DNA of 64,000 nucleotides, from the NCBI GenBank assembly GCA_902825775.1, contig CADECF010000009.1, positions 1 through 64,000 on the forward strand, in the 5' to 3' direction. Positions 1-64,000 of this stretch are shown in pieces. Position numbers and translations under genes: made by a program. Source of the stretch: an uncultured Lysobacteraceae bacterium (GTDB lineage: Bacteria; Pseudomonadota; Gammaproteobacteria; Xanthomonadales; Xanthomonadaceae). Position 1 is the stretch's first letter; each line of letters starts with the position of its first letter. A model generated the notes under the pieces. It saw only the letters and a program-made list of their open reading frames with translations, had not been told where the DNA came from and did not search any database.

Positions 1-395
1 TTGCCGTAATGCGTGGTCATGCCGCCGAACGGACGCTGGTAGATCTTGCCGTCTTCGGTACGGCTGAACGGCACGCCCTGATGCTCGAGTTCGATGATCG
101 CCGGGATCGCTTCCTTGCACATGTACTCGATCGCGTCCTGGTCGCCCAACCAGTCCGAGCCCTTGATCGTGTCGTAGAAGTGATAACGCCAGTCGTCCTC
201 GCCCATATTGCCCAGCGCGGCCGAAATGCCGCCCTGCGCCGCGACGGTGTGCGAGCGGGTCGGGAACACCTTCGTCAAACAAGCCGTCTGCAGGCCTTTT
301 TGGGCCAGGCCGAACGTGGCGCGCAAACCGGCGCCGCCGGCGCCGACCACGATCATGTCGTATTTGTGTTCGGTAATCGGGTATGCGGTCTTCAT
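1..395 (-). CDS. sdhA: Succinate dehydrogenase flavoprotein subunit, N-terminal part
   Basis: Only the first about 131 residues lie in the window; the gene continues past the left edge. SdhA is the FAD-bearing catalytic subunit of complex II, oxidising succinate to fumarate on the cytoplasmic side of the inner membrane. The dinucleotide-binding glycines GAGGAG are at residues 18-23, and the RSHT segment near residue 49 carries the His that binds FAD covalently in this family. The ATG lies 4 bases downstream of the sdhD stop, so the gene order is sdhC-sdhD-sdhA, as in the standard sdhCDAB operon. sdhB is expected just outside the window. Confidence 0.97.
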
Positions 396-399
396 GTGT

Positions 400-798
400 T
401 CAAGCCATCAGCGCGATGCGGCCAATCGCGTACAGCGACGCGAATGCGCCAACGACGCAGGCCAAGGTGACGAGGAGTTGCGACGCCACTTCCAGCGCGC
501 GGGCATGGACGTAGTCTTCGATGACGACCTGCACGCCGAGCTTGGCGTGCCAAAACAGTGCGACGACGAAAATCGACAGCAGGATCGCGTTCCAAGGCTT
601 GGCGACCGCGGCGCGCGCCGTTTCCAGATCGGCGCCGGCCAGCGACACCAGCAGCCAGACCAGCCACGGCACCATCAACGCCAGCACGATCGCGGTCACG
701 CGCTGCCACCAGAAATGGCCGACGCCCGATTTGGCCGAACCCAGTCCGCGGGCGCGGGCCAGCGGCGTCCTGTAATCGGGAATGCGCGGGCCGCTCAT
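400..798 (-). CDS. sdhD: Succinate dehydrogenase membrane anchor subunit SdhD
   Basis: This 132-aa hydrophobic protein has three predicted membrane helices (about residues 32-53, 70-90 and 103-128). It anchors SdhAB and, with SdhC, forms the ubiquinone and haem b sites. HAKLGVQ (His84) and EDY (Asp95-Tyr96) match the SdhD helix-II region, where the Asp-Tyr pair contacts quinone in E. coli. The start ATG overlaps the sdhC stop (ATGA), indicating translational coupling. An open frame extends further upstream, but this start is set by the family length and the overlap. Confidence 0.93.
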
Positions 799-1184
799 GC
801 GCCACCCCGCAGTGCGAAGAACCACAGCGCCGCGGTGACGATCACCGTCAACGCGATCACGGTGTAGCCGGACTTGTACACGGCAGGAATGTCGAACCCG
901 CGCCCGGCATCCCACAACAGATGGCGGATGCCGTTGAACAGGTGATAGACGAGCGATGCGCTGAAACCGAACAGCAAGAATTTTCCGAACGGCGACGCCA
1001 GGCAATGGGCGAAATTCGCGTAGTGATCGCCGCCGGCAGCCATCGCCAGCAGCCACCAGGCCAATCCGAACGCGCCGACCGCCAGGGCGCAACCCGTAAC
1101 GCGGTGCAGGATCGACATCGTCATCGTGATCTGCCAGCTGTAGACCTGCAGATGCGGTGACAGGGGACGTTCGCGGTTCGCCAT
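795..1184 (-). CDS. sdhC: Succinate dehydrogenase cytochrome b556 subunit SdhC
   Basis: The 129-aa protein opens with the family signature RPLSPHLQVY and has three membrane segments. SILHRVTG (residues 24-31) carries the Ser/Arg residues that line the quinone pocket. The segment YHLFNGIRH contains His81, equivalent to the axial haem ligand of E. coli SdhC. It is the first structural gene of the sdhCDA run. The upstream gap to the SDHAF4 gene holds a palindromic repeat, so the sdh promoter or a processing site probably lies between 1185 and 1340. Confidence 0.95.
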   Translation of the reverse strand: MANRERPLSPHLQVYSWQITMTMSILHRVTGCALAVGAFGLAWWLLAMAAGGDHYANFAHCLASPFGKFLLFGFSASLVYHLFNGIRHLLWDAGRGFDIPAVYKSGYTVIALTVIVTAALWFFALRGGA

Positions 1185-1238
1185 CGTGCGGCTCTTTCTC
1201 TCGCTGGGCGGCCTGGGCCGCGTGGCTAACGCTCGAAG

Positions 1239-1329
1239 TAGCCCGGGTGGAGGCCGCAGGCCGATACCCGGGAAGCATGTCTCGAGTGCTGTGACAGCCC
1301 CGGGTATCGCTACGCTCCACCCGGGCTAC
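1239..1329. repeat. Dispersed palindromic repeat, TAGCCCGGG family
   Basis: Inverted arms start TAGCCCGGGTGGAGG and end CTCCACCCGGGCTA, with inner GATACCCGGG/CCCGGGTATC arms. The same family recurs at 12425-12488, 14624-14711 and 48162-48281. It sits between the SDHAF4 gene and sdhC, where a transcribed hairpin could affect sdh expression (inference). Confidence 0.85.
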
Positions 1330-1338
1330 GCGCTGGTT

Positions 1339-1491
1339 TCAGAAATCGATACAGCGGCCGTTCTTTTCCCAATCGCCGTAACGCGTCGGTTCGGGGCCTT
1401 CGCGGCCGCCGATTTCCTTGGCGGGCGTCGATTCCGGGACGGACTGTTCGGCCTGCTCCGGTTCGGGTGTCGGTACGGTTTCGCCTATCAT
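1339..1491 (-). CDS. SDHAF4-like (DUF1674) succinate dehydrogenase assembly factor
   Basis: A 50-aa reading frame starts at the ATG at 1491 and ends TGA at 1339. Its C-terminal half, GGREGPEPTRYGDWEKNGR followed by CIDF, is the hallmark of the DUF1674/SDHAF4 family. SDHAF4 binds flavinylated SdhA in mitochondria and promotes joining to SdhB; a similar role is inferred here. The N-terminal half is acidic, Pro/Glu-rich and probably disordered. It lies directly upstream of sdhC on the same strand, which strongly supports the assignment. It is divergent from ygfZ with about 60 bases between starts, so the two promoters share that gap. Confidence 0.87.
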   Translation of the reverse strand: MIGETVPTPEPEQAEQSVPESTPAKEIGGREGPEPTRYGDWEKNGRCIDF

Positions 1492-1551
1492 TCTGGACCT
1501 CGCAACCCGCTAAGTTTAGTTCCCGCCCCCTTTCCGGACAAGCAGCGCACT

Positions 1552-2403
1552 TTGCAGCCCTCGCCATTCGCCCTGCCCGACCACCGTATCGTCGCTTTGA
1601 GCGGCCGCGATGCCATGGCGTTCGCGCACGCGCAATTCATGAGCGATGTGAAGGGATTGGCGGCCGGCGATTGGCAGTGGAGCGGCTGGCTGACGCCCAA
1701 AGGCCGCGTGATTGCGCTGTTCGCGCTGCTCAAGCTCGACGACGAAACCCTGTGGCTACTGCTGCAAGACGCGGATCCGGCCGAACTCGCGGCATCGCTG
1801 CAGCGCTTCGTGTTCCGAAGCAAGCTGGCGATCGTCGTGCGCGACGATCTGCACATTACCGGCCTATTCGATGCCCCCGCGCAGGCCGCCGCTGCACGTA
1901 TGTCGATAGCCGATGATGGCGATATCGTGCTGGACATGGGCGCCGAGGGCGGAGTTCGCACGCTGGCCATCGTTTCGACCTCGCCCATCGCGGCCGATCC
2001 GACGCTGCACGCCCGCTGGATCGCCTTCGATCTCGTCCACGGCCTGCCGCGCCTGCCCTCGTCGCAGCGCGAACAGTGGACGCCGCAACAACTCTCGCTA
2101 GACCGGTTGCGCGCGTACAGCGTCAAGAAAGGCTGCTATCCCGGTCAGGAAATCGTCGCGCGCACGCATTTTCTCGGACAGGCCAAGCGGGGGCTCGTTC
2201 TTTTCGCCAGCGATGCGCCGCTGACGCCAGGCATGCAGGTGGACGATGGCGAACGCGCGCTCGGCCCTATCGTCAGCGCCGCCGCCAGCGACGACGGCTG
2301 GCAGGGGCTGGCCGTGCTGCCGCTGACGCACGATACCGCTGGTTTGCGGACCGAGGGCATCGCCTTGCGCGCATCTCGCCTGCGCGGCGGCCTGGCGCGC
2401 TGA
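1552..2403 (+). CDS. ygfZ: YgfZ/GcvT-family folate-binding Fe-S repair protein
   Basis: The protein (about 283 aa) carries the diagnostic motif KGCYPGQEIVAR near residue 194; its Cys is the essential residue of YgfZ. The fold is the tetrahydrofolate-binding GcvT-like type, with the C-terminal barrel after the motif. YgfZ supports synthesis or repair of certain Fe-S proteins, and its neighbours sdh and SDHAF4 suit that role. The start is uncertain: no ATG lies at the expected place, TTG at 1552 gives family-like length, and the frame stays open upstream to 1186. Confidence 0.88.
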   Translation: MQPSPFALPDHRIVALSGRDAMAFAHAQFMSDVKGLAAGDWQWSGWLTPKGRVIALFALLKLDDETLWLLLQDADPAELAASLQRFVFRSKLAIVVRDDLHITGLFDAPAQAAAARMSIADDGDIVLDMGAEGGVRTLAIVSTSPIAADPTLHARWIAFDLVHGLPRLPSSQREQWTPQQLSLDRLRAYSVKKGCYPGQEIVARTHFLGQAKRGLVLFASDAPLTPGMQVDDGERALGPIVSAAASDDGWQGLAVLPLTHDTAGLRTEGIALRASRLRGGLAR

Positions 2404-2563
2404 TCCCGGGGTCCGGCAGGCGGTTCGGACCTTCCGACCGGCGGCGGCAAAGACTTATTCGCCTTGTTATGCTCGGCCCGGGGAAATCGCCGGCCAAACA
2501 GCCTGCCCAAGGCGGCGCGACCGTGCGGTCTCGTTCTTCACGCGCACTAGGGAGGGATACGCC

Positions 2564-3046
2564 ATGAACAAAACGAACATCGCAACACTCGCCGTGCTGG
2601 CCGCTGCCGCCATGATGTCCGCCTGCACAGCGCCGCAACCCAAACCGGCGGCACCGCCTCCGCCGCCGATGTCCTACAACCAGAAGCTGTCGTCCGACAG
2701 CCTGTTCGCGTTCGGCAAATCCAGCCTGGAAAACCTCAGTGACGAGGGCCGCACCCAGTTGGACGCGCTCGCTACCGGGCTCGGCAGCCGGCCTTACGGA
2801 ATGGTGCATGTGATCGGCCACAGCGACCGCATCGGCAATGCCAAAGCCAATGTCGACTTGTCCACCCGGCGCGCCGACGCGGTGCGCGACTACCTGGTGC
2901 AGAAAGGCGTACCCGCCGAAAAGATCACCGCGGTCGGACGCGGCAGCGTGGAACCGGTAGTGGAATGCGACGACAAGGATCGCGCCGCACTGATCGCCTG
3001 CCTGGCGCCCAACCGCCGCGTCGAAATCAAGATCGTCTCGCAATAG
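2564..3046 (+). CDS. OmpA-family peptidoglycan-binding lipoprotein
   Basis: The 160-aa precursor has a lipobox with the lipidated Cys at residue 21 (MMSAC), then a Pro-rich linker (residues 25-36) and an OmpA_C-like domain to the end. GHSDRIGNAKAN, LSTRRADAV and NRRVEI hold the Asp/Arg residues that bind the diaminopimelate of peptidoglycan. Cys135 and Cys146 probably form the disulfide common in this domain. It is likely an outer-membrane tether comparable to Pal or the OprF tail. An AGGGAGG ribosome site at 2549-2555 supports the start. It stands alone and is followed by a clear terminator. Confidence 0.93.
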   Translation: MNKTNIATLAVLAAAAMMSACTAPQPKPAAPPPPPMSYNQKLSSDSLFAFGKSSLENLSDEGRTQLDALATGLGSRPYGMVHVIGHSDRIGNAKANVDLSTRRADAVRDYLVQKGVPAEKITAVGRGSVEPVVECDDKDRAALIACLAPNRRVEIKIVSQ

Positions 3047-3077
3047 CGGCGCACGGCATCGATCCCTATCGCAAAAA

Positions 3078-3100
3078 CCCGGCCCCGCGCCGGGTTTTTT
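3078..3100 (+). terminator. Intrinsic terminator after OmpA-like lipoprotein
   Basis: A CCCGGC stem pairs with GCCGGG around a short loop and is followed by six Ts; it lies 30 bases past the stop codon. Confidence 0.9.
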
Positions 3101-3149
3101 GCCGTTACCGGAAAAATCACGGCGTTTTCGCGATAATCCGCGGATCGAG

Positions 3150-3992
3150 ATGAAACGCACCGGACGCCAACAAGCACCGCCGCAAGGCGCGGTCGAAAAA
3201 CGCGTCCAGCGCCGCCGTGTCGGCCGTATCGAAGAGGCCCGCGACCTGGTCGCCGCCGAAGTGCCGATCGCCCTGACCTACAACGGCACGCCCTTCGCGG
3301 TGATGATGGCTACGCCCGGCGACCTCGAAGATTTCGCGCTCGGCTTCACTCTGAGCGAAGGCATCGCGATGGATGCCGGCGAATTGCGGATCGGCGCGAT
3401 CGATACCTCGCTCGAAGGCATCGCGATCGCGCTGACCATCCCCGAACACCGCGCGAATGCGCTCGAAGGCCGCCGCAATCTGCAAGGGCGCAGTGGCTGC
3501 GGCGTCTGCGGCACGGCTTCGGTGGAAGCAGTGCTGCGCGCGCCGAAGACCGTCGCCGAAGGCGCCGCCATAGCGACCGCGGCGCTGGAATCCGCATTGG
3601 GCGAACTGCACGCTCTGCAACCATTGAACGCGCTGACCGGCGCAACCCATGCGGCGGCGTGGGCCGGCGCCGACGGCCGCATCGTGCTCGTGCGCGAGGA
3701 CGTCGGCCGCCATAATGCGCTCGACAAGCTGATCGGCGCCCTGTCGCGCGCCGGCATCGAGCCCTCGTCCGGATTCGCGGTGATTACGAGCCGCGCCAGT
3801 TACGAGATGGCGATGAAGGCCGCGCAGGCCGGTATTCCCCTGCTTGCCGCGATCTCGGCGCCGACCGCGCTCGCGATCGCATTGGCCGATTCGGCCGGCC
3901 TGACGCTGGTCGGTTTCGCCCGCGACGACGGCTTCGTCGTCTATTCCCATCCGCAACGCCTGCACGACGGCGCATCGGAAGCCGCGGCATGA
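3150..3992 (+). CDS. fdhD: Formate dehydrogenase accessory sulfurtransferase FdhD
   Basis: FdhD moves sulfur from IscS onto the molybdenum cofactor to activate formate-dehydrogenase-type enzymes. The 280-aa protein has the catalytic pair in GCGVCG (Cys117, Cys120). Family segments DFALGFTLSEGI, REDVGRHNALDKL and TSRASYEM are all present. The ATG at 3150 is chosen because conserved sequence begins soon after it; an in-frame upstream ATG at 3099 would fall inside the terminator of the previous gene. Its stop overlaps the next ATG (ATGA), coupling it to the oxidoreductase it probably matures. Confidence 0.96.
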   Translation: MKRTGRQQAPPQGAVEKRVQRRRVGRIEEARDLVAAEVPIALTYNGTPFAVMMATPGDLEDFALGFTLSEGIAMDAGELRIGAIDTSLEGIAIALTIPEHRANALEGRRNLQGRSGCGVCGTASVEAVLRAPKTVAEGAAIATAALESALGELHALQPLNALTGATHAAAWAGADGRIVLVREDVGRHNALDKLIGALSRAGIEPSSGFAVITSRASYEMAMKAAQAGIPLLAAISAPTALAIALADSAGLTLVGFARDDGFVVYSHPQRLHDGASEAAA

Positions 3993-6337
3993 GCGACAAG
4001 AAGACCATCCGCCGCTACGACGGCCCGGCCGGCGGCTGGGACGCGTTGCGCAGCGCGACCAAGCATCTGTTCGAACAGGACATCCCGGTGCGCGGCGCAC
4101 GCACGCTGCTGTCGGCCAATCAGCCGGACGGTTTCGATTGCCCGGGTTGCGCCTGGCCGGACCGCGACCACACCTCCACGTTCGAGTTCTGCGAGAACGG
4201 CGCCAAAGCGGTCGCGGCGGAATCCACCAAACACCGCGCTACGCCCGAATTGTTCGCGAAGCACTCCGTCGCCGAACTGTCGCGCTACAGCGATCATTGG
4301 CTGGAAGATCAGGGCCGGCTGACCCATCCCATGCGCTGGGACTCCGCCAGCGATCACTATCAGCCGGTATCGTGGGACGACGCTTTCGCAACCGTCGCCG
4401 CGCATCTCAACGGCCTGGAATCTCCGGATCGCGCGATCTTCTACACCTCCGGCCGCACCAGCAACGAAGCCGCCTTCCTCTACCAATTGTTCGTGCGCGA
4501 ATACGGCACCAACAATTTCCCGGACTGTTCCAACATGTGCCACGAACCGTCCGGCACGGCGATGACGCCGCAAATCGGGGTCGGAAAAGGCACGGTGTCG
4601 CTGCACGATTTCGAACTGGCCGATGCGATCTTCATCTTCGGCCAGAATCCCGGCACCAACCACCCGCGCATGCTCGGCGAGTTGCGCAAGGCGTCCAAGC
4701 GCGGCGCGGCCATCGTTTCGTTCAATCCGTTGCGGGAACGCGGGCTGGAGCGTTTCGCCGACCCGCAGGACAAGCTGCAGATGCTCAGCGGCGGCTCCAC
4801 CCGGATCTCGTCGGATTATTTCCAGCTGCGCATCGGCGGCGACCTGGCCGCGGTCAAAGGCATCATCAAGCACGTGTTGGAAACCGATGCGCAGGCGTTG
4901 CGCGACGGCGCGCCGCATGCGATCGACGTCGAATTCATCGCCGCGCATACCGATGGATTCGACGCTTTCGCCGCGGACGTGGCCGCGGAGCGTTGGGAGA
5001 CGATCGAGGCCGAATCCGGCCTCTCGCGCGAACAGTTGCGCCGCGCCGCCGACATCTATCTCGCCGCGGACAGCGTCATCTTCTGCTGGGGCATGGGCAT
5101 CACCCAGCACAAGCATTCGGTGGCGACGGTGCAGATGATCGTGAATCTGCTGCTGTTGCGCGGCAATATCGGCAGGCCCGGCGCCGGCGCATGCCCGGTG
5201 CGCGGCCACAGCAATGTGCAGGGCGACCGCACGATGGGCATCTATGAAAAGCCGTCGCCGGAGTTCCTCGACCGGCTCGGCCAGGTGTTCGGCTTCGAAC
5301 CGCCGCGCGAGCCCGGTTTCGACACGATCGGCGCGATCGAAGCGATGCTCGACGGCCGCGGCAAGGTGTTCTTCGCGATGGGCGGCAATTTCGCCACCGC
5401 CACGCCCGACACCGCAGCCACGCACCGCGCGCTGCGCAATTGCGACCTGACCGTGCACGTGGCCACCAAACTCAACCGCAGCCATCTGGTGCACGGTCGC
5501 GAAGCGCTCATCCTGCCCTGCCTGGGCCGCACCGAGATCGACATGCAGGAAGGCGGGCCGCAGGCGGTGACGGTGGAAGACTCGATGAGCATGGTGCACC
5601 TGTCGGCCGGCATCAACGCGCCGGCGTCGGAAGCTTTACTGTCCGAGCCCGCGATCGTAGCGCGCTTGGCCGAGGCCGCCTTGGGGGCGCGCAGCAAGAC
5701 GCCGTGGCGATGGCTGATCGGCGATTACGATCGGATCCGCGACGGCATCGCGGCCGTGTTCGACGATTTCCGGGATTTCAACGCACGCGTGCACGTGCCG
5801 GGCGGCTTCCGGCTGAGCAACGGCGCGTCGCAACGGCAATGGCATACGTCCACCGGCAAGGCCGCGTTCAAGGCGCACGCGGTCCCGACCGATCTGCCGG
5901 CGCACCGAGCGCGCGCGACGATCGAGGGACCGGTCTTCACCCTCACCACCGTGCGTTCCCACGATCAGTACAACACTACGATCTACGGCCTGGACGATCG
6001 CTATCGCGGCGTATTCGGCGAGCGCCGGGTGCTGTTCGCGAACGCGCAGGACATCGCGCAGCTGGCGATGAAGGCCGGCGACTGGATCGACCTGGAAAGC
6101 CTCTGCGACGACGGCGTGCAGCGCCGGGCACGACGCTTCATGCTGGTCGAATACGACATTCCGCGCGGCTGCCTGGCGGCCTACTACCCGGAAACGAATG
6201 CGCTGGTGCCGCTGTCGAGTTTCGCCGACGAGGCGCGCACGCCGACGTCGAAATCGATCCCGGTGATCGTGCTGCCGCATTCGCAGGACGCGCCGACGGA
6301 GACGCCACGTGACATCCCGGTCGCCGTCGTTCGCTGA
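3989..6337 (+). CDS. ydeP: YdeP/FdhF-type molybdopterin oxidoreductase
   Basis: The 782-aa protein resembles the alpha chain of formate dehydrogenases in the YdeP subgroup (E. coli YdeP 759 aa). The N-terminus has CPGCAWPD (Cys51, Cys54) and a third Cys at residue 68, a sparse set for a classical [4Fe-4S] site. SNMCHEP (Cys184) occupies the active-site area where formate dehydrogenases have Sec or Cys. Segments FGQNPGTNHPRML, RGNIGRPGAGACPVRGHSN and the C-terminal NTTIYGLDDRYRG form the bis-MGD pocket. Coupling to fdhD suggests it needs a sulfurated cofactor. Its true substrate is unknown. YdeP-type proteins have been linked to acid resistance, not proven formate oxidation. Confidence 0.9.
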   Translation: MSDKKTIRRYDGPAGGWDALRSATKHLFEQDIPVRGARTLLSANQPDGFDCPGCAWPDRDHTSTFEFCENGAKAVAAESTKHRATPELFAKHSVAELSRYSDHWLEDQGRLTHPMRWDSASDHYQPVSWDDAFATVAAHLNGLESPDRAIFYTSGRTSNEAAFLYQLFVREYGTNNFPDCSNMCHEPSGTAMTPQIGVGKGTVSLHDFELADAIFIFGQNPGTNHPRMLGELRKASKRGAAIVSFNPLRERGLERFADPQDKLQMLSGGSTRISSDYFQLRIGGDLAAVKGIIKHVLETDAQALRDGAPHAIDVEFIAAHTDGFDAFAADVAAERWETIEAESGLSREQLRRAADIYLAADSVIFCWGMGITQHKHSVATVQMIVNLLLLRGNIGRPGAGACPVRGHSNVQGDRTMGIYEKPSPEFLDRLGQVFGFEPPREPGFDTIGAIEAMLDGRGKVFFAMGGNFATATPDTAATHRALRNCDLTVHVATKLNRSHLVHGREALILPCLGRTEIDMQEGGPQAVTVEDSMSMVHLSAGINAPASEALLSEPAIVARLAEAALGARSKTPWRWLIGDYDRIRDGIAAVFDDFRDFNARVHVPGGFRLSNGASQRQWHTSTGKAAFKAHAVPTDLPAHRARATIEGPVFTLTTVRSHDQYNTTIYGLDDRYRGVFGERRVLFANAQDIAQLAMKAGDWIDLESLCDDGVQRRARRFMLVEYDIPRGCLAAYYPETNALVPLSSFADEARTPTSKSIPVIVLPHSQDAPTETPRDIPVAVVR

Positions 6338-6578
6338 CGCGCTGATCGCGGAACTCGCGCGCGAGCCCGGCGGCGTTTCGCTGCCCCGCCTGTGCAAACG
6401 GCTGGACGTGCGGATGAGCGTGCTGCTGCGCGAACTGGCCTGGCTCGGCGACGACAACATCGGAGGCGAAATGGGGCCCGGTCTGATCCGGATCGAGCGC
6501 CGCGGCGAGCTGGACATCGCGATGCTGACCGACCGCGGTGCGGCTCATGCGGGAGCGGCTTCAGCCGCGAGCTCTTGA
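6309..6578 (+). CDS. Small winged-helix-like protein at end of fdhD-ydeP operon
   Basis: This 89-aa frame overlaps the last 29 bases of ydeP. Residues 20-70 read like a compact winged helix: SLPRLCKRL, LLRELAWLGDD and a beta-hairpin LIRIERRGELDIAML. I do not recognise a named family. Overlap and position suggest it is co-translated with the oxidoreductase, either as a local regulator or as a subunit-like partner (inference). Its last ten or so residues (AGAASAASS) are encoded by a REP-like repeat, so the original C-terminus may have ended near residue 77. Confidence 0.6.
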   Translation: MTSRSPSFADALIAELAREPGGVSLPRLCKRLDVRMSVLLRELAWLGDDNIGGEMGPGLIRIERRGELDIAMLTDRGAAHAGAASAASS

Positions 6579-6645
6579 TCTTGCTGTCATTCCGGGCCCA
6601 GCGAAGGATCTGCTTTCGCGGGAGCGGCTTCAGCCGCGAGCTTTT
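6549..6645. repeat. Two direct REP-like units
   Basis: Two same-direction copies of GGGAGCGGCTTCAGCCGCGA (6550-6573 and 6620-6645) flank a fragment of another repeat (CATTCCGGGCCCAGCGAAGGATCTGC). The first copy encodes the tail of the upstream protein. Direct rather than inverted spacing is unusual for this family in the window. Confidence 0.85.
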
Positions 6646-6749
6646 ATTTTCTGCATTGCGACGCAGGACTAGACAACAGATCCCTTGCTTCGCTCGGAAT
6701 GGCAGCGAATAAAGGCCGCAGCAGGCCGTTCCGCAAAAAAAGCGGAGGA

Positions 6750-7304
6750 TCAGGCGCGATGCTTGGCCACCCAACCCACATACTTGTCGACGAAACCCTG
6801 CAAGAACTTGCGCGTATCGTCCGGCCCGATGTTGCCGTCGTCGTCGAACATCCCCTCCTTGAAGTGGATGAAGACCTCGGGCTGGGCCAGCGTCGGCACA
6901 TCCACGAAGGTCAACGATCCGCGCAGATGCTGCTGCGCGATCGCCGTGCTGATCGGGCCGATCGAGGCGCCGATCACCGCACCGGGCTTGCCTGCGAAGG
7001 AATTGGTGCCCCACGGGCGCGATGCGATATCGATGGCGTTCTTCAGCACGCCGGGCACGGAACGGTTGTATTCGGGAGTGACGAACAGCACCGCGTCGGC
7101 GGCTTCGATCTGTTGCTTCAGGCGCTTGGCTTCGACGGGGTAATCGGCGTCGAAATCCTGGTTGTACAACGGCAAGTTGTCGATGCGGACGTAATCGAAT
7201 TCGTAGCCTTCCGGCATCAGTTTTTCGACCGCTTTGGCCAGTTTCTTATTGATGGAATCCTTGCGCAGGCTGCCGACGAACACAGCGACTTTGGTCTTGC
7301 TCAT
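6750..7304 (-). CDS. NADPH-dependent FMN reductase
   Basis: The 184-aa protein is a flavodoxin-fold reductase of the ChrR/azoreductase type, reducing FMN, quinones or chromate with NAD(P)H. The phosphate-binding loop GSLRKDSINKKLA is at residues 11-23, and the family motif PEYNRSVPGVLKNAID starts near residue 77. GKPGAVIGAS forms the strand after it. GGAG lies 6 bases before the ATG. It is a single gene facing the E1 gene's downstream side; a soluble cytosolic enzyme for redox defence is the safest reading. Confidence 0.92.
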   Translation of the reverse strand: MSKTKVAVFVGSLRKDSINKKLAKAVEKLMPEGYEFDYVRIDNLPLYNQDFDADYPVEAKRLKQQIEAADAVLFVTPEYNRSVPGVLKNAIDIASRPWGTNSFAGKPGAVIGASIGPISTAIAQQHLRGSLTFVDVPTLAQPEVFIHFKEGMFDDDGNIGPDDTRKFLQGFVDKYVGWVAKHRA

Positions 7305-7413
7305 GGGGGACGCTCCAACCTAGAGGTAGCCCACAGACTATCCGCCTGAAGATGTTTGCGGAGCATCAAGCCCGGAAGGGATCGTCCTATCGTTGGCGGC
7401 AATGGAGCCTTTC

Positions 7414-7439
7414 GTGGGAGCGGCTAAAGCCGCTCCCAC
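7414..7439. terminator. Perfect REP-derived hairpin at 3' end of E1 gene
   Basis: GTGGGAGCGGCT pairs perfectly with AGCCGCTCCCAC around a 2-base loop. It lies just after the E1 stop and may act as a terminator or a 3'-end stabiliser. Sequence on either side is only moderately A/T-rich. Confidence 0.6.
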
Positions 7440-7445
7440 AAAGAA

Positions 7446-9725
7446 TCAAACGAGCGAATCGGCCGCCGCGATGATCTCTTCGTCGGACGGAATCACCAGG
7501 AACGCCGCGCCGGCCAGCGGCGTAAACGTATCCGCGCCGACGACGCGCTTGAACGGACGCGCGCCGTAGCCGCCTTCGGCGATCGCGGTGATGATGCCCT
7601 CGCCCACGCCGGCGCTATGCCGGCCCTCGTCGACGACGACGATGCGCTTGGCGTTGCGCGCCTGTTCGACGATGAAGGCTTCGTTCAGCGGCACCAGCCA
7701 GCGCAGATCGACTACCCGCGTCTTCCAGCCGTGTTTTTTCTCGACCGCGCGCGCCGCGCGCAGACTCATCGGCACGCCGTTGCCGAAACTGAAGATCACC
7801 AAGTCGTCGCCGTCGCCATAAACGCGGCCCTCGCCGAGCGTCATGGCCTGGTCCGGCGACGGATATTCGGTAAGCCATTGGCCGTCGCCCGGCTCGTACA
7901 AATCCTTGGCCATATACAGCGCGATCGGCTCCAGGAAGGCGCAGACGCGGCCGTCGACCTTGGCCAGCGCCGCGAGCGTGCGCAGCATCGTCGCGGCATC
8001 GTCGCCGCGGCTCGGACAACCGACCACCAAGCCCGGGATATCGCGCAGCGCGGTGATCGAATTGTCGTTGTGGAAATGGCCGCCGAAGCCGCGTTGGTAG
8101 CCGAGCGATGCGATCCGCATCAGCATCGGATTGCGGTACTGGCCGTTGCTGAAGAACTGCAGGCTGGCCGCCTCGCCGCGGATCTGGTCGCAGGCGTTGT
8201 GGAAATAAGCCAAGTACTGGATTTCGGGCAGCGGCAGCATGCCCATGTTGGCGTAGCCCTGCGCCAAGCCGAGGATGACGGTTTCGTCGAGCAGCGTGTT
8301 GAATACGCGTTTGTTGCCGAACGCTTTGTGCAGGCCTTTGGTCACCGTGTAGACGCCGCCCTTCTGCGCCACGTCCTCGCCGAACAGCAGCGCTTCCGGA
8401 TACTTGCAGAACAAGTCGTGCAAGGCGTTGTTGATCTGGATCGCCAGATGCTTGGGCGCCTGTTTTTCCGGAAGTTTCGCCTCGCTGCCGAACGCGGCGA
8501 CGCGCTTATCGGCGAAATCGGAGCGTACGGCCTCGGACTGCACCTTGTCCGGCGTGTACGGCGCCAACGGCGCCATCACCTCTTCCAGCGAAGTCAGGCG
8601 CGGACGCCGATCCGCATCCTCGGCCGCGGCGAAGCACTTCTTGCGCGTTTCTTCGTAAAGCGCGAGCACTTCGTCCCTGGACATCAACCCCGATTCCAAT
8701 GCGATCGCGGCGCTGCGCAACAGCGGATCGGTCGCTTCGACGGCGCAAAGCTCTTCGATGCTGCGCCATTCGATTTCGAAATCGGTACCGGCATGGCCCA
8801 TGATCCGGGTCGTGCGCAGATGCAGGAAGGTCGGCCGCCGCGTGCGCCGGCAATGCTCGACGGCGCGCTGCACGTCGCCGTAACCAGAGGCCAGATCGAG
8901 GCCGTCCGCGTAGAAATAGTCCAGGTCGCGGCGGTCTCGGAAGTTCTGCGCTACCCAGCCGTTGGGCGTTTTCACCGAGATGCCGATGCCGTTGTCTTCG
9001 CACACGAACAGAACCGGCGCCGGCAATTTCTGGTAAGCGGTCCACGCCGCGGCATTGAACGCGGTCTGCGCGGTGGCGTGATTGGAACTGGCGTCGCCGA
9101 ACGAACAGATCGCGATGCTATCGTCGGGGATCGGCAAGGCATGGCCGATGCGCCTGCCCTGCTCGATCGCGACCGCGGTGCCGAATGCTTTGGGCAGGTG
9201 CGATGCGATGGTCGAAGTTTGCGGCAACACCCACAGCGGCTTGCTGCCCCATACTTTGTGGCGACCGCCGGAAGCCGGGTCGTCCTTGCTGGCCGCGAAC
9301 GACAGCGCCGAATCCATGATCGGGTCGAGCTTTTTTCCATCCGTCCCAGGCAATTTGCGGAAGCGCTCGGCCATGAAGCCGCCGCTGCGGTAATGCAGGA
9401 AGGCCGGATCGGTATGGCGGGTGAGCCGCGCGACCATCGCATTGCCTTCGTGGCCGCTGCTGCCGATGGTGTAGAAGACCTTGTTCTGCACGCGAAGCAC
9501 GCGCGCCATCAGGTCGAGATGACGCGAGATCAGCTGCGATTCGAACAGTTCGCGGAAACCACGCGCGTCGAGCGCGCTGCCGTCCAGGATCGCCTCCTCC
9601 GCCGCAGGCTTGGCGTCGGCACGACCGTCCCAGCCGCGCACGAATTCGCTGAAATTGACGTCGCAGATCTCGGCGCGGTTGACGCCTTTCATGCGGGCGG
9701 GAATCGGGTTGGGCATGGCGGTCAT
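7446..9725 (-). CDS. Branched-chain 2-oxoacid dehydrogenase E1, alpha-beta fusion
   Basis: The 759-aa protein joins an E1-alpha domain (about 1-400) to an E1-beta domain (about 420-759). The alpha part has the thiamine-diphosphate motif (CSFGDASSNHA through CEDNGIGIS) near residues 208-250 and the entry HYRSGGFMAERF. The beta part has LFGEDVAQKGGVYTVTKGL, TLLDETVILGLAQGYA and VVDEGRHSAGVGEGI. Fused E1 of this type usually decarboxylates 2-oxoisovalerate and related acids, feeding branched-chain fatty-acid synthesis common in Xanthomonadaceae. No E2 or E3 gene lies nearby, so partners must be elsewhere. The start may be 9725 or the Met at 9716. Confidence 0.88.
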   Translation of the reverse strand: MTAMPNPIPARMKGVNRAEICDVNFSEFVRGWDGRADAKPAAEEAILDGSALDARGFRELFESQLISRHLDLMARVLRVQNKVFYTIGSSGHEGNAMVARLTRHTDPAFLHYRSGGFMAERFRKLPGTDGKKLDPIMDSALSFAASKDDPASGGRHKVWGSKPLWVLPQTSTIASHLPKAFGTAVAIEQGRRIGHALPIPDDSIAICSFGDASSNHATAQTAFNAAAWTAYQKLPAPVLFVCEDNGIGISVKTPNGWVAQNFRDRRDLDYFYADGLDLASGYGDVQRAVEHCRRTRRPTFLHLRTTRIMGHAGTDFEIEWRSIEELCAVEATDPLLRSAAIALESGLMSRDEVLALYEETRKKCFAAAEDADRRPRLTSLEEVMAPLAPYTPDKVQSEAVRSDFADKRVAAFGSEAKLPEKQAPKHLAIQINNALHDLFCKYPEALLFGEDVAQKGGVYTVTKGLHKAFGNKRVFNTLLDETVILGLAQGYANMGMLPLPEIQYLAYFHNACDQIRGEAASLQFFSNGQYRNPMLMRIASLGYQRGFGGHFHNDNSITALRDIPGLVVGCPSRGDDAATMLRTLAALAKVDGRVCAFLEPIALYMAKDLYEPGDGQWLTEYPSPDQAMTLGEGRVYGDGDDLVIFSFGNGVPMSLRAARAVEKKHGWKTRVVDLRWLVPLNEAFIVEQARNAKRIVVVDEGRHSAGVGEGIITAIAEGGYGARPFKRVVGADTFTPLAGAAFLVIPSDEEIIAAADSLV

Positions 9726-9742
9726 GGCGTATCTTTTTTCCG

Positions 9743-9810
9743 TTCATCCCGAATGGAGTGCGGGATCTGTTGCGGCTGTGAATAGATCCCTCACTGCGTT
9801 CGGGATGACA
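9743..9810. repeat. Palindromic repeat, TCATCCCGAA family
   Basis: Imperfect inverted arms TCATCCCGAATG/TTCGGGATGA and GGGATCT/AGATCCC. Related copies occur at 14534-14612 and 54924-54976. Confidence 0.75.
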
Positions 9811-9829
9811 TGCGAGAGGGGTTTTGTCG

Positions 9830-10468
9830 TCAAACCGCCAACAGCGCGGCGTTCTCGGGGGCGGGGTCCGGCATCGCGGCGAAACGAGGCGTCGCGCGCA
9901 CGCGCGCCAGCCAATCGCCGACCGCCGGATACCGCTTCAGATCGAAGCCGCCGTGATGCGCGACGTCGGTATAGGCGAACAGTGCGATGTCGGCGATGCC
10001 GTACTCGAGTCCGGTGAACCATGCGTTGCCGACGAGATGCTTCTCCATCACGGCCAGCGCCTGATGCCCCCGCTCCATGCAGCGCGTCAGCTCGGCGACG
10101 CGCCGCGGCGAATCGGCCGGCGTCCAGCCGCGAATGAAACGCGCCACGGCGACGTAGGGCTCATGGCTGTACTGCTCGAAGAACATCCAGCTCAGCGCTT
10201 GCGCCTTTTGCCACGCGTCGGCAGGCAGGTAAGGCGTGCCTTCGGCCAGGTAGCACAGGATCGCGTTGGATTCGGCCAGCACGCGGCCGTCTTCGAGCTC
10301 GAGGATCGGCACGCGGCCGTTGGCGTTCTTGGCGAGGTATTGCGGCGTGCGCGATTCGCCTTTGGAGCTGTCGATCTCCACCCAGCGGTATTCGCGGCCG
10401 AGCTGTTCCAGCAACAGGCGCAGCTTGTGGCAATTGCCGGAAACCGAGTAGCCGTAGACGGTGATCAT
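9830..10468 (-). CDS. Glutathione S-transferase family protein
   Basis: The 212-aa protein has a thioredoxin-like N-terminal domain (ITVYGYSVSGNCHKLRL; Ser/Cys in the glutathione site), the cis-Pro segment GRVPILELEDG near residue 51 and the ESNAILCYLAEG motif at 65-76. The all-helical C-terminal domain ends with the N-cap segment EYGIADIALFAYT. It probably conjugates or reduces small electrophiles with glutathione in the cytosol. The start ATG overlaps the stop of the GNAT gene upstream (ATGA), making a two-gene operon. Confidence 0.92.
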   Translation of the reverse strand: MITVYGYSVSGNCHKLRLLLEQLGREYRWVEIDSSKGESRTPQYLAKNANGRVPILELEDGRVLAESNAILCYLAEGTPYLPADAWQKAQALSWMFFEQYSHEPYVAVARFIRGWTPADSPRRVAELTRCMERGHQALAVMEKHLVGNAWFTGLEYGIADIALFAYTDVAHHGGFDLKRYPAVGDWLARVRATPRFAAMPDPAPENAALLAV

Positions 10469-11025
10469 GCGCTGGCCCTTTCCGCTGCGCGGCGCGCGAG
10501 CCATTGCTCGCGGGACTGGCCCCAAACGTCGATCGGATGGTCTTCGCTGGGCGGCGGCAATTTGCCGGGCCCCTTGTTCCTCGATCCCAGGCGCTCGGCG
10601 ACGCGTTGCGAAGCCACGTTGTCCGGATCGATGCAATGGATCACTTCGCTCCAGCCCAGGTTTTCGAAGGCCCAATCCATCGCCACAACGGCTGCCTCGG
10701 TCGCGTAGCCTTTGCCGTGCGCGTCGGGATGGAACACCCAGCCGACCTCGTTGCCCGGCCAACCTTCAGGACGCCAAGGGCCGAGCTGTCCCAACCATAA
10801 GCCGCTGCTCTTTTCGACGACCGAGAACATCGCGAAACCCTGCACCAGCCAGGCGCCTGGCATCTGCAGGAATTTGCGCCAGGCCGAAGCGCGCGGCAGC
10901 GGGCCGCCGAGGAACTTCATCGCACCTTCGTCGGCATGCACTTCGGCGTAGCGGTCGAAGTCTTCGATCCGCGGCAGGCGCAGGATCAGGCGGTCGGTTT
11001 CGATGCGGATGTCTGTCGCGGTCAC
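10465..11025 (-). CDS. GNAT-family N-acetyltransferase (RimJ/RimL-like)
   Basis: The 186-aa protein begins TDRLILRLPRIEDFDRYAE, the usual opening of RimJ/RimL-like GNATs. The acetyl-CoA pyrophosphate loop is HPDAHGKGYATEA near residue 98, followed by CIDPDNVASQRVAERLG. The start is GTG with a GGAG ribosome site 5 bases before it. It is translationally coupled to the GST gene. The acceptor could be a protein N-terminus or a small amine; sequence alone does not decide. Confidence 0.9.
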   Translation of the reverse strand: MTATDIRIETDRLILRLPRIEDFDRYAEVHADEGAMKFLGGPLPRASAWRKFLQMPGAWLVQGFAMFSVVEKSSGLWLGQLGPWRPEGWPGNEVGWVFHPDAHGKGYATEAAVVAMDWAFENLGWSEVIHCIDPDNVASQRVAERLGSRNKGPGKLPPPSEDHPIDVWGQSREQWLARRAAERASA

Positions 11026-11040
11026 GGCGGCTCCGGGTTT

Positions 11041-11174
11041 TGTGGGAGCGGCTTCAGCCGCGAGCTTCTTTCAACATAGAGATCGATATCAAAAGCTCGC
11101 GGCTGAAGCCGCTCCCACGAATATCTGAAGAGCAAAGTCGCTGGATTCCCGCCTTCGCGGGAATGACGGCTGAA
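11041..11174. repeat. REP-like inverted pair plus GGATTCCCGCC repeat
   Basis: TGTGGGAGCGGCTTCAGCCG (11041) is mirrored by CGGCTGAAGCCGCTCCCACG (ending 11119) with a 30-base spacer, the typical REPIN layout. It is followed by a second repeat family, CTGGATTCCCGCCTTCGCGG through GAATGACGGC (11140-11170). Both lie between the GNAT gene start and the gcdH stop. Confidence 0.88.
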
Positions 11175-11181
11175 AACAAAA

Positions 11182-12345
11182 TCAGAACGCGTTGATGCCG
11201 GTCAACTCGCGACCCACCACCAATTGATGCACCGTCTCGGTGCCTTCGTACGTGATCACCGACTCCAGATTCAAGCCGTGGCGGATCGGGCAATGTTCGG
11301 TGGTGATGCCGGCGCCGCCGAGCAGGTCGCGCGCTTCGCGGGCGATGTCGATGGCCATGCGGCAGTTGTTCCACTTGGCCAGGCTGACCTGGGTGGGCTG
11401 CATCTTGCCGGCGTCCTTGAGACGGCCGAGCTGCAATGACAGCAATTGCGCGGAGGTGATGCGGCGCGCCCAATCGGCCATCTTCAGCTGCGCGCTCTGC
11501 GTGGCGGCCACCGGGCGGTCGAACAGGATGCGTTCCTTGGAATAGTTCAAGGCTTCGTCCAGGCACGCGATCGCGGCGCCGATCGGGCCCCAGGTGATGC
11601 CATAACGCGCCTGGGTCAGGCAGCCAAGCGGGCCCTTCAGGCCTTTGACGTTGGGCAAGCGGTTGGCTTCCGGCACGCGCACGTTGTCGAAGAACAGCGC
11701 GCTGGTGACCGAGGCGCGCAAGCTCATCTTGTGCTTGATCTCCTGCGCGGTGAAGCCGGCGAAGTCCTTCTCGACCACGAAACCCTGGATGCCTTCTTCG
11801 GTCTGCGCCCAGACGATGGCGATATCGGCGACGTTGCCGTTGGTGATCCACATCTTGGAACCGTTGAGGATCCAGTCGGCGCCGTCCTTCTTAGCGTTGG
11901 TCTTCATGTTGGCCGGGTCGGAGCCGCCCTGCGGCTCGGTCAGGCCGAAGCAGCCGATCACCTTGCCGGCGGCCATGTCAGGCAGCCAGCGCTTGCGCTG
12001 CTCTTCGGTGCCGTAGGCGTAGATCGGATACATGCACAGCGAGGACTGCACGCTGGCGAAGCTGCGGATGCCGCTGTCGCCGCGTTCCAGTTCCTGGCAG
12101 ATCAGGCCGTAGCTGACGGCATTGAGGCCCGCACAACCGTATTCCTCGGGCAGCGTGGCGCCCAATAGGCCGAGTTCGGCCATTTCGGGGATCAATTCTT
12201 TCGGGAAGCGGGCCTGATCGAAGCAGTCGCCGATGATCGGCAGCACGCGCTCGTCGGTGAAACGGGCCACGGTCTCCTGTACAGCGCGCTCCTCCTCGCT
12301 GAGCAGGGAACGGACGTCGTAGAGGTCGTAAGGATGCAGGGCCAT
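11182..12345 (-). CDS. gcdH: Glutaryl-CoA dehydrogenase
   Basis: This 387-aa acyl-CoA dehydrogenase oxidises and decarboxylates glutaryl-CoA to crotonyl-CoA in lysine/tryptophan breakdown. Arg94 in IRSFASVQSSL and the catalytic base Glu367 in TYEGTETVHQL line up with the glutaryl-CoA-specific Arg94 and Glu370 of the human enzyme. GCFGLTEPQGGSDP and MWITNGNVADI form the FAD site, and RDLLGGAGIT is also family-specific. The ATG at 12345 fits the family length; the frame is open further upstream through a repeat. No other glutarate-pathway gene or ETF gene is adjacent. Confidence 0.94.
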   Translation of the reverse strand: MALHPYDLYDVRSLLSEEERAVQETVARFTDERVLPIIGDCFDQARFPKELIPEMAELGLLGATLPEEYGCAGLNAVSYGLICQELERGDSGIRSFASVQSSLCMYPIYAYGTEEQRKRWLPDMAAGKVIGCFGLTEPQGGSDPANMKTNAKKDGADWILNGSKMWITNGNVADIAIVWAQTEEGIQGFVVEKDFAGFTAQEIKHKMSLRASVTSALFFDNVRVPEANRLPNVKGLKGPLGCLTQARYGITWGPIGAAIACLDEALNYSKERILFDRPVAATQSAQLKMADWARRITSAQLLSLQLGRLKDAGKMQPTQVSLAKWNNCRMAIDIAREARDLLGGAGITTEHCPIRHGLNLESVITYEGTETVHQLVVGRELTGINAF

Positions 12346-12424
12346 GGCGGGTTTCGACGAGCGGAAACCGGCATTGTATCGGGCCGTGCTGCAGCGCGGC
12401 ACCCATGGGCTTTGCGGCAGGGCT

Positions 12425-12488
12425 GTAGCCCGGGCGGAGTGGAGCGAAGCGACACCCGGGGACACGTTGCAGCGGGCTCCCGGGCTAC
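12425..12488. repeat. TAGCCCGGG-family palindromic repeat
   Basis: Arms TAGCCCGGGCGGAG and CTCCCGGGCTA enclose a degenerate centre. It is a shorter member of the family seen at 1239, 14624 and 48162. Confidence 0.8.
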
Positions 12489-12492
12489 AGCC

Positions 12493-12527
12493 CCCACAAA
12501 AGAACGGGCCCGGCAATACCGGGCCCG
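12493..12527 (-). terminator. Terminator of the glycine-zipper protein gene
   Basis: CGGGCCCGG pairs with CCGGGCCCG around CAATA; on the minus strand it is followed by TTCTTTT. It lies about 20 bases beyond the stop codon of the gene at 12550. Confidence 0.8.
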
Positions 12528-12549
12528 TGGAAACGCTTACTTGCGCGAC

Positions 12550-13365
12550 TTACTGCTGCGGCGCATCGTCGCTACCGCTCGCCGAAGCCACCTGGGTCAC
12601 GACCTGGCCGTCGATCACCGGCAAGCGGTCGCCCGGCTTCTGGTCCATGCGCACGGTGCGCTCCTGGCCTTGGTAGCGGTAGGTCACGTCGTAACCGGTG
12701 GTCACGTCCTCGTCGCCCAGCAGGATGCGCTCGCCCGGCTTGCTGCCGGTGCGCATGGTGCCGGTGGTGCCGTCCGGGTTGCGGTAGGTCACGTTGTAGG
12801 CGACGGTCTTGGACGACGTCGAGCTGCCGGACACGGTATGGCACTGGCGCTGGGTGCGGTTGACCACCTGGCCGCCGACGTGGCGACGGTCGATCTCGCG
12901 ACCGGCGAAGCCGCCGCCGACCGCGCCGGCCACCGTGGCCAGCTTGCGACCGTTGCCGCCGCCGATCTGGTTGCCGACCAGGCCGCCGATCACCGCACCG
13001 GCCACCGTGCCGCCGACGTTGCCGTCGCGCTCGGGCAGGCGTTCCTGGACCACGACGTCGTTGCAGACTTCGCGCGGGTTGGAGGTGGTGACGGTTTCGC
13101 GCACCGGTTCGGTGCCGATCACGGTCGCGTAGAGCTTTTCCTTCTCGGTGATCGGACGAGCGTCGATGACCTGGGCGTATTCGACGCGCCCGCCGGCCGG
13201 GATGCCGTTGTCGAGCGCAGCATCGTTGAGCGGCCCGGGTTGCAGCTGGGACTCGCCGGCCACCGAATAATCGGGCTGCTTGTCGCGATTGTTCTGGAAC
13301 GCCGCTACCGCTACGCCGCCGACCAGCAGCGAGGCCAGTGCGATTGCCAAAGTATTGTTCTTCAT
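12550..13365 (-). CDS. Glycine-zipper 2TM domain envelope protein
   Basis: The 271-aa protein has a hydrophobic N-terminus (residues 4-22) that may be a signal anchor. A glycine-zipper block, VGGTVAGAVIGGLVGNQIGG followed by a second GAVGGGFAGREID, spans about residues 117-155; this is the Rick_17kDa/YMGG-like fold of SlyB-type proteins. Two repeated C-terminal segments start NVTYRNPDG and DVTYRYQGQ, suggesting duplicated beta units (about 190-255). It is probably periplasmic or envelope-associated. The ATG at 13365 follows a GAGAAAG ribosome site. Exact function is unknown. Confidence 0.82.
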   Translation of the reverse strand: MKNNTLAIALASLLVGGVAVAAFQNNRDKQPDYSVAGESQLQPGPLNDAALDNGIPAGGRVEYAQVIDARPITEKEKLYATVIGTEPVRETVTTSNPREVCNDVVVQERLPERDGNVGGTVAGAVIGGLVGNQIGGGNGRKLATVAGAVGGGFAGREIDRRHVGGQVVNRTQRQCHTVSGSSTSSKTVAYNVTYRNPDGTTGTMRTGSKPGERILLGDEDVTTGYDVTYRYQGQERTVRMDQKPGDRLPVIDGQVVTQVASASGSDDAPQQ

Positions 13366-13541
13366 TATTGCTTTCTCCCGAGGCGGTAGCCCGTGTTGTC
13401 CATGGCGGTGATTGCAGCATGCCGTGGCTGAACCGAAAGGTGAAAATTTCGTGGCAAGCTGTCGCGCAGATGAACTAAATCGCCTGCCGCAAGCCGGAAG
13501 GGCGTGGTAGCGTGATCGCAGTCCCAATCGAGGAGTCGGCG

Positions 13542-13769
13542 ATGGCCAACCCCCTGCTCGCGCCGGTGCTGCGCTGGTTCGGCCGTTTGCGCTTTCCTTA
13601 CCTATTCCTGGCGGCCGCAGGCCTGTTCGTCGTCGACGCGCTGGTGCCGGATCTGATCCCGTTCATCGATGAAATCCTGCTCGGCCTGGGCACGCTGCTG
13701 CTGGCCAACTTCAAGAACCGCAAGCTGAGCCCATCGGCCCCGATCGAAGGCGACTCCGGGCGTCGGTAG
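13542..13769 (+). CDS. DUF6116-like small membrane protein
   Basis: The 75-aa protein has a likely membrane hairpin: YLFLAAAGLFVVDALVPDLI (about residues 16-35) and DEILLGLGTLLLANF (about 39-53), then a basic NRKLS tail. AGGAG at 13531-13535 sets the ATG at 13542 in preference to the upstream in-frame ATG at 13512. It ends one base before the GTG start of the TatD gene, so the two are probably coupled. Function is unknown; it resembles DUF6116 proteins of Xanthomonadaceae. Confidence 0.75.
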   Translation: MANPLLAPVLRWFGRLRFPYLFLAAAGLFVVDALVPDLIPFIDEILLGLGTLLLANFKNRKLSPSAPIEGDSGRR

Positions 13770-13770
13770 C

Positions 13771-14532
13771 GTGCTGATCGACAGCCATTGCCATCTGGAT
13801 GCGCCGGAGTTCGATGCCGATCGCGCCCAAGTCGTGGCGCGCGCCGCCGCAGCGGGCGTGTCGCGGCAAATCGTACCGGCGATCGCCGCGGCCAGCTGGC
13901 CCAAATTGCGGGAAGTCTGCGCGATGGCACCGGGCCTGTATCCGGCTTACGGGCTGCATCCGATGTATCTAGCCGAGCATGCGCCGGCGCATCTGGCCGA
14001 ATTGCGCGGCTGGATCGAACGCGAAAAGCCGGTAGCCGTGGGCGAATGCGGACTCGATTATTTCGTCGAAGGACTGGACGCCGAGCAGCAGCAGGCCTAT
14101 TTCGAAGGCCAACTGGCGCTGGCGCGCGAATTCGAATTGCCTGTGATCGTGCATGCGCGGCGTGCGGTCGACGCCGTCATCGCTGCCGTCAAGCGCATCG
14201 GCAAGCTACGCGGCGTGGTGCATAGTTTTTCCGGCAGCCCCGAGCAGGCGCGGCAGCTTTGGCAATTGGATTTCATGATCGGGCTGGGCGGGCCGGTGAC
14301 CTACGAACGCGCGAACCGTCTGCGCGGGCTCGTCGCGCATATGCCGCTGGAGTATCTGTTGTTGGAAACCGACGCGCCGGATCAGCCGGACTCGGCTATT
14401 CGGGGTCAGCGCAACGAACCGGCGCGATTGCAAACGATTCGAGATGCCATTGCTGCGCTCCGTGGCGTCGACGCTGGGGAAATCGCCACTGAGACGAGCC
14501 GAAATGCGATGCGGCTGTTTTCGATTTATTAG
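13771..14532 (+). CDS. TatD-family metal-dependent hydrolase
   Basis: The 253-aa protein has the full TatD metal set: SHCHLD at residues 5-10, GECGLDYF with the bridging Glu near 92, IVHAR near 127, HSFSG near 150 and ETDAPDQP near 203. TatD enzymes are Mg-dependent 3'-5' exonucleases or DNases in DNA repair and quality control; the exact substrate here is inferred. The start is GTG at 13771, immediately after the DUF6116-like gene. Its stop is followed within 15 bases by a repeat cluster. Confidence 0.93.
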   Translation: MLIDSHCHLDAPEFDADRAQVVARAAAAGVSRQIVPAIAAASWPKLREVCAMAPGLYPAYGLHPMYLAEHAPAHLAELRGWIEREKPVAVGECGLDYFVEGLDAEQQQAYFEGQLALAREFELPVIVHARRAVDAVIAAVKRIGKLRGVVHSFSGSPEQARQLWQLDFMIGLGGPVTYERANRLRGLVAHMPLEYLLLETDAPDQPDSAIRGQRNEPARLQTIRDAIAALRGVDAGEIATETSRNAMRLFSIY

Positions 14533-14533
14533 C

Positions 14534-14711
14534 TGTCATCCCGAACGAAGCGAGGGATCTGCTGGACGAGTCGCGCCATGAAGCAGATCCCTCGCTTCGC
14601 TCGGGATGACAGTTGAAAGTCCGTAGCCCGGGTGGAGCGCAGCGATACCTGGGATTCGATCTCGCATGCGAGCGAAAAGCCCCGGGTATCGCTGCGCTCC
14701 ACCCGGGCTAC
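14534..14711. repeat. Two adjacent palindromic repeats
   Basis: The first (14534-14612) has arms GTCATCCCGAACGAAGCGAG and CTCGCTTCGCTCGGGATGAC. The second (14624-14711) has arms TAGCCCGGGTGGAGCGCAGC and GCTGCGCTCCACCCGGGCTA. They fill the convergent gap between tatD and tcdA and may act as transcript 3' hairpins for both. Confidence 0.88.
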
Positions 14712-14719
14712 GAGAACGG

Positions 14720-15514
14720 CTACGCGGCTTTGGGTTTTAGGAGGATTTCTAGCGCCTTGCCCACCGCCGCGAACGCGAACGCGCCGGTGATGTGGGTCGC
14801 CGCACCCAACCCCGCACCGCAATCCAGTTTCAATGCGGCATCGGCGCCCATTTTGGGCCGCAGGCCGGAGACGCTGCCGTCGGCCTGCGGATACTTCACG
14901 TTCTCCAGCGAATAGATCGCCGGCACGCCGAAATAGCGCTGCGGACTTTTCGGGAAATTGAACTCGCTGCGCAGCTTCTTGCGGATCAGCGCCAGCATCG
15001 CATCGTGCTCGGTGCGCGACAGGTCGCGCACGCGCACCAGCGTCGGGTCGGTACGCCCGCCCGCCGAACCGCAGGCGATCACCGGCTGCTTGCGGCGCCG
15101 GCACCACGCGATCATCTCGACTTTCGCGCGGAAGCTGTCGCAGGCGTCCAGCACCAAGTCGAAGCCCGCGCCCAGCAGCGGCTCCAGCGTGGCGGGCGTG
15201 ACGAAAGCCTGTACGGCATCCACGCCGATCTCCGGGTTGATGGCGCGGCATCGTTCGGCCAGCGCCTCGGCCTTGTTGCGGCCGTACTGACCTGCCAGCG
15301 CCGGCAATTGCCGGTTGGTGTTGGACAGACACAGATCGTCGGCGTCGATCAGGGTCAGATGGCCCAGGCCCGACCGCGCCAGCGCCTCCACCGCCCACGA
15401 ACCCACACCGCCTATCCCCACCACCGCCACGCGGCATTGCGCTAGCCGCGCGACCGTGCCGCGACCGTACAAGCGGTCGATGCCGGCGAAACGCTGTTTC
15501 CATTCTTCTTTCAT
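14720..15514 (-). CDS. tcdA: tRNA threonylcarbamoyladenosine dehydratase
   Basis: The 264-aa protein is an E1-like (MoeB/ThiF fold) ATPase that cyclises the t6A modification of ANN-decoding tRNAs. RFAGIDRLYG at residues 8-17 and the ATP-binding GIGGVGSWAVEALARSG at 33-49 are characteristic. DADDLCLSNTNRQ, CDSFRAKV and FGVPAIYSLE follow in family order. Length matches CsdL/TcdA of E. coli (268 aa). It faces tatD across a repeat-filled gap and is divergent from the cytochrome gene, with about 60 bases between starts. Confidence 0.95.
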   Translation of the reverse strand: MKEEWKQRFAGIDRLYGRGTVARLAQCRVAVVGIGGVGSWAVEALARSGLGHLTLIDADDLCLSNTNRQLPALAGQYGRNKAEALAERCRAINPEIGVDAVQAFVTPATLEPLLGAGFDLVLDACDSFRAKVEMIAWCRRRKQPVIACGSAGGRTDPTLVRVRDLSRTEHDAMLALIRKKLRSEFNFPKSPQRYFGVPAIYSLENVKYPQADGSVSGLRPKMGADAALKLDCGAGLGAATHITGAFAFAAVGKALEILLKPKAA

Positions 15515-15577
15515 GGGCCAAGTTTACCGTCGTGCGCCTCGTGTTATGTTCCGCCGCAGATTCCAACGGAGCCCGCC

Positions 15578-16015
15578 ATGTCGACCACGCCAGCGCCGAA
15601 ATCCTCCAACGCCACCCGCTACCTGTTCCTGTTCCTGATCGGATTGGTGGCCGGCATCGTCGCCACGGTCATGGCCGTACGAGCCATCGACGCGCGCAAG
15701 GATCACTTCCACGGCGCGGTGATGCATGTCCAGCAATGGCATCTGGGTCAACTCAAATCGAACGTGGAACAGAACCGCTGCGGCGCGACCGATACCCTGC
15801 CCCATCTGCAGGCGCTGCGCACGATGGCCAACGACATCGAGCCTGCGTTCCCCGACCTGCGCGAAGACCAGCGCTTCATGCAGCACACCAGCCAGATGCG
15901 CGCCGCGCTGGATGGCGCGCTCGCTACGCCGCCGTTGAATTGCCAGGGCGTCGGCACGACGGTCGGCAAGATCGGCGAGGCCTGCAAGGCCTGCCATCAG
16001 GATTTCCGCAACTGA
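15578..16015 (+). CDS. Membrane-anchored cytochrome c (c'-like)
   Basis: The 145-aa protein has one membrane anchor (YLFLFLIGLVAGIVATVMAV, residues 15-34), then a helical domain. The haem-attachment motif CKACH is at residues 136-140, near the C-terminus, as in class II (c'-type) cytochromes. A Cys pair at about 68 and 121 might form a disulfide. It is probably periplasmic, anchored to the inner membrane. Partner and role are unknown. The C-terminal CxxCH followed by QDFR is the typical c' ending, although overall similarity cannot be judged here. Confidence 0.8.
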   Translation: MSTTPAPKSSNATRYLFLFLIGLVAGIVATVMAVRAIDARKDHFHGAVMHVQQWHLGQLKSNVEQNRCGATDTLPHLQALRTMANDIEPAFPDLREDQRFMQHTSQMRAALDGALATPPLNCQGVGTTVGKIGEACKACHQDFRN

Positions 16016-16125
16016 ATTGCCGATAACGGAGCGCCAGCGGTTGACGGTCCGTTCATCGTGGGAGTTCTAAGTTCCGTGTCGCCGAGCGGGGAAAAGTCCC
16101 GCCGCGACCCCAACAGGAGAGCCGC

Positions 16126-16602
16126 ATGAACATCCGTCTCATCAGTATTGCCGCCGCCGCCTCGCTGGCGCTGGCCGGCTGCGCCACCACCTCCCCCGGT
16201 TACGGCGGCGGATACAACAACCCACCGCCGCCGTCGTACGGAAATAGCAACAGCGCTTGCTACGACTGCGGACAGGTCGTAGGCATCCAGCGTGTCGCCG
16301 GAAGCGGCGCACCGCGGGCCACCGGTGCGATTCTGGGCGGCATCGTCGGCGCGGCCGCGGGCCGCGAAATCGCCGACGACCATACCGACAGCAAGGGCCG
16401 TAAGAACACGGCGACGATCGCCGGTGCCGCCGCCGGCGCGTTGGCGGGCAACGCCATCCAAAACCGGGTGAGCAGCGCCGAAAACGACATCACCGTGCGC
16501 ATGAACGATGGCCGCACCGTGACCATACGCCAGACCGATATGGCCGGCATCCGCCAGGGCGCTTATGTCCGCGTCTACAACAACCATGTCTGGCCGCAGT
16601 AA
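16126..16602 (+). CDS. SlyB-like glycine-zipper outer-membrane lipoprotein
   Basis: The 158-aa precursor has a lipobox LAGC with Cys19, then a Gly/Pro/Tyr-rich linker. The glycine-zipper region ATGAILGGIVGAAAGREIAD and IAGAAAGALAGNAI spans about 65-112. The end (DITVRMNDGRTVTIRQ) is the small beta domain of SlyB/PcpY-type lipoproteins. These stabilise the outer membrane and are often stress- or Mg-regulated. AGGAGAG lies just upstream of the ATG. A strong terminator follows. Confidence 0.9.
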   Translation: MNIRLISIAAAASLALAGCATTSPGYGGGYNNPPPPSYGNSNSACYDCGQVVGIQRVAGSGAPRATGAILGGIVGAAAGREIADDHTDSKGRKNTATIAGAAAGALAGNAIQNRVSSAENDITVRMNDGRTVTIRQTDMAGIRQGAYVRVYNNHVWPQ

Positions 16603-16623
16603 TCGCATCCGGCAACTGCGCGC

Positions 16624-16660
16624 AAACAAAACCCCCGGCATCGCTGCCGGGGGTTTTTTG
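16624..16660. terminator. Bidirectional terminator
   Basis: CCCCCGGCA pairs with TGCCGGGGG around TCGC, with six Ts on the right and an A-rich left side. It serves the lipoprotein gene on the plus strand and the cold-shock gene on the minus strand. Confidence 0.9.
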
Positions 16661-16678
16661 ATGCGAGGATAGATCGGG

Positions 16679-16888
16679 TTACATCGGTTCCACGGCGTCG
16701 GCCTGCAGGCCCTTCTGGCCCTGGACGACGGTGAAGCTGACCTTCTGCCCTTCTTTCAAGCTCTTGAAGCCCTGCGACTGGATCGCACGGAAATGCACGA
16801 ACACGTCCTCGCCATTCTCGCGGCTGATGAAGCCGAAGCCCTTGGCATCGTTAAACCACTTGACGGTACCTGTTTCACGGTTCGACAT
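16679..16888 (-). CDS. CspA-family cold-shock protein, copy 1
   Basis: The 69-aa protein is a single cold-shock domain. RNP1 KGFGFISRE (residues 16-24) and RNP2 VFVHFRAI (29-36) bind single-stranded RNA or [11 protein letters not shown] opens the barrel. It probably acts as an RNA chaperone or antiterminator. AAGGAG precedes the ATG. The mRNA has a long leader with an element shared with the second csp gene (see 16973-17033). It is about 75% identical by eye to the copy at 52157. Confidence 0.96.
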
Positions 16889-16972
16889 CTGTCTTGCTCC
16901 TTGAAGCAGTTTGGTAAACGGCGCGAACCACTCGCGACGATGCTGGTTACAAGGAGGAAGCGAGGTACAAGG

Positions 16973-17033
16973 ATGTAGCGGATCGACGAACAGGGATCTA
17001 CCGCATCAGGCCACGATTCACGGTGACCCTTGA
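16973..17033 (-). promoter_or_regulatory. Conserved structured leader element of csp copy 1
   Basis: Plus-strand blocks AGCGGATCG, GGATCTACCGCATC and GCCACGAT recur in the same order upstream of the other csp gene (52454-52516), at the same 85-150 base distance from the ATG. In transcript sense GCGGTAGATC can pair with GATCCGC, with a loop of 10 bases here and 4 bases in the other copy. That the stem is kept while the loop varies suggests RNA structure. A cold-responsive 5'UTR element is the likely role (inference). Confidence 0.65.
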
Positions 17034-17134
17034 AACTCAGCGAAAGCAACTTACCCCGGCATTTGTGAAAATGCAATCGGCCGCCAGAGGCCCCAGAAAA
17101 CCGACCTGCGTCCCACTTTTCCAGAGGAAATACG

Positions 17135-17638
17135 ATGGATCCGAACACCGTTTATTACGCGATCGCCGCGCTGCTGGTCGTGGTCGGCGTGATCGGCACC
17201 GTGCTGCCCGCGCTACCCGGTCTTCCGCTGGTGTTCGCCGGCATGCTGCTGGCGGCCTGGGCGGGCGATTTCGAGCGGATCGGCATCCCGATGATCGTGC
17301 TGCTGGCCGTGCTGACCCTATTGTCGATGGCCGTCGATTTCTGGGCCACGGCGCATGGCGCCAAACGCGTCGGCGCGAGCCGCAAAGCCCTGATCGGCGC
17401 CGTGATCGGCACCTTCGCCGGCTTGTTCGTGTTTCCGCCGTTCGGCCTGTTCGTCGGTCCGTTCGCAGGCGCGCTGATCGGCGAGCTGTTGCACCGTCGC
17501 AACGTCGACCGCGAGAGCCTGGGCCATGCCGCGAAGATCGGTTTCGGCACTTGGCTCGGCATCGTGCTCGGCGTGGTGCTCAAGCTGGGCATCGCCTTCG
17601 CGATGATCGGATTGTTCGCGCTGGCTTGGTTGTTCTGA
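17135..17638 (+). CDS. DUF456-family inner-membrane protein
   Basis: The 167-aa hydrophobic protein has four to five membrane helices. The opening LVVVGVIGTVLPALPGLPLVFAGML and the central GAKRVGASRKALIGAVIGTFAG are DUF456 hallmarks. GPFAGALIGELL and a C-terminal helix complete it. AGAGGA stands before the ATG. Function is unknown for the family. It is 10 bases upstream of the MscS-type gene and probably co-transcribed with it, hinting at an envelope role. Confidence 0.88.
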   Translation: MDPNTVYYAIAALLVVVGVIGTVLPALPGLPLVFAGMLLAAWAGDFERIGIPMIVLLAVLTLLSMAVDFWATAHGAKRVGASRKALIGAVIGTFAGLFVFPPFGLFVGPFAGALIGELLHRRNVDRESLGHAAKIGFGTWLGIVLGVVLKLGIAFAMIGLFALAWLF

Positions 17639-17648
17639 TCGCGTCGAC

Positions 17649-19067
17649 ATGGCCTTGCACGCGAATGCGTACACTGGCCCCGAATCCGAACCCCCGATCG
17701 CGATGCCTCCCCACGACCGCAAGGCGCGAGTACGCGCCGACCGTACAACGCAGCGCCCGGCCTTCGCCTGGTTGCTTTTCCTGATGATCGCCTGCGTCAG
17801 CGGCGGCGCATGGGCGGTGCCTGCCGCGCTGCTGGCCAAGCCGGCCTCGAAAACCGATATCGTCGCCGTCGACCCGGCCGCCGACCGCATCGCGCGCGAC
17901 CAGCTCGCCGTGCAGTTGCGCGGCGCCGGCTTGCAGGCCGTCGTTCCCGAAGTCGTCAACGGCGTGGCCACGCTCGAAGGCATCGTCCGCACCGAGCAGC
18001 AACGCAAGACGGCCCAGGCCATCGCCAGCGAACTGCCCGGCATCGCCAAGGTCGACAACCGGCTCGAATTGCATACCGGTTTGTCGACGCGCCTGCGCGC
18101 GGCCTTCGACCTGATGGTCGCCAACCTGATCCGCCTGCTGGTGGCGACGCCGCTGCTGCTGGTGGCGGTGGCGATCGTGCTGCTGGCGTCGTGGTTCGGC
18201 GGTTTCTTCGCCAAGCGTCTGCACTGGTTGCGGATCAAGAGCAGCAACCCTTACATGGATGGGCTGCTGCGGCGCGTGGTGCATGGCGTGGCGGTGCTGA
18301 TCGGCTTGCTGGTCGCGCTGGACCTGCTCGGCGCGACGTCGCTGGTAGGCGCGGTGCTCGGCTCCGCCGGCGTGGTCGGCCTGGTGGTCGGCTTCGCGTT
18401 CCGCGATATCGCCGAGAACTACGTCTCGGGCGTTCTGCTCAGCATCCGCCGCCCGTTCTCGCCCGGCGATCATGTGCTGATCGACACCCGCGAAGGCAAG
18501 GTCGTTTCCCTCAGCTCGCGCGCCACGGTGCTGATGACGATGGACGGCAACGAATTGATGATCCCCAATGCCATGGTCTTCAAGTCGGTGATGCTGAATT
18601 ATTCGCGCAATCCCAAGCGCCGTTTCGAATTCACCGTCGCGATCGACGTGTCCGAATCGATCGCCAAGTCGACCGAATTGGCCTTGGCGCAATTGATGAA
18701 AGTACCCGGCGTGCTGGACGATCCGGCGCCGTCCTCGGTGGTCAAGGATTTCGCGCCGAGCGGGATCGTGCTGCAGTTCTTCGGCTGGGTGGATCAGCGC
18801 GAGACCGATCTGGGCAAGAGCCGCGGCGAGGCGATCCGGCTGGTCAAGGCGGCGTTCGCGAAAGCGGGCATCGATCCGCCGCAGACGACATACAACATCG
18901 TCAGCCGCCGCGCGAGCGGCGAAGAAGCCGCGCCCTCCAAAGAACACGAAACCACCCGTGGGGCGCAAGCCGACACGTCGGTGAACCGCGACATCGACAC
19001 CCAGCTGGCCGCGGCGCAACGCGCCGAGGACAAGAATCTGCTGGATCAGGGAGAGAACAAGCCATGA
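17649..19067 (+). CDS. BON-domain mechanosensitive channel (MscS family)
   Basis: The 472-aa protein has an N-terminal signal-like helix (about 40-57), a BON domain (about 75-137; ending GIAKVDNRLELHTG) and an MscS channel. Two membrane segments precede the pore helix GAVLGSAGVVGLVVGFAFRD, and then the cytoplasmic beta domain (PFSPGDHVLI, GNELMIPNAMV) follows. MscS channels release solutes on hypo-osmotic shock. A periplasmic BON domain could contact the outer membrane or peptidoglycan (inference). An internal ATG at 17703 is an alternative start. The C-terminal tail is polar. The stop overlaps the phospholipase start. Confidence 0.9.
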   Translation: MALHANAYTGPESEPPIAMPPHDRKARVRADRTTQRPAFAWLLFLMIACVSGGAWAVPAALLAKPASKTDIVAVDPAADRIARDQLAVQLRGAGLQAVVPEVVNGVATLEGIVRTEQQRKTAQAIASELPGIAKVDNRLELHTGLSTRLRAAFDLMVANLIRLLVATPLLLVAVAIVLLASWFGGFFAKRLHWLRIKSSNPYMDGLLRRVVHGVAVLIGLLVALDLLGATSLVGAVLGSAGVVGLVVGFAFRDIAENYVSGVLLSIRRPFSPGDHVLIDTREGKVVSLSSRATVLMTMDGNELMIPNAMVFKSVMLNYSRNPKRRFEFTVAIDVSESIAKSTELALAQLMKVPGVLDDPAPSSVVKDFAPSGIVLQFFGWVDQRETDLGKSRGEAIRLVKAAFAKAGIDPPQTTYNIVSRRASGEEAAPSKEHETTRGAQADTSVNRDIDTQLAAAQRAEDKNLLDQGENKP

Positions 19068-20224
19068 AGGGAACGCATCGGCGCACGGCCTGCGCATTCG
19101 GCCTGGCTGCGTTGTACGGCGCCGCGGCCCCTGCGCAGAACTATCAGCCCGGCAGTGCCGAGGCCTGCACTGCGATCGCCGCCGATGCGGAACGCCTGGC
19201 GTGCTACGACACAGCCTTGCAGCGGCAGGCACCGGAGACGCAGCAGGCCGATGCCGCGGCCGCCGCAGCTTCTGCCGAACTGAAAGCGAAGCAGGAAGCG
19301 CGCAGCGACGAGCCGGTGACCGCGAAAGAACGCGCCAGGCGCGCAGTCGACGGTCTGTTCGGCCGCGACATCGTCAGCAGCGACGCCGACGCGATCGCCA
19401 ATGCCGGCAAGGGTTCGCTGCTCGATCGCCGTTGGGAATTGGCCAAGGATTCCAAGCTGGGTCCGTTCCAGTTGCGCGCCTACAAGCCGGTTTACTTATT
19501 CCCGGTGTTCTGGACCAGCAACAAGAACGAGATGCCGCAGTCGCCGAATCCGAACAATTCGACGACCGAGCCCGAGCCGCTGGATCCGTTGGAAGCGAAA
19601 TTCCAGCTCAGCTTCAAGACCAAGCTGGCCGAGAACCTGTTCGGCGACAACGGCGATATCTGGGGCGGTTATACGCAAAGCTCGCGTTGGCAGGTCTACA
19701 ACTCGGAGATCTCGCGGCCGTTCCGCGAGACCGACTACGAGCCGGAAGTGATGCTGGTGTTCCGCAACAACTACAGCCTCGGCGGCTGGAAAGGCCGCAT
19801 GACCGGCATCCAGCTCACCCACCAGTCCAACGGCCGCAGCGATCCGCTGTCGCGCAGTTGGAACCGCGTCATCCTCAACTTCGGCCTGGACCGCGAAAAC
19901 TGGGCGTTGACGATACGGCCGTGGTACCGCATCCCCGAGGACGAGAGCGACGACAACAATCCCGACATCGAGGACTATGTCGGCCGCGCCGACGCCACCC
20001 TGGTCTACAACAAGGGCGGCCACGAGCTGGCGCTGATGGCGCGTCACTCGCTGCGCAGCGGCGATCGCTCGCACGGGGCGGTGCAGTTGGATTGGGGTTT
20101 CCCGATCAACAACCTGCTACGCGGGCATGTGCAGGTGTTCGACGGCTACGGCGAGAGCCTGATCGATTACAACCACCGTGCGACCTACATCGGTCTGGGT
20201 ATTTCGTTGCTCGAGTGGTACTGA
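19064..20224 (+). CDS. pldA: Outer-membrane phospholipase A
   Basis: The 386-aa precursor hydrolyses phospholipids in the outer leaflet of the outer membrane. The catalytic triad of E. coli OMPLA (His142, Ser144, Asn156) maps to His253, Ser255 and Asn267 in THQSNGR and SRSWNR. A signal peptide covers about 1-24. An N-terminal extension of roughly 100 residues (Cys35/Cys47, Ala/Glu-rich) precedes the barrel; the E. coli protein is 289 aa. It ends in aromatic EWY, typical of a barrel terminus. Its ATG overlaps the MscS stop, with GGGAGAG in front. Confidence 0.95.
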   Translation: MKGTHRRTACAFGLAALYGAAAPAQNYQPGSAEACTAIAADAERLACYDTALQRQAPETQQADAAAAAASAELKAKQEARSDEPVTAKERARRAVDGLFGRDIVSSDADAIANAGKGSLLDRRWELAKDSKLGPFQLRAYKPVYLFPVFWTSNKNEMPQSPNPNNSTTEPEPLDPLEAKFQLSFKTKLAENLFGDNGDIWGGYTQSSRWQVYNSEISRPFRETDYEPEVMLVFRNNYSLGGWKGRMTGIQLTHQSNGRSDPLSRSWNRVILNFGLDRENWALTIRPWYRIPEDESDDNNPDIEDYVGRADATLVYNKGGHELALMARHSLRSGDRSHGAVQLDWGFPINNLLRGHVQVFDGYGESLIDYNHRATYIGLGISLLEWY

Positions 20225-20271
20225 CACCGCATCGGGCGGCTTCTTGTAGCCAGCTGTGGAAGAAGCTTTTC

Positions 20272-20350
20272 TGTGGGAGCGGCTTCAGCCGCGAGCTTTT
20301 CGATAACGTCGCCGCCTGTTTAAAAGCTCGCAGCTGAAGCCGCTCCCGCA
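20272..20350. repeat. REP-like inverted pair
   Basis: TGTGGGAGCGGCTTCAGCCG and CGCAGCTGAAGCCGCTCCCG arms with a spacer of about 25 bases; the right arm carries small differences. It lies in the convergent gap between pldA and the CoA-binding gene. Confidence 0.88.
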
Positions 20351-20384
20351 AAAACTCGCAAAAAACCGCGAGAGTGACCGCAGA

Positions 20385-20825
20385 TCAACCCGGGCTACGC
20401 CAGCGGCGGTGCTCCACCATGAGGCATTGGTCCTGCACCACGTCGATGCCGGCCCGCAGCAGCCGCTCGGCGAAAGCGTCGTGGCGGATCCCGGTCTGCA
20501 GCCATACCGCGCGCGGCCGGGCCTTGATCAGATCGTCCAGATGCGGCTCGAGATCTTCGGGCTTGCGGAATACATCGACGACATCGACGCGCCCGGAGAT
20601 CGCCGAGACGCTGCGATGCACCGGCTTGCCGAACACTTCGGTCAGGTCCGGGTAGTAAACCGGCACCGGTTCGATGTCGTAGCCGACGCGCTTCAGATAC
20701 GCGGGGATCATCTGCGCAGGCGCAGGCGCGCGATCTTCCGGCTTGATACCGAGCACGGCGATGCGCCGCGTCTCCGACAGCAAGCGATCGATCTCGCGGT
20801 GGGTCTGCAGCAGCGATCCGGCCAT
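20385..20825 (-). CDS. CoA-binding domain protein (YccU-like)
   Basis: The 146-aa single-domain protein has the Rossmann CoA-binding fold of succinyl-CoA synthetase alpha. RRIAVLGIKPEDRAPA opens it, YDIEPVPVYYPD and VDVVDVFRKPEDL are in the middle, and AVWLQTGIRHD and VVQDQCLMVEH are near the end. Function of the family is unclear. The ATG overlaps the fumarase stop (TGATG), so it is translated after fumarase. The final Ser-Pro-Gly and stop are encoded by a fragment of the TAGCCCGGG repeat, hinting that the 3' end was reshaped by it. Confidence 0.87.
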   Translation of the reverse strand: MAGSLLQTHREIDRLLSETRRIAVLGIKPEDRAPAPAQMIPAYLKRVGYDIEPVPVYYPDLTEVFGKPVHRSVSAISGRVDVVDVFRKPEDLEPHLDDLIKARPRAVWLQTGIRHDAFAERLLRAGIDVVQDQCLMVEHRRWRSPG

Positions 20826-22390
20826 CACACCAGCTCCTTGACGGAATGTTCCACCACTACCGGAATCTTGCCGATCCGCGCCTGCCATTCGCGCGGCCCG
20901 GTTTTATGCACCGATTCGCCGGCGGAATCGACGGCCACCGTCACCGGCATGTCCTGCACGGTGAATTCGTAGATCGCTTCCATGCCCAGATCCTCGAACG
21001 CGACCACGCGCGCGGCCTTGATCGCTTTCGACACCAGATACGCCGCGCCGCCGACCGCCATCAGATACACCGACCGATGCTTGCGGATCGCTTCGATCGC
21101 CGCCGGTCCGCGTTCGGCCTTGCCGACCATGCCCAGCAAGCCGGTCTGGCTCAGCACCTGTTCGGTGAATTTGTCCATGCGCGTCGCCGTGGTCGGGCCT
21201 GCCGGACCGACGGCCTCGTCGCGCACCGGATCGACCGGACCGACGTAGTAGATGAAGCGCCCGGCGAAATCGACCGGCAGGCTTTCTCCCTTGTTGAGCA
21301 TGTCGACCATGCGCTTGTGCGCGGCATCGCGGCCGGTCAGCAGCTTGCCGTTGAGCAGCAGCACTTCGCCCGGCTTCCACGATGCGACTTCTTCGCGCGT
21401 CACCGTGTCCAGATCGACGCGGCGGCCTTTGGAGGCGTCGTAGGTGAGCTTGGGCCAGTCTGCCAGCGAAGGCGGATCGAGCATCACCGGCCCGCTGCCG
21501 TCGAGTACGAAATGCGCGTGGCGCGTGGCGGCGCAGTTGGGGATCATCGCCACCGGCAGGTTGGCCGCGTGCGTCGGATAATCCTTGATCTTGATGTCCA
21601 GCACCGTGGTCAGCCCGCCCAGGCCCTGCGCGCCGATCCCGAGCGCGTTGACCTTGTCGTAGATCTCGAGGCGCAGTTCTTCCAAGCGGTTGGATGAGCC
21701 GCGCGCCTGCAGATCGATGATGTCGATCGGCTCCATCAATGCTTCCTTGGCCAGCAGCATGGCTTTTTCGGCCGTGCCGCCGATGCCGATGCCGAGCATG
21801 CCCGGCGGGCACCAGCCGGCGCCCATCGTCGGCACGGTCTTCAATACCCAGTCGACGATCGAATCGGAAGGGTTGAGCATCGCAAACTTGGACTTGGCTT
21901 CCGAACCGCCGCCTTTCGCCGCGACGATCACATCGACGGTATTGCCCGGCACGACGGAAACATTGACCACGGCCGGCGTGTTGTCGCCGCTGTTGCGGCG
22001 CTTGCCGGCCGGATCGATCAGCACGCTGGCGCGCAGTTTGTTGTCGGGATGGTTGTAGGCGCGTCGCACGCCTTCGTTGACCATGTCCTCGATGCCCATG
22101 GTGGCATCGTCCCAACGCACGTCCATGCCGATCTTCAGGAACACGGTAACGATGCCGGTGTCCTGGCAGATCGGCCGGCGGCCTTCGGCGCACATCCGCG
22201 AATTGATCAGGATCTGGGCGATGGCGTCCTTGGCCGCTGCGGATTCCTCGCGCTCGTAGGCCGCGGCCAGGTTCCGGATATAGTCGACCGGGTGGTAATA
22301 GCTGATGTACTGCAGCGCGTCGGCGACGCTCTGGATGAAGTCGTCTTGGCGGATAAAGGCCGGGCGGATCGTGGTGCTGGTCATGGTCAC
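20825..22390 (-). CDS. Class I (Fe-S) fumarate hydratase
   Basis: The 521-aa enzyme interconverts fumarate and malate using an oxygen-labile [4Fe-4S] cluster. Three ligand Cys are in RPICQDTG, GAGWCPPG and IPNCAATRHAH. N-terminal alpha-type and C-terminal beta-type domains (FVLDGSGP, GKLLTGRDAAHKRM, YVGPVDP) are fused, as in FumA/FumB. Start may be 22390 or 22384 (MTSTT). It is the second TCA-cycle enzyme in the window besides complex II. It is divergent from the ECF sigma gene with about 115 bases between. Confidence 0.95.
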   Translation of the reverse strand: MTMTSTTIRPAFIRQDDFIQSVADALQYISYYHPVDYIRNLAAAYEREESAAAKDAIAQILINSRMCAEGRRPICQDTGIVTVFLKIGMDVRWDDATMGIEDMVNEGVRRAYNHPDNKLRASVLIDPAGKRRNSGDNTPAVVNVSVVPGNTVDVIVAAKGGGSEAKSKFAMLNPSDSIVDWVLKTVPTMGAGWCPPGMLGIGIGGTAEKAMLLAKEALMEPIDIIDLQARGSSNRLEELRLEIYDKVNALGIGAQGLGGLTTVLDIKIKDYPTHAANLPVAMIPNCAATRHAHFVLDGSGPVMLDPPSLADWPKLTYDASKGRRVDLDTVTREEVASWKPGEVLLLNGKLLTGRDAAHKRMVDMLNKGESLPVDFAGRFIYYVGPVDPVRDEAVGPAGPTTATRMDKFTEQVLSQTGLLGMVGKAERGPAAIEAIRKHRSVYLMAVGGAAYLVSKAIKAARVVAFEDLGMEAIYEFTVQDMPVTVAVDSAGESVHKTGPREWQARIGKIPVVVEHSVKELV

Positions 22391-22505
22391 GGCTGGCGAA
22401 AAGGGGCGCTGGCGAGGTAGTCGCCTATTTTAGCGCGCCGCGCGCCTGCGACCGGGCCCACAGGCCCTCCAGCGCTTAAACCTTCGGCCGTCTCCAGGCA
22501 TCTGA

Positions 22506-23102
22506 ATGAGTATGCTGATGGCCACGATGACCGAGCTGATGCCCGCCTCAAGCCTGGCCGCGACCGCCGAGGATACCGACGATGCCTTGGTGCGTGCGGC
22601 GAGCGCCGGCGACATGGCCGCCTTCGAGGCGCTGTACCGGCGGCACCTGGGACGGGTGCATGGCGTGATCCTGCGCCTGGTCGGCGGCCAGAACGGCCGG
22701 GCCGAGGATTTGACCCAGGAAGCTTTCGTAAGGGCATGGCAGGCGTTGCCGTCCTACCGTTTCGAAAGCGCCTTCGGCACCTGGCTGTACCGGCTGGCGG
22801 CGAACACGGCGCTGATGGAATTGCGCTCGCGCCGCAGCCAGCCGCTGATGGACGCCGACGATGGCTACGACGGCATCGGCAGCGTCGATTCGGCAGGCCA
22901 TACCACGGCGCTGTCGACCGACCTGGAACGCGTCGTCGCCACCTTGCCGCCGCGGGCGCGTGCGGTGCTGGTGCTGCACGATGTGGAAGGTTGGAAGCAC
23001 GAGGAAATCGCCGCCCAGCTCGATATGGCGGTAGGCAGTTCGAAGGCGCAGTTGCACCGCGCGCGCATGTTGTTGCGCACGCGGCTCGGAGGTGAAGCAT
23101 GA
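22506..23102 (+). CDS. ECF sigma factor
   Basis: The 198-aa sigma-70 family factor has region 2 (FEALYRRHLGRVHGVIL, DLTQEAFVRAWQALPSYR; about 40-90) and region 4 (PPRARAVLVLHDVEGWKHEEIAAQL with the recognition helix MAVGSSKAQLHRAR; about 138-190). Regions 1.1 and 3 are absent, as expected for group 4. Several Met codons near the start leave 22506 or 22527 open. Its stop overlaps the start of the next gene, which has anti-sigma features. The target promoter is unknown but may include its own operon. Confidence 0.93.
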   Translation: MSMLMATMTELMPASSLAATAEDTDDALVRAASAGDMAAFEALYRRHLGRVHGVILRLVGGQNGRAEDLTQEAFVRAWQALPSYRFESAFGTWLYRLAANTALMELRSRRSQPLMDADDGYDGIGSVDSAGHTTALSTDLERVVATLPPRARAVLVLHDVEGWKHEEIAAQLDMAVGSSKAQLHRARMLLRTRLGGEA

Positions 23103-23686
23103 GTTCCAACGGAAACGACCGGATGCAGGACCAGGACCGCGGCGACGACATGCCCGACGCCCTGCGCTGGCAGTTGCGCGGCCTGCGCCGCGACGCCCTG
23201 CCCCAGCGCGACCTGTGGGCCGGCATCGCCGAGCGGATTTCCGCCCAGGCGGGCACGGCGCCGGCCGTGCAAGCCGCACCGTCGAACGTGATATCGCTGC
23301 GCTCGCGCCCGCTCGGCTGGCTGGCGATGGCGGCCTCGGTCGCGATCGCGGTGGGCATCGGTTGGCAACTGCGTCCGGCCGCCCTGCAGCAGACCTCGCA
23401 GCCCGAACCTTTCGCACAAACTTCGGCCCACCCCAGCGACCCCACCGCGACCCTGCTCTCGCGCGAAGCCGCGGCGATGACCTGGGAATACAAAGCCGCA
23501 TTGCGCGAAATCGACGCCCAGAAAAATCCGGTCGCCGACGCCCGCGCATTACGCCAACTGGACCGCAGCGCCGCGCAAGTGCGCAGCGCGCTGGCCCAGG
23601 ATCCCGAAGCCCGCTTCCTGCTCGAGCGGCTGCAGAAGCTATACGCGCAGCGGCTCGCCCTGACCCAACGCCTTGCCCTTAGTTGA
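23099..23686 (+). CDS. Putative membrane anti-sigma factor
   Basis: The 195-aa protein has one membrane segment (PLGWLAMAASVAIAVGIGWQL, about 77-97), with an acidic cytoplasmic N-terminus and a helical periplasmic C-terminus. This topology and the ATGA overlap with the ECF sigma gene indicate an anti-sigma factor. No HxxxCxxC zinc motif is visible. LPQRDLWAGIAERI before the helix is a motif frequently seen in proteins of this operon type. The C-terminal helix (EARFLLERLQKLYAQRLALTQ) may form a coiled coil. Confidence 0.75.
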   Translation: MSSNGNDRMQDQDRGDDMPDALRWQLRGLRRDALPQRDLWAGIAERISAQAGTAPAVQAAPSNVISLRSRPLGWLAMAASVAIAVGIGWQLRPAALQQTSQPEPFAQTSAHPSDPTATLLSREAAAMTWEYKAALREIDAQKNPVADARALRQLDRSAAQVRSALAQDPEARFLLERLQKLYAQRLALTQRLALS

Positions 23687-23751
23687 TAGCCTTGAAGTCT
23701 GCACAGCGATCTAAACCGATACCCGCTGAACCCGATTCCCGGAGAAACACC

Positions 23752-24636
23752 ATGAAACTGCAACTGCTCACCCTGGCCTTGCTCGCCGGACTGTCCGCCC
23801 CGGCCTGGGCGGGGAAACCCATCGACGAAACCCACGCGCTCGACCGGCGCGGCACCGTCGGCATCGAGAACGTCAAGGGCCGCATCGAAGTGCGCGTCTG
23901 GGATCGTCCCGAAGTGCATATCGGCGGCAGCCTGGGCGACGGCGTGGAACGCTTCGAAGTGGAAGGCGGCGGCGACCGCCTGGACATCGAAGTCAAATAT
24001 CCCAACAACAACCGCAACACCGAGCCCACCACGTTGCTGCTGAAAGTGCCCACTCTGGCCAGCCTGGACATCGATGGCGTGGCGGTGGACATCGACGTGG
24101 TCGGCACCGCCGGCGCCGAACTCAGCATCGATAGCGTCAGCGGCAACGTCGTCGTCGCCGGCGCGCCCAACGAGGCCGATATCGAAAGCGTCAGCGGCGA
24201 GGTGCGGGTCACGTTGAACAGTTCCAACGTCAGCGTGCAGTCGGTCAGCGGCAATGTCGACCTGCGCGGGCGCTTGAACGGCGAAATCGAAGCCGAGACC
24301 GTCTCCGGCGACCTGCAGATCGATACGCGCGGCGAACGCGCGCACAACGTCACCGCCAGCAGCGTCTCGGGCGACATCACCATCCGCAGCGGTCTGGCCG
24401 ACGGCGGCAAGATCGGCACCGAGTCGGTCAGCGGCGATATCACCGTGATCGCGCCCAAGTCGTTGTCCGCGCGCGTCAGCGGCGAAAGCTTCAGCGGCGA
24501 CCTGAGCGCCCCTGGCGCCAACGTCAACCGCGCCAAGTACGGCCCGGGCTCGGACTTCGAGCAACGCTATGGCACCGGCAACGGCGAGATCCGGATCGAG
24601 ACGTTCTCCGGCACCGGCAAGCTCGAACTGAACTGA
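23752..24636 (+). CDS. DUF4097-family exported beta-solenoid protein
   Basis: The 294-aa precursor has a signal peptide (about 1-20, cleavage after PAWA). The mature part is built of repeats around the word SVSG or VSGD: IDSVSGN, IESVSGE, VQSVSGN, AETVSGD, ASSVSGD, TESVSGD and GESFSGD, spaced about 20-26 residues. This is the adhesin-like DUF4097 right-handed beta-helix pattern. GGAG stands 8 bases before the ATG. It follows the sigma/anti-sigma pair and is probably their main target or partner (inference). A terminator follows. Confidence 0.88.
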   Translation: MKLQLLTLALLAGLSAPAWAGKPIDETHALDRRGTVGIENVKGRIEVRVWDRPEVHIGGSLGDGVERFEVEGGGDRLDIEVKYPNNNRNTEPTTLLLKVPTLASLDIDGVAVDIDVVGTAGAELSIDSVSGNVVVAGAPNEADIESVSGEVRVTLNSSNVSVQSVSGNVDLRGRLNGEIEAETVSGDLQIDTRGERAHNVTASSVSGDITIRSGLADGGKIGTESVSGDITVIAPKSLSARVSGESFSGDLSAPGANVNRAKYGPGSDFEQRYGTGNGEIRIETFSGTGKLELN

Positions 24637-24659
24637 TCGTACCGGCTATCGCTTATCCC

Positions 24660-24699
24660 AAGCCGCCCCCTCCACCGAGGGAGCGGCTTTTTGTTTTTT
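24660..24699 (+). terminator. Intrinsic terminator after DUF4097 gene
   Basis: AAGCCGC and CCCT pair with AGGG and GCGGCTT with one mismatch, followed by a T-rich run. It closes the sigma/anti-sigma/DUF4097 operon. Confidence 0.85.
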
Positions 24700-24780
24700 G
24701 TAGGAGCGGCTTCAGCCGCGAGCTCTTTCTTGGAGATTGCGGCGATCGAGCAAAAGCTCGCGGCTGAAGCCGCTCCTACA
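24699..24780. repeat. REP-like inverted pair
   Basis: TGTAGGAGCGGCTTCAGCCG and CGGCTGAAGCCGCTCCTACA arms are exact mirror images, with a spacer of about 40 bases. It stands between the terminator and the ABC transporter gene. Confidence 0.9.
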
Positions 24781-24803
24781 AAAGCCCTATCGAACCCGAT
24801 CAC

Positions 24804-26723
24804 ATGACCGACCCCGGCCTCGGGCACAATCCCCCGATGCCGACCGCTGCCCCGCCCGCCGCAGAACTCAAGCCGCCGCAACGCAACGGCAACCCCAGCC
24901 TGCGCGAACGCTTCAACGCGATGCGCAATCTGCCGCCGTTCCTGCGCCAGATCTGGGCGACCAGTCCGGCGCTGACCATCACCAGCCTCGGCCTGCGCCT
25001 GATCCGCGCGCTGATGCCGGTGGTCACGCTCTACATCGGCAAGCTGATCATCGACGAAGTGGTCCGCTTGGTCGGCGCAGGCGTCAGCTTCGACAGCCTG
25101 ACCCCCGCCTGGCAAAGCGGCCAGCTCAATCATCTGTTGCTATTGCTGGGCGTGGAATTCGGCCTGGCGATCGCTTCCGACTTGCTCGGCCGCATCGTCA
25201 ACTACGCCGATTCGCTGCTGTCGGAACTGTTCACCAATGCCACCAGCGTGCGGCTGATGGAGCATGCAGCCACGCTCGATCTCGAAGATTTCGAGGATCC
25301 CGACCTGCAGGACAAACTCGATCGCGCGCGCCGCCAGACGATGGGGCGGATGAGCCTGATGAGCCAGCTGTTCGGCCAGGCCCAGGACGCGATCACCGTG
25401 GTCAGCTTCGCCGCGGGCCTGCTGGTCTACGCGCCGTGGCTGATCCTGCTGCTCGCGGTGGCGCTGATTCCCGCTTTCGTCGGCGAAGCGCATTTCAATG
25501 CGATGAATTATTCGCTGAATTTCCAATGGACGCCCGAACGGCGGCAGTTGGAATACCTGCGCCAGATGGGCGCCAGCGTGGAAACGGCCAAGGAAGTGAA
25601 GATCTTCAATCTTCATACCTTCCTGATCGAGCGCTATCGTTTCCTTGCCGACAAATTCTTCAAGGCCAGCCGCGCATTGGCCAAGCGGCGCGCCTTCTGG
25701 GGCACGCTGCTGGCGGCGCTCGGCACGCTGGGCTATTACGTCGCTTATGGCTATATCGCCTGGCGCACCGTGAAAGGCGATTTCTCGATCGGCGACCTCA
25801 CCTTCCTGGCCGGCAGCTTCCGGCGTTTGCGGCAATTGCTGGAGAGCCTGCTGATCGGGTTTTCGCAGGTCGCGGGGCAAGCCTTGTATCTGGACGATTT
25901 GTTCTCGTTCTTCGAAATCGAGCCTGAAATCGCATCGCCGCCCGATGCGGTGCCCGTGCCGCGGCCGATCGCGCACGGCTTCGCGTTCGAGAACGTCGGC
26001 TTCCGCTATCCGGACGCCGAAAAATGGGCGCTGCGCAATCTCGAATTCGAATTGCGCGCCGGCGAAGTGCTGGCGCTGGTCGGCGAGAACGGCGCCGGCA
26101 AAACCACTTTGGTCAAGCTACTGGCGCGTCTTTACGACCCGGACGAAGGCCGCATCCTGCTCGACGGACGCGACCTGCGCGAGTACGGCTTGGAAGACCT
26201 GCGCGCCAACATCGGCGTGATCTTCCAGGATTTCGTCCGCTACCACCTGAGCGCGGGCGAAAACATCGGCGTCGGCCAGGTCGACGCGATGAACGACGAA
26301 ACGCGCATCCGCGAAGCCGCGCGCCGGGCGATGGCCGACGAGGTCATCGACGGCCTGCCGAGAGGTTACGACCAACTGATCGGCCGCCGCTTCAAGACCG
26401 GCGTGGACCTGTCCGGCGGCCAATGGCAGAAGATCGCGATCGCCCGCGCCTATATGCGCGATGCGCAGGTGATGATCCTCGACGAACCCACCGCGGCGCT
26501 GGATGCGCGCAGCGAATTCGAAGTGTTCCAGCGTTTCAAGGAACTCAGCGACGACCGCACCGCGGTGCTGATCTCGCACCGCTTCTCCAGCGTACGCATG
26601 GCCGACCGCATTCTGGTGCTGGCCGAAGGCCGGCTCGAGGCTTCGGGCACGCATGAGCAATTGCTCGCGCAGGGCGGGCGGTATGCGGAATTGTTCGAGT
26701 TGCAGGCATCGGGGTATCGCTGA
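24804..26723 (+). CDS. ABC exporter, fused permease and ATPase
   Basis: The 639-aa half-transporter has a permease domain (about 50-370) with several membrane helices, such as LLLLLGVEFGLAIASDLLG and WLILLLAVALIPAFV. The ATPase domain follows, with Walker A GENGAGKTT near residue 430, signature LSGGQWQK near 533, Walker B MILDEPTAALD and the switch His in LISHRFSS. It probably works as a homodimer. Substrate is unknown; the sequence resembles general multidrug or lipid-type exporters. Met at 24837 is an alternative start. It stands alone between repeats. Confidence 0.92.
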   Translation: MTDPGLGHNPPMPTAAPPAAELKPPQRNGNPSLRERFNAMRNLPPFLRQIWATSPALTITSLGLRLIRALMPVVTLYIGKLIIDEVVRLVGAGVSFDSLTPAWQSGQLNHLLLLLGVEFGLAIASDLLGRIVNYADSLLSELFTNATSVRLMEHAATLDLEDFEDPDLQDKLDRARRQTMGRMSLMSQLFGQAQDAITVVSFAAGLLVYAPWLILLLAVALIPAFVGEAHFNAMNYSLNFQWTPERRQLEYLRQMGASVETAKEVKIFNLHTFLIERYRFLADKFFKASRALAKRRAFWGTLLAALGTLGYYVAYGYIAWRTVKGDFSIGDLTFLAGSFRRLRQLLESLLIGFSQVAGQALYLDDLFSFFEIEPEIASPPDAVPVPRPIAHGFAFENVGFRYPDAEKWALRNLEFELRAGEVLALVGENGAGKTTLVKLLARLYDPDEGRILLDGRDLREYGLEDLRANIGVIFQDFVRYHLSAGENIGVGQVDAMNDETRIREAARRAMADEVIDGLPRGYDQLIGRRFKTGVDLSGGQWQKIAIARAYMRDAQVMILDEPTAALDARSEFEVFQRFKELSDDRTAVLISHRFSSVRMADRILVLAEGRLEASGTHEQLLAQGGRYAELFELQASGYR

Positions 26724-26744
26724 GCTTTGCTTGCGTCTTTGCTT

Positions 26745-26864
26745 TTAGCCGTCATTCCCGCGAAGGCTGGACGCCAGCGACTTATCGCTTTCTGCACGGC
26801 TCGACGCGATCCGTTATGTCGCGCGCCCTCACCCAACCCTCTCCCGCAAGCGGGAGAGGGCTAA
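26745..26864. repeat. Two repeat families in intergenic gap
   Basis: TTAGCCGTCATTCCCGCGAA (26745) belongs to the GGATTCCCGCC family. GCGCGCCCTCACCCAACCCT followed by CTCCCGCAAGCGGGAG (to 26861) is the CCCTCTCCCGC hairpin family. The ABC gene and the NYN gene share the same strand across them. Confidence 0.8.
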
Positions 26865-26880
26865 AAGCTCAGGAGGCCCC

Positions 26881-27606
26881 ATGCCCACCCCGACTCGCGT
26901 TCCCAGACTGGCCCTGCTGATCGACGCCGACAACGCCAACGCCGAGCGCCTGCCGCAATTGCTGGCGGAGATCGCCAAGTACGGCAACGCCAGCGTGCGC
27001 CGCGCCTACGGCAACTGGACCTCCGGACACCTGAGCGGCTGGAAGGCCGGCCTGCTGAGCCATTCCATCCAACCGATACAGCAGTTCAACTACACCACCG
27101 GCAAGAACGCTACCGACAGCGCGCTGATCATCGATGCCATGGATCTGCTCTACGGCGGCCATCTGGACGGGTTCTGCATCGCCTCGAGCGACAGCGACTT
27201 CACTCGCCTGGCCGCGCGCATCCGCGAGCAGGGCCTCACCGTGTACGGATTCGGCGAGCGCAAGACGCCGCAAGCCTTCGTCGCCGCCTGCGACAAGTTC
27301 GTCTACACGGAAAACCTGGGCGACAACGAGCCCAAGGCCGCATCGCCGACGCCGGTCAAGCTGAAACGCGACAAAGTGTTGGACAAGCTGCTGCGCGAAG
27401 CCGTCGAAGCCGCTTCCGACGATGCCGGATGGGCGCATCTGGGCGCGGTCGGCAGCAACCTCATCCGCTTGGCCTCCGATTTCGACGCGCGCACGTACGG
27501 TTTTGCGAAACTGAAAGACCTCGTCGCCGCCCATCCCGGCTACGAAGTCGAAGTGCGTCCAGGCAGCGACGGCAAACCCAACGCGGTTTTCGTGCGCAGC
27601 GTCTGA
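26881..27606 (+). CDS. NYN-domain putative ribonuclease with OST-HTH domain
   Basis: The 241-aa protein has a PIN-like NYN domain (about 8-145). LLIDADNANAERL holds the first metal Asp, TDSALIIDAMDLL the middle acidic cluster and ASSDSDFTRLAARIREQG the last. The C-terminal part (about 160-240) resembles a LOTUS/OST-HTH RNA-binding domain (DAGWAHLGAVGSNLIRLASDFDART...LVAAHPGYEV). This pairing suggests RNA cleavage or turnover. GGAGG lies 8 bases before the ATG. It is a stand-alone gene flanked by repeats. Confidence 0.9.
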   Translation: MPTPTRVPRLALLIDADNANAERLPQLLAEIAKYGNASVRRAYGNWTSGHLSGWKAGLLSHSIQPIQQFNYTTGKNATDSALIIDAMDLLYGGHLDGFCIASSDSDFTRLAARIREQGLTVYGFGERKTPQAFVAACDKFVYTENLGDNEPKAASPTPVKLKRDKVLDKLLREAVEAASDDAGWAHLGAVGSNLIRLASDFDARTYGFAKLKDLVAAHPGYEVEVRPGSDGKPNAVFVRSV

Positions 27607-27644
27607 CGCTCAAATACAAACGTCCTCCCCCTTTCGGTTTCTGC

Positions 27645-27682
27645 TTAGCCGTCATTCTCGCGAAGGCGGGAATGACGGCTGA
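27645..27682. repeat. Short inverted repeat, GGAATGACGGC family
   Basis: TAGCCGTCATTCTCGCGAAG and CGGGAATGACGGCTGA arms form a near-perfect hairpin in the convergent gap between the NYN and DUF488 genes. Confidence 0.8.
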
Positions 27683-27691
27683 GAGCAAAAG

Positions 27692-28246
27692 CTAGAACAA
27701 CCCGGCCTGCGGATCCGGTGGCAGCGAATACTCCAACCGACCGTCCACAACCCGCGCCGCCGACGTGTACGGATGCGGTTCAGCGCGCCCCGGCGCCATC
27801 AAATGGATCACTTCCCAGCCGCGCGATTTGAAGTCGTCCGCGATCAGGCCGCGATGGCATTGCCACCACACCGCTTCGGCGCACATCACTGCCGTGCGCT
27901 GGGCGCTCGCCAGCGTTTCGAGCCGGGTCCGCGCTGCAACGTAACCGTCGCTGGCCATGTAGTCCGCATAACCGCGGAAGCCCGCATTGCGCCAGGCCGT
28001 GTTCGGCGAATCCGGATGCGCCGGCCGGCGTCCTCCGAGATCCGGCATCGCCTGGTAAGCGATGCCGGCTTCGGGCAGCGCCCGCGCCATCGTCTCGCCG
28101 AAGAATTGCGGATGGCGCCGCGAGCCCGCGAAGCGCCGCACGTCGGCCAGCACGGCGATCTCCGCCTCGCGCAGCATGGCGACGAAATCTTCCCATTCGC
28201 GGGTCGAATGGCCGATGGTCCAGAGCGTCCGCATCGCCGCCAGCAT
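27692..28246 (-). CDS. DUF488-family protein
   Basis: The protein (about 184 aa) carries the DUF488 motifs: LWTIGHSTREWEDF near the start, VLADVRRFAGSRRHPQF, and MCAEAVWWQCHRGLIADDF, where a Cys-Ala-Glu and a Cys-His-Arg form the presumed active site. Some family members are linked to nucleic-acid or stress functions, but no reaction is established. The start could be 28246 or the Met at 28234; the open frame extends to 28315. It is divergent from fpr. Confidence 0.87.
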   Translation of the reverse strand: MLAAMRTLWTIGHSTREWEDFVAMLREAEIAVLADVRRFAGSRRHPQFFGETMARALPEAGIAYQAMPDLGGRRPAHPDSPNTAWRNAGFRGYADYMASDGYVAARTRLETLASAQRTAVMCAEAVWWQCHRGLIADDFKSRGWEVIHLMAPGRAEPHPYTSAARVVDGRLEYSLPPDPQAGLF

Positions 28247-28323
28247 AGGCCGCCGCCCTCTCAGGAGATGAGAACGGCTCTCATCCGGTACAATAGGCCC
28301 GATTCCCCTGCGCAACCCACTTC

Positions 28324-29118
28324 ATGTCTTCCGCATTTGGCACCGAGACGGTGCTGGATGTCCGTCACTGGACGGACGATTACTTCAGCTTCACCACCAC
28401 CCGCGACGACGGTTTCCGTTTCGAGAACGGCCAGTTCGTGATGATCGGCCTGGAAATCGACGGCCGCCCTTTGCTGCGCGCGTATTCGATCGCCAGCGCC
28501 AACTGGGAAGAGCAGCTCGAGTTCTTCAGCATCAAGGTGCCCAACGGCCCGCTGACTTCGCGGCTCAAGGCGATCCGCCCCGGCGACAGCGTGCTGATCG
28601 GGCGCAAACCCACCGGCACGCTGCTGATCCACGATCTGCATCCGGGCCGCAATCTGTACTTGCTGGGTAGCGGCACCGGGTTGGCGCCGTGGCTGGCGGT
28701 GATCAAAGATCCTGAAACCTACGAACGTTTCGACAAGATCGTGCTGGCCCACGGCGTGCGCAGCGCGGGCGATCTGGCTTATCGCGATTACATCCTCAAC
28801 GAGCTGCCGCGCCACGAATTCCTGGGCGAGCAGATCGCCGCCAAATTGAAGTACTACCCGGCCGTCACGCGCGAACATTTCGAATTCGCGGGCCGCGACC
28901 AGCGCGGCCGCCTGACCGAACTGATGGACAGCGGACGGATGCAGGCACAACTGGGCATCGAAGCGCTGGACGGCGAACACGACCGCGCCATGATCTGCGG
29001 CAGCCCGCAGATGCTGGCCGACTTCCGCGCCATCCTCGACGCCCGCGGCTTCAGCGCGGCGCCGCGAATCGGGGTGCCGGGCCAGTACGTGTTCGAGCGC
29101 GCTTTCGTCGAGAAATAA
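28324..29118 (+). CDS. fpr: Ferredoxin-NADP(+) reductase
   Basis: The 264-aa flavoenzyme moves electrons between NADPH and ferredoxin or flavodoxin. FAD is bound by RAYSIAS (residues 54-60), and VPNGPLTSRL follows. NADP is bound by LLGSGTGLAPWLAVI near 118 and the MICGSPQML segment near 222. The C-terminus (YVFERAFVEK) is the bacterial Fpr type with a terminal Lys. It may support Fe-S repair and redox stress, alongside the glutathione peroxidase further on. Confidence 0.95.
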   Translation: MSSAFGTETVLDVRHWTDDYFSFTTTRDDGFRFENGQFVMIGLEIDGRPLLRAYSIASANWEEQLEFFSIKVPNGPLTSRLKAIRPGDSVLIGRKPTGTLLIHDLHPGRNLYLLGSGTGLAPWLAVIKDPETYERFDKIVLAHGVRSAGDLAYRDYILNELPRHEFLGEQIAAKLKYYPAVTREHFEFAGRDQRGRLTELMDSGRMQAQLGIEALDGEHDRAMICGSPQMLADFRAILDARGFSAAPRIGVPGQYVFERAFVEK

Positions 29119-29127
29119 ATCCTGCCT

Positions 29128-29277
29128 TTGTGGGAGCGGCTTTCGTGGGAGCGGCTTTTGTGGGAGCGGCTTCAGCCGCGAGCTTTTCAAGATACCGACG
29201 AAACCATATCAAGAGCTCGCGGCTGAAGCCGCTCCCACAAAAGCCGCTCCCACGAAAGCCGCTCCTACAAAAGCCGC
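29128..29277. repeat. Nested REP-like palindrome with triplicated ends
   Basis: Three tandem units of (TT)GTGGGAGCGGCTTT lead into a full REP arm. On the other side, the mirror arm is followed by CCGCTCCCACGAAAG and CCGCTCCTACAAAAG units. The whole 150 bases can fold into one long hairpin. It lies between the fpr stop and the convergent glutathione peroxidase stop. Confidence 0.9.
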
Positions 29278-29290
29278 CTCGCAAACCAGA

Positions 29291-29773
29291 TCAACCCAAA
29301 GCGGCTTCGATGTCCTTCGCCAGCGACTCGGGCGTATCGGTCGGCGCGTACCGCTTCAGCACGCTGCCGTCGCGGCCGACCAGGAACTTGGTGAAGTTCC
29401 ACTTGATCCCATCGAAGCCCAGCAGACCGCCCTTTTCGTCCTTCAGCCATTTCCACAACGGATGCGCGGCGGAGCCGTTCACGTCGATTTTGGCGAACAT
29501 CGGAAAGTCGACGTCGTACGTCAGCGAACAGAATTCCTTGATCTCGGCCTCGTTGCCCGGCTCCTGATGGCCGAACTGGTCGCAAGGAAAACCCAGCACC
29601 ACCAAGCCGCGATCGCGGTAGTCCTGCCACAACTTTTCCAGGCCGGCGTATTGCGGCGTGAAGCCGCACTTGGAAGCCACGTTGACGATCAGCAGCACCT
29701 TGCCGCGATAGTCGGCCAACGGACGCGTCTGGCCGTCGATGTCGGCGGCGCTGAAATCGTAAGCGGTGGTCAT
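29291..29773 (-). CDS. Glutathione peroxidase family protein
   Basis: The 160-aa thiol peroxidase uses Cys36 in NVASKCGFTPQY as the peroxidatic residue instead of selenocysteine. GFPCDQFG (Cys64), Gln and WNFTKFL complete the catalytic tetrad region. Cys82 in KEFCS could be the resolving Cys, so the donor may be thioredoxin rather than glutathione, as in many bacterial and plant homologues. It reduces hydroperoxides in the cytosol. The gene is divergent from a membrane protein gene. Confidence 0.94.
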   Translation of the reverse strand: MTTAYDFSAADIDGQTRPLADYRGKVLLIVNVASKCGFTPQYAGLEKLWQDYRDRGLVVLGFPCDQFGHQEPGNEAEIKEFCSLTYDVDFPMFAKIDVNGSAAHPLWKWLKDEKGGLLGFDGIKWNFTKFLVGRDGSVLKRYAPTDTPESLAKDIEAALG

Positions 29774-29863
29774 GGATACGCTCCGTGGCGGGCGTCCAGT
29801 CTACTGCACGCGCGGGCCGGGCCACGGCTTGCGGACCCGGTACGCGGTGGCCACAATCCTGGC

Positions 29864-30460
29864 ATGGACCCCGCCCCGCATACGGATTCGCTGGCCAGCC
29901 TATTCCTGCATGTGCGGGTGCTGTTGGGCATGGTGGTGGGCCTGGGGCTGACCCATCTGATCCGCCATTTCGCGCGGATCATCGATCGTCCGGTGCGCGA
30001 ACGCGCTTACTGGGTGCATCTGGTGTGGGCGGTGTCGATGTTCCTCTATCTGTTGCACTTCTGGTGGTGGGAATTCCGCCTGTCCGGGACGGTGCACTGG
30101 ACCTTCATGCTGTATTTGTACGTGGCGTTGTACGCACTGCTGCTGTACTTGTTGTGCGCGATTATTTTTCCCGACAGTCTCGAAGGCTATTCGGGCTACG
30201 AAGATTATTTCTATTCGCGGCGCAAATGGTTCTTCGGCCTGCTGGGTTTGGCGTACGTGGTGGACCTGGGCGATACCTGGATCAAAGGCCGGGAGTATTT
30301 GGGAAGTTTCGGTCCGGAATTGGAATTGCGCAGCCTGGCCTATGTCGTGCTGTGCCTGGTCGCCATCGTCACGCCGAACAAGCGGTTCCATGCGGCGTTT
30401 GCGGTGGTTGGACTGCTTTACCAGATGTCCTGGATCATCCGGCAGTTCGAGACGCTTTAA
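29864..30460 (+). CDS. Uncharacterised polytopic membrane protein
   Basis: The 198-aa protein has about six membrane helices (for example LLGMVVGLGLTHLI, HLVWAVSMFLYLLHFWWW, FMLYLYVALYALLLYLLCAII, FFGLLGLAYVVDL and LAYVVLCLVAIV). Between them is a polar, Tyr-rich loop, GYSGYEDYFYSRRKWF. I recognise no named family. The ATG at 29864 gives a hydrophobic start without the Arg-rich read-through sequence upstream. There are no clear neighbours in an operon. Confidence 0.75.
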   Translation: MDPAPHTDSLASLFLHVRVLLGMVVGLGLTHLIRHFARIIDRPVRERAYWVHLVWAVSMFLYLLHFWWWEFRLSGTVHWTFMLYLYVALYALLLYLLCAIIFPDSLEGYSGYEDYFYSRRKWFFGLLGLAYVVDLGDTWIKGREYLGSFGPELELRSLAYVVLCLVAIVTPNKRFHAAFAVVGLLYQMSWIIRQFETL

Positions 30461-30700
30461 GCCGTCATTCCCGCGAAGGCGGGACTGTGGAGGCAGGGAT
30501 GCCGGAACAACATTTGCGGAGCAAATGGCCCGAAGGGCAGGTCGCAGGAGCGGCCTGTAATCCAGTGACTTTATGGCCTCTCCAGATCGCTGCGAGGCGA
30601 TCTGTCATCCCGCGCGCCCTCACCCCACCCTCTCCCGCAAGCGGGAGAGGGCTCAAGCCAAGTCACTGGATTCCCGCCTTCGCGGGAATGACGGCTAAAA
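30461..30700. repeat. Repeat-filled intergenic stretch
   Basis: The gap from 30461 to 30793 holds no gene. It contains GCCGTCATTCCCGCGAAGGC (30461), a CCCTCTCCCGC hairpin unit at 30601-30652, and CACTGGATTCCCGCCTTCGC ending in GAATGACGGC (to 30695). The outer units form an inverted pair about 200 bases apart. The remaining 90 bases before the peptidase gene should contain its promoter. Confidence 0.82.
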
Positions 30701-30793
30701 AAGCCAGCCAAAGCCCCCTGCCGAAAGTCACAGGTGGCCCGCCCCCGCGGCCTGGGCTAGGCTGGGCGCCACTTTCCGGACAATGCCCACTCC

Positions 30794-33001
30794 ATGAAGC
30801 ATCCGCTGACACTCGCGCTGACCGTGGCCATCGCCGCCCTCGCCTCCACCGCCTGCAACAAAGCCCCTACCCCCGTGAACGAAACCGCCACCGCCGCGCC
30901 CGCCGCCGCCGAATCCAATCCCTTCTTCGCAGAAAGCCCGCTGCCGCTGCATTACCCGCAGTTCGACAAGATCAAAGACAGCGATTTCGGTCCGGCTTTC
31001 GACCGCGGCATGGATGAGGAATTGAAGGAAGTCGCCGCGGTCGCCGACAGCGCCGACAAGCCGACCTTCGACAACACCATCCTGGCGCTGGAGAAATCCG
31101 GCCGCACCCTGTACCGCGCCCGGGTCGTCTTCGACAACCTGGTCGGCGCCGACACCAACGAAACCCGCGACAAACTGGACGCCGATTACGCACCGAAGTT
31201 CGCCGCCCACCGCGACGCGATCCGGCTCAATTCGAAACTGTTCGCCCGCATCCAGGCGTTGTACGACGAACGCGCCTCGCTCGGCCTCGACGCGCAGGGC
31301 GTGCGCCTGATCGAACGCTATTACAGCGACTTCGTCCGCGCCGGCGCCAAGTTGTCCGAAGCCGACAAAACCAAGCTGAAGGCGATGAACGCCGAACTGG
31401 CCACGCTGGGCACGCAGTTCAGCCAGAACGTGCTGGCCGAGGTCAACGATTCGGCGATCGCGGTCGACACCAAGGAAGAACTGGACGGTCTGCCCCCGGA
31501 ACAGATCACCGCCGCCGCAGACGAAGCCAAGAAGCGCAAGCTCGACGGCAAATACGTGCTGACCCTGCTCAACACCACCGGCCAGCCGCCCGAGGCGCAA
31601 CTGACCAACCGCGCCACACGCGAAAAACTGCATAAGGCCTCGGTCGCGCGCGGCAGTCGCGGCAACAAGTTCGACAACACCGAGATCGTCGCCAAGGTGA
31701 CCAAGCTGCGCGCCGAGCGCGCCAAAATGATGGGCTACCCCAACTACGCGGCCTTCGTGCTCGAGGACGAAACCGCCAAGACCCCGGAAGCCGTCAACAA
31801 GATGCTCGGCCAGCTCGCGCCGGCCGCCGTGGCCAACGCCAAGCGCGAAGCCGCCGACCTGCAGGCCATGATCGACAAAGAACAGGCCGCCAAGGGCGAG
31901 CCGACGTTCCAATTGCAGCCGTGGGATTGGTCCTACTACACCGAGAAAGTGCGCGCGGAGAAGTACAACTTCGACGAATCCCAGCTCAAACCCTATCTCG
32001 AGATGAAGAACGTGCTCGAGAACGGCGTGTTCTACGCCGCCGGCCAGTTGTACGGCCTGAAGTTCAAACAGCGCACCGATCTGCCGGTCTATAATCCCGA
32101 CGTCACCGTGTACGACGTGTTCGACGCCGACGGCAAGCAGCTGGCGATCTTCATCGCCGACATGTACGCACGCCCGTCCAAGCGCGGCGGCGCGTGGATG
32201 AATTCGTACGTCGACCAGAGCGAGATGTTCGGCACGCTGCCGGTGGTCGCCAACCATCTCAACATCCCTAAACCACCGGCCGGCCAGCCGACGCTGCTGA
32301 CCTGGGATGAAGTGACCACGATGTTCCACGAGTTCGGCCACGCTCTGCACGGCATGTTCTCGAACGTGAAATATCCGTATTTCACCGGCACCAGCGTGCC
32401 GCGCGATTTCGTCGAGTATCCGTCGCAGGTCAACGAGATGTGGGCCGACTGGCCGTCGATCCTGGCCAACTACGCCAAGCACTACCAGACCGGCGAAGCG
32501 ATGCCCAAGGAACTGCTGGACAAGGTGCTGGCGAGCGCCAAGTTCAACCAGGGCTTCGCCACCACCGAATACCTGGGCGCAGCGATGCTGGACCAGAACT
32601 GGCACCAGTTCGCCAGCCCGGACCAGGTGCCCGAGGCGAAAGGCGTGATGGCTTTCGAGGCCGCGGCGCTGAAGAAGGACGGCGTCGACTATCCGCCGGT
32701 GCCGCCGCGTTACCGCACCCCGTATTTCAGCCACATCATGGGCGGCTACGCGGCCGGCTACTACGCCTACATCTGGTCGGAAGTGCTCGACGCCAACAGC
32801 GTGGAGTGGATGAAGCAGCACGGCGGCCTGACCCGCGCCAACGGCGACCACTTCCGTAAGACATTGCTGTCGCAGGGCGGCAGCAAGGATGCGCTGCAAC
32901 TGTTCCGCGATTTTGCGGGGCACGATCCGAAGATCGAGCCGCTGCTGGAGAAGCGCGGGTTGACCGCGTCGTCCGGCGATGCGAAGCCTGCGAAGCAGTA
33001 A
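30794..33001 (+). CDS. dcp: M3-family peptidyl-dipeptidase Dcp, lipoprotein form
   Basis: The 735-aa zinc peptidase removes dipeptides from peptide C-termini. The zinc motif HEFGHALHG is at about residue 513, with the third ligand Glu about 25-30 residues later. The mouth motif PRYRTPYFSHIMGGYAAGYYAY is at about 635-656. The N-terminus carries a lipobox ASTAC (Cys21), so the enzyme is probably lipidated and periplasmic, unlike the mainly cytosolic E. coli Dcp. A Lys/Ala-rich tail follows the catalytic domain. Single gene. Confidence 0.95.
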   Translation: MKHPLTLALTVAIAALASTACNKAPTPVNETATAAPAAAESNPFFAESPLPLHYPQFDKIKDSDFGPAFDRGMDEELKEVAAVADSADKPTFDNTILALEKSGRTLYRARVVFDNLVGADTNETRDKLDADYAPKFAAHRDAIRLNSKLFARIQALYDERASLGLDAQGVRLIERYYSDFVRAGAKLSEADKTKLKAMNAELATLGTQFSQNVLAEVNDSAIAVDTKEELDGLPPEQITAAADEAKKRKLDGKYVLTLLNTTGQPPEAQLTNRATREKLHKASVARGSRGNKFDNTEIVAKVTKLRAERAKMMGYPNYAAFVLEDETAKTPEAVNKMLGQLAPAAVANAKREAADLQAMIDKEQAAKGEPTFQLQPWDWSYYTEKVRAEKYNFDESQLKPYLEMKNVLENGVFYAAGQLYGLKFKQRTDLPVYNPDVTVYDVFDADGKQLAIFIADMYARPSKRGGAWMNSYVDQSEMFGTLPVVANHLNIPKPPAGQPTLLTWDEVTTMFHEFGHALHGMFSNVKYPYFTGTSVPRDFVEYPSQVNEMWADWPSILANYAKHYQTGEAMPKELLDKVLASAKFNQGFATTEYLGAAMLDQNWHQFASPDQVPEAKGVMAFEAAALKKDGVDYPPVPPRYRTPYFSHIMGGYAAGYYAYIWSEVLDANSVEWMKQHGGLTRANGDHFRKTLLSQGGSKDALQLFRDFAGHDPKIEPLLEKRGLTASSGDAKPAKQ

Positions 33002-33030
33002 TCGATTGCGGGAAGCAGGGAACCGCACCA

Positions 33031-33200
33031 TTCCTTCTCCCATCGGGAGAAGGTGGCGCGGAGCGCCGGATGAGGGTTCGGCGGAGTTGCGTCGTTGCGC
33101 TCATGTCGTGGATCGTGAGCACACGAACATCTATGCGATTCGATGCAACCTCGCTTCGCCGCACCCTCACCCCAACCCCTCTCCCGGCGGGAGAGGGGCT
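33031..33200. repeat. Two hairpin repeats after dcp
   Basis: CCTTCTCCCATCGGGAGAAG (33031) and GCACCCTCACCCCAACCCCT followed by CTCCCGGCGGGAGAGGGG (33161-33198) each form a hairpin. They sit in the convergent gap between dcp and glpQ and could end both transcripts. Confidence 0.8.
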
Positions 33201-33208
33201 TGTGAGCT

Positions 33209-34507
33209 TCAGCGGTCGCGCGCCTGGCGATTGAGATCCAGGAAGATCTCGCGCGCCGCCACGCCGACGTCGGGCTGGTCGATGAAGAAACCCTGCACGC
33301 CCATGCTGTACAGCTGCACCGCTTCGGCGAGCGCGGTCTGCGAAACGCCGTTCGGCGTCTGGGTCAGAAAGCTTTCTTCGGCGCGCAGCGTGTACGGATG
33401 CACCTGCAGGCCGGCCTTGAGCGCGCGACCCAGCATCGGGTGCACGATGCCGGTATTGCGCGTACCTAGTTCGGCATTGCCATCGCCGTTGGCATCCACT
33501 TTCGGATCCAGGGCGATACGCGGCAGCAGATTGACCTTCCACGGACCGATGCCTGAAGCGTAATTGGCCTTCATCCAGTTCAGCACCGGCTGCGTGACGA
33601 AGGAACCATAGCCGGTATCCGGGCCGATGCCGCCTTCGATCTTTTCCGCCAAACCGCCGTAGATCGCGGCCAGATCCGCGCCGTGCGCCACGTTGTAAAC
33701 GATGTCGTAGGGCTTGGCGCCGTCGATGTCGTCGTATAGCTGTACCAGCGGGATGCTGAGGCCCGCCATTGGCATGAGCTTCTTCTTAAGTTCGATCAGG
33801 TTCTCGACTTCGAAACTCTGGATATAGATGCGCTTGGGATCGGTGAAGCCCTGCGCGACCAGCGTTTCCGCCAGCTTCGCGCCGAGCGAAGTCGCAATCG
33901 GGCTGCCGTCGATGCGGCGGCCTTCCTTGGCGAAATAAGTCGGGTGCTTGGTTTCCGGGTAGATGCCGATCTTGCGGTTGCCGCGGCTCTCGCGCTTGGC
34001 GAGCTGGATCACTTCGGCGAAGGTCGGGATCTGGTACAGGCCGTCGTAGCGCGTGTTCTGCGGACGGACATCGGGGATGCGTTCTTTCGCGCGCAGCGTT
34101 TTGATTTCGGCGAGCGTGAAATCCTCGGTGAACCAGCCGGTCAGCGCTACGCCGTCGATGGTTTTGGTGGTTTTGCGGTTGGCGAATTCGGGGTGATCGG
34201 CGACATCGGTAGTGCCGGAGATTTCGTTTTCGTGGCGCGCGACCAGCACGCCGTCCTTGGTCGCCACCAGATCGGGCTCGATGAAGTCGGCGCCCTGCCG
34301 AATCGCGAGCCGGTAGGACTCGATCGTATGTTCTGGCCTGTAGCCGCTGGCGCCGCGATGGCCGATCACGATCAGGCCATGGTTGTCGTCGTCATGATGG
34401 CGCGCGGGTCGATCGGTCACGGCGGGGCCTTGTGCGCAGGCGGCGCCGAAAGCTAACAGGGCAACCGCACCTAGCGTCCAGGCTAGTTTAGTGCAACGCA
34501 GACTCAT
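33209..34507 (-). CDS. glpQ: Periplasmic glycerophosphodiester phosphodiesterase
   Basis: The 432-aa precursor hydrolyses glycerophosphodiesters to glycerol-3-phosphate and an alcohol. A signal peptide ends near residue 25 (an AAC at 23-24 leaves a lipobox possible). GHRGASGYRPEHTIESY at about 49-65 holds the two active-site His, and IEPDLVATKDG, RHENEI and IYPETKHP hold the metal-binding acids. A His/Asp-rich linker (RHHDDDNHG) precedes the domain. Length exceeds E. coli GlpQ (358 aa) because of inserts. No glpT transporter is adjacent. Confidence 0.94.
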   Translation of the reverse strand: MSLRCTKLAWTLGAVALLAFGAACAQGPAVTDRPARHHDDDNHGLIVIGHRGASGYRPEHTIESYRLAIRQGADFIEPDLVATKDGVLVARHENEISGTTDVADHPEFANRKTTKTIDGVALTGWFTEDFTLAEIKTLRAKERIPDVRPQNTRYDGLYQIPTFAEVIQLAKRESRGNRKIGIYPETKHPTYFAKEGRRIDGSPIATSLGAKLAETLVAQGFTDPKRIYIQSFEVENLIELKKKLMPMAGLSIPLVQLYDDIDGAKPYDIVYNVAHGADLAAIYGGLAEKIEGGIGPDTGYGSFVTQPVLNWMKANYASGIGPWKVNLLPRIALDPKVDANGDGNAELGTRNTGIVHPMLGRALKAGLQVHPYTLRAEESFLTQTPNGVSQTALAEAVQLYSMGVQGFFIDQPDVGVAAREIFLDLNRQARDR

Positions 34508-34627
34508 GGCTTCGAACCTCTGTCGGGAAGTCGGGGGATACCGACTCCCCTGTCAGCCGGCCCGGATAGAGTCGACGACCAAGGTTGCGAACAGTTGACG
34601 ATTATCGGCGCAATTTTCCGGCGGGGC

Positions 34628-34748
34628 TTTTTTCGACACGGATAAGAGCGGATAAATGCGGATAGAGCCTTAATTGCGACGAAGCGATGAGTATTTTCAT
34701 CAGAATGCTCTATCCGTGTTAACCCGCTCTTATCCGTGTCAAAAAAAC
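34628..34748. repeat. Large imperfect inverted repeat upstream of glpQ
   Basis: Left arm GACACGGATAAGAGCGG plus GCGGATAGAGC (34635-34667) mirrors GCTCTATCCGTG plus CCGCTCTTATCCGTGTC (34707-34740), separated by about 40 bases. Six Ts before the left arm pair with seven As after the right arm. Because the T run is before the stem on both strands, this is not an intrinsic terminator. It is unlike the other repeats and relatively A/T-rich. Confidence 0.8.
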
Positions 34749-34776
34749 GCTCTTCGACTTTGCTCCGCCATACAGG

Positions 34777-37227
34777 TCACTCCAGCGCCACCAGAGCCTG
34801 CTTCGCGGCCTTGTTCCAGCCTTCCCAAACGGTCTTGCGCAGGCGCGAGGCGCGCGTCAATGCGCGTTGCATCGTGAATTCCGCGCCGGATTTTGTGCGT
34901 CCCAACTCGTCCCAGCGCAGCGGCATCGCCACGCCCGCGCCCGCGCGCGCGCGCAAGGACCAACTGGCCACGCTGGTCGCGCCGCGGCCGTTGCGCAGCC
35001 AATCGATGAAGATCACGCCCTGCCGTTTGGCCTTGCTGGCGGTGGCGACGTAGCGATCCGGCGTCTGCGTGGCCATCGCATCGGCGAAAGCCTCGCAGAA
35101 GGCTTTGGCCTGCTCCCAGCTCGGTCCGGGCTTGATCGGCAGCACGACATGCAGACCCTTGCCGCCGGACAGGCGCACGAAGCTCTGCATGCCGATTTCC
35201 TCCAGCCTTGCGCGCACATCGCGCGCCGCGGCGATCACGTCCTTCCATTTCACGCCGGGGCCGGGGTCCAGATCGAATACCAGCAGGTCAGGATGCTCGA
35301 CATCGTCGATGCGCGAACCCCAGGGATGCAGTTCCAGCGCATTCATCTGGACCAGATCGAGCAAGCCTTCGACATCTTCGATATAAAGATAATCGTCCTT
35401 GCCGCCATCCTTCTCGCGGATCGGAACGGCATGCACATTCGCGCCAAGCGTGCCGGCGTGGTGTTTTTGGAAGAAGCACTGGCCTTTCAAACCGTCGGGA
35501 CAGCGCAGCAACGACAAGGGGCGGCGCGCGATTTCCGGCAAAAGACGAGGCGCGATGGTCCGGTAGTAGTCCGCGACCATCTGTTTGGTGATGCCGCTCT
35601 CCGGATATATCTGCTTGTCGGGGCTGGTGAGGCGCTGTTCGGTATCTCCGCCGATGTCCTTCATGGCCTTGTCCTCGCGCAATCGGGTGAAACTGGCTTG
35701 GCGCAGCAGGCCCTCTTTGGCCCAGCCGCGGAATGCGACTTCCACGATGAGCTTGGGCTCCACCCAGGTCACCGTGCGTATCGACAACGGGATGTGCGGC
35801 GGCAAGTCGACGGTCGGCTGCTTGCGTTCGAGCTTGCGCAGGGCTTTGGCGAGGCTGCGCAGCATGCCGTCGTCGAAACCGGTACCCACGCGGCCGACAT
35901 ACTTCAAGCCGCCGCGTTGGCGCGTCGCCAGCAGCAACGAACCGAACCCGGTACGCGAATGCTTCGGCGCGGTGTAGCCGACCACGACGAATTCGTCGCC
36001 TTGCGCATGCTTGGCTTTGGTCCACGCATCCGAGCGGCCGCTGCTGTAGCGCGCCGACACGTTCTTGCTGATGATCCCTTCCATACCCTGCTTGGCGCTG
36101 GCCGCGAACACTTCGTCGCCGTGGCCGACGATATGCTGGCTATAGGCCAGGATGGGATCGCTTCCCTCCAACAGCGCTTCCAGCAATTGCTTGCGCTCGA
36201 TCAACCGCGTTCTGGCCAAGTCGACACGTTCCAGCGACGGCATATCGAAGAGCACATAGCGCAGCGTCGCGTTGGCCGTGCCGGCGATCGTATGCTGGAG
36301 CGCGGAAAAATCATCTCTTCCCTCCGCGTTCAGCGCGATCAGTTCGCCGTCCAGGTCGGCGTCGCTCACCCCTAGCGATTCCAACGCGGACACGATCTCC
36401 GGATAGTCCGCCGTCCAGTCCAGGTTCTTGCGCGAGCGCAGCTTGGCCTTGCCTTTTTCGATCCTGACGAGCAGGCGGTAGCCGTCCCACTTCAATTCGT
36501 GCAGCCAGGCATCGCCCGCTGGCGGCCCTTGCCGCAGCGTCGCCAATTGCGGCGCCGGCAGCGTGCGGTCGCGCAAGGCGCGTGCGCCCTCGATCGCCTG
36601 CGCGAGCCCGTGCCAGTCGCGCCTGCGTCTGCGCGGCGTTTTCTTCGACGCTTTCTTCGCGTCCGCCGCCTTGGTCGCTTTTTGTACGGTCTTCTTCGCG
36701 GTCTTGGCGTTCTTGCCGATCAGATCGTCGGCTTCTGCGTCGCGCGCGAACGCGTCCTGGCGTTTGATCAGCAGCCACTGCGGCTGACGCGCGCTTTTCG
36801 CGGTGCGCACGAGTTTCCAACCGCCGTTCAACTTGCCGCCATGCAGGACGAAATCGATCTTGCCCGCCGCCAGCGCTTCTAGGGGATCGCCGTTGGAACT
36901 CCATACGCCATGATCGAAGCGGTCGACGTGACCGGCGCCGTAATGTCCTTGCGGGATGTCGCCTTCGAAACCGGCGTAGCCGAGCGGATGGTCTTCCACT
37001 TCCACCGCCAGGCGCTTTTCGCCCGCACGCAGCGACGGGCCCTTGGGCACCGCCCAGCTCTTCAGCGTGCCGTCCATCTCCAGCCTGAAATCGTAATGCC
37101 GCGCGCGCGCATGATGCAGTTGCACCACGAAAGTCGGCCTATGCCCATGCCTGCCTACGCCGGCGTCTTCGGCGGGTTCCGGCGTCTGGCCGAACCGGCG
37201 TTTCTTGGCGTATTCGCGTAGGCTCAT
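34777..37227 (-). CDS. ligD: Multidomain DNA ligase D
   Basis: The 816-aa NHEJ enzyme has three domains in the Pseudomonas order. The phosphoesterase (about 30-160) has VVQLHHARARHYDFRLE. A Lys/Ala/Arg linker (170-205) leads to the ATP-dependent ligase (about 220-510), with adenylation Lys246 in ELKWDGYR. The polymerase/primase (about 540-810) has the metal pair FDLDPG (652-654), His693 and Asp742 in FIDWLRN. It joins double-strand breaks with Ku, filling or trimming ends. It begins 15 bases after the ku stop, in one transcript. Confidence 0.97.
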   Translation of the reverse strand: MSLREYAKKRRFGQTPEPAEDAGVGRHGHRPTFVVQLHHARARHYDFRLEMDGTLKSWAVPKGPSLRAGEKRLAVEVEDHPLGYAGFEGDIPQGHYGAGHVDRFDHGVWSSNGDPLEALAAGKIDFVLHGGKLNGGWKLVRTAKSARQPQWLLIKRQDAFARDAEADDLIGKNAKTAKKTVQKATKAADAKKASKKTPRRRRRDWHGLAQAIEGARALRDRTLPAPQLATLRQGPPAGDAWLHELKWDGYRLLVRIEKGKAKLRSRKNLDWTADYPEIVSALESLGVSDADLDGELIALNAEGRDDFSALQHTIAGTANATLRYVLFDMPSLERVDLARTRLIERKQLLEALLEGSDPILAYSQHIVGHGDEVFAASAKQGMEGIISKNVSARYSSGRSDAWTKAKHAQGDEFVVVGYTAPKHSRTGFGSLLLATRQRGGLKYVGRVGTGFDDGMLRSLAKALRKLERKQPTVDLPPHIPLSIRTVTWVEPKLIVEVAFRGWAKEGLLRQASFTRLREDKAMKDIGGDTEQRLTSPDKQIYPESGITKQMVADYYRTIAPRLLPEIARRPLSLLRCPDGLKGQCFFQKHHAGTLGANVHAVPIREKDGGKDDYLYIEDVEGLLDLVQMNALELHPWGSRIDDVEHPDLLVFDLDPGPGVKWKDVIAAARDVRARLEEIGMQSFVRLSGGKGLHVVLPIKPGPSWEQAKAFCEAFADAMATQTPDRYVATASKAKRQGVIFIDWLRNGRGATSVASWSLRARAGAGVAMPLRWDELGRTKSGAEFTMQRALTRASRLRKTVWEGWNKAAKQALVALE

Positions 37228-37242
37228 GCGCGACGCGTGGGG

Positions 37243-38151
37243 TCAGGCCGATTTCCGCTTTCGCGCGGGCGTCTTGCGCGCTTTAGCCGCTTTCTTCGCC
37301 GTCTTGCGCGGCGCTTTCTTAGCGGCGGCTTTCTTCTTGGCGGGCGTGCGCTTGTTGCGGTCGATGCTCTGCTGCAGCAGCGACATGAAGTCGACCACGT
37401 TGGTCGCCGCGTTCTCGGCGACTTCCTGATCGTCCTCTTCCTTCTTGGCCACCACGCCCTTGCTCTTCATTCGCTTCTTGATGACCGCGTGCAGCCGGGA
37501 CCTGAATTCGTCCTTGTATTGCGACGGTGCCCAGTCATCGGACATGCTGTTGATCAACTGTTCGGAGAATTCCTTCTCCTTCGCGGTGATTCGGTATTCG
37601 GACGGCTTGCCTTCCGGGATGTTGTATTCCTCCACGTCGACCAGCTCCTGCGGGTAGCGCATCATCAGCAACAACAACGCGTCGCCTTGCGGAACGACCG
37701 CGCACAGATGCTCGCGCGTGCGTATGACTACGCGTGCGACACCGATTTTCTTGGTGCTGGCCAGCGCCTCGCGCAGCAGCACGTAGCCTTTCTCGGCTTT
37801 TTTGGCCGGCACCAGCACGTAAGGCTTCTCGAAGTACTGCGGGCCGATCGCGTCCGCGTCGACGAAGGCTTCCACGTCGATCGCACCATGGCTCTCCGGC
37901 GCGGCCGACTTGATGTCCTCCTGCTCCAGGACCACGTAGCTGCCCTTGTCGTATTCGAAGGCCTTGACGATATCCTTCCAGGCCACTTCCTCGCCGGTCT
38001 CGGCGTTGATCCGCTCGTAGCGGATCGGCGAGTTGTCGCGCGAATCCAACATGCGAAACTGGATGTCGGTGCGCTTTTCGCCCGACATCAGTTGGACCGG
38101 AATATTCAGCAAGCCGAACGAAAGGGTGCCGTTCCAGACAGGACGTGCCAT
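37243..38151 (-). CDS. ku: Ku double-strand-break end-binding protein
   Basis: The 302-aa homodimeric Ku binds broken DNA ends and recruits LigD. It starts ARPVWNGTLSFGLLNIPVQL, the usual bacterial Ku opening, and contains DIVKAFEYDKGSYVVLE and EYRITAKEKEFSEQLI. After the core (about 1-255) comes a highly basic Lys/Ala/Arg tail (about 270-302), which in other species threads Ku onto DNA and helps ligation. GGAGG is 7 bases before the ATG at 38151. It is upstream of ligD and downstream of lhr, all on one strand. Confidence 0.97.
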   Translation of the reverse strand: MARPVWNGTLSFGLLNIPVQLMSGEKRTDIQFRMLDSRDNSPIRYERINAETGEEVAWKDIVKAFEYDKGSYVVLEQEDIKSAAPESHGAIDVEAFVDADAIGPQYFEKPYVLVPAKKAEKGYVLLREALASTKKIGVARVVIRTREHLCAVVPQGDALLLLMMRYPQELVDVEEYNIPEGKPSEYRITAKEKEFSEQLINSMSDDWAPSQYKDEFRSRLHAVIKKRMKSKGVVAKKEEDDQEVAENAATNVVDFMSLLQQSIDRNKRTPAKKKAAAKKAPRKTAKKAAKARKTPARKRKSA

Positions 38152-38295
38152 CTCGAGCCTCCGGCGGCGACCGATACGGCCGCCGTTCAATCGCCGCAGT
38201 ATCGGTACGACGGCGTGATGCGGCCGTTGACTCGTGTGTTAGGTTTTTGTGAGGGGATCGAGCCGTCGGCTCGCGCATGCGTAGCAGCGGTTTTT

Positions 38296-38388
38296 TGTGG
38301 GAGCAGCTTTTGTGGGAGCGGCTTTAGCCGCGAGCTTTTCCGGTCCAACGCAGCACCAATAGCTCGCGACTAAAGTCGCTCCCACAAA
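38296..38388. repeat. REP-like inverted pair between lhr and ku
   Basis: A tandem TTGTGGGAGCAGC and TTGTGGGAGCGGCTTTAGCCG (38296-38332) faces CGACTAAAGTCGCTCCCACAA. The right arm has drifted. Sitting after lhr, it may uncouple lhr from ku transcription. Confidence 0.87.
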
Positions 38389-38401
38389 CCGCAGAGTCCG
38401 C

Positions 38402-41400
38402 CTACAGAGCGGATACCGGCAGGCTTGGAAAAACGGAGTCCGGTTCGCGCAACAGCGCCTTGCGTGCGGCGCGTTCCTCTTCCGGAGTCAGCGTGGCGAG
38501 CAACTCGATCTGGCCTGCGCTCAAGGTCGCCAGCGGCACGCCGTCGCGATACAGCACGCGCGATCCGGTCAGGCGCGGCAGCTTGCTGCCCGGCAACATG
38601 GTGCCGACCAGGTTGAGCGGATCGGCGGCGGACAGGCAGATCAGCCCGCCGTCGTGGGCGCGTTGCCGTACCTGACGCATCAGGCCGATGGCCTCGGGCA
38701 ATGCGAACTGCTCGCCCGACAGACCGGCGATGAATCGGCCGCCGCGGATTTCGCCGCGCGCTTCCAGGCGATGGTAAACGCGCAGCAGCTCGCGCCACGG
38801 CGGCAGCCAGGACGCTTCGCGCTCAAGCAGGCGCCAGCAGACCACGCCGTAGCGGCGCAGCAGCACGCGGGCGATGTGCTCGACCGCTTCCGGGTCGGAC
38901 TTGCCGTTCGCCGCAACGGGTCCGCCGCGGCGGATCGTAGCCCAGCGGCCCGCATCCTCGATGCCGAACAGCGCGGCGCGGCGGCGGCGATGCGGGGACG
39001 CGCTCGGGCGCTTGGACGCCGGCACCAGCAGCGCGCGCAGGCCGGCGTAGCTGTCGCAATGCACGCGTCCGCGCGCGACCAGTTCGGCCAGCGCATCCTC
39101 CAATTCGGTGCGCAGCAGATGCGCGCCGGATACCAGTTCGTCGAAGAACGAGGCGCCGTGCTCGGCCAGATAGTCGGCGACGAGTTGCGCGCGCGAAGAC
39201 AACGTGTCTTCGGCGGCGTGTTCCGGCACGAACTTGGTCCATGCGGCCGCTTGCTTGCGCGGCAACAGCACGATCGGTGTGGCGCGCACAGGCGTACTAC
39301 CGCGGCTGCCGCTGGTGTCGCCGGAACTCACCCGCAGCCGCGTCCACATCGTGCGGCCGGCCGTGCACAGATCGTCCAGCCAGGAGATCGAATAATCCTT
39401 GACGCGCGCCGGCAGCAGTTCGGATTCCCAGGACGCCGCCGGCGCCTCGAAACCTTCCAGTTGCGCCAGCACGCCGGCCAGCGCTTCGGGGCCGCTGACG
39501 CGCGTAGCCGGGCTGACGCGCTGCCAGTCGAACAGGAAACGCATGAAGTCGCGCAGTTCGACAGGTTCGATCTCGCGACGCAGGCGCTTGAGCGTGTAGC
39601 GGTGGATCCGCGCCAGCAGATGCCGTTCGCACCACTCGTCGACGCCGATACCGGGCGTGAAGCGGCCTTGCATCACATAGCCTTGGCTCTGCAGGCGCAA
39701 GAGCGCCATCTCGACTTCCGGCTGCGGTATCGAAAGCGTCTCAGCCAAATCCGCGGCTGGCGTCGGGCCCAGGCCGGTCAGGCGCGAACGCAGCAGTTCC
39801 ACCGCCGCATCTTCGCGCGTCCAGGCTTGCTGTGCGTATTCGCCGGGCGCTTCGATATGAGGTTGCAATGCTGCATCCGGATGTAGCGCGTGCAACTGTG
39901 GGAGGCGTTCTGCGGCGATCCACAACTCATGATCAAACCCATCCCCACCCAACCCTCCCCTTGAAGGGGAGGGCTTTAGAGCCGCAGCGTCTTGCTCCCT
40001 CCCCTTCAAGGGGAGGACTGGGGTGGGGATGGGTTTGCGTTCAAGCCTGGTAGCGCGGTGATCCTTCGCTAGCCGATGCAACCACTCGACCCATCCATTG
40101 CGATCCGCCTCGCCGCTTGTCACTACACCGAGCCCCATCAACGCCTCGTGCATCTCGTCGGCATTGCGAACTTCCGGCCAGGCTTCCTCGCGCACCGCGT
40201 CGATCGCATCGATATCGAGCCGGCCCAGATCGTCGGCGCTCTGCGGATCGGCGTAACGGCGAGTCTGCACCGCCTGCGTGCGGCGCTCTTCCAGCGGCGC
40301 GTCGTCGAGGAAGGCGTAAGGGCGCGCGTTCAAGGCTTCGGCGGCGAACGGCGACGGCGCGGTCAGGTCTCGCGCGGTGACCTGCACCTTGCCCGATTCC
40401 AGCGCGCGCAGCAGCTCCAGCCAACCGTCGACGTCCATCGCTTCGTGCAGGCAGTCGTGCATGGTCTGCGCGACCAGCGGGTGGTCGGGCACCTGGCGTT
40501 CGCCGACGATGTTTTCCAGGCAGGCGACCTGGTCGGGGAACACCGTCGCCAGCAGATCCTCGGACTTCATCCGCTGCAGTTGCGGCGGCGTTTTCTTGCC
40601 GCCGGTGAAGCGCGGCAAGGCCAGCGCGGTGGTCGCGTTCCAGCGCCAGCGCACGCCGAACAGCGGTGCATCCAGCAAGGCCTGGATCAGCACATGTTCG
40701 GCCGAAGCCGAATGCAGGTAACTCGCGACTTCGATCAGCGGGAAGCTGTGGCTCGTGGAGAGCGACAGCACGATCGCGTCCTCGGTCGCGGCCGCCTGCA
40801 ATTCGAAATTGAACTGGCGGCAGAAGCGTTTGCGCAGCGCGAGGCCCCAGGCGCGGTTGATGCGGCTGCCGTAAGGCGTGTGGATCACCAGCTGGGTGCC
40901 GCCGGATTCGTCGAAGAAACGCTCCAGCAAGATGTTTTCCTGGGTCGGCATCGTCCCGAGCGAAATCGCGGTGGCGCCGAGATAGTCGACGAGTTGGTGC
41001 GCGGCTTCCGGCGGTAGGCCGAGTTTGTCCGTTAGCCATTGTCGGGTCGGGCCTAGAGCAAATCCCCCCTGCTCCCCTTTTTCAAAGGGGGGAACAGCCG
41101 AGGCTTCGGTAAGCGCAGCAGCATCGGCACCTTCGCTGCTGTTCTCCCCCCTTTGAAAAAGGGGGGTCGGGGGGGATTTGCTCTCAGCGCCGCCATCGTT
41201 CCGCAACCGCTCCACCACCTCTTCGCGCAGCCGCGACACCGCGAACGACAATTCATCGGTACGGCCGGGTGCCTCGCCCAACCAGAAAGGAATGCTGGGC
41301 GGCGCGCCGTCGGCATCCTCCACGCGTACCCGTCCCGGCTCGACGCGGATGATGCGATAGCTGGTATTGCCGAGCTGGAAGATATCGCCGGCCATGCTTT

Positions 41401-43006
41401 CGACCGCGAAATCCTCGTTCACCGTGCCGACGTTCTGCGCCTGCGGCTCGAGGATGACGGTGTAATCGCTGGTGTCGGGAATGGTGCCGCCGGACATCAG
41501 CGCGGTCATGCGCCCGCCCTTGCGGCCGCGCAGCTTGCGGTTGACCGCGTCGCGGTGCAGATAACCGGCGCGAGGTCCGCGGCGCGTGCTGAAACCATCG
41601 GCCAGCATGCGCACCACGTCGTCGTAGTCCTTGCGCGACAGATCGGCATAAGGCCAGGCGCGGCGCGACCATTCGAAGAGCGCGTCCTCGTCCCACTCGC
41701 GGCAGGAGACTTCGGCGACGATCTGCTGCGCCAGCACGTCCAGCGGCGCGCGCGGCATGATCAGCGCGTCGAGCTCGCCGCGGCGCACGCCATCGAGCAA
41801 CGCCGCGCATTCGACCAGTTCGTCGCGGGTCTGCGGGAACAGCCGGCCTTTGGGCACGCCGCCGACATGGTGGCCCGCGCGGCCGACGCGCTGCAGGAAC
41901 GCGGCGATCGAACGCGGCGAACCGAGCTGGCAGACGAGGTCGACGTCGCCGATATCGATGCCCAGTTCCAGCGACGCCGTGCACACCAGCACGCGCAGAT
42001 CGCCGCGCTTGAGTTTCTGTTCCGCATCCAGGCGGATTTCCTTGGCGAGGCTGCCGTGGTGCGCGGCGACCGCGTCCTTGCCGAGCAGTTCGCCGAGTTC
42101 GCGCGAAGCGCGTTCGGCCATGCGCCGCGTGTTGACGAACACCAGCGTGGTGCGATGCTGGGCGACGAGGTCGGCGAGCCTGGCGAATACCTGGCTCCAC
42201 TGGTCGCCGGACATCACCGCGCTCAACGGCGTCGGCGGCAGTTCCAGGGCCAGGTCGCGCTGCTTGGCGTGGCCGATGTCGACGATTTCGCATTCGGGCG
42301 CGCCGTCCTGCGATACGGCACCGGCGCCGACCAGAAAACGCGCGACTTCGTCGATCGGTTTTTGCGTGGCCGATACGCCGATGCGCGTCAGGCGGCGGCC
42401 GCACAAGGCTTCCAGCCGTTCCAGCGACAGTGTCAAGTGGCTGCCGCGCTTGCTGCCGACCATCGCGTGGATTTCGTCGACGATCACCGTGCGCACGGTG
42501 CCGAGCATCGCCCTGCCCGATTCGGAACCGAGCAGCACATACAAAGATTCGGGCGTGGTGACCAGGATGTGCGGCGGCTTGCGGCGCAGCGATGCGCGCT
42601 CGGATTGCGGCGTGTCGCCGGTGCGCACTGCGGTACGGATTTCGATGTCCGGCAGGCCCATGCGCTCGAGTTCGGCGCGGATGCCGGCCAGCGGCGCTTC
42701 GAGGTTGATCCGGATATCGTTGGACAAGGCCTTCAGCGGCGACACATAGACCACCGTGGTCTGATCCGGCAGCGCGGACTGCTGACCCAGCAGATCGCTG
42801 CCGCCTTGCGCCAGGCCTTCGCGGATCAGGCCATCGATCGCGGTCATGAACGCAGTCAGCGTTTTGCCCGAACCGGTCGGCGCCGCCACCAGCGTATTGC
42901 GGCCGCTGCGGATCGCCGGCCACGCCGCGACCTGCACCGGCGTGGGCGCCGGGAACGCGTTGCGGAACCAGTTGGCGACCGCGGGGTGGAAGGCTTCTAG
43001 CGGCAT
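38402..43006 (-). CDS. lhr: Large ATP-dependent helicase Lhr
   Basis: The 1534-aa helicase has two RecA domains. Motif I is APTGSGKT (42-49), motif II DEIH (177-180), and motif VI-type [12 protein letters not shown] follows near 400. After these come the winged-helix and Lhr-specific C-terminal domains (E. coli Lhr 1538 aa). It translocates 3'-5' on single-stranded DNA in repair. Two palindromic repeats sit in frame: residues about 608-651 (PTPLFQRGE...[11 protein letters not shown]) and about 990-1024 ([11 protein letters not shown]...[11 protein letters not shown]). They keep the frame open. ATG at 43006 is chosen by homology; TTG at 43072 is the farthest start. Confidence 0.94.
39935..40036. 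repeat. Palindromic element inside lhr (inner copy)
   Basis: AAACCCATCCCCACCCAACC and GGACTGGGGTGGGGATGGGT arms enclose two CCTCCCCTTCAAGGGGAGG hairpins. It is translated as part of Lhr with no stop. The sequence is typical of intergenic repeats, not of helicase coding DNA. Confidence 0.85.
41055..41184. repeat. Palindromic element inside lhr (outer copy)
   Basis: Arms AGAGCAAATCCCCCCTGCTC and GGTCGGGGGGGATTTGCTCT are near mirror images, with inner CCCCTTTTTCAAAGGGGGG hairpins. A related intergenic copy is at 57975-58078. Its 43-residue translation is part of the Lhr chain. Confidence 0.88.
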
Positions 43007-43158
43007 CGGAAGATTATGGCGCCCGACGGGAATCTGGAATGGGGAAAATCGGGCCGATTGCGGCGAAATCAATCGGATGACCTTGTTCTGAAAGGCGTGT
43101 CGAGCCTATGCAACGGCGGTCTCACGGTCTGAGACCCGGCCGCGGACAGCTGAATGCT

Positions 43159-44418
43159 TCAGCCGTCCGCATGGTGCGCCGGACTTGGCACGCGGATCGC
43201 TATTTCACGGGGACGATCGTTGGCGCGGCGATCGTCGATTTCCCAACCCAGTTGCGTCGCGAGCCGACCGATGAGCGTCAGGCCCGATCCGCGATCGCTG
43301 CGCTCCGCAGCCGTCGGAGGGCCGCCGGATGCGGCGACGCCATCCTCGCTGAAGACGATGCGGAATTGCGAATCGGCATAGCGCAGCGATAGCGTCCCCG
43401 GAATATCCGGCGACAGTACGCGGCGGATCACGCTGCGCAACAACAGCAGACTTTCGCGTTGCGCTCCGCTCAACCCGCCCGCGGCATCGATCTCGACCGT
43501 GCGGCGAATGCCGTCGACGGCGGGCGCCAGCGATGACGCGGTCTCGCGCAACAGGTCGGCGGCATCCAGGGTTTCCAGTTGCGGTTCGCGGCGGCGCGCA
43601 AGGTCGAGCAGGACATCGAGCAAATCGCCGAGTTCGCGCATCCCACGATCCAGCCGCTGCAGCCGCTGCCGGCTGTAGTCGCTCGCCGCCGGATCGTCGA
43701 GCAGGACTTCCGCCGACGCGCGCACCACCGCGATCGGCGTGCGCAATTCGTGGCTGGCATCGGCGTACAAGCGGCGCTCGTGCGCATCGGCTTCGGCCAG
43801 GCGCGCCTGATAACGGTCGATCGCCGATGCGAGCTTGCCCAATTCGTCGTCGCTGACGGTTTGCGCCAGATCGCTTATCTGCGGACGCGCCGGCAAGGCA
43901 TCGACCGCCTGCGCCAGTTTCCTGACCGGCACCAATGTCCGGCCAGCGAAAATCCAGCCCAACCAGCCGGCGATGCCGGTACCCAACACGACCACCGCGG
44001 CGAGGAACCAGTTCAGGTCGAGTTCCATGCGTTCGATATCGCTCAGATCGATGACGAAGAACATCCGCCCCAGATCGGTATCGAATACGCCGATATGGAT
44101 GCCATCGGCAGCTTCGTTGTCGCTTTCGTGGATGCCAGGCGGAAGCTGTGCGAATTCGGCCGGCACTTGTCCGCTGCCGTCGGCGCGGCGCAGGTAACCG
44201 CTCAAGCGGTGGGTCTGCGGCAAAGGCACGGACGGGTCGGCGGCGAGCCTGAGGCTATAGTCCTCCGCCTGCCCGCGCAGGATTTCGTCGACGATGATGT
44301 GCTCGTAATCTTCGGCGATGAACACCGTCGCGGCCGCGAACAGCAAGCTCAGCAAGAAACCGAGCAGCGTATAGGCCAGCGTCACGCGACGCCGCAAGGT
44401 CGCAGGACGCGGACTCAC
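43159..44418 (-). CDS. Sensor histidine kinase with atypical ATP-binding domain
   Basis: The 419-aa protein has two membrane helices (about 14-36 and 137-158) around a periplasmic sensor loop, then HAMP (about 160-212). The HisKA segment has His223 in DASHELRTP. In the ATPase part the N-box region (about 321-336, LLLLRSVIRRVLS) lacks the usual Asn residues. D359-G360 and the G-box GSGLTLIG (377-384) are present. It may be a weak kinase or mainly a phosphatase. Its start overlaps the response-regulator stop (ATGA). Confidence 0.88.
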   Translation of the reverse strand: MSPRPATLRRRVTLAYTLLGFLLSLLFAAATVFIAEDYEHIIVDEILRGQAEDYSLRLAADPSVPLPQTHRLSGYLRRADGSGQVPAEFAQLPPGIHESDNEAADGIHIGVFDTDLGRMFFVIDLSDIERMELDLNWFLAAVVVLGTGIAGWLGWIFAGRTLVPVRKLAQAVDALPARPQISDLAQTVSDDELGKLASAIDRYQARLAEADAHERRLYADASHELRTPIAVVRASAEVLLDDPAASDYSRQRLQRLDRGMRELGDLLDVLLDLARRREPQLETLDAADLLRETASSLAPAVDGIRRTVEIDAAGGLSGAQRESLLLLRSVIRRVLSPDIPGTLSLRYADSQFRIVFSEDGVAASGGPPTAAERSDRGSGLTLIGRLATQLGWEIDDRRANDRPREIAIRVPSPAHHADG

Positions 44419-45125
44419 GGCGCCGCCATCAGCCGATAACCTAGCCCGCGCACGGACTGGATCATCTGATGGCCGAAGGGTCGGTCCAGCAATACCCGCA
44501 GCTCGTACACATGCGTGTGCAAGGCCGCCGCTTCGCCGCCGCCATCGCTCCAGACCGCCTCGATCAGCTTGGCGTGCGAAACGACGTTAGGCGCGTTCCT
44601 CATGAGCGCCAGCAGGATCTGGCCTTGCGCGCGCGTCAGCGCGAAACTCTTGCCGCCGCGCGCGGCGAGCATCGATCGCGGGTCGTAGCTCAAATCGCCG
44701 GCTTGGAGCGCGGCATCGGCATCGCGTCCGCGCCGCTGCAACACGCGTATCCGCGCCTCCAGCTCGCGCATCGCGAAAGGTTTGACCATGTAATCGTCCG
44801 CACCTTCGGCATAGCCGCGCAACTTGTCGTCGAGCGTATCGCGTGCGGTCAGCATCAACACCGGCACGCCGCGGCCGGCTTCGCGCAAGCTGCGGCACAA
44901 CGCCAGGCCATCCAGCCGCGGCAGGCCGAGATCGAGCACGATCGCATCGAAACGGCCGTCGATGGCGCGGGCCAGGCCGGTTTCGCCGTCGGCGGCGTGG
45001 TCGACTTCGTAGCCGCGGTGCTCCAGGAAATCCCAGATGCTGGCGGCGAGGTCGTGCTGATCCTCCACGATCAGAACTTTCAAGCCATCCACCGTCTTTT
45101 CGATCGCGCGCGGATCAGCGCTCAT
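44415..45125 (-). CDS. OmpR-family response regulator
   Basis: The 236-aa regulator has a receiver domain (about 14-130) with Glu21-Asp22, phospho-acceptor Asp65 in VLDLGLP, Thr in LTARD and Lys in YMVKPF. The OmpR/PhoB winged helix (about 140-234) ends VRGLGYRL. It is first in the two-gene operon with the sensor kinase. It is divergent from the LTA-synthase-like gene across 193 bases, so that gene is a natural candidate target (inference). Confidence 0.95.
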   Translation of the reverse strand: MSADPRAIEKTVDGLKVLIVEDQHDLAASIWDFLEHRGYEVDHAADGETGLARAIDGRFDAIVLDLGLPRLDGLALCRSLREAGRGVPVLMLTARDTLDDKLRGYAEGADDYMVKPFAMRELEARIRVLQRRGRDADAALQAGDLSYDPRSMLAARGGKSFALTRAQGQILLALMRNAPNVVSHAKLIEAVWSDGGGEAAALHTHVYELRVLLDRPFGHQMIQSVRGLGYRLMAAP

Positions 45126-45318
45126 CGCTTGGTTTCCCGGCCCGTTTCCATCGCGCTAGCTTGCCACCGTCGGCACGGATCAACCAGCGGGCGAATGCGC
45201 CTGGGCCGTTCTCCGCCCATGGATTAACGGCTCCCTGAGATTCGGCTGAGACAAATTTACGCGCCGGCCGTCAGGCTGCGCGCCGTAACGACGGCATCGT
45301 GCCGCGACGCTTCTTGGC

Positions 45319-47292
45319 TTGGAGTCGGACTTGATTGGCGGGCATCCCTTGTACGAACGGTTCCGGCCGCTGATCTGGCTGTGCGCCACCTTTCTCGCAT
45401 TGTCCGCGCTGACCCGCTTGACGCTGCTCCTCGCGACCGGCCAAGGCGTCCCGCTTTCGATCGGCAGCTGGTCGTACACCTTCGGCGTAGGTTTCGGATA
45501 CGACGCGCTTACCTGCGTCTACTTCGCGGCCCCGGTCGTGTTGGCGCTATGGCTGCTGCCGTCCCGATGGCTCTCGAATCGCCGGGCGCGCGCCGCGCTG
45601 GACGGGCTGCTGCTGCTGTCGACGGTCGCGATGCTGTTCGTCGCCGTTTCGGAGTGGACGTTTTGGGATGAGTTCCAGAGCCGGTTCAATTTCATCGCGG
45701 TCGACTACCTCGTCTATACGACCGAAGTGATCGGCAACATCCGCGAGTCGTATCCGGTGTTCTGGATATTGTCCGGCGTCGTCGCCCTATCCATCGGATA
45801 TTTCCTGCTCACTCGGCGTTGGAATCGCGCAACCGGCTCAGGCGGCAGCTTCTTCGGGCGCAGCGTGGTTGCAGCCGCATGGATCGCGACCGGCCTGTTG
45901 GGCACCTGGCTCATCAGCGGCGAGCTAAAAGACCGCACCGACAACCAATACGTCAACGAACTGGCCGGGAACGGCATCTACCAATTCTTCTCCGCCTACC
46001 GCAGCGCGTCGCTCGACTACGATCGCTTCTATCGGTCCTTGCCGCTGCCGCAAGCATTCGCCGAACTACGCGAACAGTTGGCCACGCCCGATGCGCGTTT
46101 CGTCGACGACGATCCGATGGATATAGCCCGCGACATTCGCAACGCCGCCCCGGAACGAAAACTCAATGTGGTGCTGATCAGCGTCGAAAGCCTGTCAGCC
46201 GACTACTCCGGCACGTACGGCCGCAAGCCGAGCCTGACGCCGCAACTGGACGCCCTGACCCCCGACAGCCTGCTGTTCGCGCAGCTGTACGCCTCGGGCA
46301 CCAGGACCGTACGCGGCCTGGAAGCGCTGTCGCTTTCGGTGCCGCCTACGCCCGGCGAATCGATCGTCAAACGGCCGCACAATGAAGGACTGTTCAGTCT
46401 GGCTACCGTGTTCAACGGCAAAGGTTACGTATCGCAGTTCCTATACGGCGGCTACGGCGCATTCGACGACATGAACCATTTCTTCGGCAGCAACGGCTAC
46501 GAAGTGCACGATCGCAGCCAGATACCCGAAGCGGCGATCCACCAGGCCAATATCTGGGGCGTGGCCGATGAAGACCTCTACACGATGGCGATGGGCGAAT
46601 TCGACCGCGCGCACGCCGCAGGCAAACCGTTCTTCGCGCACCTGATGACGACCTCCAACCACCGGCCCTACACCTTTCCGACCGGCCGCGGGCCATGGCC
46701 GCAAGGCAAGCGCGAAAGCGCGGTGGCGTACACCGACTGGGCGATCGGCGACTTCATCCGCCGTGCGCGCGGCAAGCCGTGGTTCGGCGACACGGTGTTC
46801 GTGATCACCGCCGACCACTGCGCCTCGAGCGCGGGCAAGGCCGAATTGCCGGTGTTCCGCTACCACATCCCGATGTGGGTCTATTCGCCGGGCAACATCC
46901 CGCCCGGGCGTTACGATCGCATGCTCGGCCAAATCGATATTCCGCCAACCCTGCTCGGATTGCTGGGCATGGACTATCGCAGCGAATTCTACGGTGCGGA
47001 CGTCTTCCAGACCCCGCCCGGGCACGACCGCGCGCTGATCGGCACTTACCAACTTCTCGGCTATCTGAACCAAGACCGGCTCGTGGAATTAGCGCCGCAC
47101 CGAAAGGTGGACGTCGTCCGCCCGGCGTACGGCTACGATCAACCGCAACCGAAGCTGGCGTTCGACAGCGCGTTGGCCGTGCGGGCGATCAGCTACTACC
47201 AGACCGCGAGTTACCGCTTCGCGCACGGCTTGATGAGCGCGGAGCGACCATCCGCTGAAAATGCCGTTGCCGTGCCGACCGGCTCCCGCTAG
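45319..47292 (+). CDS. LTA-synthase-like membrane phosphotransferase
   Basis: The 657-aa protein has about five N-terminal membrane helices (20-210) and a large periplasmic sulfatase-fold domain (about 280-560). VVLISVESLSADYSG has the first metal Glu. ASGTRTVRGLEAL carries the Thr nucleophile near residue 333. FAHLMTTSNHRPYTFP and FVITADHC provide metal His/Asp. In Gram-negatives such proteins transfer phosphoglycerol or phosphoethanolamine to envelope glycans. The start is TTG at 45319 or 45331; no good ATG exists. The divergent two-component system may control it. Confidence 0.87.
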   Translation: MESDLIGGHPLYERFRPLIWLCATFLALSALTRLTLLLATGQGVPLSIGSWSYTFGVGFGYDALTCVYFAAPVVLALWLLPSRWLSNRRARAALDGLLLLSTVAMLFVAVSEWTFWDEFQSRFNFIAVDYLVYTTEVIGNIRESYPVFWILSGVVALSIGYFLLTRRWNRATGSGGSFFGRSVVAAAWIATGLLGTWLISGELKDRTDNQYVNELAGNGIYQFFSAYRSASLDYDRFYRSLPLPQAFAELREQLATPDARFVDDDPMDIARDIRNAAPERKLNVVLISVESLSADYSGTYGRKPSLTPQLDALTPDSLLFAQLYASGTRTVRGLEALSLSVPPTPGESIVKRPHNEGLFSLATVFNGKGYVSQFLYGGYGAFDDMNHFFGSNGYEVHDRSQIPEAAIHQANIWGVADEDLYTMAMGEFDRAHAAGKPFFAHLMTTSNHRPYTFPTGRGPWPQGKRESAVAYTDWAIGDFIRRARGKPWFGDTVFVITADHCASSAGKAELPVFRYHIPMWVYSPGNIPPGRYDRMLGQIDIPPTLLGLLGMDYRSEFYGADVFQTPPGHDRALIGTYQLLGYLNQDRLVELAPHRKVDVVRPAYGYDQPQPKLAFDSALAVRAISYYQTASYRFAHGLMSAERPSAENAVAVPTGSR

Positions 47293-47330
47293 CCGCGAGG
47301 GAATACCAGGCGCTCGGATATCATGCCTGC

Positions 47331-48164
47331 ATGGATGCGCCGAACCGCATTCCGCACGAGGCGGACGAATTGGGGCGATGGCTGTCGCGCTATCGGAGCG
47401 TCTTCGTGCTGACCGGCGCGGGTTGCAGCACCGGCTCGGGCATCCCGGATTACCGCGATGCGGACGGCCAGTGGAAACGCACTCCGCCCGTCACCTACCA
47501 AGCCTTCGTCAGCGATGCGCAGGTCAACGCGCGGTATTGGGCGCGCAGTTTCATCGGCTGGCCGCGGGTCTCAGCTGCCGAACCTAATGCGGCGCATCGC
47601 GCGCTGGCCCGGTGGCAGGCTTCCGGCAGCGTATCGGCCCTGGTCACGCAGAATGTCGACGGCCTGCACCAGCGCGCGGGCAGCGCGCCGGTGATCGATT
47701 TGCACGGTCGCTTGGACCATGTCGTCTGCTTGTCCTGCAACGCCGCGCAGACGCGCGCGGACATGCAGCGCTCGCTGGCGGAACGCAATCCGGATTGGGC
47801 AGGTTTGGAGGCGGCAACCGCGCCGGACGGCGATGCCGATCTCGACGGCCACGATTTCTCGCGTTTCAGCGTGCCGCCCTGCCCGCGTTGCGAAGGCATG
47901 CTGAAGCCGGATGTGGTGTTCTTCGGCGAGAACGTGCCCCGGCCGCGTTACCTGCAAGCGCAAGCCGCGCTGCGGGCGTCGGATGCCATGCTGGTGGTGG
48001 GTTCGTCGCTGATGGTGTATTCGGGCTACCGCTTCGTGCGCGGCGCGCACGAGGCCGGGCTGCCGATCGCCATCGTCAATCGCGGACTTACCCGCGCCGA
48101 CGATCTGGCGACGTTGAAGATCGATGCCGAAGCCGGCGCCGCATTGAGCATCGCGCTGGCGTAG
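47331..48164 (+). CDS. Sir2-family NAD-dependent deacetylase
   Basis: The 277-aa sirtuin has TGAGCSTGSGIPDYRD (28-43) for NAD, TQNVDGLHQRAG (about 105-116), catalytic His in LHGRL and two zinc Cys pairs (CLSC near 131, CPRC near 184). GSSLMVYSGY and IVNRG close the fold. It removes acyl groups from lysines of cytosolic proteins. The stop codon TAG is the first three bases of a TAGCCCGGG repeat, so the natural 3' end may have been replaced. Confidence 0.94.
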   Translation: MDAPNRIPHEADELGRWLSRYRSVFVLTGAGCSTGSGIPDYRDADGQWKRTPPVTYQAFVSDAQVNARYWARSFIGWPRVSAAEPNAAHRALARWQASGSVSALVTQNVDGLHQRAGSAPVIDLHGRLDHVVCLSCNAAQTRADMQRSLAERNPDWAGLEAATAPDGDADLDGHDFSRFSVPPCPRCEGMLKPDVVFFGENVPRPRYLQAQAALRASDAMLVVGSSLMVYSGYRFVRGAHEAGLPIAIVNRGLTRADDLATLKIDAEAGAALSIALA

Positions 48165-48281
48165 CCCGGGCGGAGCCGAAGGCGATACCCGGGGCCCGAC
48201 TTCAGCTGGACAGATGAAGCTTGCTTTCGACGTGAGCCAGGCCCGCGACCCCGGGTATCGCTACGCTCCCACCCGGGCTAC
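48162..48281. repeat. TAGCCCGGG-family palindrome, long form
   Basis: Arms TAGCCCGGGCGGAGCCGAAG and CTACGCTCCCACCCGGGCTA, with inner GATACCCGGGGC and CCCCGGGTATC. It overlaps the sirtuin stop codon and fills the convergent gap to the permease gene. Confidence 0.88.
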
Positions 48282-48283
48282 GT

Positions 48284-49705
48284 TTATGCGTCTTGCGCGC
48301 GCGCGAGCAGGCTGCCGCGCCGGCCATAGGCCAGGTACGCGACCACGCCGAGCACATTCCACACCAGGAACCAGAGCTGCGTGCGTTGCGGCAGGCTCCA
48401 GAACAGGTACAGGCAGCCGAAAATCGCGATCGGCCCGACCACCCACGCCAGCGGCGTGCGGAACACGCGCTTGCGACCCGGATCGCGTTTGCGCAACACC
48501 AGTAAACAAACAGCGACCGCGGTGAACGCCGCCAGCGTGCCGGCATTGGCCAACGCGGCGATTTCGTCGAGACGGGCGACGCCGGCGAGCGCCGCGACCA
48601 GGATCGCGGTGAACAAGGTGATGCGGACCGGCGTGCCGCTGCGCGCGCTCACTTTCGAGAGCCCGCGCGGCAGCAGGCCGTCGCGCGACATCACGAAGAA
48701 GATCCGGCTCTGCCCGTAGAAGAACGCCAGCAGCACGGTCGGCAACGCGACCACCGCCGCGCCGGCGACGATGCCTGCGGCCCCGCCTTGGCCGAGCTCG
48801 CGCATGATCAGCGCCAAAGGCGCGGGGCTGTGCGCGAAGACCGTATAGCTCAGCGCGCCCACCGCGGCGATCGCCACGATGATGTAGATCAACGTACACC
48901 CGACCATCGAACCGATGATGCCGATCGACAGATCGCGTCCCGGATCCTTGGTTTCTTCCGCGGCGGTGGAAATCGCATCGAAGCCGTAGAAAGCGAAGAA
49001 AATGATCGCCGCGGCCGCCATCACCCCGCGTTCCACCCCGTCGGCGCCCATCGATTTGGCGAAGCCGTAGGGCATGAAAGGATCCAGCCGCGCCGCGTCG
49101 AAGTGCGGCAGCGCGATCGCCACGAACACGGCCAGCGCGACTACTTTGATCGCCACCAGCACGGCGTTGAGGGTCGCGCTCTCGCGGGTGCCGACCATCA
49201 GCACGCCGGCGACCACGAATACGATCAGCACCGCCGGCAGGTTGACGAGGCCTCCGGCATGCGGACCGCTGGTGATGGCCGGCGGCAACTGCATGCCGAT
49301 GCCCGCCAGGAACTCCACCACCGAGCCCGACCAGCCGACCGCCACCGCGCTCACCACCAGCGAATATTCCAGGATCAGGCTCCAGCCCACGACCCAAGCG
49401 ATGGCCTCGCCCAGCACGATGTAGCTATAGGTGTAGGCGCTGCCGGCCGCCGGCATCATCGTTGCCATCTCGGCATAAGCCAGCGCGGCGCACGCGCAGA
49501 TGATGCCCGCCACCGCGAACGACAGCAGCACGGCAGGGCCGGCCAGATTGGCGCCGACGCCGATCAGGGTGTAGATGCCGGTACCGACGATGGCGCCGAT
49601 GCCCAGCGCGATCAGATGCGGCCAACTCAGCGTGGGGACCAGACGCCGCCCCTCTTCGTGCACGGTGACTTGGTCGATGTCCTTGCGCCGGAGCCATGAC
49701 TGCAT
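48284..49705 (-). CDS. APC-superfamily amino acid permease
   Basis: The 473-aa inner-membrane transporter has about twelve helices. The first carries the unwound substrate loop IGAIVGTGIYTLIG (residues 35-48), and AYTYSYIVLGEAIAWVVGWSL is also typical. FFAFYGFDAISTAAEETKDPGRDLSIGI is the cationic amino acid transporter (CAT/YfnA) signature. It probably imports amino acids with protons or exchanges them; substrate not decided. It is monocistronic between repeats. Confidence 0.93.
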   Translation of the reverse strand: MQSWLRRKDIDQVTVHEEGRRLVPTLSWPHLIALGIGAIVGTGIYTLIGVGANLAGPAVLLSFAVAGIICACAALAYAEMATMMPAAGSAYTYSYIVLGEAIAWVVGWSLILEYSLVVSAVAVGWSGSVVEFLAGIGMQLPPAITSGPHAGGLVNLPAVLIVFVVAGVLMVGTRESATLNAVLVAIKVVALAVFVAIALPHFDAARLDPFMPYGFAKSMGADGVERGVMAAAAIIFFAFYGFDAISTAAEETKDPGRDLSIGIIGSMVGCTLIYIIVAIAAVGALSYTVFAHSPAPLALIMRELGQGGAAGIVAGAAVVALPTVLLAFFYGQSRIFFVMSRDGLLPRGLSKVSARSGTPVRITLFTAILVAALAGVARLDEIAALANAGTLAAFTAVAVCLLVLRKRDPGRKRVFRTPLAWVVGPIAIFGCLYLFWSLPQRTQLWFLVWNVLGVVAYLAYGRRGSLLARAQDA

Positions 49706-49782
49706 AAAAACCCTCGTTGCGGCCGTGTGAGGCGCACATAGTGGGCTATCGGGGGCGCCGATGCGAGATGGGTCGGCTTTTT

Positions 49783-49878
49783 TGTGGGAGCGGCTTTAGC
49801 CGCGAGCTTTTTTGGTGCGAGGCGATCTTGCAAGAGCTCGCGGCTAAAGCCGCTCCCACAAAAAGCCGCTCCTACAAA
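49783..49878. repeat. REP-like inverted pair with extra unit
   Basis: TGTGGGAGCGGCTTTAGCCG mirrors CGGCTAAAGCCGCTCCCACA, followed by an added AGCCGCTCCTACAAAAG unit. It lies upstream of the permease and downstream of cfa. Confidence 0.9.
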
Positions 49879-49891
49879 AGCGGCAGGCAGA

Positions 49892-51022
49892 TCAGCGCGG
49901 CGCGATATAGCCGCCCTTGACCCCGCGCGGCGACATCACCAATTGCCACAACTGGATCCGCCGCGACCGGAATGCAGCCATCGATGCCGCCAGGTAGTAC
50001 CGCCACATGCGCCGGAAGCGCTCGTCGTAGCGTGCGGGCAGGCTGTCCCATGCGCTTTCGATGTTCGCGCGCCAGGCCTGGAGCGTGCGGTCGTAGTCGG
50101 TGCCGAAGTTGTGCCAGTCCTCGACCAGGAATACGTCTTCGACCGCAGTGGCGATCTGCGCCGCCGAAGGCAGCATCGAATTTGGGAAGATGTAACGCCC
50201 TATCCACGGATCGGTATGGGTGACCGATTGGTTGCCGCCGATCGTGTGCAGCAGGAACAAGCCGTCGTCCGACAGGCAGCGGCGCGCCATTTCGAAATAA
50301 GTCCGGTAGTTCTTGACGCCGACATGCTCGAACATGCCTACCGACAGGATCCGGTCGAAGGGCTCGTCGACATCGCGATAGTCCTGCACGCGGATCTCGA
50401 TCGGCAGGCCGGCGCACAACGTCCGCGCATACGCGGCCTGCTCGCGCGAGATGGTGATGCCCACTCCGCTCACGCCGTAACGCTCGGCGGCGAACTTGAG
50501 CGCCTCGCCCCAGCCGCAACCGATATCCAGCACGCGCATGCCGGGGCGCAAGCCCAGCTTGCGGCAGATCAGATCGAGCTTGGCGGCCTGCGCGTCGTCG
50601 AGGTTGTCGGCTTCGCGCCAGTAGCCGCAGCTGTAGACCAGGCGTTTGCCGAGCATCGCCCGGTAAAGGTCGTTGCCGAGGTCGTAGTGGCGTTCGCCGA
50701 CTTCGAAGGCGCGGTGCCCCTTCTGCAGGTTGAGCAGATGCGCGCGCAACCCGTCCCAAATTTCGGCGAGGCTGTGCGCGCGCTGGTCGATGCGCGCGTC
50801 GAGCAGGCGGTACAGGAAGCCGTCGAGCGATGCCGCGTGCCACCAACCGTCCATATACGATTCGCCCAAGCCCAGCGAGCCGCGCGCCAGCACGCGCGCC
50901 GCCAGACGCGAATCGTCGATTTGCAGGTCCCACGGCCGGCTGCCGTCGATGCGCACATCGGCGTCGCTCAGCAAGGTTTGCAAGCGGTCCTGGAAAGGAT
51001 GCAACGCGACATCGGCCTTCAT
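49892..51022 (-). CDS. cfa: Cyclopropane-fatty-acyl-phospholipid synthase
   Basis: The 376-aa enzyme adds a methylene bridge to unsaturated acyl chains of membrane lipids using S-adenosylmethionine. SAM is bound at VLDIGCGWGEALKFAA. YSCGYWREADNLDDAQ, GITISREQAAYAR, SVGMFEHVG and IGRYIFPNSMLPS are family blocks. The ATG at 51022 has GGGAG six bases upstream, better than the GTG at 51037. It is usually induced in stationary phase or stress. Single gene. Confidence 0.95.
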   Translation of the reverse strand: MKADVALHPFQDRLQTLLSDADVRIDGSRPWDLQIDDSRLAARVLARGSLGLGESYMDGWWHAASLDGFLYRLLDARIDQRAHSLAEIWDGLRAHLLNLQKGHRAFEVGERHYDLGNDLYRAMLGKRLVYSCGYWREADNLDDAQAAKLDLICRKLGLRPGMRVLDIGCGWGEALKFAAERYGVSGVGITISREQAAYARTLCAGLPIEIRVQDYRDVDEPFDRILSVGMFEHVGVKNYRTYFEMARRCLSDDGLFLLHTIGGNQSVTHTDPWIGRYIFPNSMLPSAAQIATAVEDVFLVEDWHNFGTDYDRTLQAWRANIESAWDSLPARYDERFRRMWRYYLAASMAAFRSRRIQLWQLVMSPRGVKGGYIAPR

Positions 51023-51131
51023 CGCCAACTCCCGCACTCACCACATGTACAGATTATCGCAACGTTTCCCCGCGCATGCCTGCAAAGCTAGAACGCTGCG
51101 TAGCCATCGCCGCGGCCGCAACGCCTCGCTC

Positions 51132-51184
51132 TTGTGGGAGGGGCTTCAGCCCCGACGAGCTCGAGGCTGAAGCCCCTCCCACAA
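51132..51184. repeat. Variant REP-like hairpin
   Basis: TTGTGGGAGGGGCTTCAGCCC pairs with GGCTGAAGCCCCTCCCACAA with a short centre. The core GGGGC...GCCCC differs from the GCGGC core of the main family, but keeps pairing, showing compensatory change. Confidence 0.88.
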
Positions 51185-51191
51185 AGAACGA

Positions 51192-52019
51192 TCAGCCCCC
51201 CGAAAAATAACCGCGGTAGGCCGGCGCGATATGCGGCAACAGGATCGCGGCCGGCACTTCCACCGTCTGCGTGCCGTCGGCGTACGGCCCCACCTGGTAT
51301 GGCGGGAATACGAAGCGCAGCGCGCTGAGTTTGCCGTCGGCGCCGATCACCGGCTCGAACTGCGAGAAGTTGTCGGCTTCGGCTTCGCTGCCCTCGTCGA
51401 TCATTTTGCCGGCGTCGCGGATCATTTCGGCGCGTTCGGCCGGCGGCAGCTCGTCGGCGTCGACGCGCTCGGACAATTTGGTATGCAACTGTTCGCGCAC
51501 ATAGTCCGAGATCGGCTTCCAACCGGCGGCTTGCGGCACCAGGTCCTTCGACGTCAGCAGTTTGTCCTGCTGCGGCAGCCAGACGAAACGCGCGATCAGC
51601 GGACTGCCGTGCGCGCCGCCGGTATAGCTGCTGCCGTCGGCGGCGACGGCCACCAACTGCGGCGTGTCGACCAATTCGGTGAAACTCAAACTCAGGTCGT
51701 AAGGCGCGGTCGGCTTGTCGTTGCCCAGGCCGCCCACGGCCTCCAGCAATTCGGCGCGGGCCGCGTCGGCGTACCGTTTCAGTTCCGCCGCCAGGCCCGG
51801 GTACTTGCGCGCGGCGGGCGGGTAGCTGACGCCGATCACGTAGCGCTCGTTGCTTTCGACCACGTCCTTGAGTTCGACCGGTTGCGCGGGCGCGACCGGC
51901 GCCGGCGCCGTGCCGGCCGGTGGGGGCGCCGAGGCGGAGGGCGCGGCCGGTTCCGGACCGCGGTTGCAGGCGGCCAGCGTCAAGACGAAAAACAATAGCG
52001 GCAACGTCGAACGTTTCAT
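51192..52019 (-). CDS. DUF3298-domain lipoprotein
   Basis: The 275-aa precursor has a lipobox LAAC (Cys18), an Ala/Pro-rich linker (about 25-48), a DUF4163-like half and a DUF3298 half (ending PYQVGPYADGTQTVEVP). This architecture is seen in PdaC and RsiV-like extracytoplasmic domains, where it binds polymers or ligands. No catalytic domain follows, so it may bind envelope glycan (inference). AAGGAA stands 8 bases before the ATG. Confidence 0.88.
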   Translation of the reverse strand: MKRSTLPLLFFVLTLAACNRGPEPAAPSASAPPPAGTAPAPVAPAQPVELKDVVESNERYVIGVSYPPAARKYPGLAAELKRYADAARAELLEAVGGLGNDKPTAPYDLSLSFTELVDTPQLVAVAADGSSYTGGAHGSPLIARFVWLPQQDKLLTSKDLVPQAAGWKPISDYVREQLHTKLSERVDADELPPAERAEMIRDAGKMIDEGSEAEADNFSQFEPVIGADGKLSALRFVFPPYQVGPYADGTQTVEVPAAILLPHIAPAYRGYFSGG

Positions 52020-52102
52020 GGTGCATTCCTTGGCATCGATCCGCGCAAATTATCGCGCGCCGTGTGATGTCCGCATCCACGTCGCACCGCCTTCCGGGCA
52101 AT

Positions 52103-52130
52103 AAAAAACCCCGGGCGTCGCCGCCCGGGG
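52103..52130 (-). terminator. Terminator of csp copy 2
   Basis: CCCCGGGCG pairs with CGCCCGGGG around TCGC; on the minus strand it is followed by six Ts. It lies 27 bases beyond the cold-shock stop codon. Confidence 0.92.
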
Positions 52131-52156
52131 TCCGGTGTCACGATGAAGCTACAGGC

Positions 52157-52366
52157 TTACAGGGCCTGCACTTCGTCGGCCTGCAGGCCCTTCTGGCCCT
52201 GCACGACCTTGAACGAGACCTTCTGGCCTTCCTGCAGCGACTTGAAGCCGCTGCCCTGGATCGAGCGGAAGTGGACGAACAGGTCCTGGCCGCTTTCCGG
52301 GGTGATGAAGCCGAAGCCCTTGGCGTCGTTGAACCACTTGACGGTGCCGGTCTGACGATCAGACAT
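52157..52366 (-). CDS. CspA-family cold-shock protein, copy 2
   Basis: The 69-aa cold-shock domain has RNP1 KGFGFITPE and RNP2 LFVHFRSI. It differs from copy 1 at about 17 positions, mostly surface residues. It binds single-stranded nucleic acid. AAGGAG lies before the ATG, and a strong terminator follows. The long leader shares an element with copy 1 (52454-52516). Confidence 0.96.
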
Positions 52367-52453
52367 TTTGTTACTCCTTGGAACAGTTTTGAGTTGGAAC
52401 ACGGCCTGCGACACGCATGGCCGAGACTGTCGAGCAAGGGGTAACGCGAGAGC

Positions 52454-52516
52454 GATGGAGCGGATCGTCGGATCTACCGCATCGGAGCCACGATGTACCG
52501 TGATCCCGGCTTTGAA
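52454..52516 (-). promoter_or_regulatory. Conserved structured leader element of csp copy 2
   Basis: Contains AGCGGATCG, GGATCTACCGCATC and GCCACGAT in the order found ahead of the first csp gene. In transcript sense GCGGTAGATC and GATCCGC pair with a 4-base loop. It lies 88-150 bases upstream of the ATG. The rest of the leaders shows little similarity apart from the ribosome-binding region. Confidence 0.65.
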
Positions 52517-52607
52517 CAGTGGGCGCACCATACCCTACTTTCCCCCTTCTGTGTGAATAGGGAGTTTTTTCCCTGAACGGACCGACGAGCGGTCGTCGGG
52601 CGGCGCC

Positions 52608-53321
52608 CTACCAGTCTTGCCGCTGCGGCAGCAGCCCGCGCAGCTCGGCGTCGGTCAGGTTGCGCCATTGGCCGGGCTTCAGATGGCCCAGTTTCACGGT
52701 GCCGATCCGCACCCGCAGCAACTGTTTCACCCGGTGGCCGAAGTGCGCCGCCATCAGCCGGATCTGCCGGTTCAGGCCCTGCACGAGCACGATCCGGAAG
52801 CCGAACCGGCCCAGCTTGCCGGTCTTGCACGGCAGCGTGGTTTCGCCGTGCACCGGCACGCCGCGCGCCATGCCGCGCAGGAATTCGTCGGTGACGGCGT
52901 GGTTGATCGCCACCAGGTATTCCTTCTCCAGTTTGTTTTCGGCGCGCAGGATCTCGTTGACGATGTCGCCGTTGCTGGTCAGCAGGATCAGGCCTTCGGA
53001 ATCCTTGTCCAGCCGCCCGATCGGGAAGATGCGCTGCTGGTGGCCGATGAAGTCGACGATGTTGCCCTTCACCGCCGATTCGGTGGTGGTGGTCACCCCG
53101 GGCGGTTTGTTGAAGGCGATGTAGACGTGCTTGCGTTGGCCCTTGGCGGCCGTGCGCGGGCGCAACGTCGACCCGTCGATACGGACTTCGTCGCCCTCGC
53201 CCACCTCGGCGCCGATCCGCGCGCGCAGGCCGTTGACGGTGACGCGGCCTTCGGAAATCAGCCGGTCGGCTTCGCGGCGCGAACAGAATCCGGTGTCGCT
53301 GATGTGCTTGTTGAGGCGCAT
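52608..53321 (-). CDS. rluF: 23S rRNA pseudouridine(2604) synthase RluF
   Basis: The 237-aa RsuA-family enzyme isomerises U2604 of 23S rRNA. An S4 RNA-binding domain (1-60; MRLNKHISDTGFCSRREADR) precedes the catalytic domain. The catalytic Asp is in GRLDKDSEGLILL near residue 103. FNKPPGV, ENKLEKEYLV and QGLNRQIRLM follow in family order. The last of these is typical of the RluF/RluE branch, where NRQIR has few changes. Confidence 0.92.
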   Translation of the reverse strand: MRLNKHISDTGFCSRREADRLISEGRVTVNGLRARIGAEVGEGDEVRIDGSTLRPRTAAKGQRKHVYIAFNKPPGVTTTTESAVKGNIVDFIGHQQRIFPIGRLDKDSEGLILLTSNGDIVNEILRAENKLEKEYLVAINHAVTDEFLRGMARGVPVHGETTLPCKTGKLGRFGFRIVLVQGLNRQIRLMAAHFGHRVKQLLRVRIGTVKLGHLKPGQWRNLTDAELRGLLPQRQDW

Positions 53322-53360
53322 GGGCCGCGCATTCTACCCGTCCGCCGCCAATACGGCCTG

Positions 53361-53438
53361 CTCTGTAGAGCGGAGCTTGCTCCGCTGCTTTTAACGGTGC
53401 TCAGAAAAGCAGCGGAGCAAGCTCCGCTCTACAGAGCT
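53361..53438. repeat. Perfect inverted repeat, AGAGCGGAGC family
   Basis: CTCTGTAGAGCGGAGCTTGC plus TCCGCTGCTTTT is mirrored by AAAAGCAGCGGA plus GCAAGCTCCGCTCTACAGAG, with a loop of about 14 bases. Single copy in the window. Confidence 0.9.
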
Positions 53439-53443
53439 GGGAT

Positions 53444-53716
53444 TCAAGCCAACAGATCGTCGTACTCGCGATGACGCTTCAGATAGACCGCCGCGTATTC
53501 GCAGCGAGGCTTCACTTTCAGGCCCGCGGCGCGGGCGAATTCCAGCGCCGCCTTGACCAGCTCGGCGGCGATGCCGCGGCCGCCGATTTCCGGCGGCACC
53601 CCGGTGTGGACGATGGCGATGGCGCCCTCTTCGGGCGCATAAATCAGTTCCGCCTCGTAACCGTCGACCTCGGTGCTGAAGCGGTGCCGGGCCGGATCGT
53701 GGACGAGTTCGCTCAC
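53444..53716 (-). CDS. Small GNAT-like acetyltransferase (COG2388 type)
   Basis: The 90-aa protein is a minimal GNAT fold. VDGYEAELIYAPEEGAIAIVHTGVPPEIGGRGIAAELVKAAL has the acetyl-CoA loop (GGRGIA, residues 45-50), and PRCEYAAVYLKRHREY ends it. This is the YjdJ/NATD1-like group, whose substrates are mostly unknown. It overlaps the start/stop of the Lys-rich histone-like gene (ATGA) and must be co-translated with it; that protein is a plausible lysine substrate (inference only). Confidence 0.88.
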   Translation of the reverse strand: MSELVHDPARHRFSTEVDGYEAELIYAPEEGAIAIVHTGVPPEIGGRGIAAELVKAALEFARAAGLKVKPRCEYAAVYLKRHREYDDLLA

Positions 53717-54465
53717 GACTCATCATTCCCGCGATTGTCGCGTTTGCCTTGGTTCTTGCGATCCTGGGTGCTGATGCTGCCCTGGATGGCCTGGACCCGG
53801 CTCTCGGCCTCGTGCAGCTCCTCTGCCTTGGCTGCGGCCTCCGGCGATTGCGGGCCCGCATGCGGTGTCGACGCGTGGGTGGGATCCAGCGCATGCCAGG
53901 GTTGAGCCTGCCGGTCGTGCTGTTTCTTGGCCTCCAGCAGGGCGCGGGTATTGGCCAGCGCTTGGCTCGGCGTGATCTTGCCGGGGGTCGGCACCGCCGA
54001 ATCGCGCTTGGCTGCGGGTTTCGCAACCGGTTTGGGGGCCGCTGCGATGGGCTGGGGAATCGGCTGCTGCCGCGCCGGCGGCGGCGTTGCGGGCTTGGCT
54101 GCCTGCTTAGCGATGACGGGTGCCGGCTTCGCGGAAGCTGTCTTCTGGACCGGCTTGGCGGCCGGTTGCTTGGCTACTGGCTTGGCCGTCTTCTCCGGTG
54201 CTGGTTTCTTCGACGCCACCTGTTTGGCGGCCTTCTTAGGCGCAATCTTCTTGGGGGCCGCCTTCTTCGTCACGGCCTTCTTGGCGACGGTTTTTTCGGC
54301 GATCTTTTTGGCGACCTTCTTGGCGGCAACCTTACGCTTCGCGGCCGGAGCGGCCTTCGCAGGGCGCTTGGCGGTCGGCTTGGCTTTCTTGACGGCTTTC
54401 TTGGCCGGTGTCTTCTTGGCCGTTTTCTTGCCGGAAGCGGCTTTTTTGGCACGGGCTGTCGCCAT
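53713..54465 (-). CDS. Histone H1-like Lys/Ala-rich protein
   Basis: The 250-aa protein is built of AAKK, PAKK and similar words over residues 1-110, with high Lys and Ala, resembling the C-terminal tail of histone H1 and AlgP/AlgR3 proteins. A Pro/Ala/Gln section (110-150) and a mixed C-terminal segment with TPSQALANTRALLEAKKQHD (about 163-182) follow. It probably binds DNA and compacts or regulates it. GGAGG precedes the ATG. Low-complexity repeats make length variation likely between strains. Confidence 0.85.
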   Translation of the reverse strand: MATARAKKAASGKKTAKKTPAKKAVKKAKPTAKRPAKAAPAAKRKVAAKKVAKKIAEKTVAKKAVTKKAAPKKIAPKKAAKQVASKKPAPEKTAKPVAKQPAAKPVQKTASAKPAPVIAKQAAKPATPPPARQQPIPQPIAAAPKPVAKPAAKRDSAVPTPGKITPSQALANTRALLEAKKQHDRQAQPWHALDPTHASTPHAGPQSPEAAAKAEELHEAESRVQAIQGSISTQDRKNQGKRDNRGNDES

Positions 54466-54606
54466 CTTTTCCTCCAGGGCGGGCGGTAAGGGCGCCCCTA
54501 TTCGAGCGCGTCCAGCCCGGTGATACCACCCCCCTCATTCACGAGGAGTGAGCGCTTACTGACCCGGAGAGGCCGGCGGGAGGCGTCAAACCGATACCCA
54601 ATCGGG

Positions 54607-54640
54607 CGTTCAGTGACGCACTGCGTCACAAGAATGAACG
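54607..54640. promoter_or_regulatory. Candidate operator: double inverted repeat
   Basis: GTGACGC-ACT-GCGTCAC (54613-54629) is a perfect 7-base inverted repeat. An outer CGTTCA (54607) pairs with TGAACG (54635). It lies about 80-110 bases upstream of the 65-aa gene and between it and the divergent histone-like gene, so it could serve either. No matching protein is identified. Confidence 0.5.
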
Positions 54641-54658
54641 CTAAACCACTGAATTGGC

Positions 54659-54674
54659 TGGCATGGTTGGTGCG
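54659..54674 (+). promoter_or_regulatory. Candidate sigma-54 promoter
   Basis: TGGCATGGTTGGTGC matches the -24/-12 pattern: GG and GC are exactly 10 bases apart, with TGGCAT at -24 and GTGC at -12. Two deviations from TTGCA reduce confidence. The predicted start would be near 54686, about 30 bases before the ATG of the small gene. Confidence 0.35.
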
Positions 54675-54715
54675 TCTATCCCGTTTACTCAAAGTAAGGG
54701 ACGGGGAGAACGACC

Positions 54716-54913
54716 ATGTCAGACCAGAACAACCATGCCGGTGCAGCCTCGATGAGCGACGACATGCTGCTTTCGCGCCTGTTCGAACTCGTCGCCGCCG
54801 GCGAACTCGACAGCAACGAACTGGCCCAGCTCGACGCCACCATCAGCCAGCGCCTGCAACAGAACTACGAGAACGGCCAGCAGCCGGTGATGAAGCTGGT
54901 GCAGGCCGCCTGA
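54716..54913 (+). CDS. Small conserved-looking protein of unknown function
   Basis: The 65-aa acidic protein is predicted helical: SMSDDMLLSRLFELVAAGELDSNELAQLDATISQRL suggests two helices joined by a short turn. The end (NYENGQQPVMKLVQA) is polar. No Cys and no signal peptide. GGGGAG 7 bases before the ATG supports translation. I do not recognise a family. Upstream DNA holds a candidate operator and sigma-54 site, unusual for such a small gene. Divergent from the histone-like gene. Confidence 0.72.
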   Translation: MSDQNNHAGAASMSDDMLLSRLFELVAAGELDSNELAQLDATISQRLQQNYENGQQPVMKLVQAA

Positions 54914-54923
54914 GCCCTGCCGT

Positions 54924-54976
54924 TGTCATCCCGAGCGTCGCACCGAGGACGACCCTCGCTGCGCTCGGGATGACAG
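54924..54976. repeat. TCATCCCGA-family inverted repeat
   Basis: TGTCATCCCGAGCG and CGCTCGGGATGACA arms form a hairpin in the convergent gap between the 65-aa gene and the rhomboid gene. Confidence 0.85.
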
Positions 54977-54982
54977 CAAAGG

Positions 54983-55606
54983 TCAGCCGAACGACGGGCT
55001 GGCGAGCTTCTGCAAGAACGCGGCCGCCGCGCGCGGCTCGACGATCAGCGTGAACATGATCCCGTAAGCCGCACCGTACAGGTGCGCGCTGTGGTTGATG
55101 TTGTCTCCGCCGCGCTTGTCCATCCAGATGCTGTAGCCGACATAGATCGCGGCGAACAGGAAGGCCGGTATCGGAATCGGGATCAGGAACAGATAGATCC
55201 CCGACCACGGATCGAGCAGGATGAAGGCGAACAGCACCGCCGACACCGCGCCCGACGCGCCCAGGCTTCGATAGCCGGTATCGTGGCGGTGCCGCATATA
55301 AGTCGGCAGGATCGCGATCACTATCGCCGACAGGTAGAACGCGACATAGCCGATCGCACCGATGCGCTCGGCGAAAAACGTCCCCATGGTCGCGCCGAAC
55401 GACCACAGCGTGATCATGTTGAACAGCAGATGCATCCAGTCGGCATGGATGAAGCCGTGCGTGACCAGCCGGTCGTATTGCTTGCCGCGGTCGATCGCCG
55501 GCGGCCACAGGATCAGCCGCTCCGCCAGGCGCGGATTGTTGAACGCCAGCCACGACACCAATACGGTGACGGCGACGATCAGGGTATTCACGGAAAGATC
55601 CATCAT
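54983..55606 (-). CDS. Rhomboid-family intramembrane serine protease
   Basis: The protein (about 207 aa) has six membrane helices. The catalytic Ser is in LGASGAVSAVLF and the catalytic His in SAHLYGAAYG; HADWMHLLFNMITLWSFG is the conserved L1/helix-2 region. It cleaves membrane proteins within the bilayer; substrates unknown. Its start codons (55606 or 55603) overlap the stop of the POT transporter (TGATGATG), so it is translated after it. The pair is therefore an operon. Confidence 0.93.
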   Translation of the reverse strand: MMDLSVNTLIVAVTVLVSWLAFNNPRLAERLILWPPAIDRGKQYDRLVTHGFIHADWMHLLFNMITLWSFGATMGTFFAERIGAIGYVAFYLSAIVIAILPTYMRHRHDTGYRSLGASGAVSAVLFAFILLDPWSGIYLFLIPIPIPAFLFAAIYVGYSIWMDKRGGDNINHSAHLYGAAYGIMFTLIVEPRAAAAFLQKLASPSFG

Positions 55607-57195
55607 GCGGCCCGGTAGTTGTCCTGCATCGGGTACGTGCGCGCATACAGCGCGAACGCCAGCGCGGCCACGAATGCGAAGCCGGCGAAGAAGAACATCA
55701 GGAACGCGTTCTCGCTGAGTCCGGTGCCGGCGATATGCGAGATCACCGCTTCGTTGCGCACGCTGGCGTTGGTCAGCAGCACCCACAGGCTGCCGAAGGT
55801 GCTGGCCAGGTACCAGAACGCCATGATCACGCCCTTCATCGATGCGCTCGCTTGGCTATAGGCGAATTCCAGCGCCGTGGCCGATACCAGCACCTCGCCG
55901 AAAGTGAGCAGCGCGTACGGCAGCATCTGCCAGGCCAGCGACACCGGGTCGCCGCCGTCGATCGCCAACTGGATGATGCCGGCGAAAATCCAGGCCACGC
56001 CGGAGAACGCGATGCCCGCGCCCATCTTGCGCAGCGCGGTAGGCTCGAAACCCATCCGCCGCAACGCCGGATACAGCACCAGGTTGTTGAACGGGATCAG
56101 CAGCATGACCAGCGCCGGATTCAGCGCCTGCATCTGCGCCGCATCCTTGACCAGGAAGCTCGGCCACCACCATTGATCGTGCGGCATCGCCATCTGGTTG
56201 CCCTGCAGCACCCAGGTCGAGGCCTTCTGGTCGAACAGCGACCAGAACGGCGTGGTCAGCGCGAAGATGATCAGGATGCGCAGCACCGAACGCACCCCGT
56301 CCACCGCTTCGGACGGATGCGCGCCGCGCGCGCGCTCGAGCTGCATCGAGGTGCCGATGCCGCCGAACGCGATGATCAGGCCCAAGGCCAGGCATGCGCA
56401 GATCACGAAGCCCAGTTTCGGAATCAGGAAGAATGCGCCGATCGCCAACGCGCCGCCGAAGACCGCCATCGCCAAACCCGGCCTGCCCCGCCCGGGCGCG
56501 TGCGCCAGCAGCGCGGTGCGCGCGACGTGCAGGAACGAATGCGAATCCGAAGTCGCCGGCGGCACGCGGATGTATTTGCGGCGGCCCGCCCAGAAGATGA
56601 CGGTTGCGATGAACATCAGCGCACCCGGGATGCCGAAGGCGATCGCCGGCCCGAGCTCGCGCAGGAACAACGGCATCAGCAGCGAAGCGAAGAAGGAACC
56701 GAAATTGATCGTCCAATAGAACGCATCGAACACCACTTTGGCGCGATGCTTGTTGCTTTGGTCGAACTGGTCGCCGCAGAACGACACCACCAGCGGCTTG
56801 ATCCCGCCAGAGCCCAGTGCGATCAGGAACAGGCCGGTATAGAAGCCGTTGCGGTTGTCCTCGAACATCGCCAGGCACGCATGGCCCGCGCAATACAGCA
56901 GCGAGAACCACAGCACGGTGTTGTACTTGCCGAAGAAACGGTCGGCGAGCCAGCCGCCGAGCAGCGGGAAGAAATAAACGCCGATCACGAACGTGTGGAA
57001 TACGTCTTTGGCAGCACCGTTCCGGTCGGCTTCGGGCAGATAGGCCAGCAGGACGCTGCTGGCCAGGAACTGCACCAGGATGTTGCGCATGCCGTAGAAA
57101 CTGAAGCGTTCGCAGGCTTCGTTGCCGATGATGTAGGGGATCTGCCGCGGTAGCGGCGTTTTCTTGGGCTCGGCTTCGGCGGCGATCGTCGTCAT
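55603..57195 (-). CDS. Proton-dependent oligopeptide transporter (POT/PTR)
   Basis: The 530-aa inner-membrane symporter has about 14 helices. The ExxER motif is in GNEACERFSFYGMR (residues 24-37), and the second signature is in GSGGIKPLVVSFCGDQF (about 128-144). The later helix segment PFWSLFDQKASTWVLQ is also family-typical. It imports di- and tripeptides with protons. With the secreted peptidases elsewhere in the window (dcp, M14) it fits a protein-scavenging lifestyle. It is first in an operon with the rhomboid gene. Confidence 0.95.
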   Translation of the reverse strand: MTTIAAEAEPKKTPLPRQIPYIIGNEACERFSFYGMRNILVQFLASSVLLAYLPEADRNGAAKDVFHTFVIGVYFFPLLGGWLADRFFGKYNTVLWFSLLYCAGHACLAMFEDNRNGFYTGLFLIALGSGGIKPLVVSFCGDQFDQSNKHRAKVVFDAFYWTINFGSFFASLLMPLFLRELGPAIAFGIPGALMFIATVIFWAGRRKYIRVPPATSDSHSFLHVARTALLAHAPGRGRPGLAMAVFGGALAIGAFFLIPKLGFVICACLALGLIIAFGGIGTSMQLERARGAHPSEAVDGVRSVLRILIIFALTTPFWSLFDQKASTWVLQGNQMAMPHDQWWWPSFLVKDAAQMQALNPALVMLLIPFNNLVLYPALRRMGFEPTALRKMGAGIAFSGVAWIFAGIIQLAIDGGDPVSLAWQMLPYALLTFGEVLVSATALEFAYSQASASMKGVIMAFWYLASTFGSLWVLLTNASVRNEAVISHIAGTGLSENAFLMFFFAGFAFVAALAFALYARTYPMQDNYRAA

Positions 57196-57266
57196 CAGGC
57201 GGTTCCGTCAGGCAATACGGCAAGCCTAGCGTATCGACGGGCGGCCGTGGACCGCATCGAGCCGGG

Positions 57267-57929
57267 TCAGGCCCATTCGGTCAGACCCTCGCGTTCATAC
57301 AAGGTCGCGAACGTCGGGCGCGCCTTCATCCGCTGCGCAAGCGCGGCCAGATGCGGCCATTGCGTAGCGGGCCGCGGCATGTTGCGCGACCAACGCATCA
57401 GCATGGTGAGGTAGAAATCGGCGACCGTCGTGCCGTCGCCGAGCAGATAAGGGCCGCGCGCGGCCAGATGCGCGTCGATGCGGTTCCATTGCGCCTCGAT
57501 GCGCGCCGCCACATGCGTGCGGACATCGTCGGCATGCGCCGCGCCGGCGGGCTCGGCCGGATACCACCATTGCCGGAACAGCGGCTGCACCATGTTCGAC
57601 AGGTTGAACATCCATTGATACAGCAGACGGCGTTCGCGCGTGCCGTGCGCCGGCACGAAACCGGCGTCGGGATAGCGGTCGGCCAGATCCATCAGCAGGG
57701 CCGCGGCTTCGAATGCGGGCTCGCCGTCGACCAGCATGGTCGGCACCACACCGTTCGGGTTCAACGCCAGGTAATCCGCATGTTTCTGCTCGCCCGCCGA
57801 GGTGTCGACCAGGCGCAGTTCGTGCGGGGCATCGAGTTCGAGCAATAGCCAATGCACGACCATGCTGGCCGAACCGGGTGCGTAGTAAAGGGTGTGCAAG
57901 GCGGCGGTCTCCGAGTGCTTAGCCGCCAA
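57267..57929 (-). CDS. Glutathione S-transferase family protein
   Basis: The 220-aa protein has a thioredoxin-like domain (LYYAPGSASMVVHWLLLEL; NPNGVVPTMLVDGEPAFEAAALLMDLADRYP) and an all-alpha domain (LYQWMFNLSNMVQPLFRQWWYP; YLLGDGTTVADFYLTML). Ser in PGSAS is the likely catalytic residue. The start is TTG at 57929 behind GGAAAAGG, or TTG at 57899. It is different in sequence from the GST at 9830. Single gene. Confidence 0.91.
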   Translation of the reverse strand: MAAKHSETAALHTLYYAPGSASMVVHWLLLELDAPHELRLVDTSAGEQKHADYLALNPNGVVPTMLVDGEPAFEAAALLMDLADRYPDAGFVPAHGTRERRLLYQWMFNLSNMVQPLFRQWWYPAEPAGAAHADDVRTHVAARIEAQWNRIDAHLAARGPYLLGDGTTVADFYLTMLMRWSRNMPRPATQWPHLAALAQRMKARPTFATLYEREGLTEWA

Positions 57930-57974
57930 TTATGCCTTTTCCTTCCGCTCTTCTTTTCCGCAAGAGCAAAGCAA

Positions 57975-58078
57975 AGCAAATCCCCCTGTGTCCCCTTTTT
58001 CAAATGGGGAGAAATCAAAAGCGCGGCCGTGTGCCGTTCTTCCCCCTTCGAAAAAGGGGGATCGAGGGGGATTTGCTT
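57975..58078. repeat. Palindromic element, AAATCCCCC family
   Basis: Arms AGCAAATCCCCCTGTGTCCC and GGGATCGAGGGGGATTTGCT, with inner CCCCTTTTTCAAATGGGG and CCCCCTTCGAAAAAGGGGG hairpins. It is related to the copy inside lhr (41055-41184). The 57930-58316 stretch holds this element, the next repeat and no gene. Confidence 0.88.
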
Positions 58079-58091
58079 TTGCTCTGCTTTT

Positions 58092-58176
58092 CGTGGGAGC
58101 GGCTTCAGCCGCGAGCTCTTTCGACCCGGTCGCTACGATTCGCAAGAAGAGCTCGCGGCTGAAGCCGCTCCCACGA
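58092..58176. repeat. REP-like inverted pair
   Basis: CGTGGGAGCGGCTTCAGCCG mirrors CGGCTGAAGCCGCTCCCACG, with GAGCTC at each inner end. It directly follows the AAATCCCCC element, in the gap between the divergent GST and M14 genes. Confidence 0.9.
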
Positions 58177-58316
58177 AGAGCAGGAGCCATTAACGACATG
58201 CGCGCTGGGCCAATGCGCCGCTGCTGCCAATGCGTTGGCAGCAGATGACCTCCGGCAGCCGCACGCATGCGCCGCGTCCGCTAAGATCGGCCGCTTCCTT
58301 CCTGGGGATGCGACCG

Positions 58317-60089
58317 ATGCCACGACTGCCCTACCTGCTCGCCCTGCTCACCGCCATCGCCACGCCCGCCTTCGCTGCGGATCCGGCGCTGACCACCGTT
58401 TCCGAGCGCAGCGGCTTCATCAAGACAGGCCGCTACGACGAGGTCATCGCGCTGTGCGCGGCTTTCGCCCAACGCTATCCGGACGCCGTGCGCTGTATCG
58501 ATTTCGGCACCACGCCCGAAGGCCGGCCGATGAAGGCGCTGGTCGTTTCGCGCAGCGGCGCGTTGGCGCCCGAAGCCGCACGCGAACGCAGCTTGCCCGT
58601 GCTGCTGGTGCAAGGCGGCATCCACGCCGGCGAAATCGACGGCAAGGACGCGGGCTTCCTGGCCCTGCGCCAGGCCCTGGACGGCGAAGCGGCGCCCGGA
58701 TCCCTGGACAAAACTGTGCTGCTGTTCGTGCCGGTGTTCAACGTCGACGGCCACGAGCGTTTCGGGCGCTGGAACCGCCCCAACCAACGCGGCCCGGAAG
58801 AAATGGGCTGGCGCACCACCGCGCAGAACTACAACCTCAACCGCGACTACATGAAAGCCGACGCGCCGGAGATGCAGGCGATGCTGGCGCTGGTGCAGGA
58901 ATGGGATCCGATCGCGATGGTCGATCTGCACGTCACCGACGGCGCCAAGTTCGAGCACGACGTCTCGATCCAGGTCGAACCGGTGAATTCTGGCGACGCC
59001 GACATGCGCAAGGCCGGCAAGGCGCTGCGCGACGGTACGATTTCGATGCTCGCCGGCCAGGGCTCGCTGCCGCTGGCGTTCTACCCGTCCTTCGTCGAAA
59101 ACGATGTGCCCACTTCCGGCTTCGTGGACGGCGTGCCCACGCCGCGCTTCTCGCACGGTTATTTCCAACTGCGCAACCGCTACGGCATGCTGGTGGAAAC
59201 GCATTCGTGGAAGGATTACCCGACCCGCGTGCGCATCACCCGCAATACCGTGATCGACGTGCTCGAACTCACCGCGCGCGACGGCAGCCAGTGGCTGAAA
59301 CTCGCGCACGCCGCGGACGCCCGCGCCGAAAAACTCGGCGGCAAGCTGGTACCGCTCGATTACGCAGCGACCGACAAGGTGCGCACGGTCGATTTCCGCG
59401 GCTACGAGTACACCCGCACGCCATCGGACATCTCCGGCGCATCGATGACGCGTTACGACGAAACCAAGCCGGAGGTCTGGAAATTGCCGTTGCACGACGA
59501 AGTGCTTCCCAGCACCACCGTGGTGGCGCCCAAGGGCGGCTACATCGTTCCGGCGGCTTATGCCGACTGGACGGCCGTCAAGCTCAAAATCCACGGCATC
59601 GAATTCCGCACGCTGGGCAAGCCGATCGCCAAGGCCAAAGTCGAAGCCTTCCGCGCCAGCCAGACCAAGTTCGCCGCCAATTCGGTCGAAGGCCACCAGC
59701 GGCTGACGCTGCAGGGCGAATGGAAATCCGAAACCGCCGATATCGGCGCGGGCAGCCTGTTCGTGCCCATCGCGCAGCCCAAGGCGCGGCTGGCGATGGG
59801 CCTGCTCGAACCGATGGCCCCGGACGCCTACGTGCAATGGGGCGAGTTCAACAACGACTTCGAGCGCAAGGAATACATGGAAGCCTACGTCGCCGAAGAT
59901 GTTGCGCGCGAGATGCTGGCCAAGGACCGCGACCTGAAAACCCAGTTCGAGCAGCGCGTGAAGAACGACCTGACCTTCGCCCGCGACCCGCAGGCGCGCC
60001 TGGAATTCTTCGCGCGCAGGCATTCGTCCTGGGACCAGCGCTATAACCTGTATCCGGTGCTGCGCGTCGCCGTCGCACCCAAAGACTGA
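58317..60089 (+). CDS. M14-family zinc carboxypeptidase, exported
   Basis: The protein (about 590 aa) has a signal peptide ending near PAFA. The zinc site is HAGE (in GGIHAGEIDGKDAG) plus the later VDLHVTD His; the catalytic Glu is in LVETHSWKD. PVFNVDGHERFGRWNRPNQRGPEEMGWR holds substrate-side residues. It removes C-terminal amino acids or peptides outside the cytoplasm. ATG at 58317 follows a GGGGA site; 58308 is an alternative. A beta-rich C-terminal part (about 380-590) has no recognised domain. Confidence 0.93.
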   Translation: MPRLPYLLALLTAIATPAFAADPALTTVSERSGFIKTGRYDEVIALCAAFAQRYPDAVRCIDFGTTPEGRPMKALVVSRSGALAPEAARERSLPVLLVQGGIHAGEIDGKDAGFLALRQALDGEAAPGSLDKTVLLFVPVFNVDGHERFGRWNRPNQRGPEEMGWRTTAQNYNLNRDYMKADAPEMQAMLALVQEWDPIAMVDLHVTDGAKFEHDVSIQVEPVNSGDADMRKAGKALRDGTISMLAGQGSLPLAFYPSFVENDVPTSGFVDGVPTPRFSHGYFQLRNRYGMLVETHSWKDYPTRVRITRNTVIDVLELTARDGSQWLKLAHAADARAEKLGGKLVPLDYAATDKVRTVDFRGYEYTRTPSDISGASMTRYDETKPEVWKLPLHDEVLPSTTVVAPKGGYIVPAAYADWTAVKLKIHGIEFRTLGKPIAKAKVEAFRASQTKFAANSVEGHQRLTLQGEWKSETADIGAGSLFVPIAQPKARLAMGLLEPMAPDAYVQWGEFNNDFERKEYMEAYVAEDVAREMLAKDRDLKTQFEQRVKNDLTFARDPQARLEFFARRHSSWDQRYNLYPVLRVAVAPKD

Positions 60090-60103
60090 GCCGCAATCGC
60101 TTA

Positions 60104-60138
60104 AGCCCTCTCCCGCTCACGGGAGAGGGTTGGATGAG
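60104..60138. repeat. CCCTCTCCCGC hairpin
   Basis: CCCTCTCCCGCTCACGGGAGAGGG forms a hairpin just after the M14 stop and may serve as its 3' hairpin. Other family copies are at 26821, 30601, 33160 and 63317. Confidence 0.8.
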
Positions 60139-60184
60139 AGCACGCGATCCACCACGTCGCGACGGATGTCCGAGGACCATCGCC

Positions 60185-61267
60185 ATGCGTCATATCTGTT
60201 GGCTGATATTGCTCATCGTCGCAGGATTTTCTCCTGCAGCTTCCGCCGCAGATGCCGCGAGAATCGTCCGCCGCGATTTCTTCGTCACCGCATCGGACGG
60301 CGTCCGCATCCACGTCCGCGAAGTCGCCCGAGCCGGCAAGCGCACGCAAGGCGCGCCGCTGATCCTGATCCACGGCGCGCGCGTACCGGGCCCGGCCTCT
60401 TTCGACCTGCCGGTGGCCAACGGCTCGCTGGCCGCCGACCTCGCCCGGCGCACCGCACGCCCGGTCTATGTGATGGACGCGCGCGGCTATGGCGGTTCGG
60501 AACGTCCCGCCGCCATGCGCAAACCGGCATCGCAGTCGCGCCCGCTTTCGCGCGCCTACGAGGTCGTGCGCGATATCGATGCGGTCGTGGAGGCCGTGCG
60601 CCGCAAAGGCGAACCGGTTGCGTTGCTAGGGTGGGCGACGGGAGGCATGTGGGCGGCTTTTTATGCATCGCTGCATCCGGAAAAAGTCGATCGCCTGATC
60701 ACGCTCAACGCGCTGTACGGCGGTTCCGCCGAACACGCGATGTTGGGCCGCGGCTCGTCGATCGGCGACCCGCAGCATCCGGAAAGATTGAACCCGGAAA
60801 TCGGCGGTTACGCCGAATATCCCGCATCGTCGCTGTTCGGCGTATGGGATCGCTCGATTCCCGGCGAAAACAAGGCCGCGTGGCGCGATCCCGCCATCGC
60901 CGAAGCTTATGCGGCGGCGGCGCTGGCCAGCGATCCGGCTTCGGCCCAGCACGATCCGCCCGTTTTCCGTGCCCCGATGGGCGCGATGGAAGACTGTTTC
61001 TACCAGGCGACGGGGCGGCGTCTGTTCGACGCCTCGTCGATCACCGCCCGTATCCTGATCGTGCGTTCCGGCCGCGATTTCTGGAGCCGGCCGGAAGACG
61101 CGGCTACGCTGGCGCGCGATGCCGTGCGCAGCGAGCGCGTCGAGCGCCTGGATCTGCCCGAGGCCACGCATATGGTCCACCTCGACCGCCCCGAACGCGG
61201 CCGCGACCGGCTGCTGGCCGGTATCGAATTCTTCCTCGCACAAACACCGAAGCCGCCTGCACGCTGA
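60185..61267 (+). CDS. Exported alpha/beta-hydrolase-fold protein lacking nucleophile Ser
   Basis: The 360-aa precursor has a signal peptide (about 1-22, ASAAD) and an alpha/beta-hydrolase fold: oxyanion segment LILIHGARVPGPAS, strand VYVMDARGYGGSE and helices to the C-terminus. The nucleophile elbow reads GWATGG, so Ala stands where Ser is expected; the acid (SGRDFW) and the base (THMVHLDRP) are kept. It may be non-hydrolytic or use another residue. ATG at 60185 begins the signal peptide. It precedes the sigma operon on the same strand. Confidence 0.83.
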   Translation: MRHICWLILLIVAGFSPAASAADAARIVRRDFFVTASDGVRIHVREVARAGKRTQGAPLILIHGARVPGPASFDLPVANGSLAADLARRTARPVYVMDARGYGGSERPAAMRKPASQSRPLSRAYEVVRDIDAVVEAVRRKGEPVALLGWATGGMWAAFYASLHPEKVDRLITLNALYGGSAEHAMLGRGSSIGDPQHPERLNPEIGGYAEYPASSLFGVWDRSIPGENKAAWRDPAIAEAYAAAALASDPASAQHDPPVFRAPMGAMEDCFYQATGRRLFDASSITARILIVRSGRDFWSRPEDAATLARDAVRSERVERLDLPEATHMVHLDRPERGRDRLLAGIEFFLAQTPKPPAR

Positions 61268-61297
61268 CCGCAGCCGCCTTGCGCCATACTCCGCGCC

Positions 61298-61870
61298 ATG
61301 CCGCCGACGCCCGCCGCCGCCAGCTCAGACCGCGATCAACTCAGCGCCCTGCTCCGCGCCTGCGCGAGCGGCGATCGGGCCGCATTCGAGACTTTGTACG
61401 GCCGCACATCGGCGAAACTATTCGGGGTCTGCCTGCGTATCTTGGGGCAACCCAGCGAAGCCGAAGAGGCGCTTCAGGATGCGTATCTCGCCATATGGCG
61501 CAAGGCCGGCCAGTTCGACGCCCGCCTCGCCAGCCCGATCACGTGGCTGGCGATGATCGCGCGCAACAAGGCCATCGACCGGCTGCGCGCGGACCGCGTC
61601 GGCCGCGCCGGCGTGCCGATCGACCTGACCGCGGAGCTGGCCGACGATAGCCCCACGGTCGCCGCGCAAGCCGAAACGCAGGCCGAAGGCCGTCGTCTGC
61701 GTTCGTGCATCGGCGAATTGCCAGGCGAACAGCGCAACGTCATCCGCATCGCCTTCTTCGAGGGTTGTACCTACGAAGAAATCGCGGCCCGCAGCGATAC
61801 GCCGCTCGGTACGGTGAAAAGCTGGATCCGCCGCGGCCTGATCAAATTGAAGGCCTGTCTCGAACGATGA
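61298..61870 (+). CDS. ECF sigma factor (SigK-like)
   Basis: The 190-aa sigma-70 family factor has region 2 (AAFETLYGRTSAKLFGVCLRIL, AEEALQDAYLAIWRKAGQFD) and region 4 (PGEQRNVIRIAFFEGCTYEEIAARSDTPLGTVKSWIRRG). TPLGTVKSW is the recognition helix. It resembles SigK-type ECF factors with RskA-like anti-sigma partners. The stop overlaps the next start (ATGA). A fasciclin gene follows the pair, an arrangement common for this group. Confidence 0.94.
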   Translation: MPPTPAAASSDRDQLSALLRACASGDRAAFETLYGRTSAKLFGVCLRILGQPSEAEEALQDAYLAIWRKAGQFDARLASPITWLAMIARNKAIDRLRADRVGRAGVPIDLTAELADDSPTVAAQAETQAEGRRLRSCIGELPGEQRNVIRIAFFEGCTYEEIAARSDTPLGTVKSWIRRGLIKLKACLER

Positions 61871-62598
61871 ACAGCACCGGTCCCACCATGCCTCCGCACG
61901 ATCCGCCAGAGCGCGACACGCTCGCTGCGGAGTACGTGCTGGGCGTGCTCGACGCGCAAGCGCGCCGCGAGGTCGAGCGACGCATCGCGCGCGAGCCGGC
62001 GTTGGCGGCCGAAGTCGCGGCGTGGGAAGCGCGCCTGGCGCCGATGCTCGACGATGTCGCGCCGGTCTCCGCACCCGCGCATATCTGGCCGCGCATCCGC
62101 GCGACGCTGGGCCACGATGCGCCTGCGCGCGCGGCGGCATCGCGCTCGCTGTGGGAGAGTTTGCCGTTCTGGCGCAGCGTGGGCGCAGCCGGCTTCGCGA
62201 TGGCCGCTGCGGCCGTCGTCTTCATCGCCGTACAACGGCCGCCGCCGGCGCCGGCCGGCAAACCCATGGTGGTCGCGATACGCCACGACGACGGCAGCCC
62301 CGCCTACACCGCCACGTTCGATATGCAACGGTCGATGCTGGTGCTCATGCCGTTGGACGGCGGTGGCACGGGCGACGATGGCCGCGTGCCGGAATTGTGG
62401 CTGATCCCTAGCGGCGGCACGCCGCAATCGCTCGGTGTCATCGACCGCAAGAACGCGATGATGATGCGCCTGCCCGCGCGGCTGCGCGATGCCATCGCCG
62501 GCGGCGTCATGGCCGTCACGATGGAACCGGCCGGCGGATCGCCCACCGGACAGCCTACGGGCCCGATGATCGCCAAGGGCGACATCGTCGGCATCTAG
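61867..62598 (+). CDS. RskA-like anti-sigma factor
   Basis: The 243-aa protein has a cytoplasmic sigma-binding part (DTLAAEYVLGVLDAQARREVERRIAREPAL; about 16-45), one membrane helix (SVGAAGFAMAAAAVVFIAVQ, about 103-122) and a periplasmic anti-sigma-K domain (RVPELWLIPSGGTPQSLGVI, to the end). YVLGVLD is the signature of the family. It is translated with the sigma factor by overlap and presumably holds it inactive at the membrane until a signal arrives. Confidence 0.93.
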   Translation: MNSTGPTMPPHDPPERDTLAAEYVLGVLDAQARREVERRIAREPALAAEVAAWEARLAPMLDDVAPVSAPAHIWPRIRATLGHDAPARAAASRSLWESLPFWRSVGAAGFAMAAAAVVFIAVQRPPPAPAGKPMVVAIRHDDGSPAYTATFDMQRSMLVLMPLDGGGTGDDGRVPELWLIPSGGTPQSLGVIDRKNAMMMRLPARLRDAIAGGVMAVTMEPAGGSPTGQPTGPMIAKGDIVGI

Positions 62599-62689
62599 TC
62601 CGCGAAAAATAATGTGCATCCGGATGGCGCCGGCCGCCGTAACTCCATTGCCTCTGCCCGACAGGGGTTCCCACTCAATGGAGTCCGTC

Positions 62690-63274
62690 ATGAATCCGAT
62701 CCGCAATCGTCTCTTCCTGGCCTGCACCGCGCTCTCGCTGGCTTTCGGCGCCGCCGCGATGCCGGCTTTCGCCGACGGCATGAACAAGGAGCGCACCGTC
62801 ACCGTCGGCGGCGCGCCGATGTATCCGTCGAAGAACATCATCCAGAACGCGGTCAATTCGAAAGACCACACCACGCTCGTCGCGGCGGTGAAAGCCGCCG
62901 GCTTGGTGGACACGTTGTCGGGCGCAGGCCCGTTCACCGTGTTCGCACCGACCAATGCCGCCTTCGCCGCGCTGCCGGCAGGCACCGTCGAAACCCTGCT
63001 GAAGCCCGAAAACAAGCCCGCTTTGACCAAGGTGCTGACGTATCACGTCGTCGCCGGCCGTATGACCGCGAGCGACCTGATGGCCGCGGTCAAGCGCGGC
63101 GGCGGCAAGGCTTCGCTCACCACCGTCGAAGGCGAACCTTTGACCGTGATGCAGTCCGGAAAATCGCTGTGGGTGACCGACGCCAAAGGCAATCGCGCGC
63201 AGGTCGCGATCGGCGATGTGCTGCAGTCCAATGGCGTGATCCATGTCGTCGACAAGGTGTTGCTGCCCAGTTAA
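62690..63274 (+). CDS. Fasciclin-domain secreted protein
   Basis: The 194-aa precursor has a signal peptide (1-28, PAFADG) and one FAS1 domain. FTVFAPTNAAFAALP is the H1 box, LTYHVVAGRM the YH motif, and NGVIHVVDKVLLP the H2 end. FAS1 proteins are often adhesive or linked to polymer. GGAG precedes the ATG at 62690. It is about 90 bases after the anti-sigma gene and is probably the main target of the sigma factor (inference). Confidence 0.93.
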   Translation: MNPIRNRLFLACTALSLAFGAAAMPAFADGMNKERTVTVGGAPMYPSKNIIQNAVNSKDHTTLVAAVKAAGLVDTLSGAGPFTVFAPTNAAFAALPAGTVETLLKPENKPALTKVLTYHVVAGRMTASDLMAAVKRGGGKASLTTVEGEPLTVMQSGKSLWVTDAKGNRAQVAIGDVLQSNGVIHVVDKVLLPS

Positions 63275-63316
63275 GAAATGCGCGGCGCCAGACATGCGCA
63301 TCCAGCGCCTTTGCTT

Positions 63317-63440
63317 TAGCCCTCTCCCGCTTTGCGGGAGAGGGTTGGGTGAGGGCGCGCGGGATTGCCGATGGCGGCGTTGCGATCTGGTATCGCGTTA
63401 AAGTCACTGGATTCCCGCCTTCGCGGGAATGACGGCTAAA
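63317..63440. repeat. CCCTCTCCCGC and GGATTCCCGCC repeats
   Basis: CCCTCTCCCGCTTTGCGGGA (63319) and CACTGGATTCCCGCCTTCGC to GGAATGACGGC (63405-63436). They fill the gap after the fasciclin gene. Confidence 0.82.
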
Positions 63441-63518
63441 ATCAAATGCGGGATCTATCCGACGTATTGACGCGTCGCGAAGCTAGAATCCTCGGAAGCC
63501 TCACATCGGATCCGAAAA

Positions 63519-64000
63519 ATGCGAACGAGCGTTGCCATACGCATGGCGGTTTATCTGCTGGCGACAGCCCTGATCCCGCCGTGGGTCCAAGCAGACGCGA
63601 AAGAAACCGATCGGGCGAAAAAACCCGATACCGAAATATCGCTCGTCACCCTGAACCTGTACCACGACAAGGCGCAATGGCCCAAGCGCCTGCCGGCCAT
63701 TCTCGCCGAACTCAAGCGGCTGCGGCCGGATGCGATCGCACTGCAGGAAGTGATCGGCCACGAGACGCTTCCCAATCAGGCGAAGACCCTGGCAGATGCG
63801 CTCGGTTACGGCTACGTTTTCAGCTCGACCGATCCTGCCGGCAGCCCGAGGCGCTACGGCAACGCGATACTGACGCGCCATCCGATCCTGGCGCAGGATT
63901 GGGCGCGGCTTGAACCGCTCGACGATTCCCGCACCGCCCTGCATCTGCGCATCGCCATCGGCGGCCGCGCGATCAATGTCTACAACACCCATCTGCACTG
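63519..64000 (+). CDS. Exonuclease/endonuclease/phosphatase-family protein, 5' part
   Basis: The first about 160 residues are in the window; the gene runs off the right edge. A signal peptide covers about 1-26 (IPPWVQA). ISLVTLNLYHDK and DAIALQEVIGHETL carry the Asn and metal Glu of the EEP fold, and RYGNAILTRHPIL and NVYNTHLH continue it. It probably acts outside the cytoplasm as a nuclease or phosphodiesterase. ATG at 63519 or 63543 may start it. Confidence 0.9.
   Translation, partial: MRTSVAIRMAVYLLATALIPPWVQADAKETDRAKKPDTEISLVTLNLYHDKAQWPKRLPAILAELKRLRPDAIALQEVIGHETLPNQAKTLADALGYGYVFSSTDPAGSPRRYGNAILTRHPILAQDWARLEPLDDSRTALHLRIAIGGRAINVYNTHLH

Follow-up and report, generated by a model that had tools for sequence, protein, structure and literature searches.

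The lhr gene at this locus raises the question of how two palindromic segments came to lie inside the coding sequence of a large helicase-related protein. The window, i.e., the whole stretch of 64,000 nucleotides that was analysed, carries lhr on the minus strand, at positions 38402-43006 with an ATG start or at 38402-43072 with a TTG start, the frame being open back to that codon. Homology starts close to the ATG at 43006, which is residue 23 in the numbering used here, counted from the TTG at 43072. The protein has the domain order of long-form Lhr, namely DEAD (residues 44-239), Helicase_C (297-401), WH_Lhr (428-591), DEAD_assoc (708-910), WH3_Lhr (1177-1244) and WH4_Lhr (1394-1474). It also matches NCBIfam models of ATP-dependent helicases, the best of them below their own curated cut-offs, and it has PDB relatives, 7lhl and 5v9x. 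Directly 3' of the lhr stop codon is a pair of REPs that belong to a third family (GTGGGAGCGGC..., 38309-38388), and REPs of this kind also occur within lhr of genomes G001 and G015. Farther downstream (34777-38190) are open reading frames of 816 and 315 amino acids, which we take to resemble LigD and Ku, and six copies of the GTGGGAG/GTAGGAG motif, three in each orientation, are clustered at 29130-29268.

The first segment, element A, occupies 41055-41184 of the minus strand and corresponds to residues 630-673, in the interval that separates WH_Lhr from DEAD_assoc. An inverted-repeat search places its arms at 41055-41092, with the GCAAAT end outwards, and at 41147-41184, with the ATTTGC end outwards; they are 82% complementary across 38 nt. 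Element B, at 39934-40037 on the same strand (residues 1012-1047), is between DEAD_assoc and WH3_Lhr, and its arms (39934-39969 and 40002-40037) are 75% complementary across 36 nt and 87% across the inner 31 nt. The predicted fold of the coding-strand RNA is -86.8 kcal/mol for A, compared with -48.3 for shuffles (z -9.7), and -89.9 kcal/mol for B, compared with -45.8 (z -10.9); none of 200 shuffles equalled either value. Both elements keep the reading frame and contain no stop codon. The first-pass annotation described the two segments as palindromic repeats translated in frame within lhr, and the arms, the folds, the open frame and the multicopy matches described below bear this out. In the AlphaFold model, A is a coil joining two helices (pLDDT 26-42, and 68 at one end, with flanks of 90-95) and B is a coil joining two beta strands (pLDDT 46-74, flanks 97-98). 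To judge from these models, A and B are probably read as extra, floppy loops of Lhr, and the low confidence of both agrees with the earlier guess that the peptides form exposed loops.

Both elements belong to families that are dispersed in the genome. Family A has at least 120 matching pieces in the 3.76 Mb (40 of 103 candidate places were scored) and family B has 37. The 444 kb that were read, which comprise the window, the surroundings of the A and B matches and five control stretches, contain at least 44 A loci and at least 12 B loci, and the arms in lhr are 82-100% identical to dispersed copies. The match reported earlier to an intergenic element at 57975-58077 holds for A, with 86% and 89% identity on its two arms, which are arranged as in the lhr copy. 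Both segments are dispersed repeats, but each has its own family, and only A matches this element.

Each arm of family A spans about 42 nt and in a common form consists of GCTGTT followed by CCCCCCTTTGAAAAAGGGGGG and CAGGGGGGATTTGCT. The arms mostly form inverted pairs in one of two arrangements. The ATTTGC ends point outwards in the copies in lhr, in gltB and at 57975; of the 22 full-length copies that were inspected, most have the GCTGTT ends on the outside. The middles vary and some contain other repeats; for example, GTGGGAG/GTAGGAG REP pairs lie between both A arms at loci L070, L071, L072, L077, L097 and L112 (7792-8000). At three other loci (L078 3001-3205, L081 2983-3199 and L087 3037-3232), an arm of family A has a second palindromic repeat, with GCAAGCC..GGCTTGC and CGCTTCGCGATT parts, nested in it, apparently at one common internal place. 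The same nested repeat also appears, from the sequence, to lie in frame in hrpA (L231) and priA (L219) of G003.

Copies at the same place in two genomes were compared in ten cases, involving G003, G001 and other relatives and including the gltB copy. The arms had diverged by 0-14% and the 150-bp flanks by 4-27% where they were well aligned; the middles had diverged by about 50% in four comparisons and by 9-21% in four. The arms of both families are poor in stop codons: on average, 4.82 of the six frames are open across a 42-nt arm of A and 4.62 across one of B. Whole B copies have 2.12 open frames, hardly more than the 1.81 of shuffles. Among ten genomes searched, family A is multicopy in G001, G003, G018 and G019 and has four pieces in G002; the other five had no piece.

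Sixty relatives were searched for lhr, and the 28 with a full or mostly full gene were aligned. The first-pass annotation had proposed such an alignment as the way to recognise an insertion, and the columns of A are empty in all 28 relatives while the flanks align. Among these 28, no distant genus had the same segments in that position. The relatives whose rows are closest to that of the window (G003, G001, G002, L126 and L134) have short linkers at site A. The sister species G003, with an Lhr that is 94% identical, is without A and has a shortened B. In G002 B is missing, and in G001 its place is taken by a palindrome of the GTGGGAG type. Relative to the lhr of G003, A adds 45 codons, and relative to that of G002, B adds 29. 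Genome G026, from another genus of the same family, has an 84-residue insert at site A that includes A-like arms in a different alignment column; this insert has three matching pieces in its own genome including itself, i.e., two further partial matches. Together with the dispersed copies, these results support the earlier reading of A and B as translated repeat insertions.

The inserts of the window are part of a wider pattern. An alignment of 109 Lhr proteins (that of the window, those of the 28 relatives and those of the 80 best-scoring named loci) has inserts of at least 18 residues at position 254 in 25 proteins, at 625-672 in 27, at 1013-1047 in 14 and at 1388 in 15; each of these sites lies between Pfam domains. 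Minor groups are found at 224 (two proteins), 1134 (two) and 1285 (one). After two duplicate rows were dropped, 107 proteins and 79 inserts at the four main sites remained, and the inserts were compared with control segments matched to them in length and drawn from the genes that carry them. Folding with ViennaRNA (DNA parameters, 60 shuffles) gave z scores below -2.5 for 31 of the 79 inserts and one of the 79 controls. One of four repeat motifs, which we wrote ourselves, in part from the sequences, matched 25 inserts and one control. By either criterion, 38 inserts and two controls are repeat-like. The remaining 41 of the 79 inserts are not, and therefore the same linkers also accept ordinary length variation. 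A blastn search of the inserts against the locus flanks separated them poorly at E 1e-3 (25 of 79 inserts, 14 of 79 controls) and gave 18 inserts and no control at E 1e-6, a cut-off picked after the list had been seen.

The repeats at these sites are of several kinds. GTGGGAG-type inserts are found in G001 (site B) and G015 (254), GTAG-type inserts in G026 (site B) and in L141 and L179 (site A), and CCCTCTCCCC-type inserts in the Dyella and Rhodanobacter rows, and Lhr of G030 has a B-like element with internal duplications at 254. Such inserts can be multicopy in their own genomes: with the insert itself counted, there are at least 66 matching pieces in Dyella halodurans, at least 99 in Stutzerimonas stutzeri (40 candidates were scored in each) and 47 in G030. 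Since unrelated repeats of relatives occupy the same spots, the joints between domains look like places where repeats can both land and survive. The Lhr of G055 (L061) presents a separate case, in which the inserts at 254, 1013-1047 and 1388 have peptide stretches in common (e.g., SPGPSSDP and PEGR). These three may represent one repeat family; as their folds are unremarkable (z -0.7, -1.3 and -2.5), they may be old.

Hairpins were also counted in 78 named loci, which do not include the window. At a score of at least 16 there are 12 hairpins in 348 kb of lhr, four in 607 kb of other open reading frames (of at least 200 codons) and 51 in 241 kb outside open reading frames, so that the density of such hairpins in lhr is five times that in the other frames of the same loci (P 0.003). 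Ten of the 12 in lhr fall in the four sites, which on average make up 7.9% of the gene (P 5e-10). The P values for lhr versus other frames are 0.008, 0.003, 0.012, 0.044 and 0.11 at scores of 14, 16, 18, 20 and 22, respectively; the counts behind the excess are small, and at the top threshold (five versus two) it is lost. A looser count gave 44 hairpins in 348 kb of lhr and 50 in 644 kb of other frames (P 0.03 and 0.02 for two groups).

We consider it probable, at roughly 80%, that A and B are dispersed repeats that were inserted in lhr, are translated with it and have been kept in tolerant loops between its domains. The data above show that A and B are repeats, that they were inserted and are in frame, and that repeat-like inserts recur between the domains of Lhr; how they arrive and persist is the proposed part. 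Insertion of repeats of this type, in which two arms of about 42 nt usually form an inverted pair, is probably blind to the reading frame. As nearly five of the six frames of an arm are open, an insertion of a length that suits the frame would often leave the gene readable, and the copies that survive selection would be those that are in frame at points where a flexible loop rich in Pro and Gly does no harm to the protein. In Lhr, such points would be the four linkers between folded domains, so that unrelated families could settle there in different lineages. The loop peptide most likely has no selected function.

The copies of family A in other genes bear on this explanation. Four of the 44 A loci, those in lhr, gltB, priA and hrpA, have a coding signal on both sides and one frame across the element. 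In anmK, a single arm corresponds to residues 50-66, inside an NCBIfam match that starts at residue 27, and the codon scores are weak. At L087 the element is flanked by coding signal left and right, but no frame crosses it, and we regard the frames that cross the copies at L065, L070 and L090 as non-coding over the element. For family B, the lhr copy is the only one of 12 loci with a coding signal on both sides and one frame across; at L107 there is a weak frame of 249 amino acids with scores of 0.07 and 0.11. The gltB insert is common to G003 and G001, and seven of nine aligned relatives have no insert. At the priA site, G003 has a longer insert, G001 has about one arm and the other ten of 12 aligned relatives have none. 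The hrpA insert is also present in G003 and G001, and a stretch in G002 may be a decayed copy; elsewhere this site has short linkers in some relatives and longer, unlike ones in G018, G019, G013 and G055.

In all seven comparisons, the inserts of gltB, hrpA and priA have at least as much nonsynonymous change as the rest of the gene, and therefore the peptides of translated A copies do not appear to be held. The values are 0.10, 0.10 and 0.06 in the gltB insert versus 0.03, 0.07 and 0.06 in the rest (P 0.004, 0.25 and 0.81), 0.26, 0.16 and 0.24 versus 0.04, 0.07 and 0.08 in hrpA, and 0.21 versus 0.05 in priA, where the alignment is poor.

A further reading, doubtful and with only a small chance in its favour, is that the interdomain linkers of Lhr, possibly together with those of HrpA and PriA, form a general hot spot at which unrelated palindromic repeats are captured repeatedly throughout the proteobacteria, the hairpins being kept at the level of nucleic acid, by ribosome pausing at domain borders or by a role in DNA, and not for the peptide. 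A narrower and unlikely proposal is that selection retains the hairpins in the mRNA, where they would slow the ribosome at domain borders and aid the stepwise folding of Lhr domains; if pausing were useful there, different palindromes would come to occupy the same interdomain sites. The interdomain position of all four sites and the great stability of the A and B hairpins fit this proposal, as does synonymous change in the gltB insert, which is 3/26.5, 2/26.0 and 5/26.8 sites (pS 0.08-0.19) versus 29%, 37% and 34% in the rest of the gene (Fisher P 0.05, 0.0015 and 0.10). However, synonymous change is little lowered in hrpA (0.32, 0.31 and 0.23 versus 0.35, 0.44 and 0.42) and higher in the poorly aligned priA insert (0.49 versus 0.34), and the arms of extragenic A copies are about as conserved as those in gltB. 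Moreover, 82 of the 107 Lhr proteins do without a repeat-like insert, and only 25 have at least one. A constraint on the DNA of translated copies, hinted at by gltB, weakly by hrpA and not by priA, is therefore not claimed here.

Alternatively, each site might have received one old insertion, which was then lost in most lineages. The A-like repeat of G026 at site A would suit such a history, and partly deleted copies do exist (B in G003, and the priA copy of G001, of which about one arm is left). That different lineages have unlike families at one site argues against it, and so do the minimum numbers of changes, i.e., gains or losses, of repeat-like inserts, which are 10, 11 and 6 at three sites and 3 at the fourth on one FastTree tree of the 107 rows (support below 80 for 22 of 104 inner branches). 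A single old insertion per site is thus very unlikely, and independent insertions would, judged from the sequences, need fewer steps. That the segments are native, fast-evolving linkers of Lhr, palindromic by chance or local duplication, has next to no chance: the length does vary at the four sites even without repeats, but the dispersed copies that match the arms and the 94% identical Lhr of G003 without A contradict this.

If A and B are indeed translated repeats in tolerant loops, free-living bacteria repeatedly gain new protein loops from passive or selfish repeats. The four joints of one helicase, filled in some relatives and empty in others, amount to a natural experiment in which the tolerance of linkers and the action of such hairpins in mRNA become testable.

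An enzyme that mobilises A and B presumably exists; a search of the genome with Pfam PF01797 (Y1 transposases) found none for either. Two Y1 transposase genes score above the Pfam cut-off, and we assume that they are RAYTs. Their flanks hold GTGGGAG/GTAGGAG and GTAGAGC repeats, other than A or B, and we rejected them as mobilisers of the two elements. At L205 (about 1910-2340), a Y1 transposase gene adjoins a dense array of GTGGGAG-type REPs that is interrupted by a run of N.

In a search of mainly open literature, no published repeats in Lhr, no printed A or B motifs and no report of repeated colonisation of the same sites of Lhr were found. The kind of element, nevertheless, is already known from Rickettsia palindromic elements and intragenic REPs. 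Like miniature elements of the MITE type, A and B have terminal inverted repeats, are dispersed and contain no gene. No matching transposase was seen, and the one comparison for target duplication, of A with G003, has diverged flanks and shows none.

The Rickettsia palindromic elements are palindromes of 105-146 bp that occur between genes and in frame within conserved genes (PMC2229807). A and B resemble them in having intergenic copies and in-frame insertions in conserved genes, so that the likeness drawn in the first-pass annotation holds by analogy of behaviour. They belong to another lineage, and the frame in which A is read differs between priA and hrpA. REPs with GTAG or CGTC tags that lie within genes are also comparable. 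According to the text of PMC3733652, in which Lhr occurs 0 times, many of them lie in genes of DNA synthesis and repair, more than half are dimers or groups, and recB of X. campestris and X. oryzae has different REPs at about one site. The ends of the units here, by inspection GCTGTT and ATTTGCT for A and AAGCCC and GGGTTTG for B, carry no GTAG or CGTC tag, so that A and B are not members of these families. The likeness lies in REPs within genes, different ones of which share about one site; the difference, apart from the tag, is that here they do so at four sites of one gene and in many genera.
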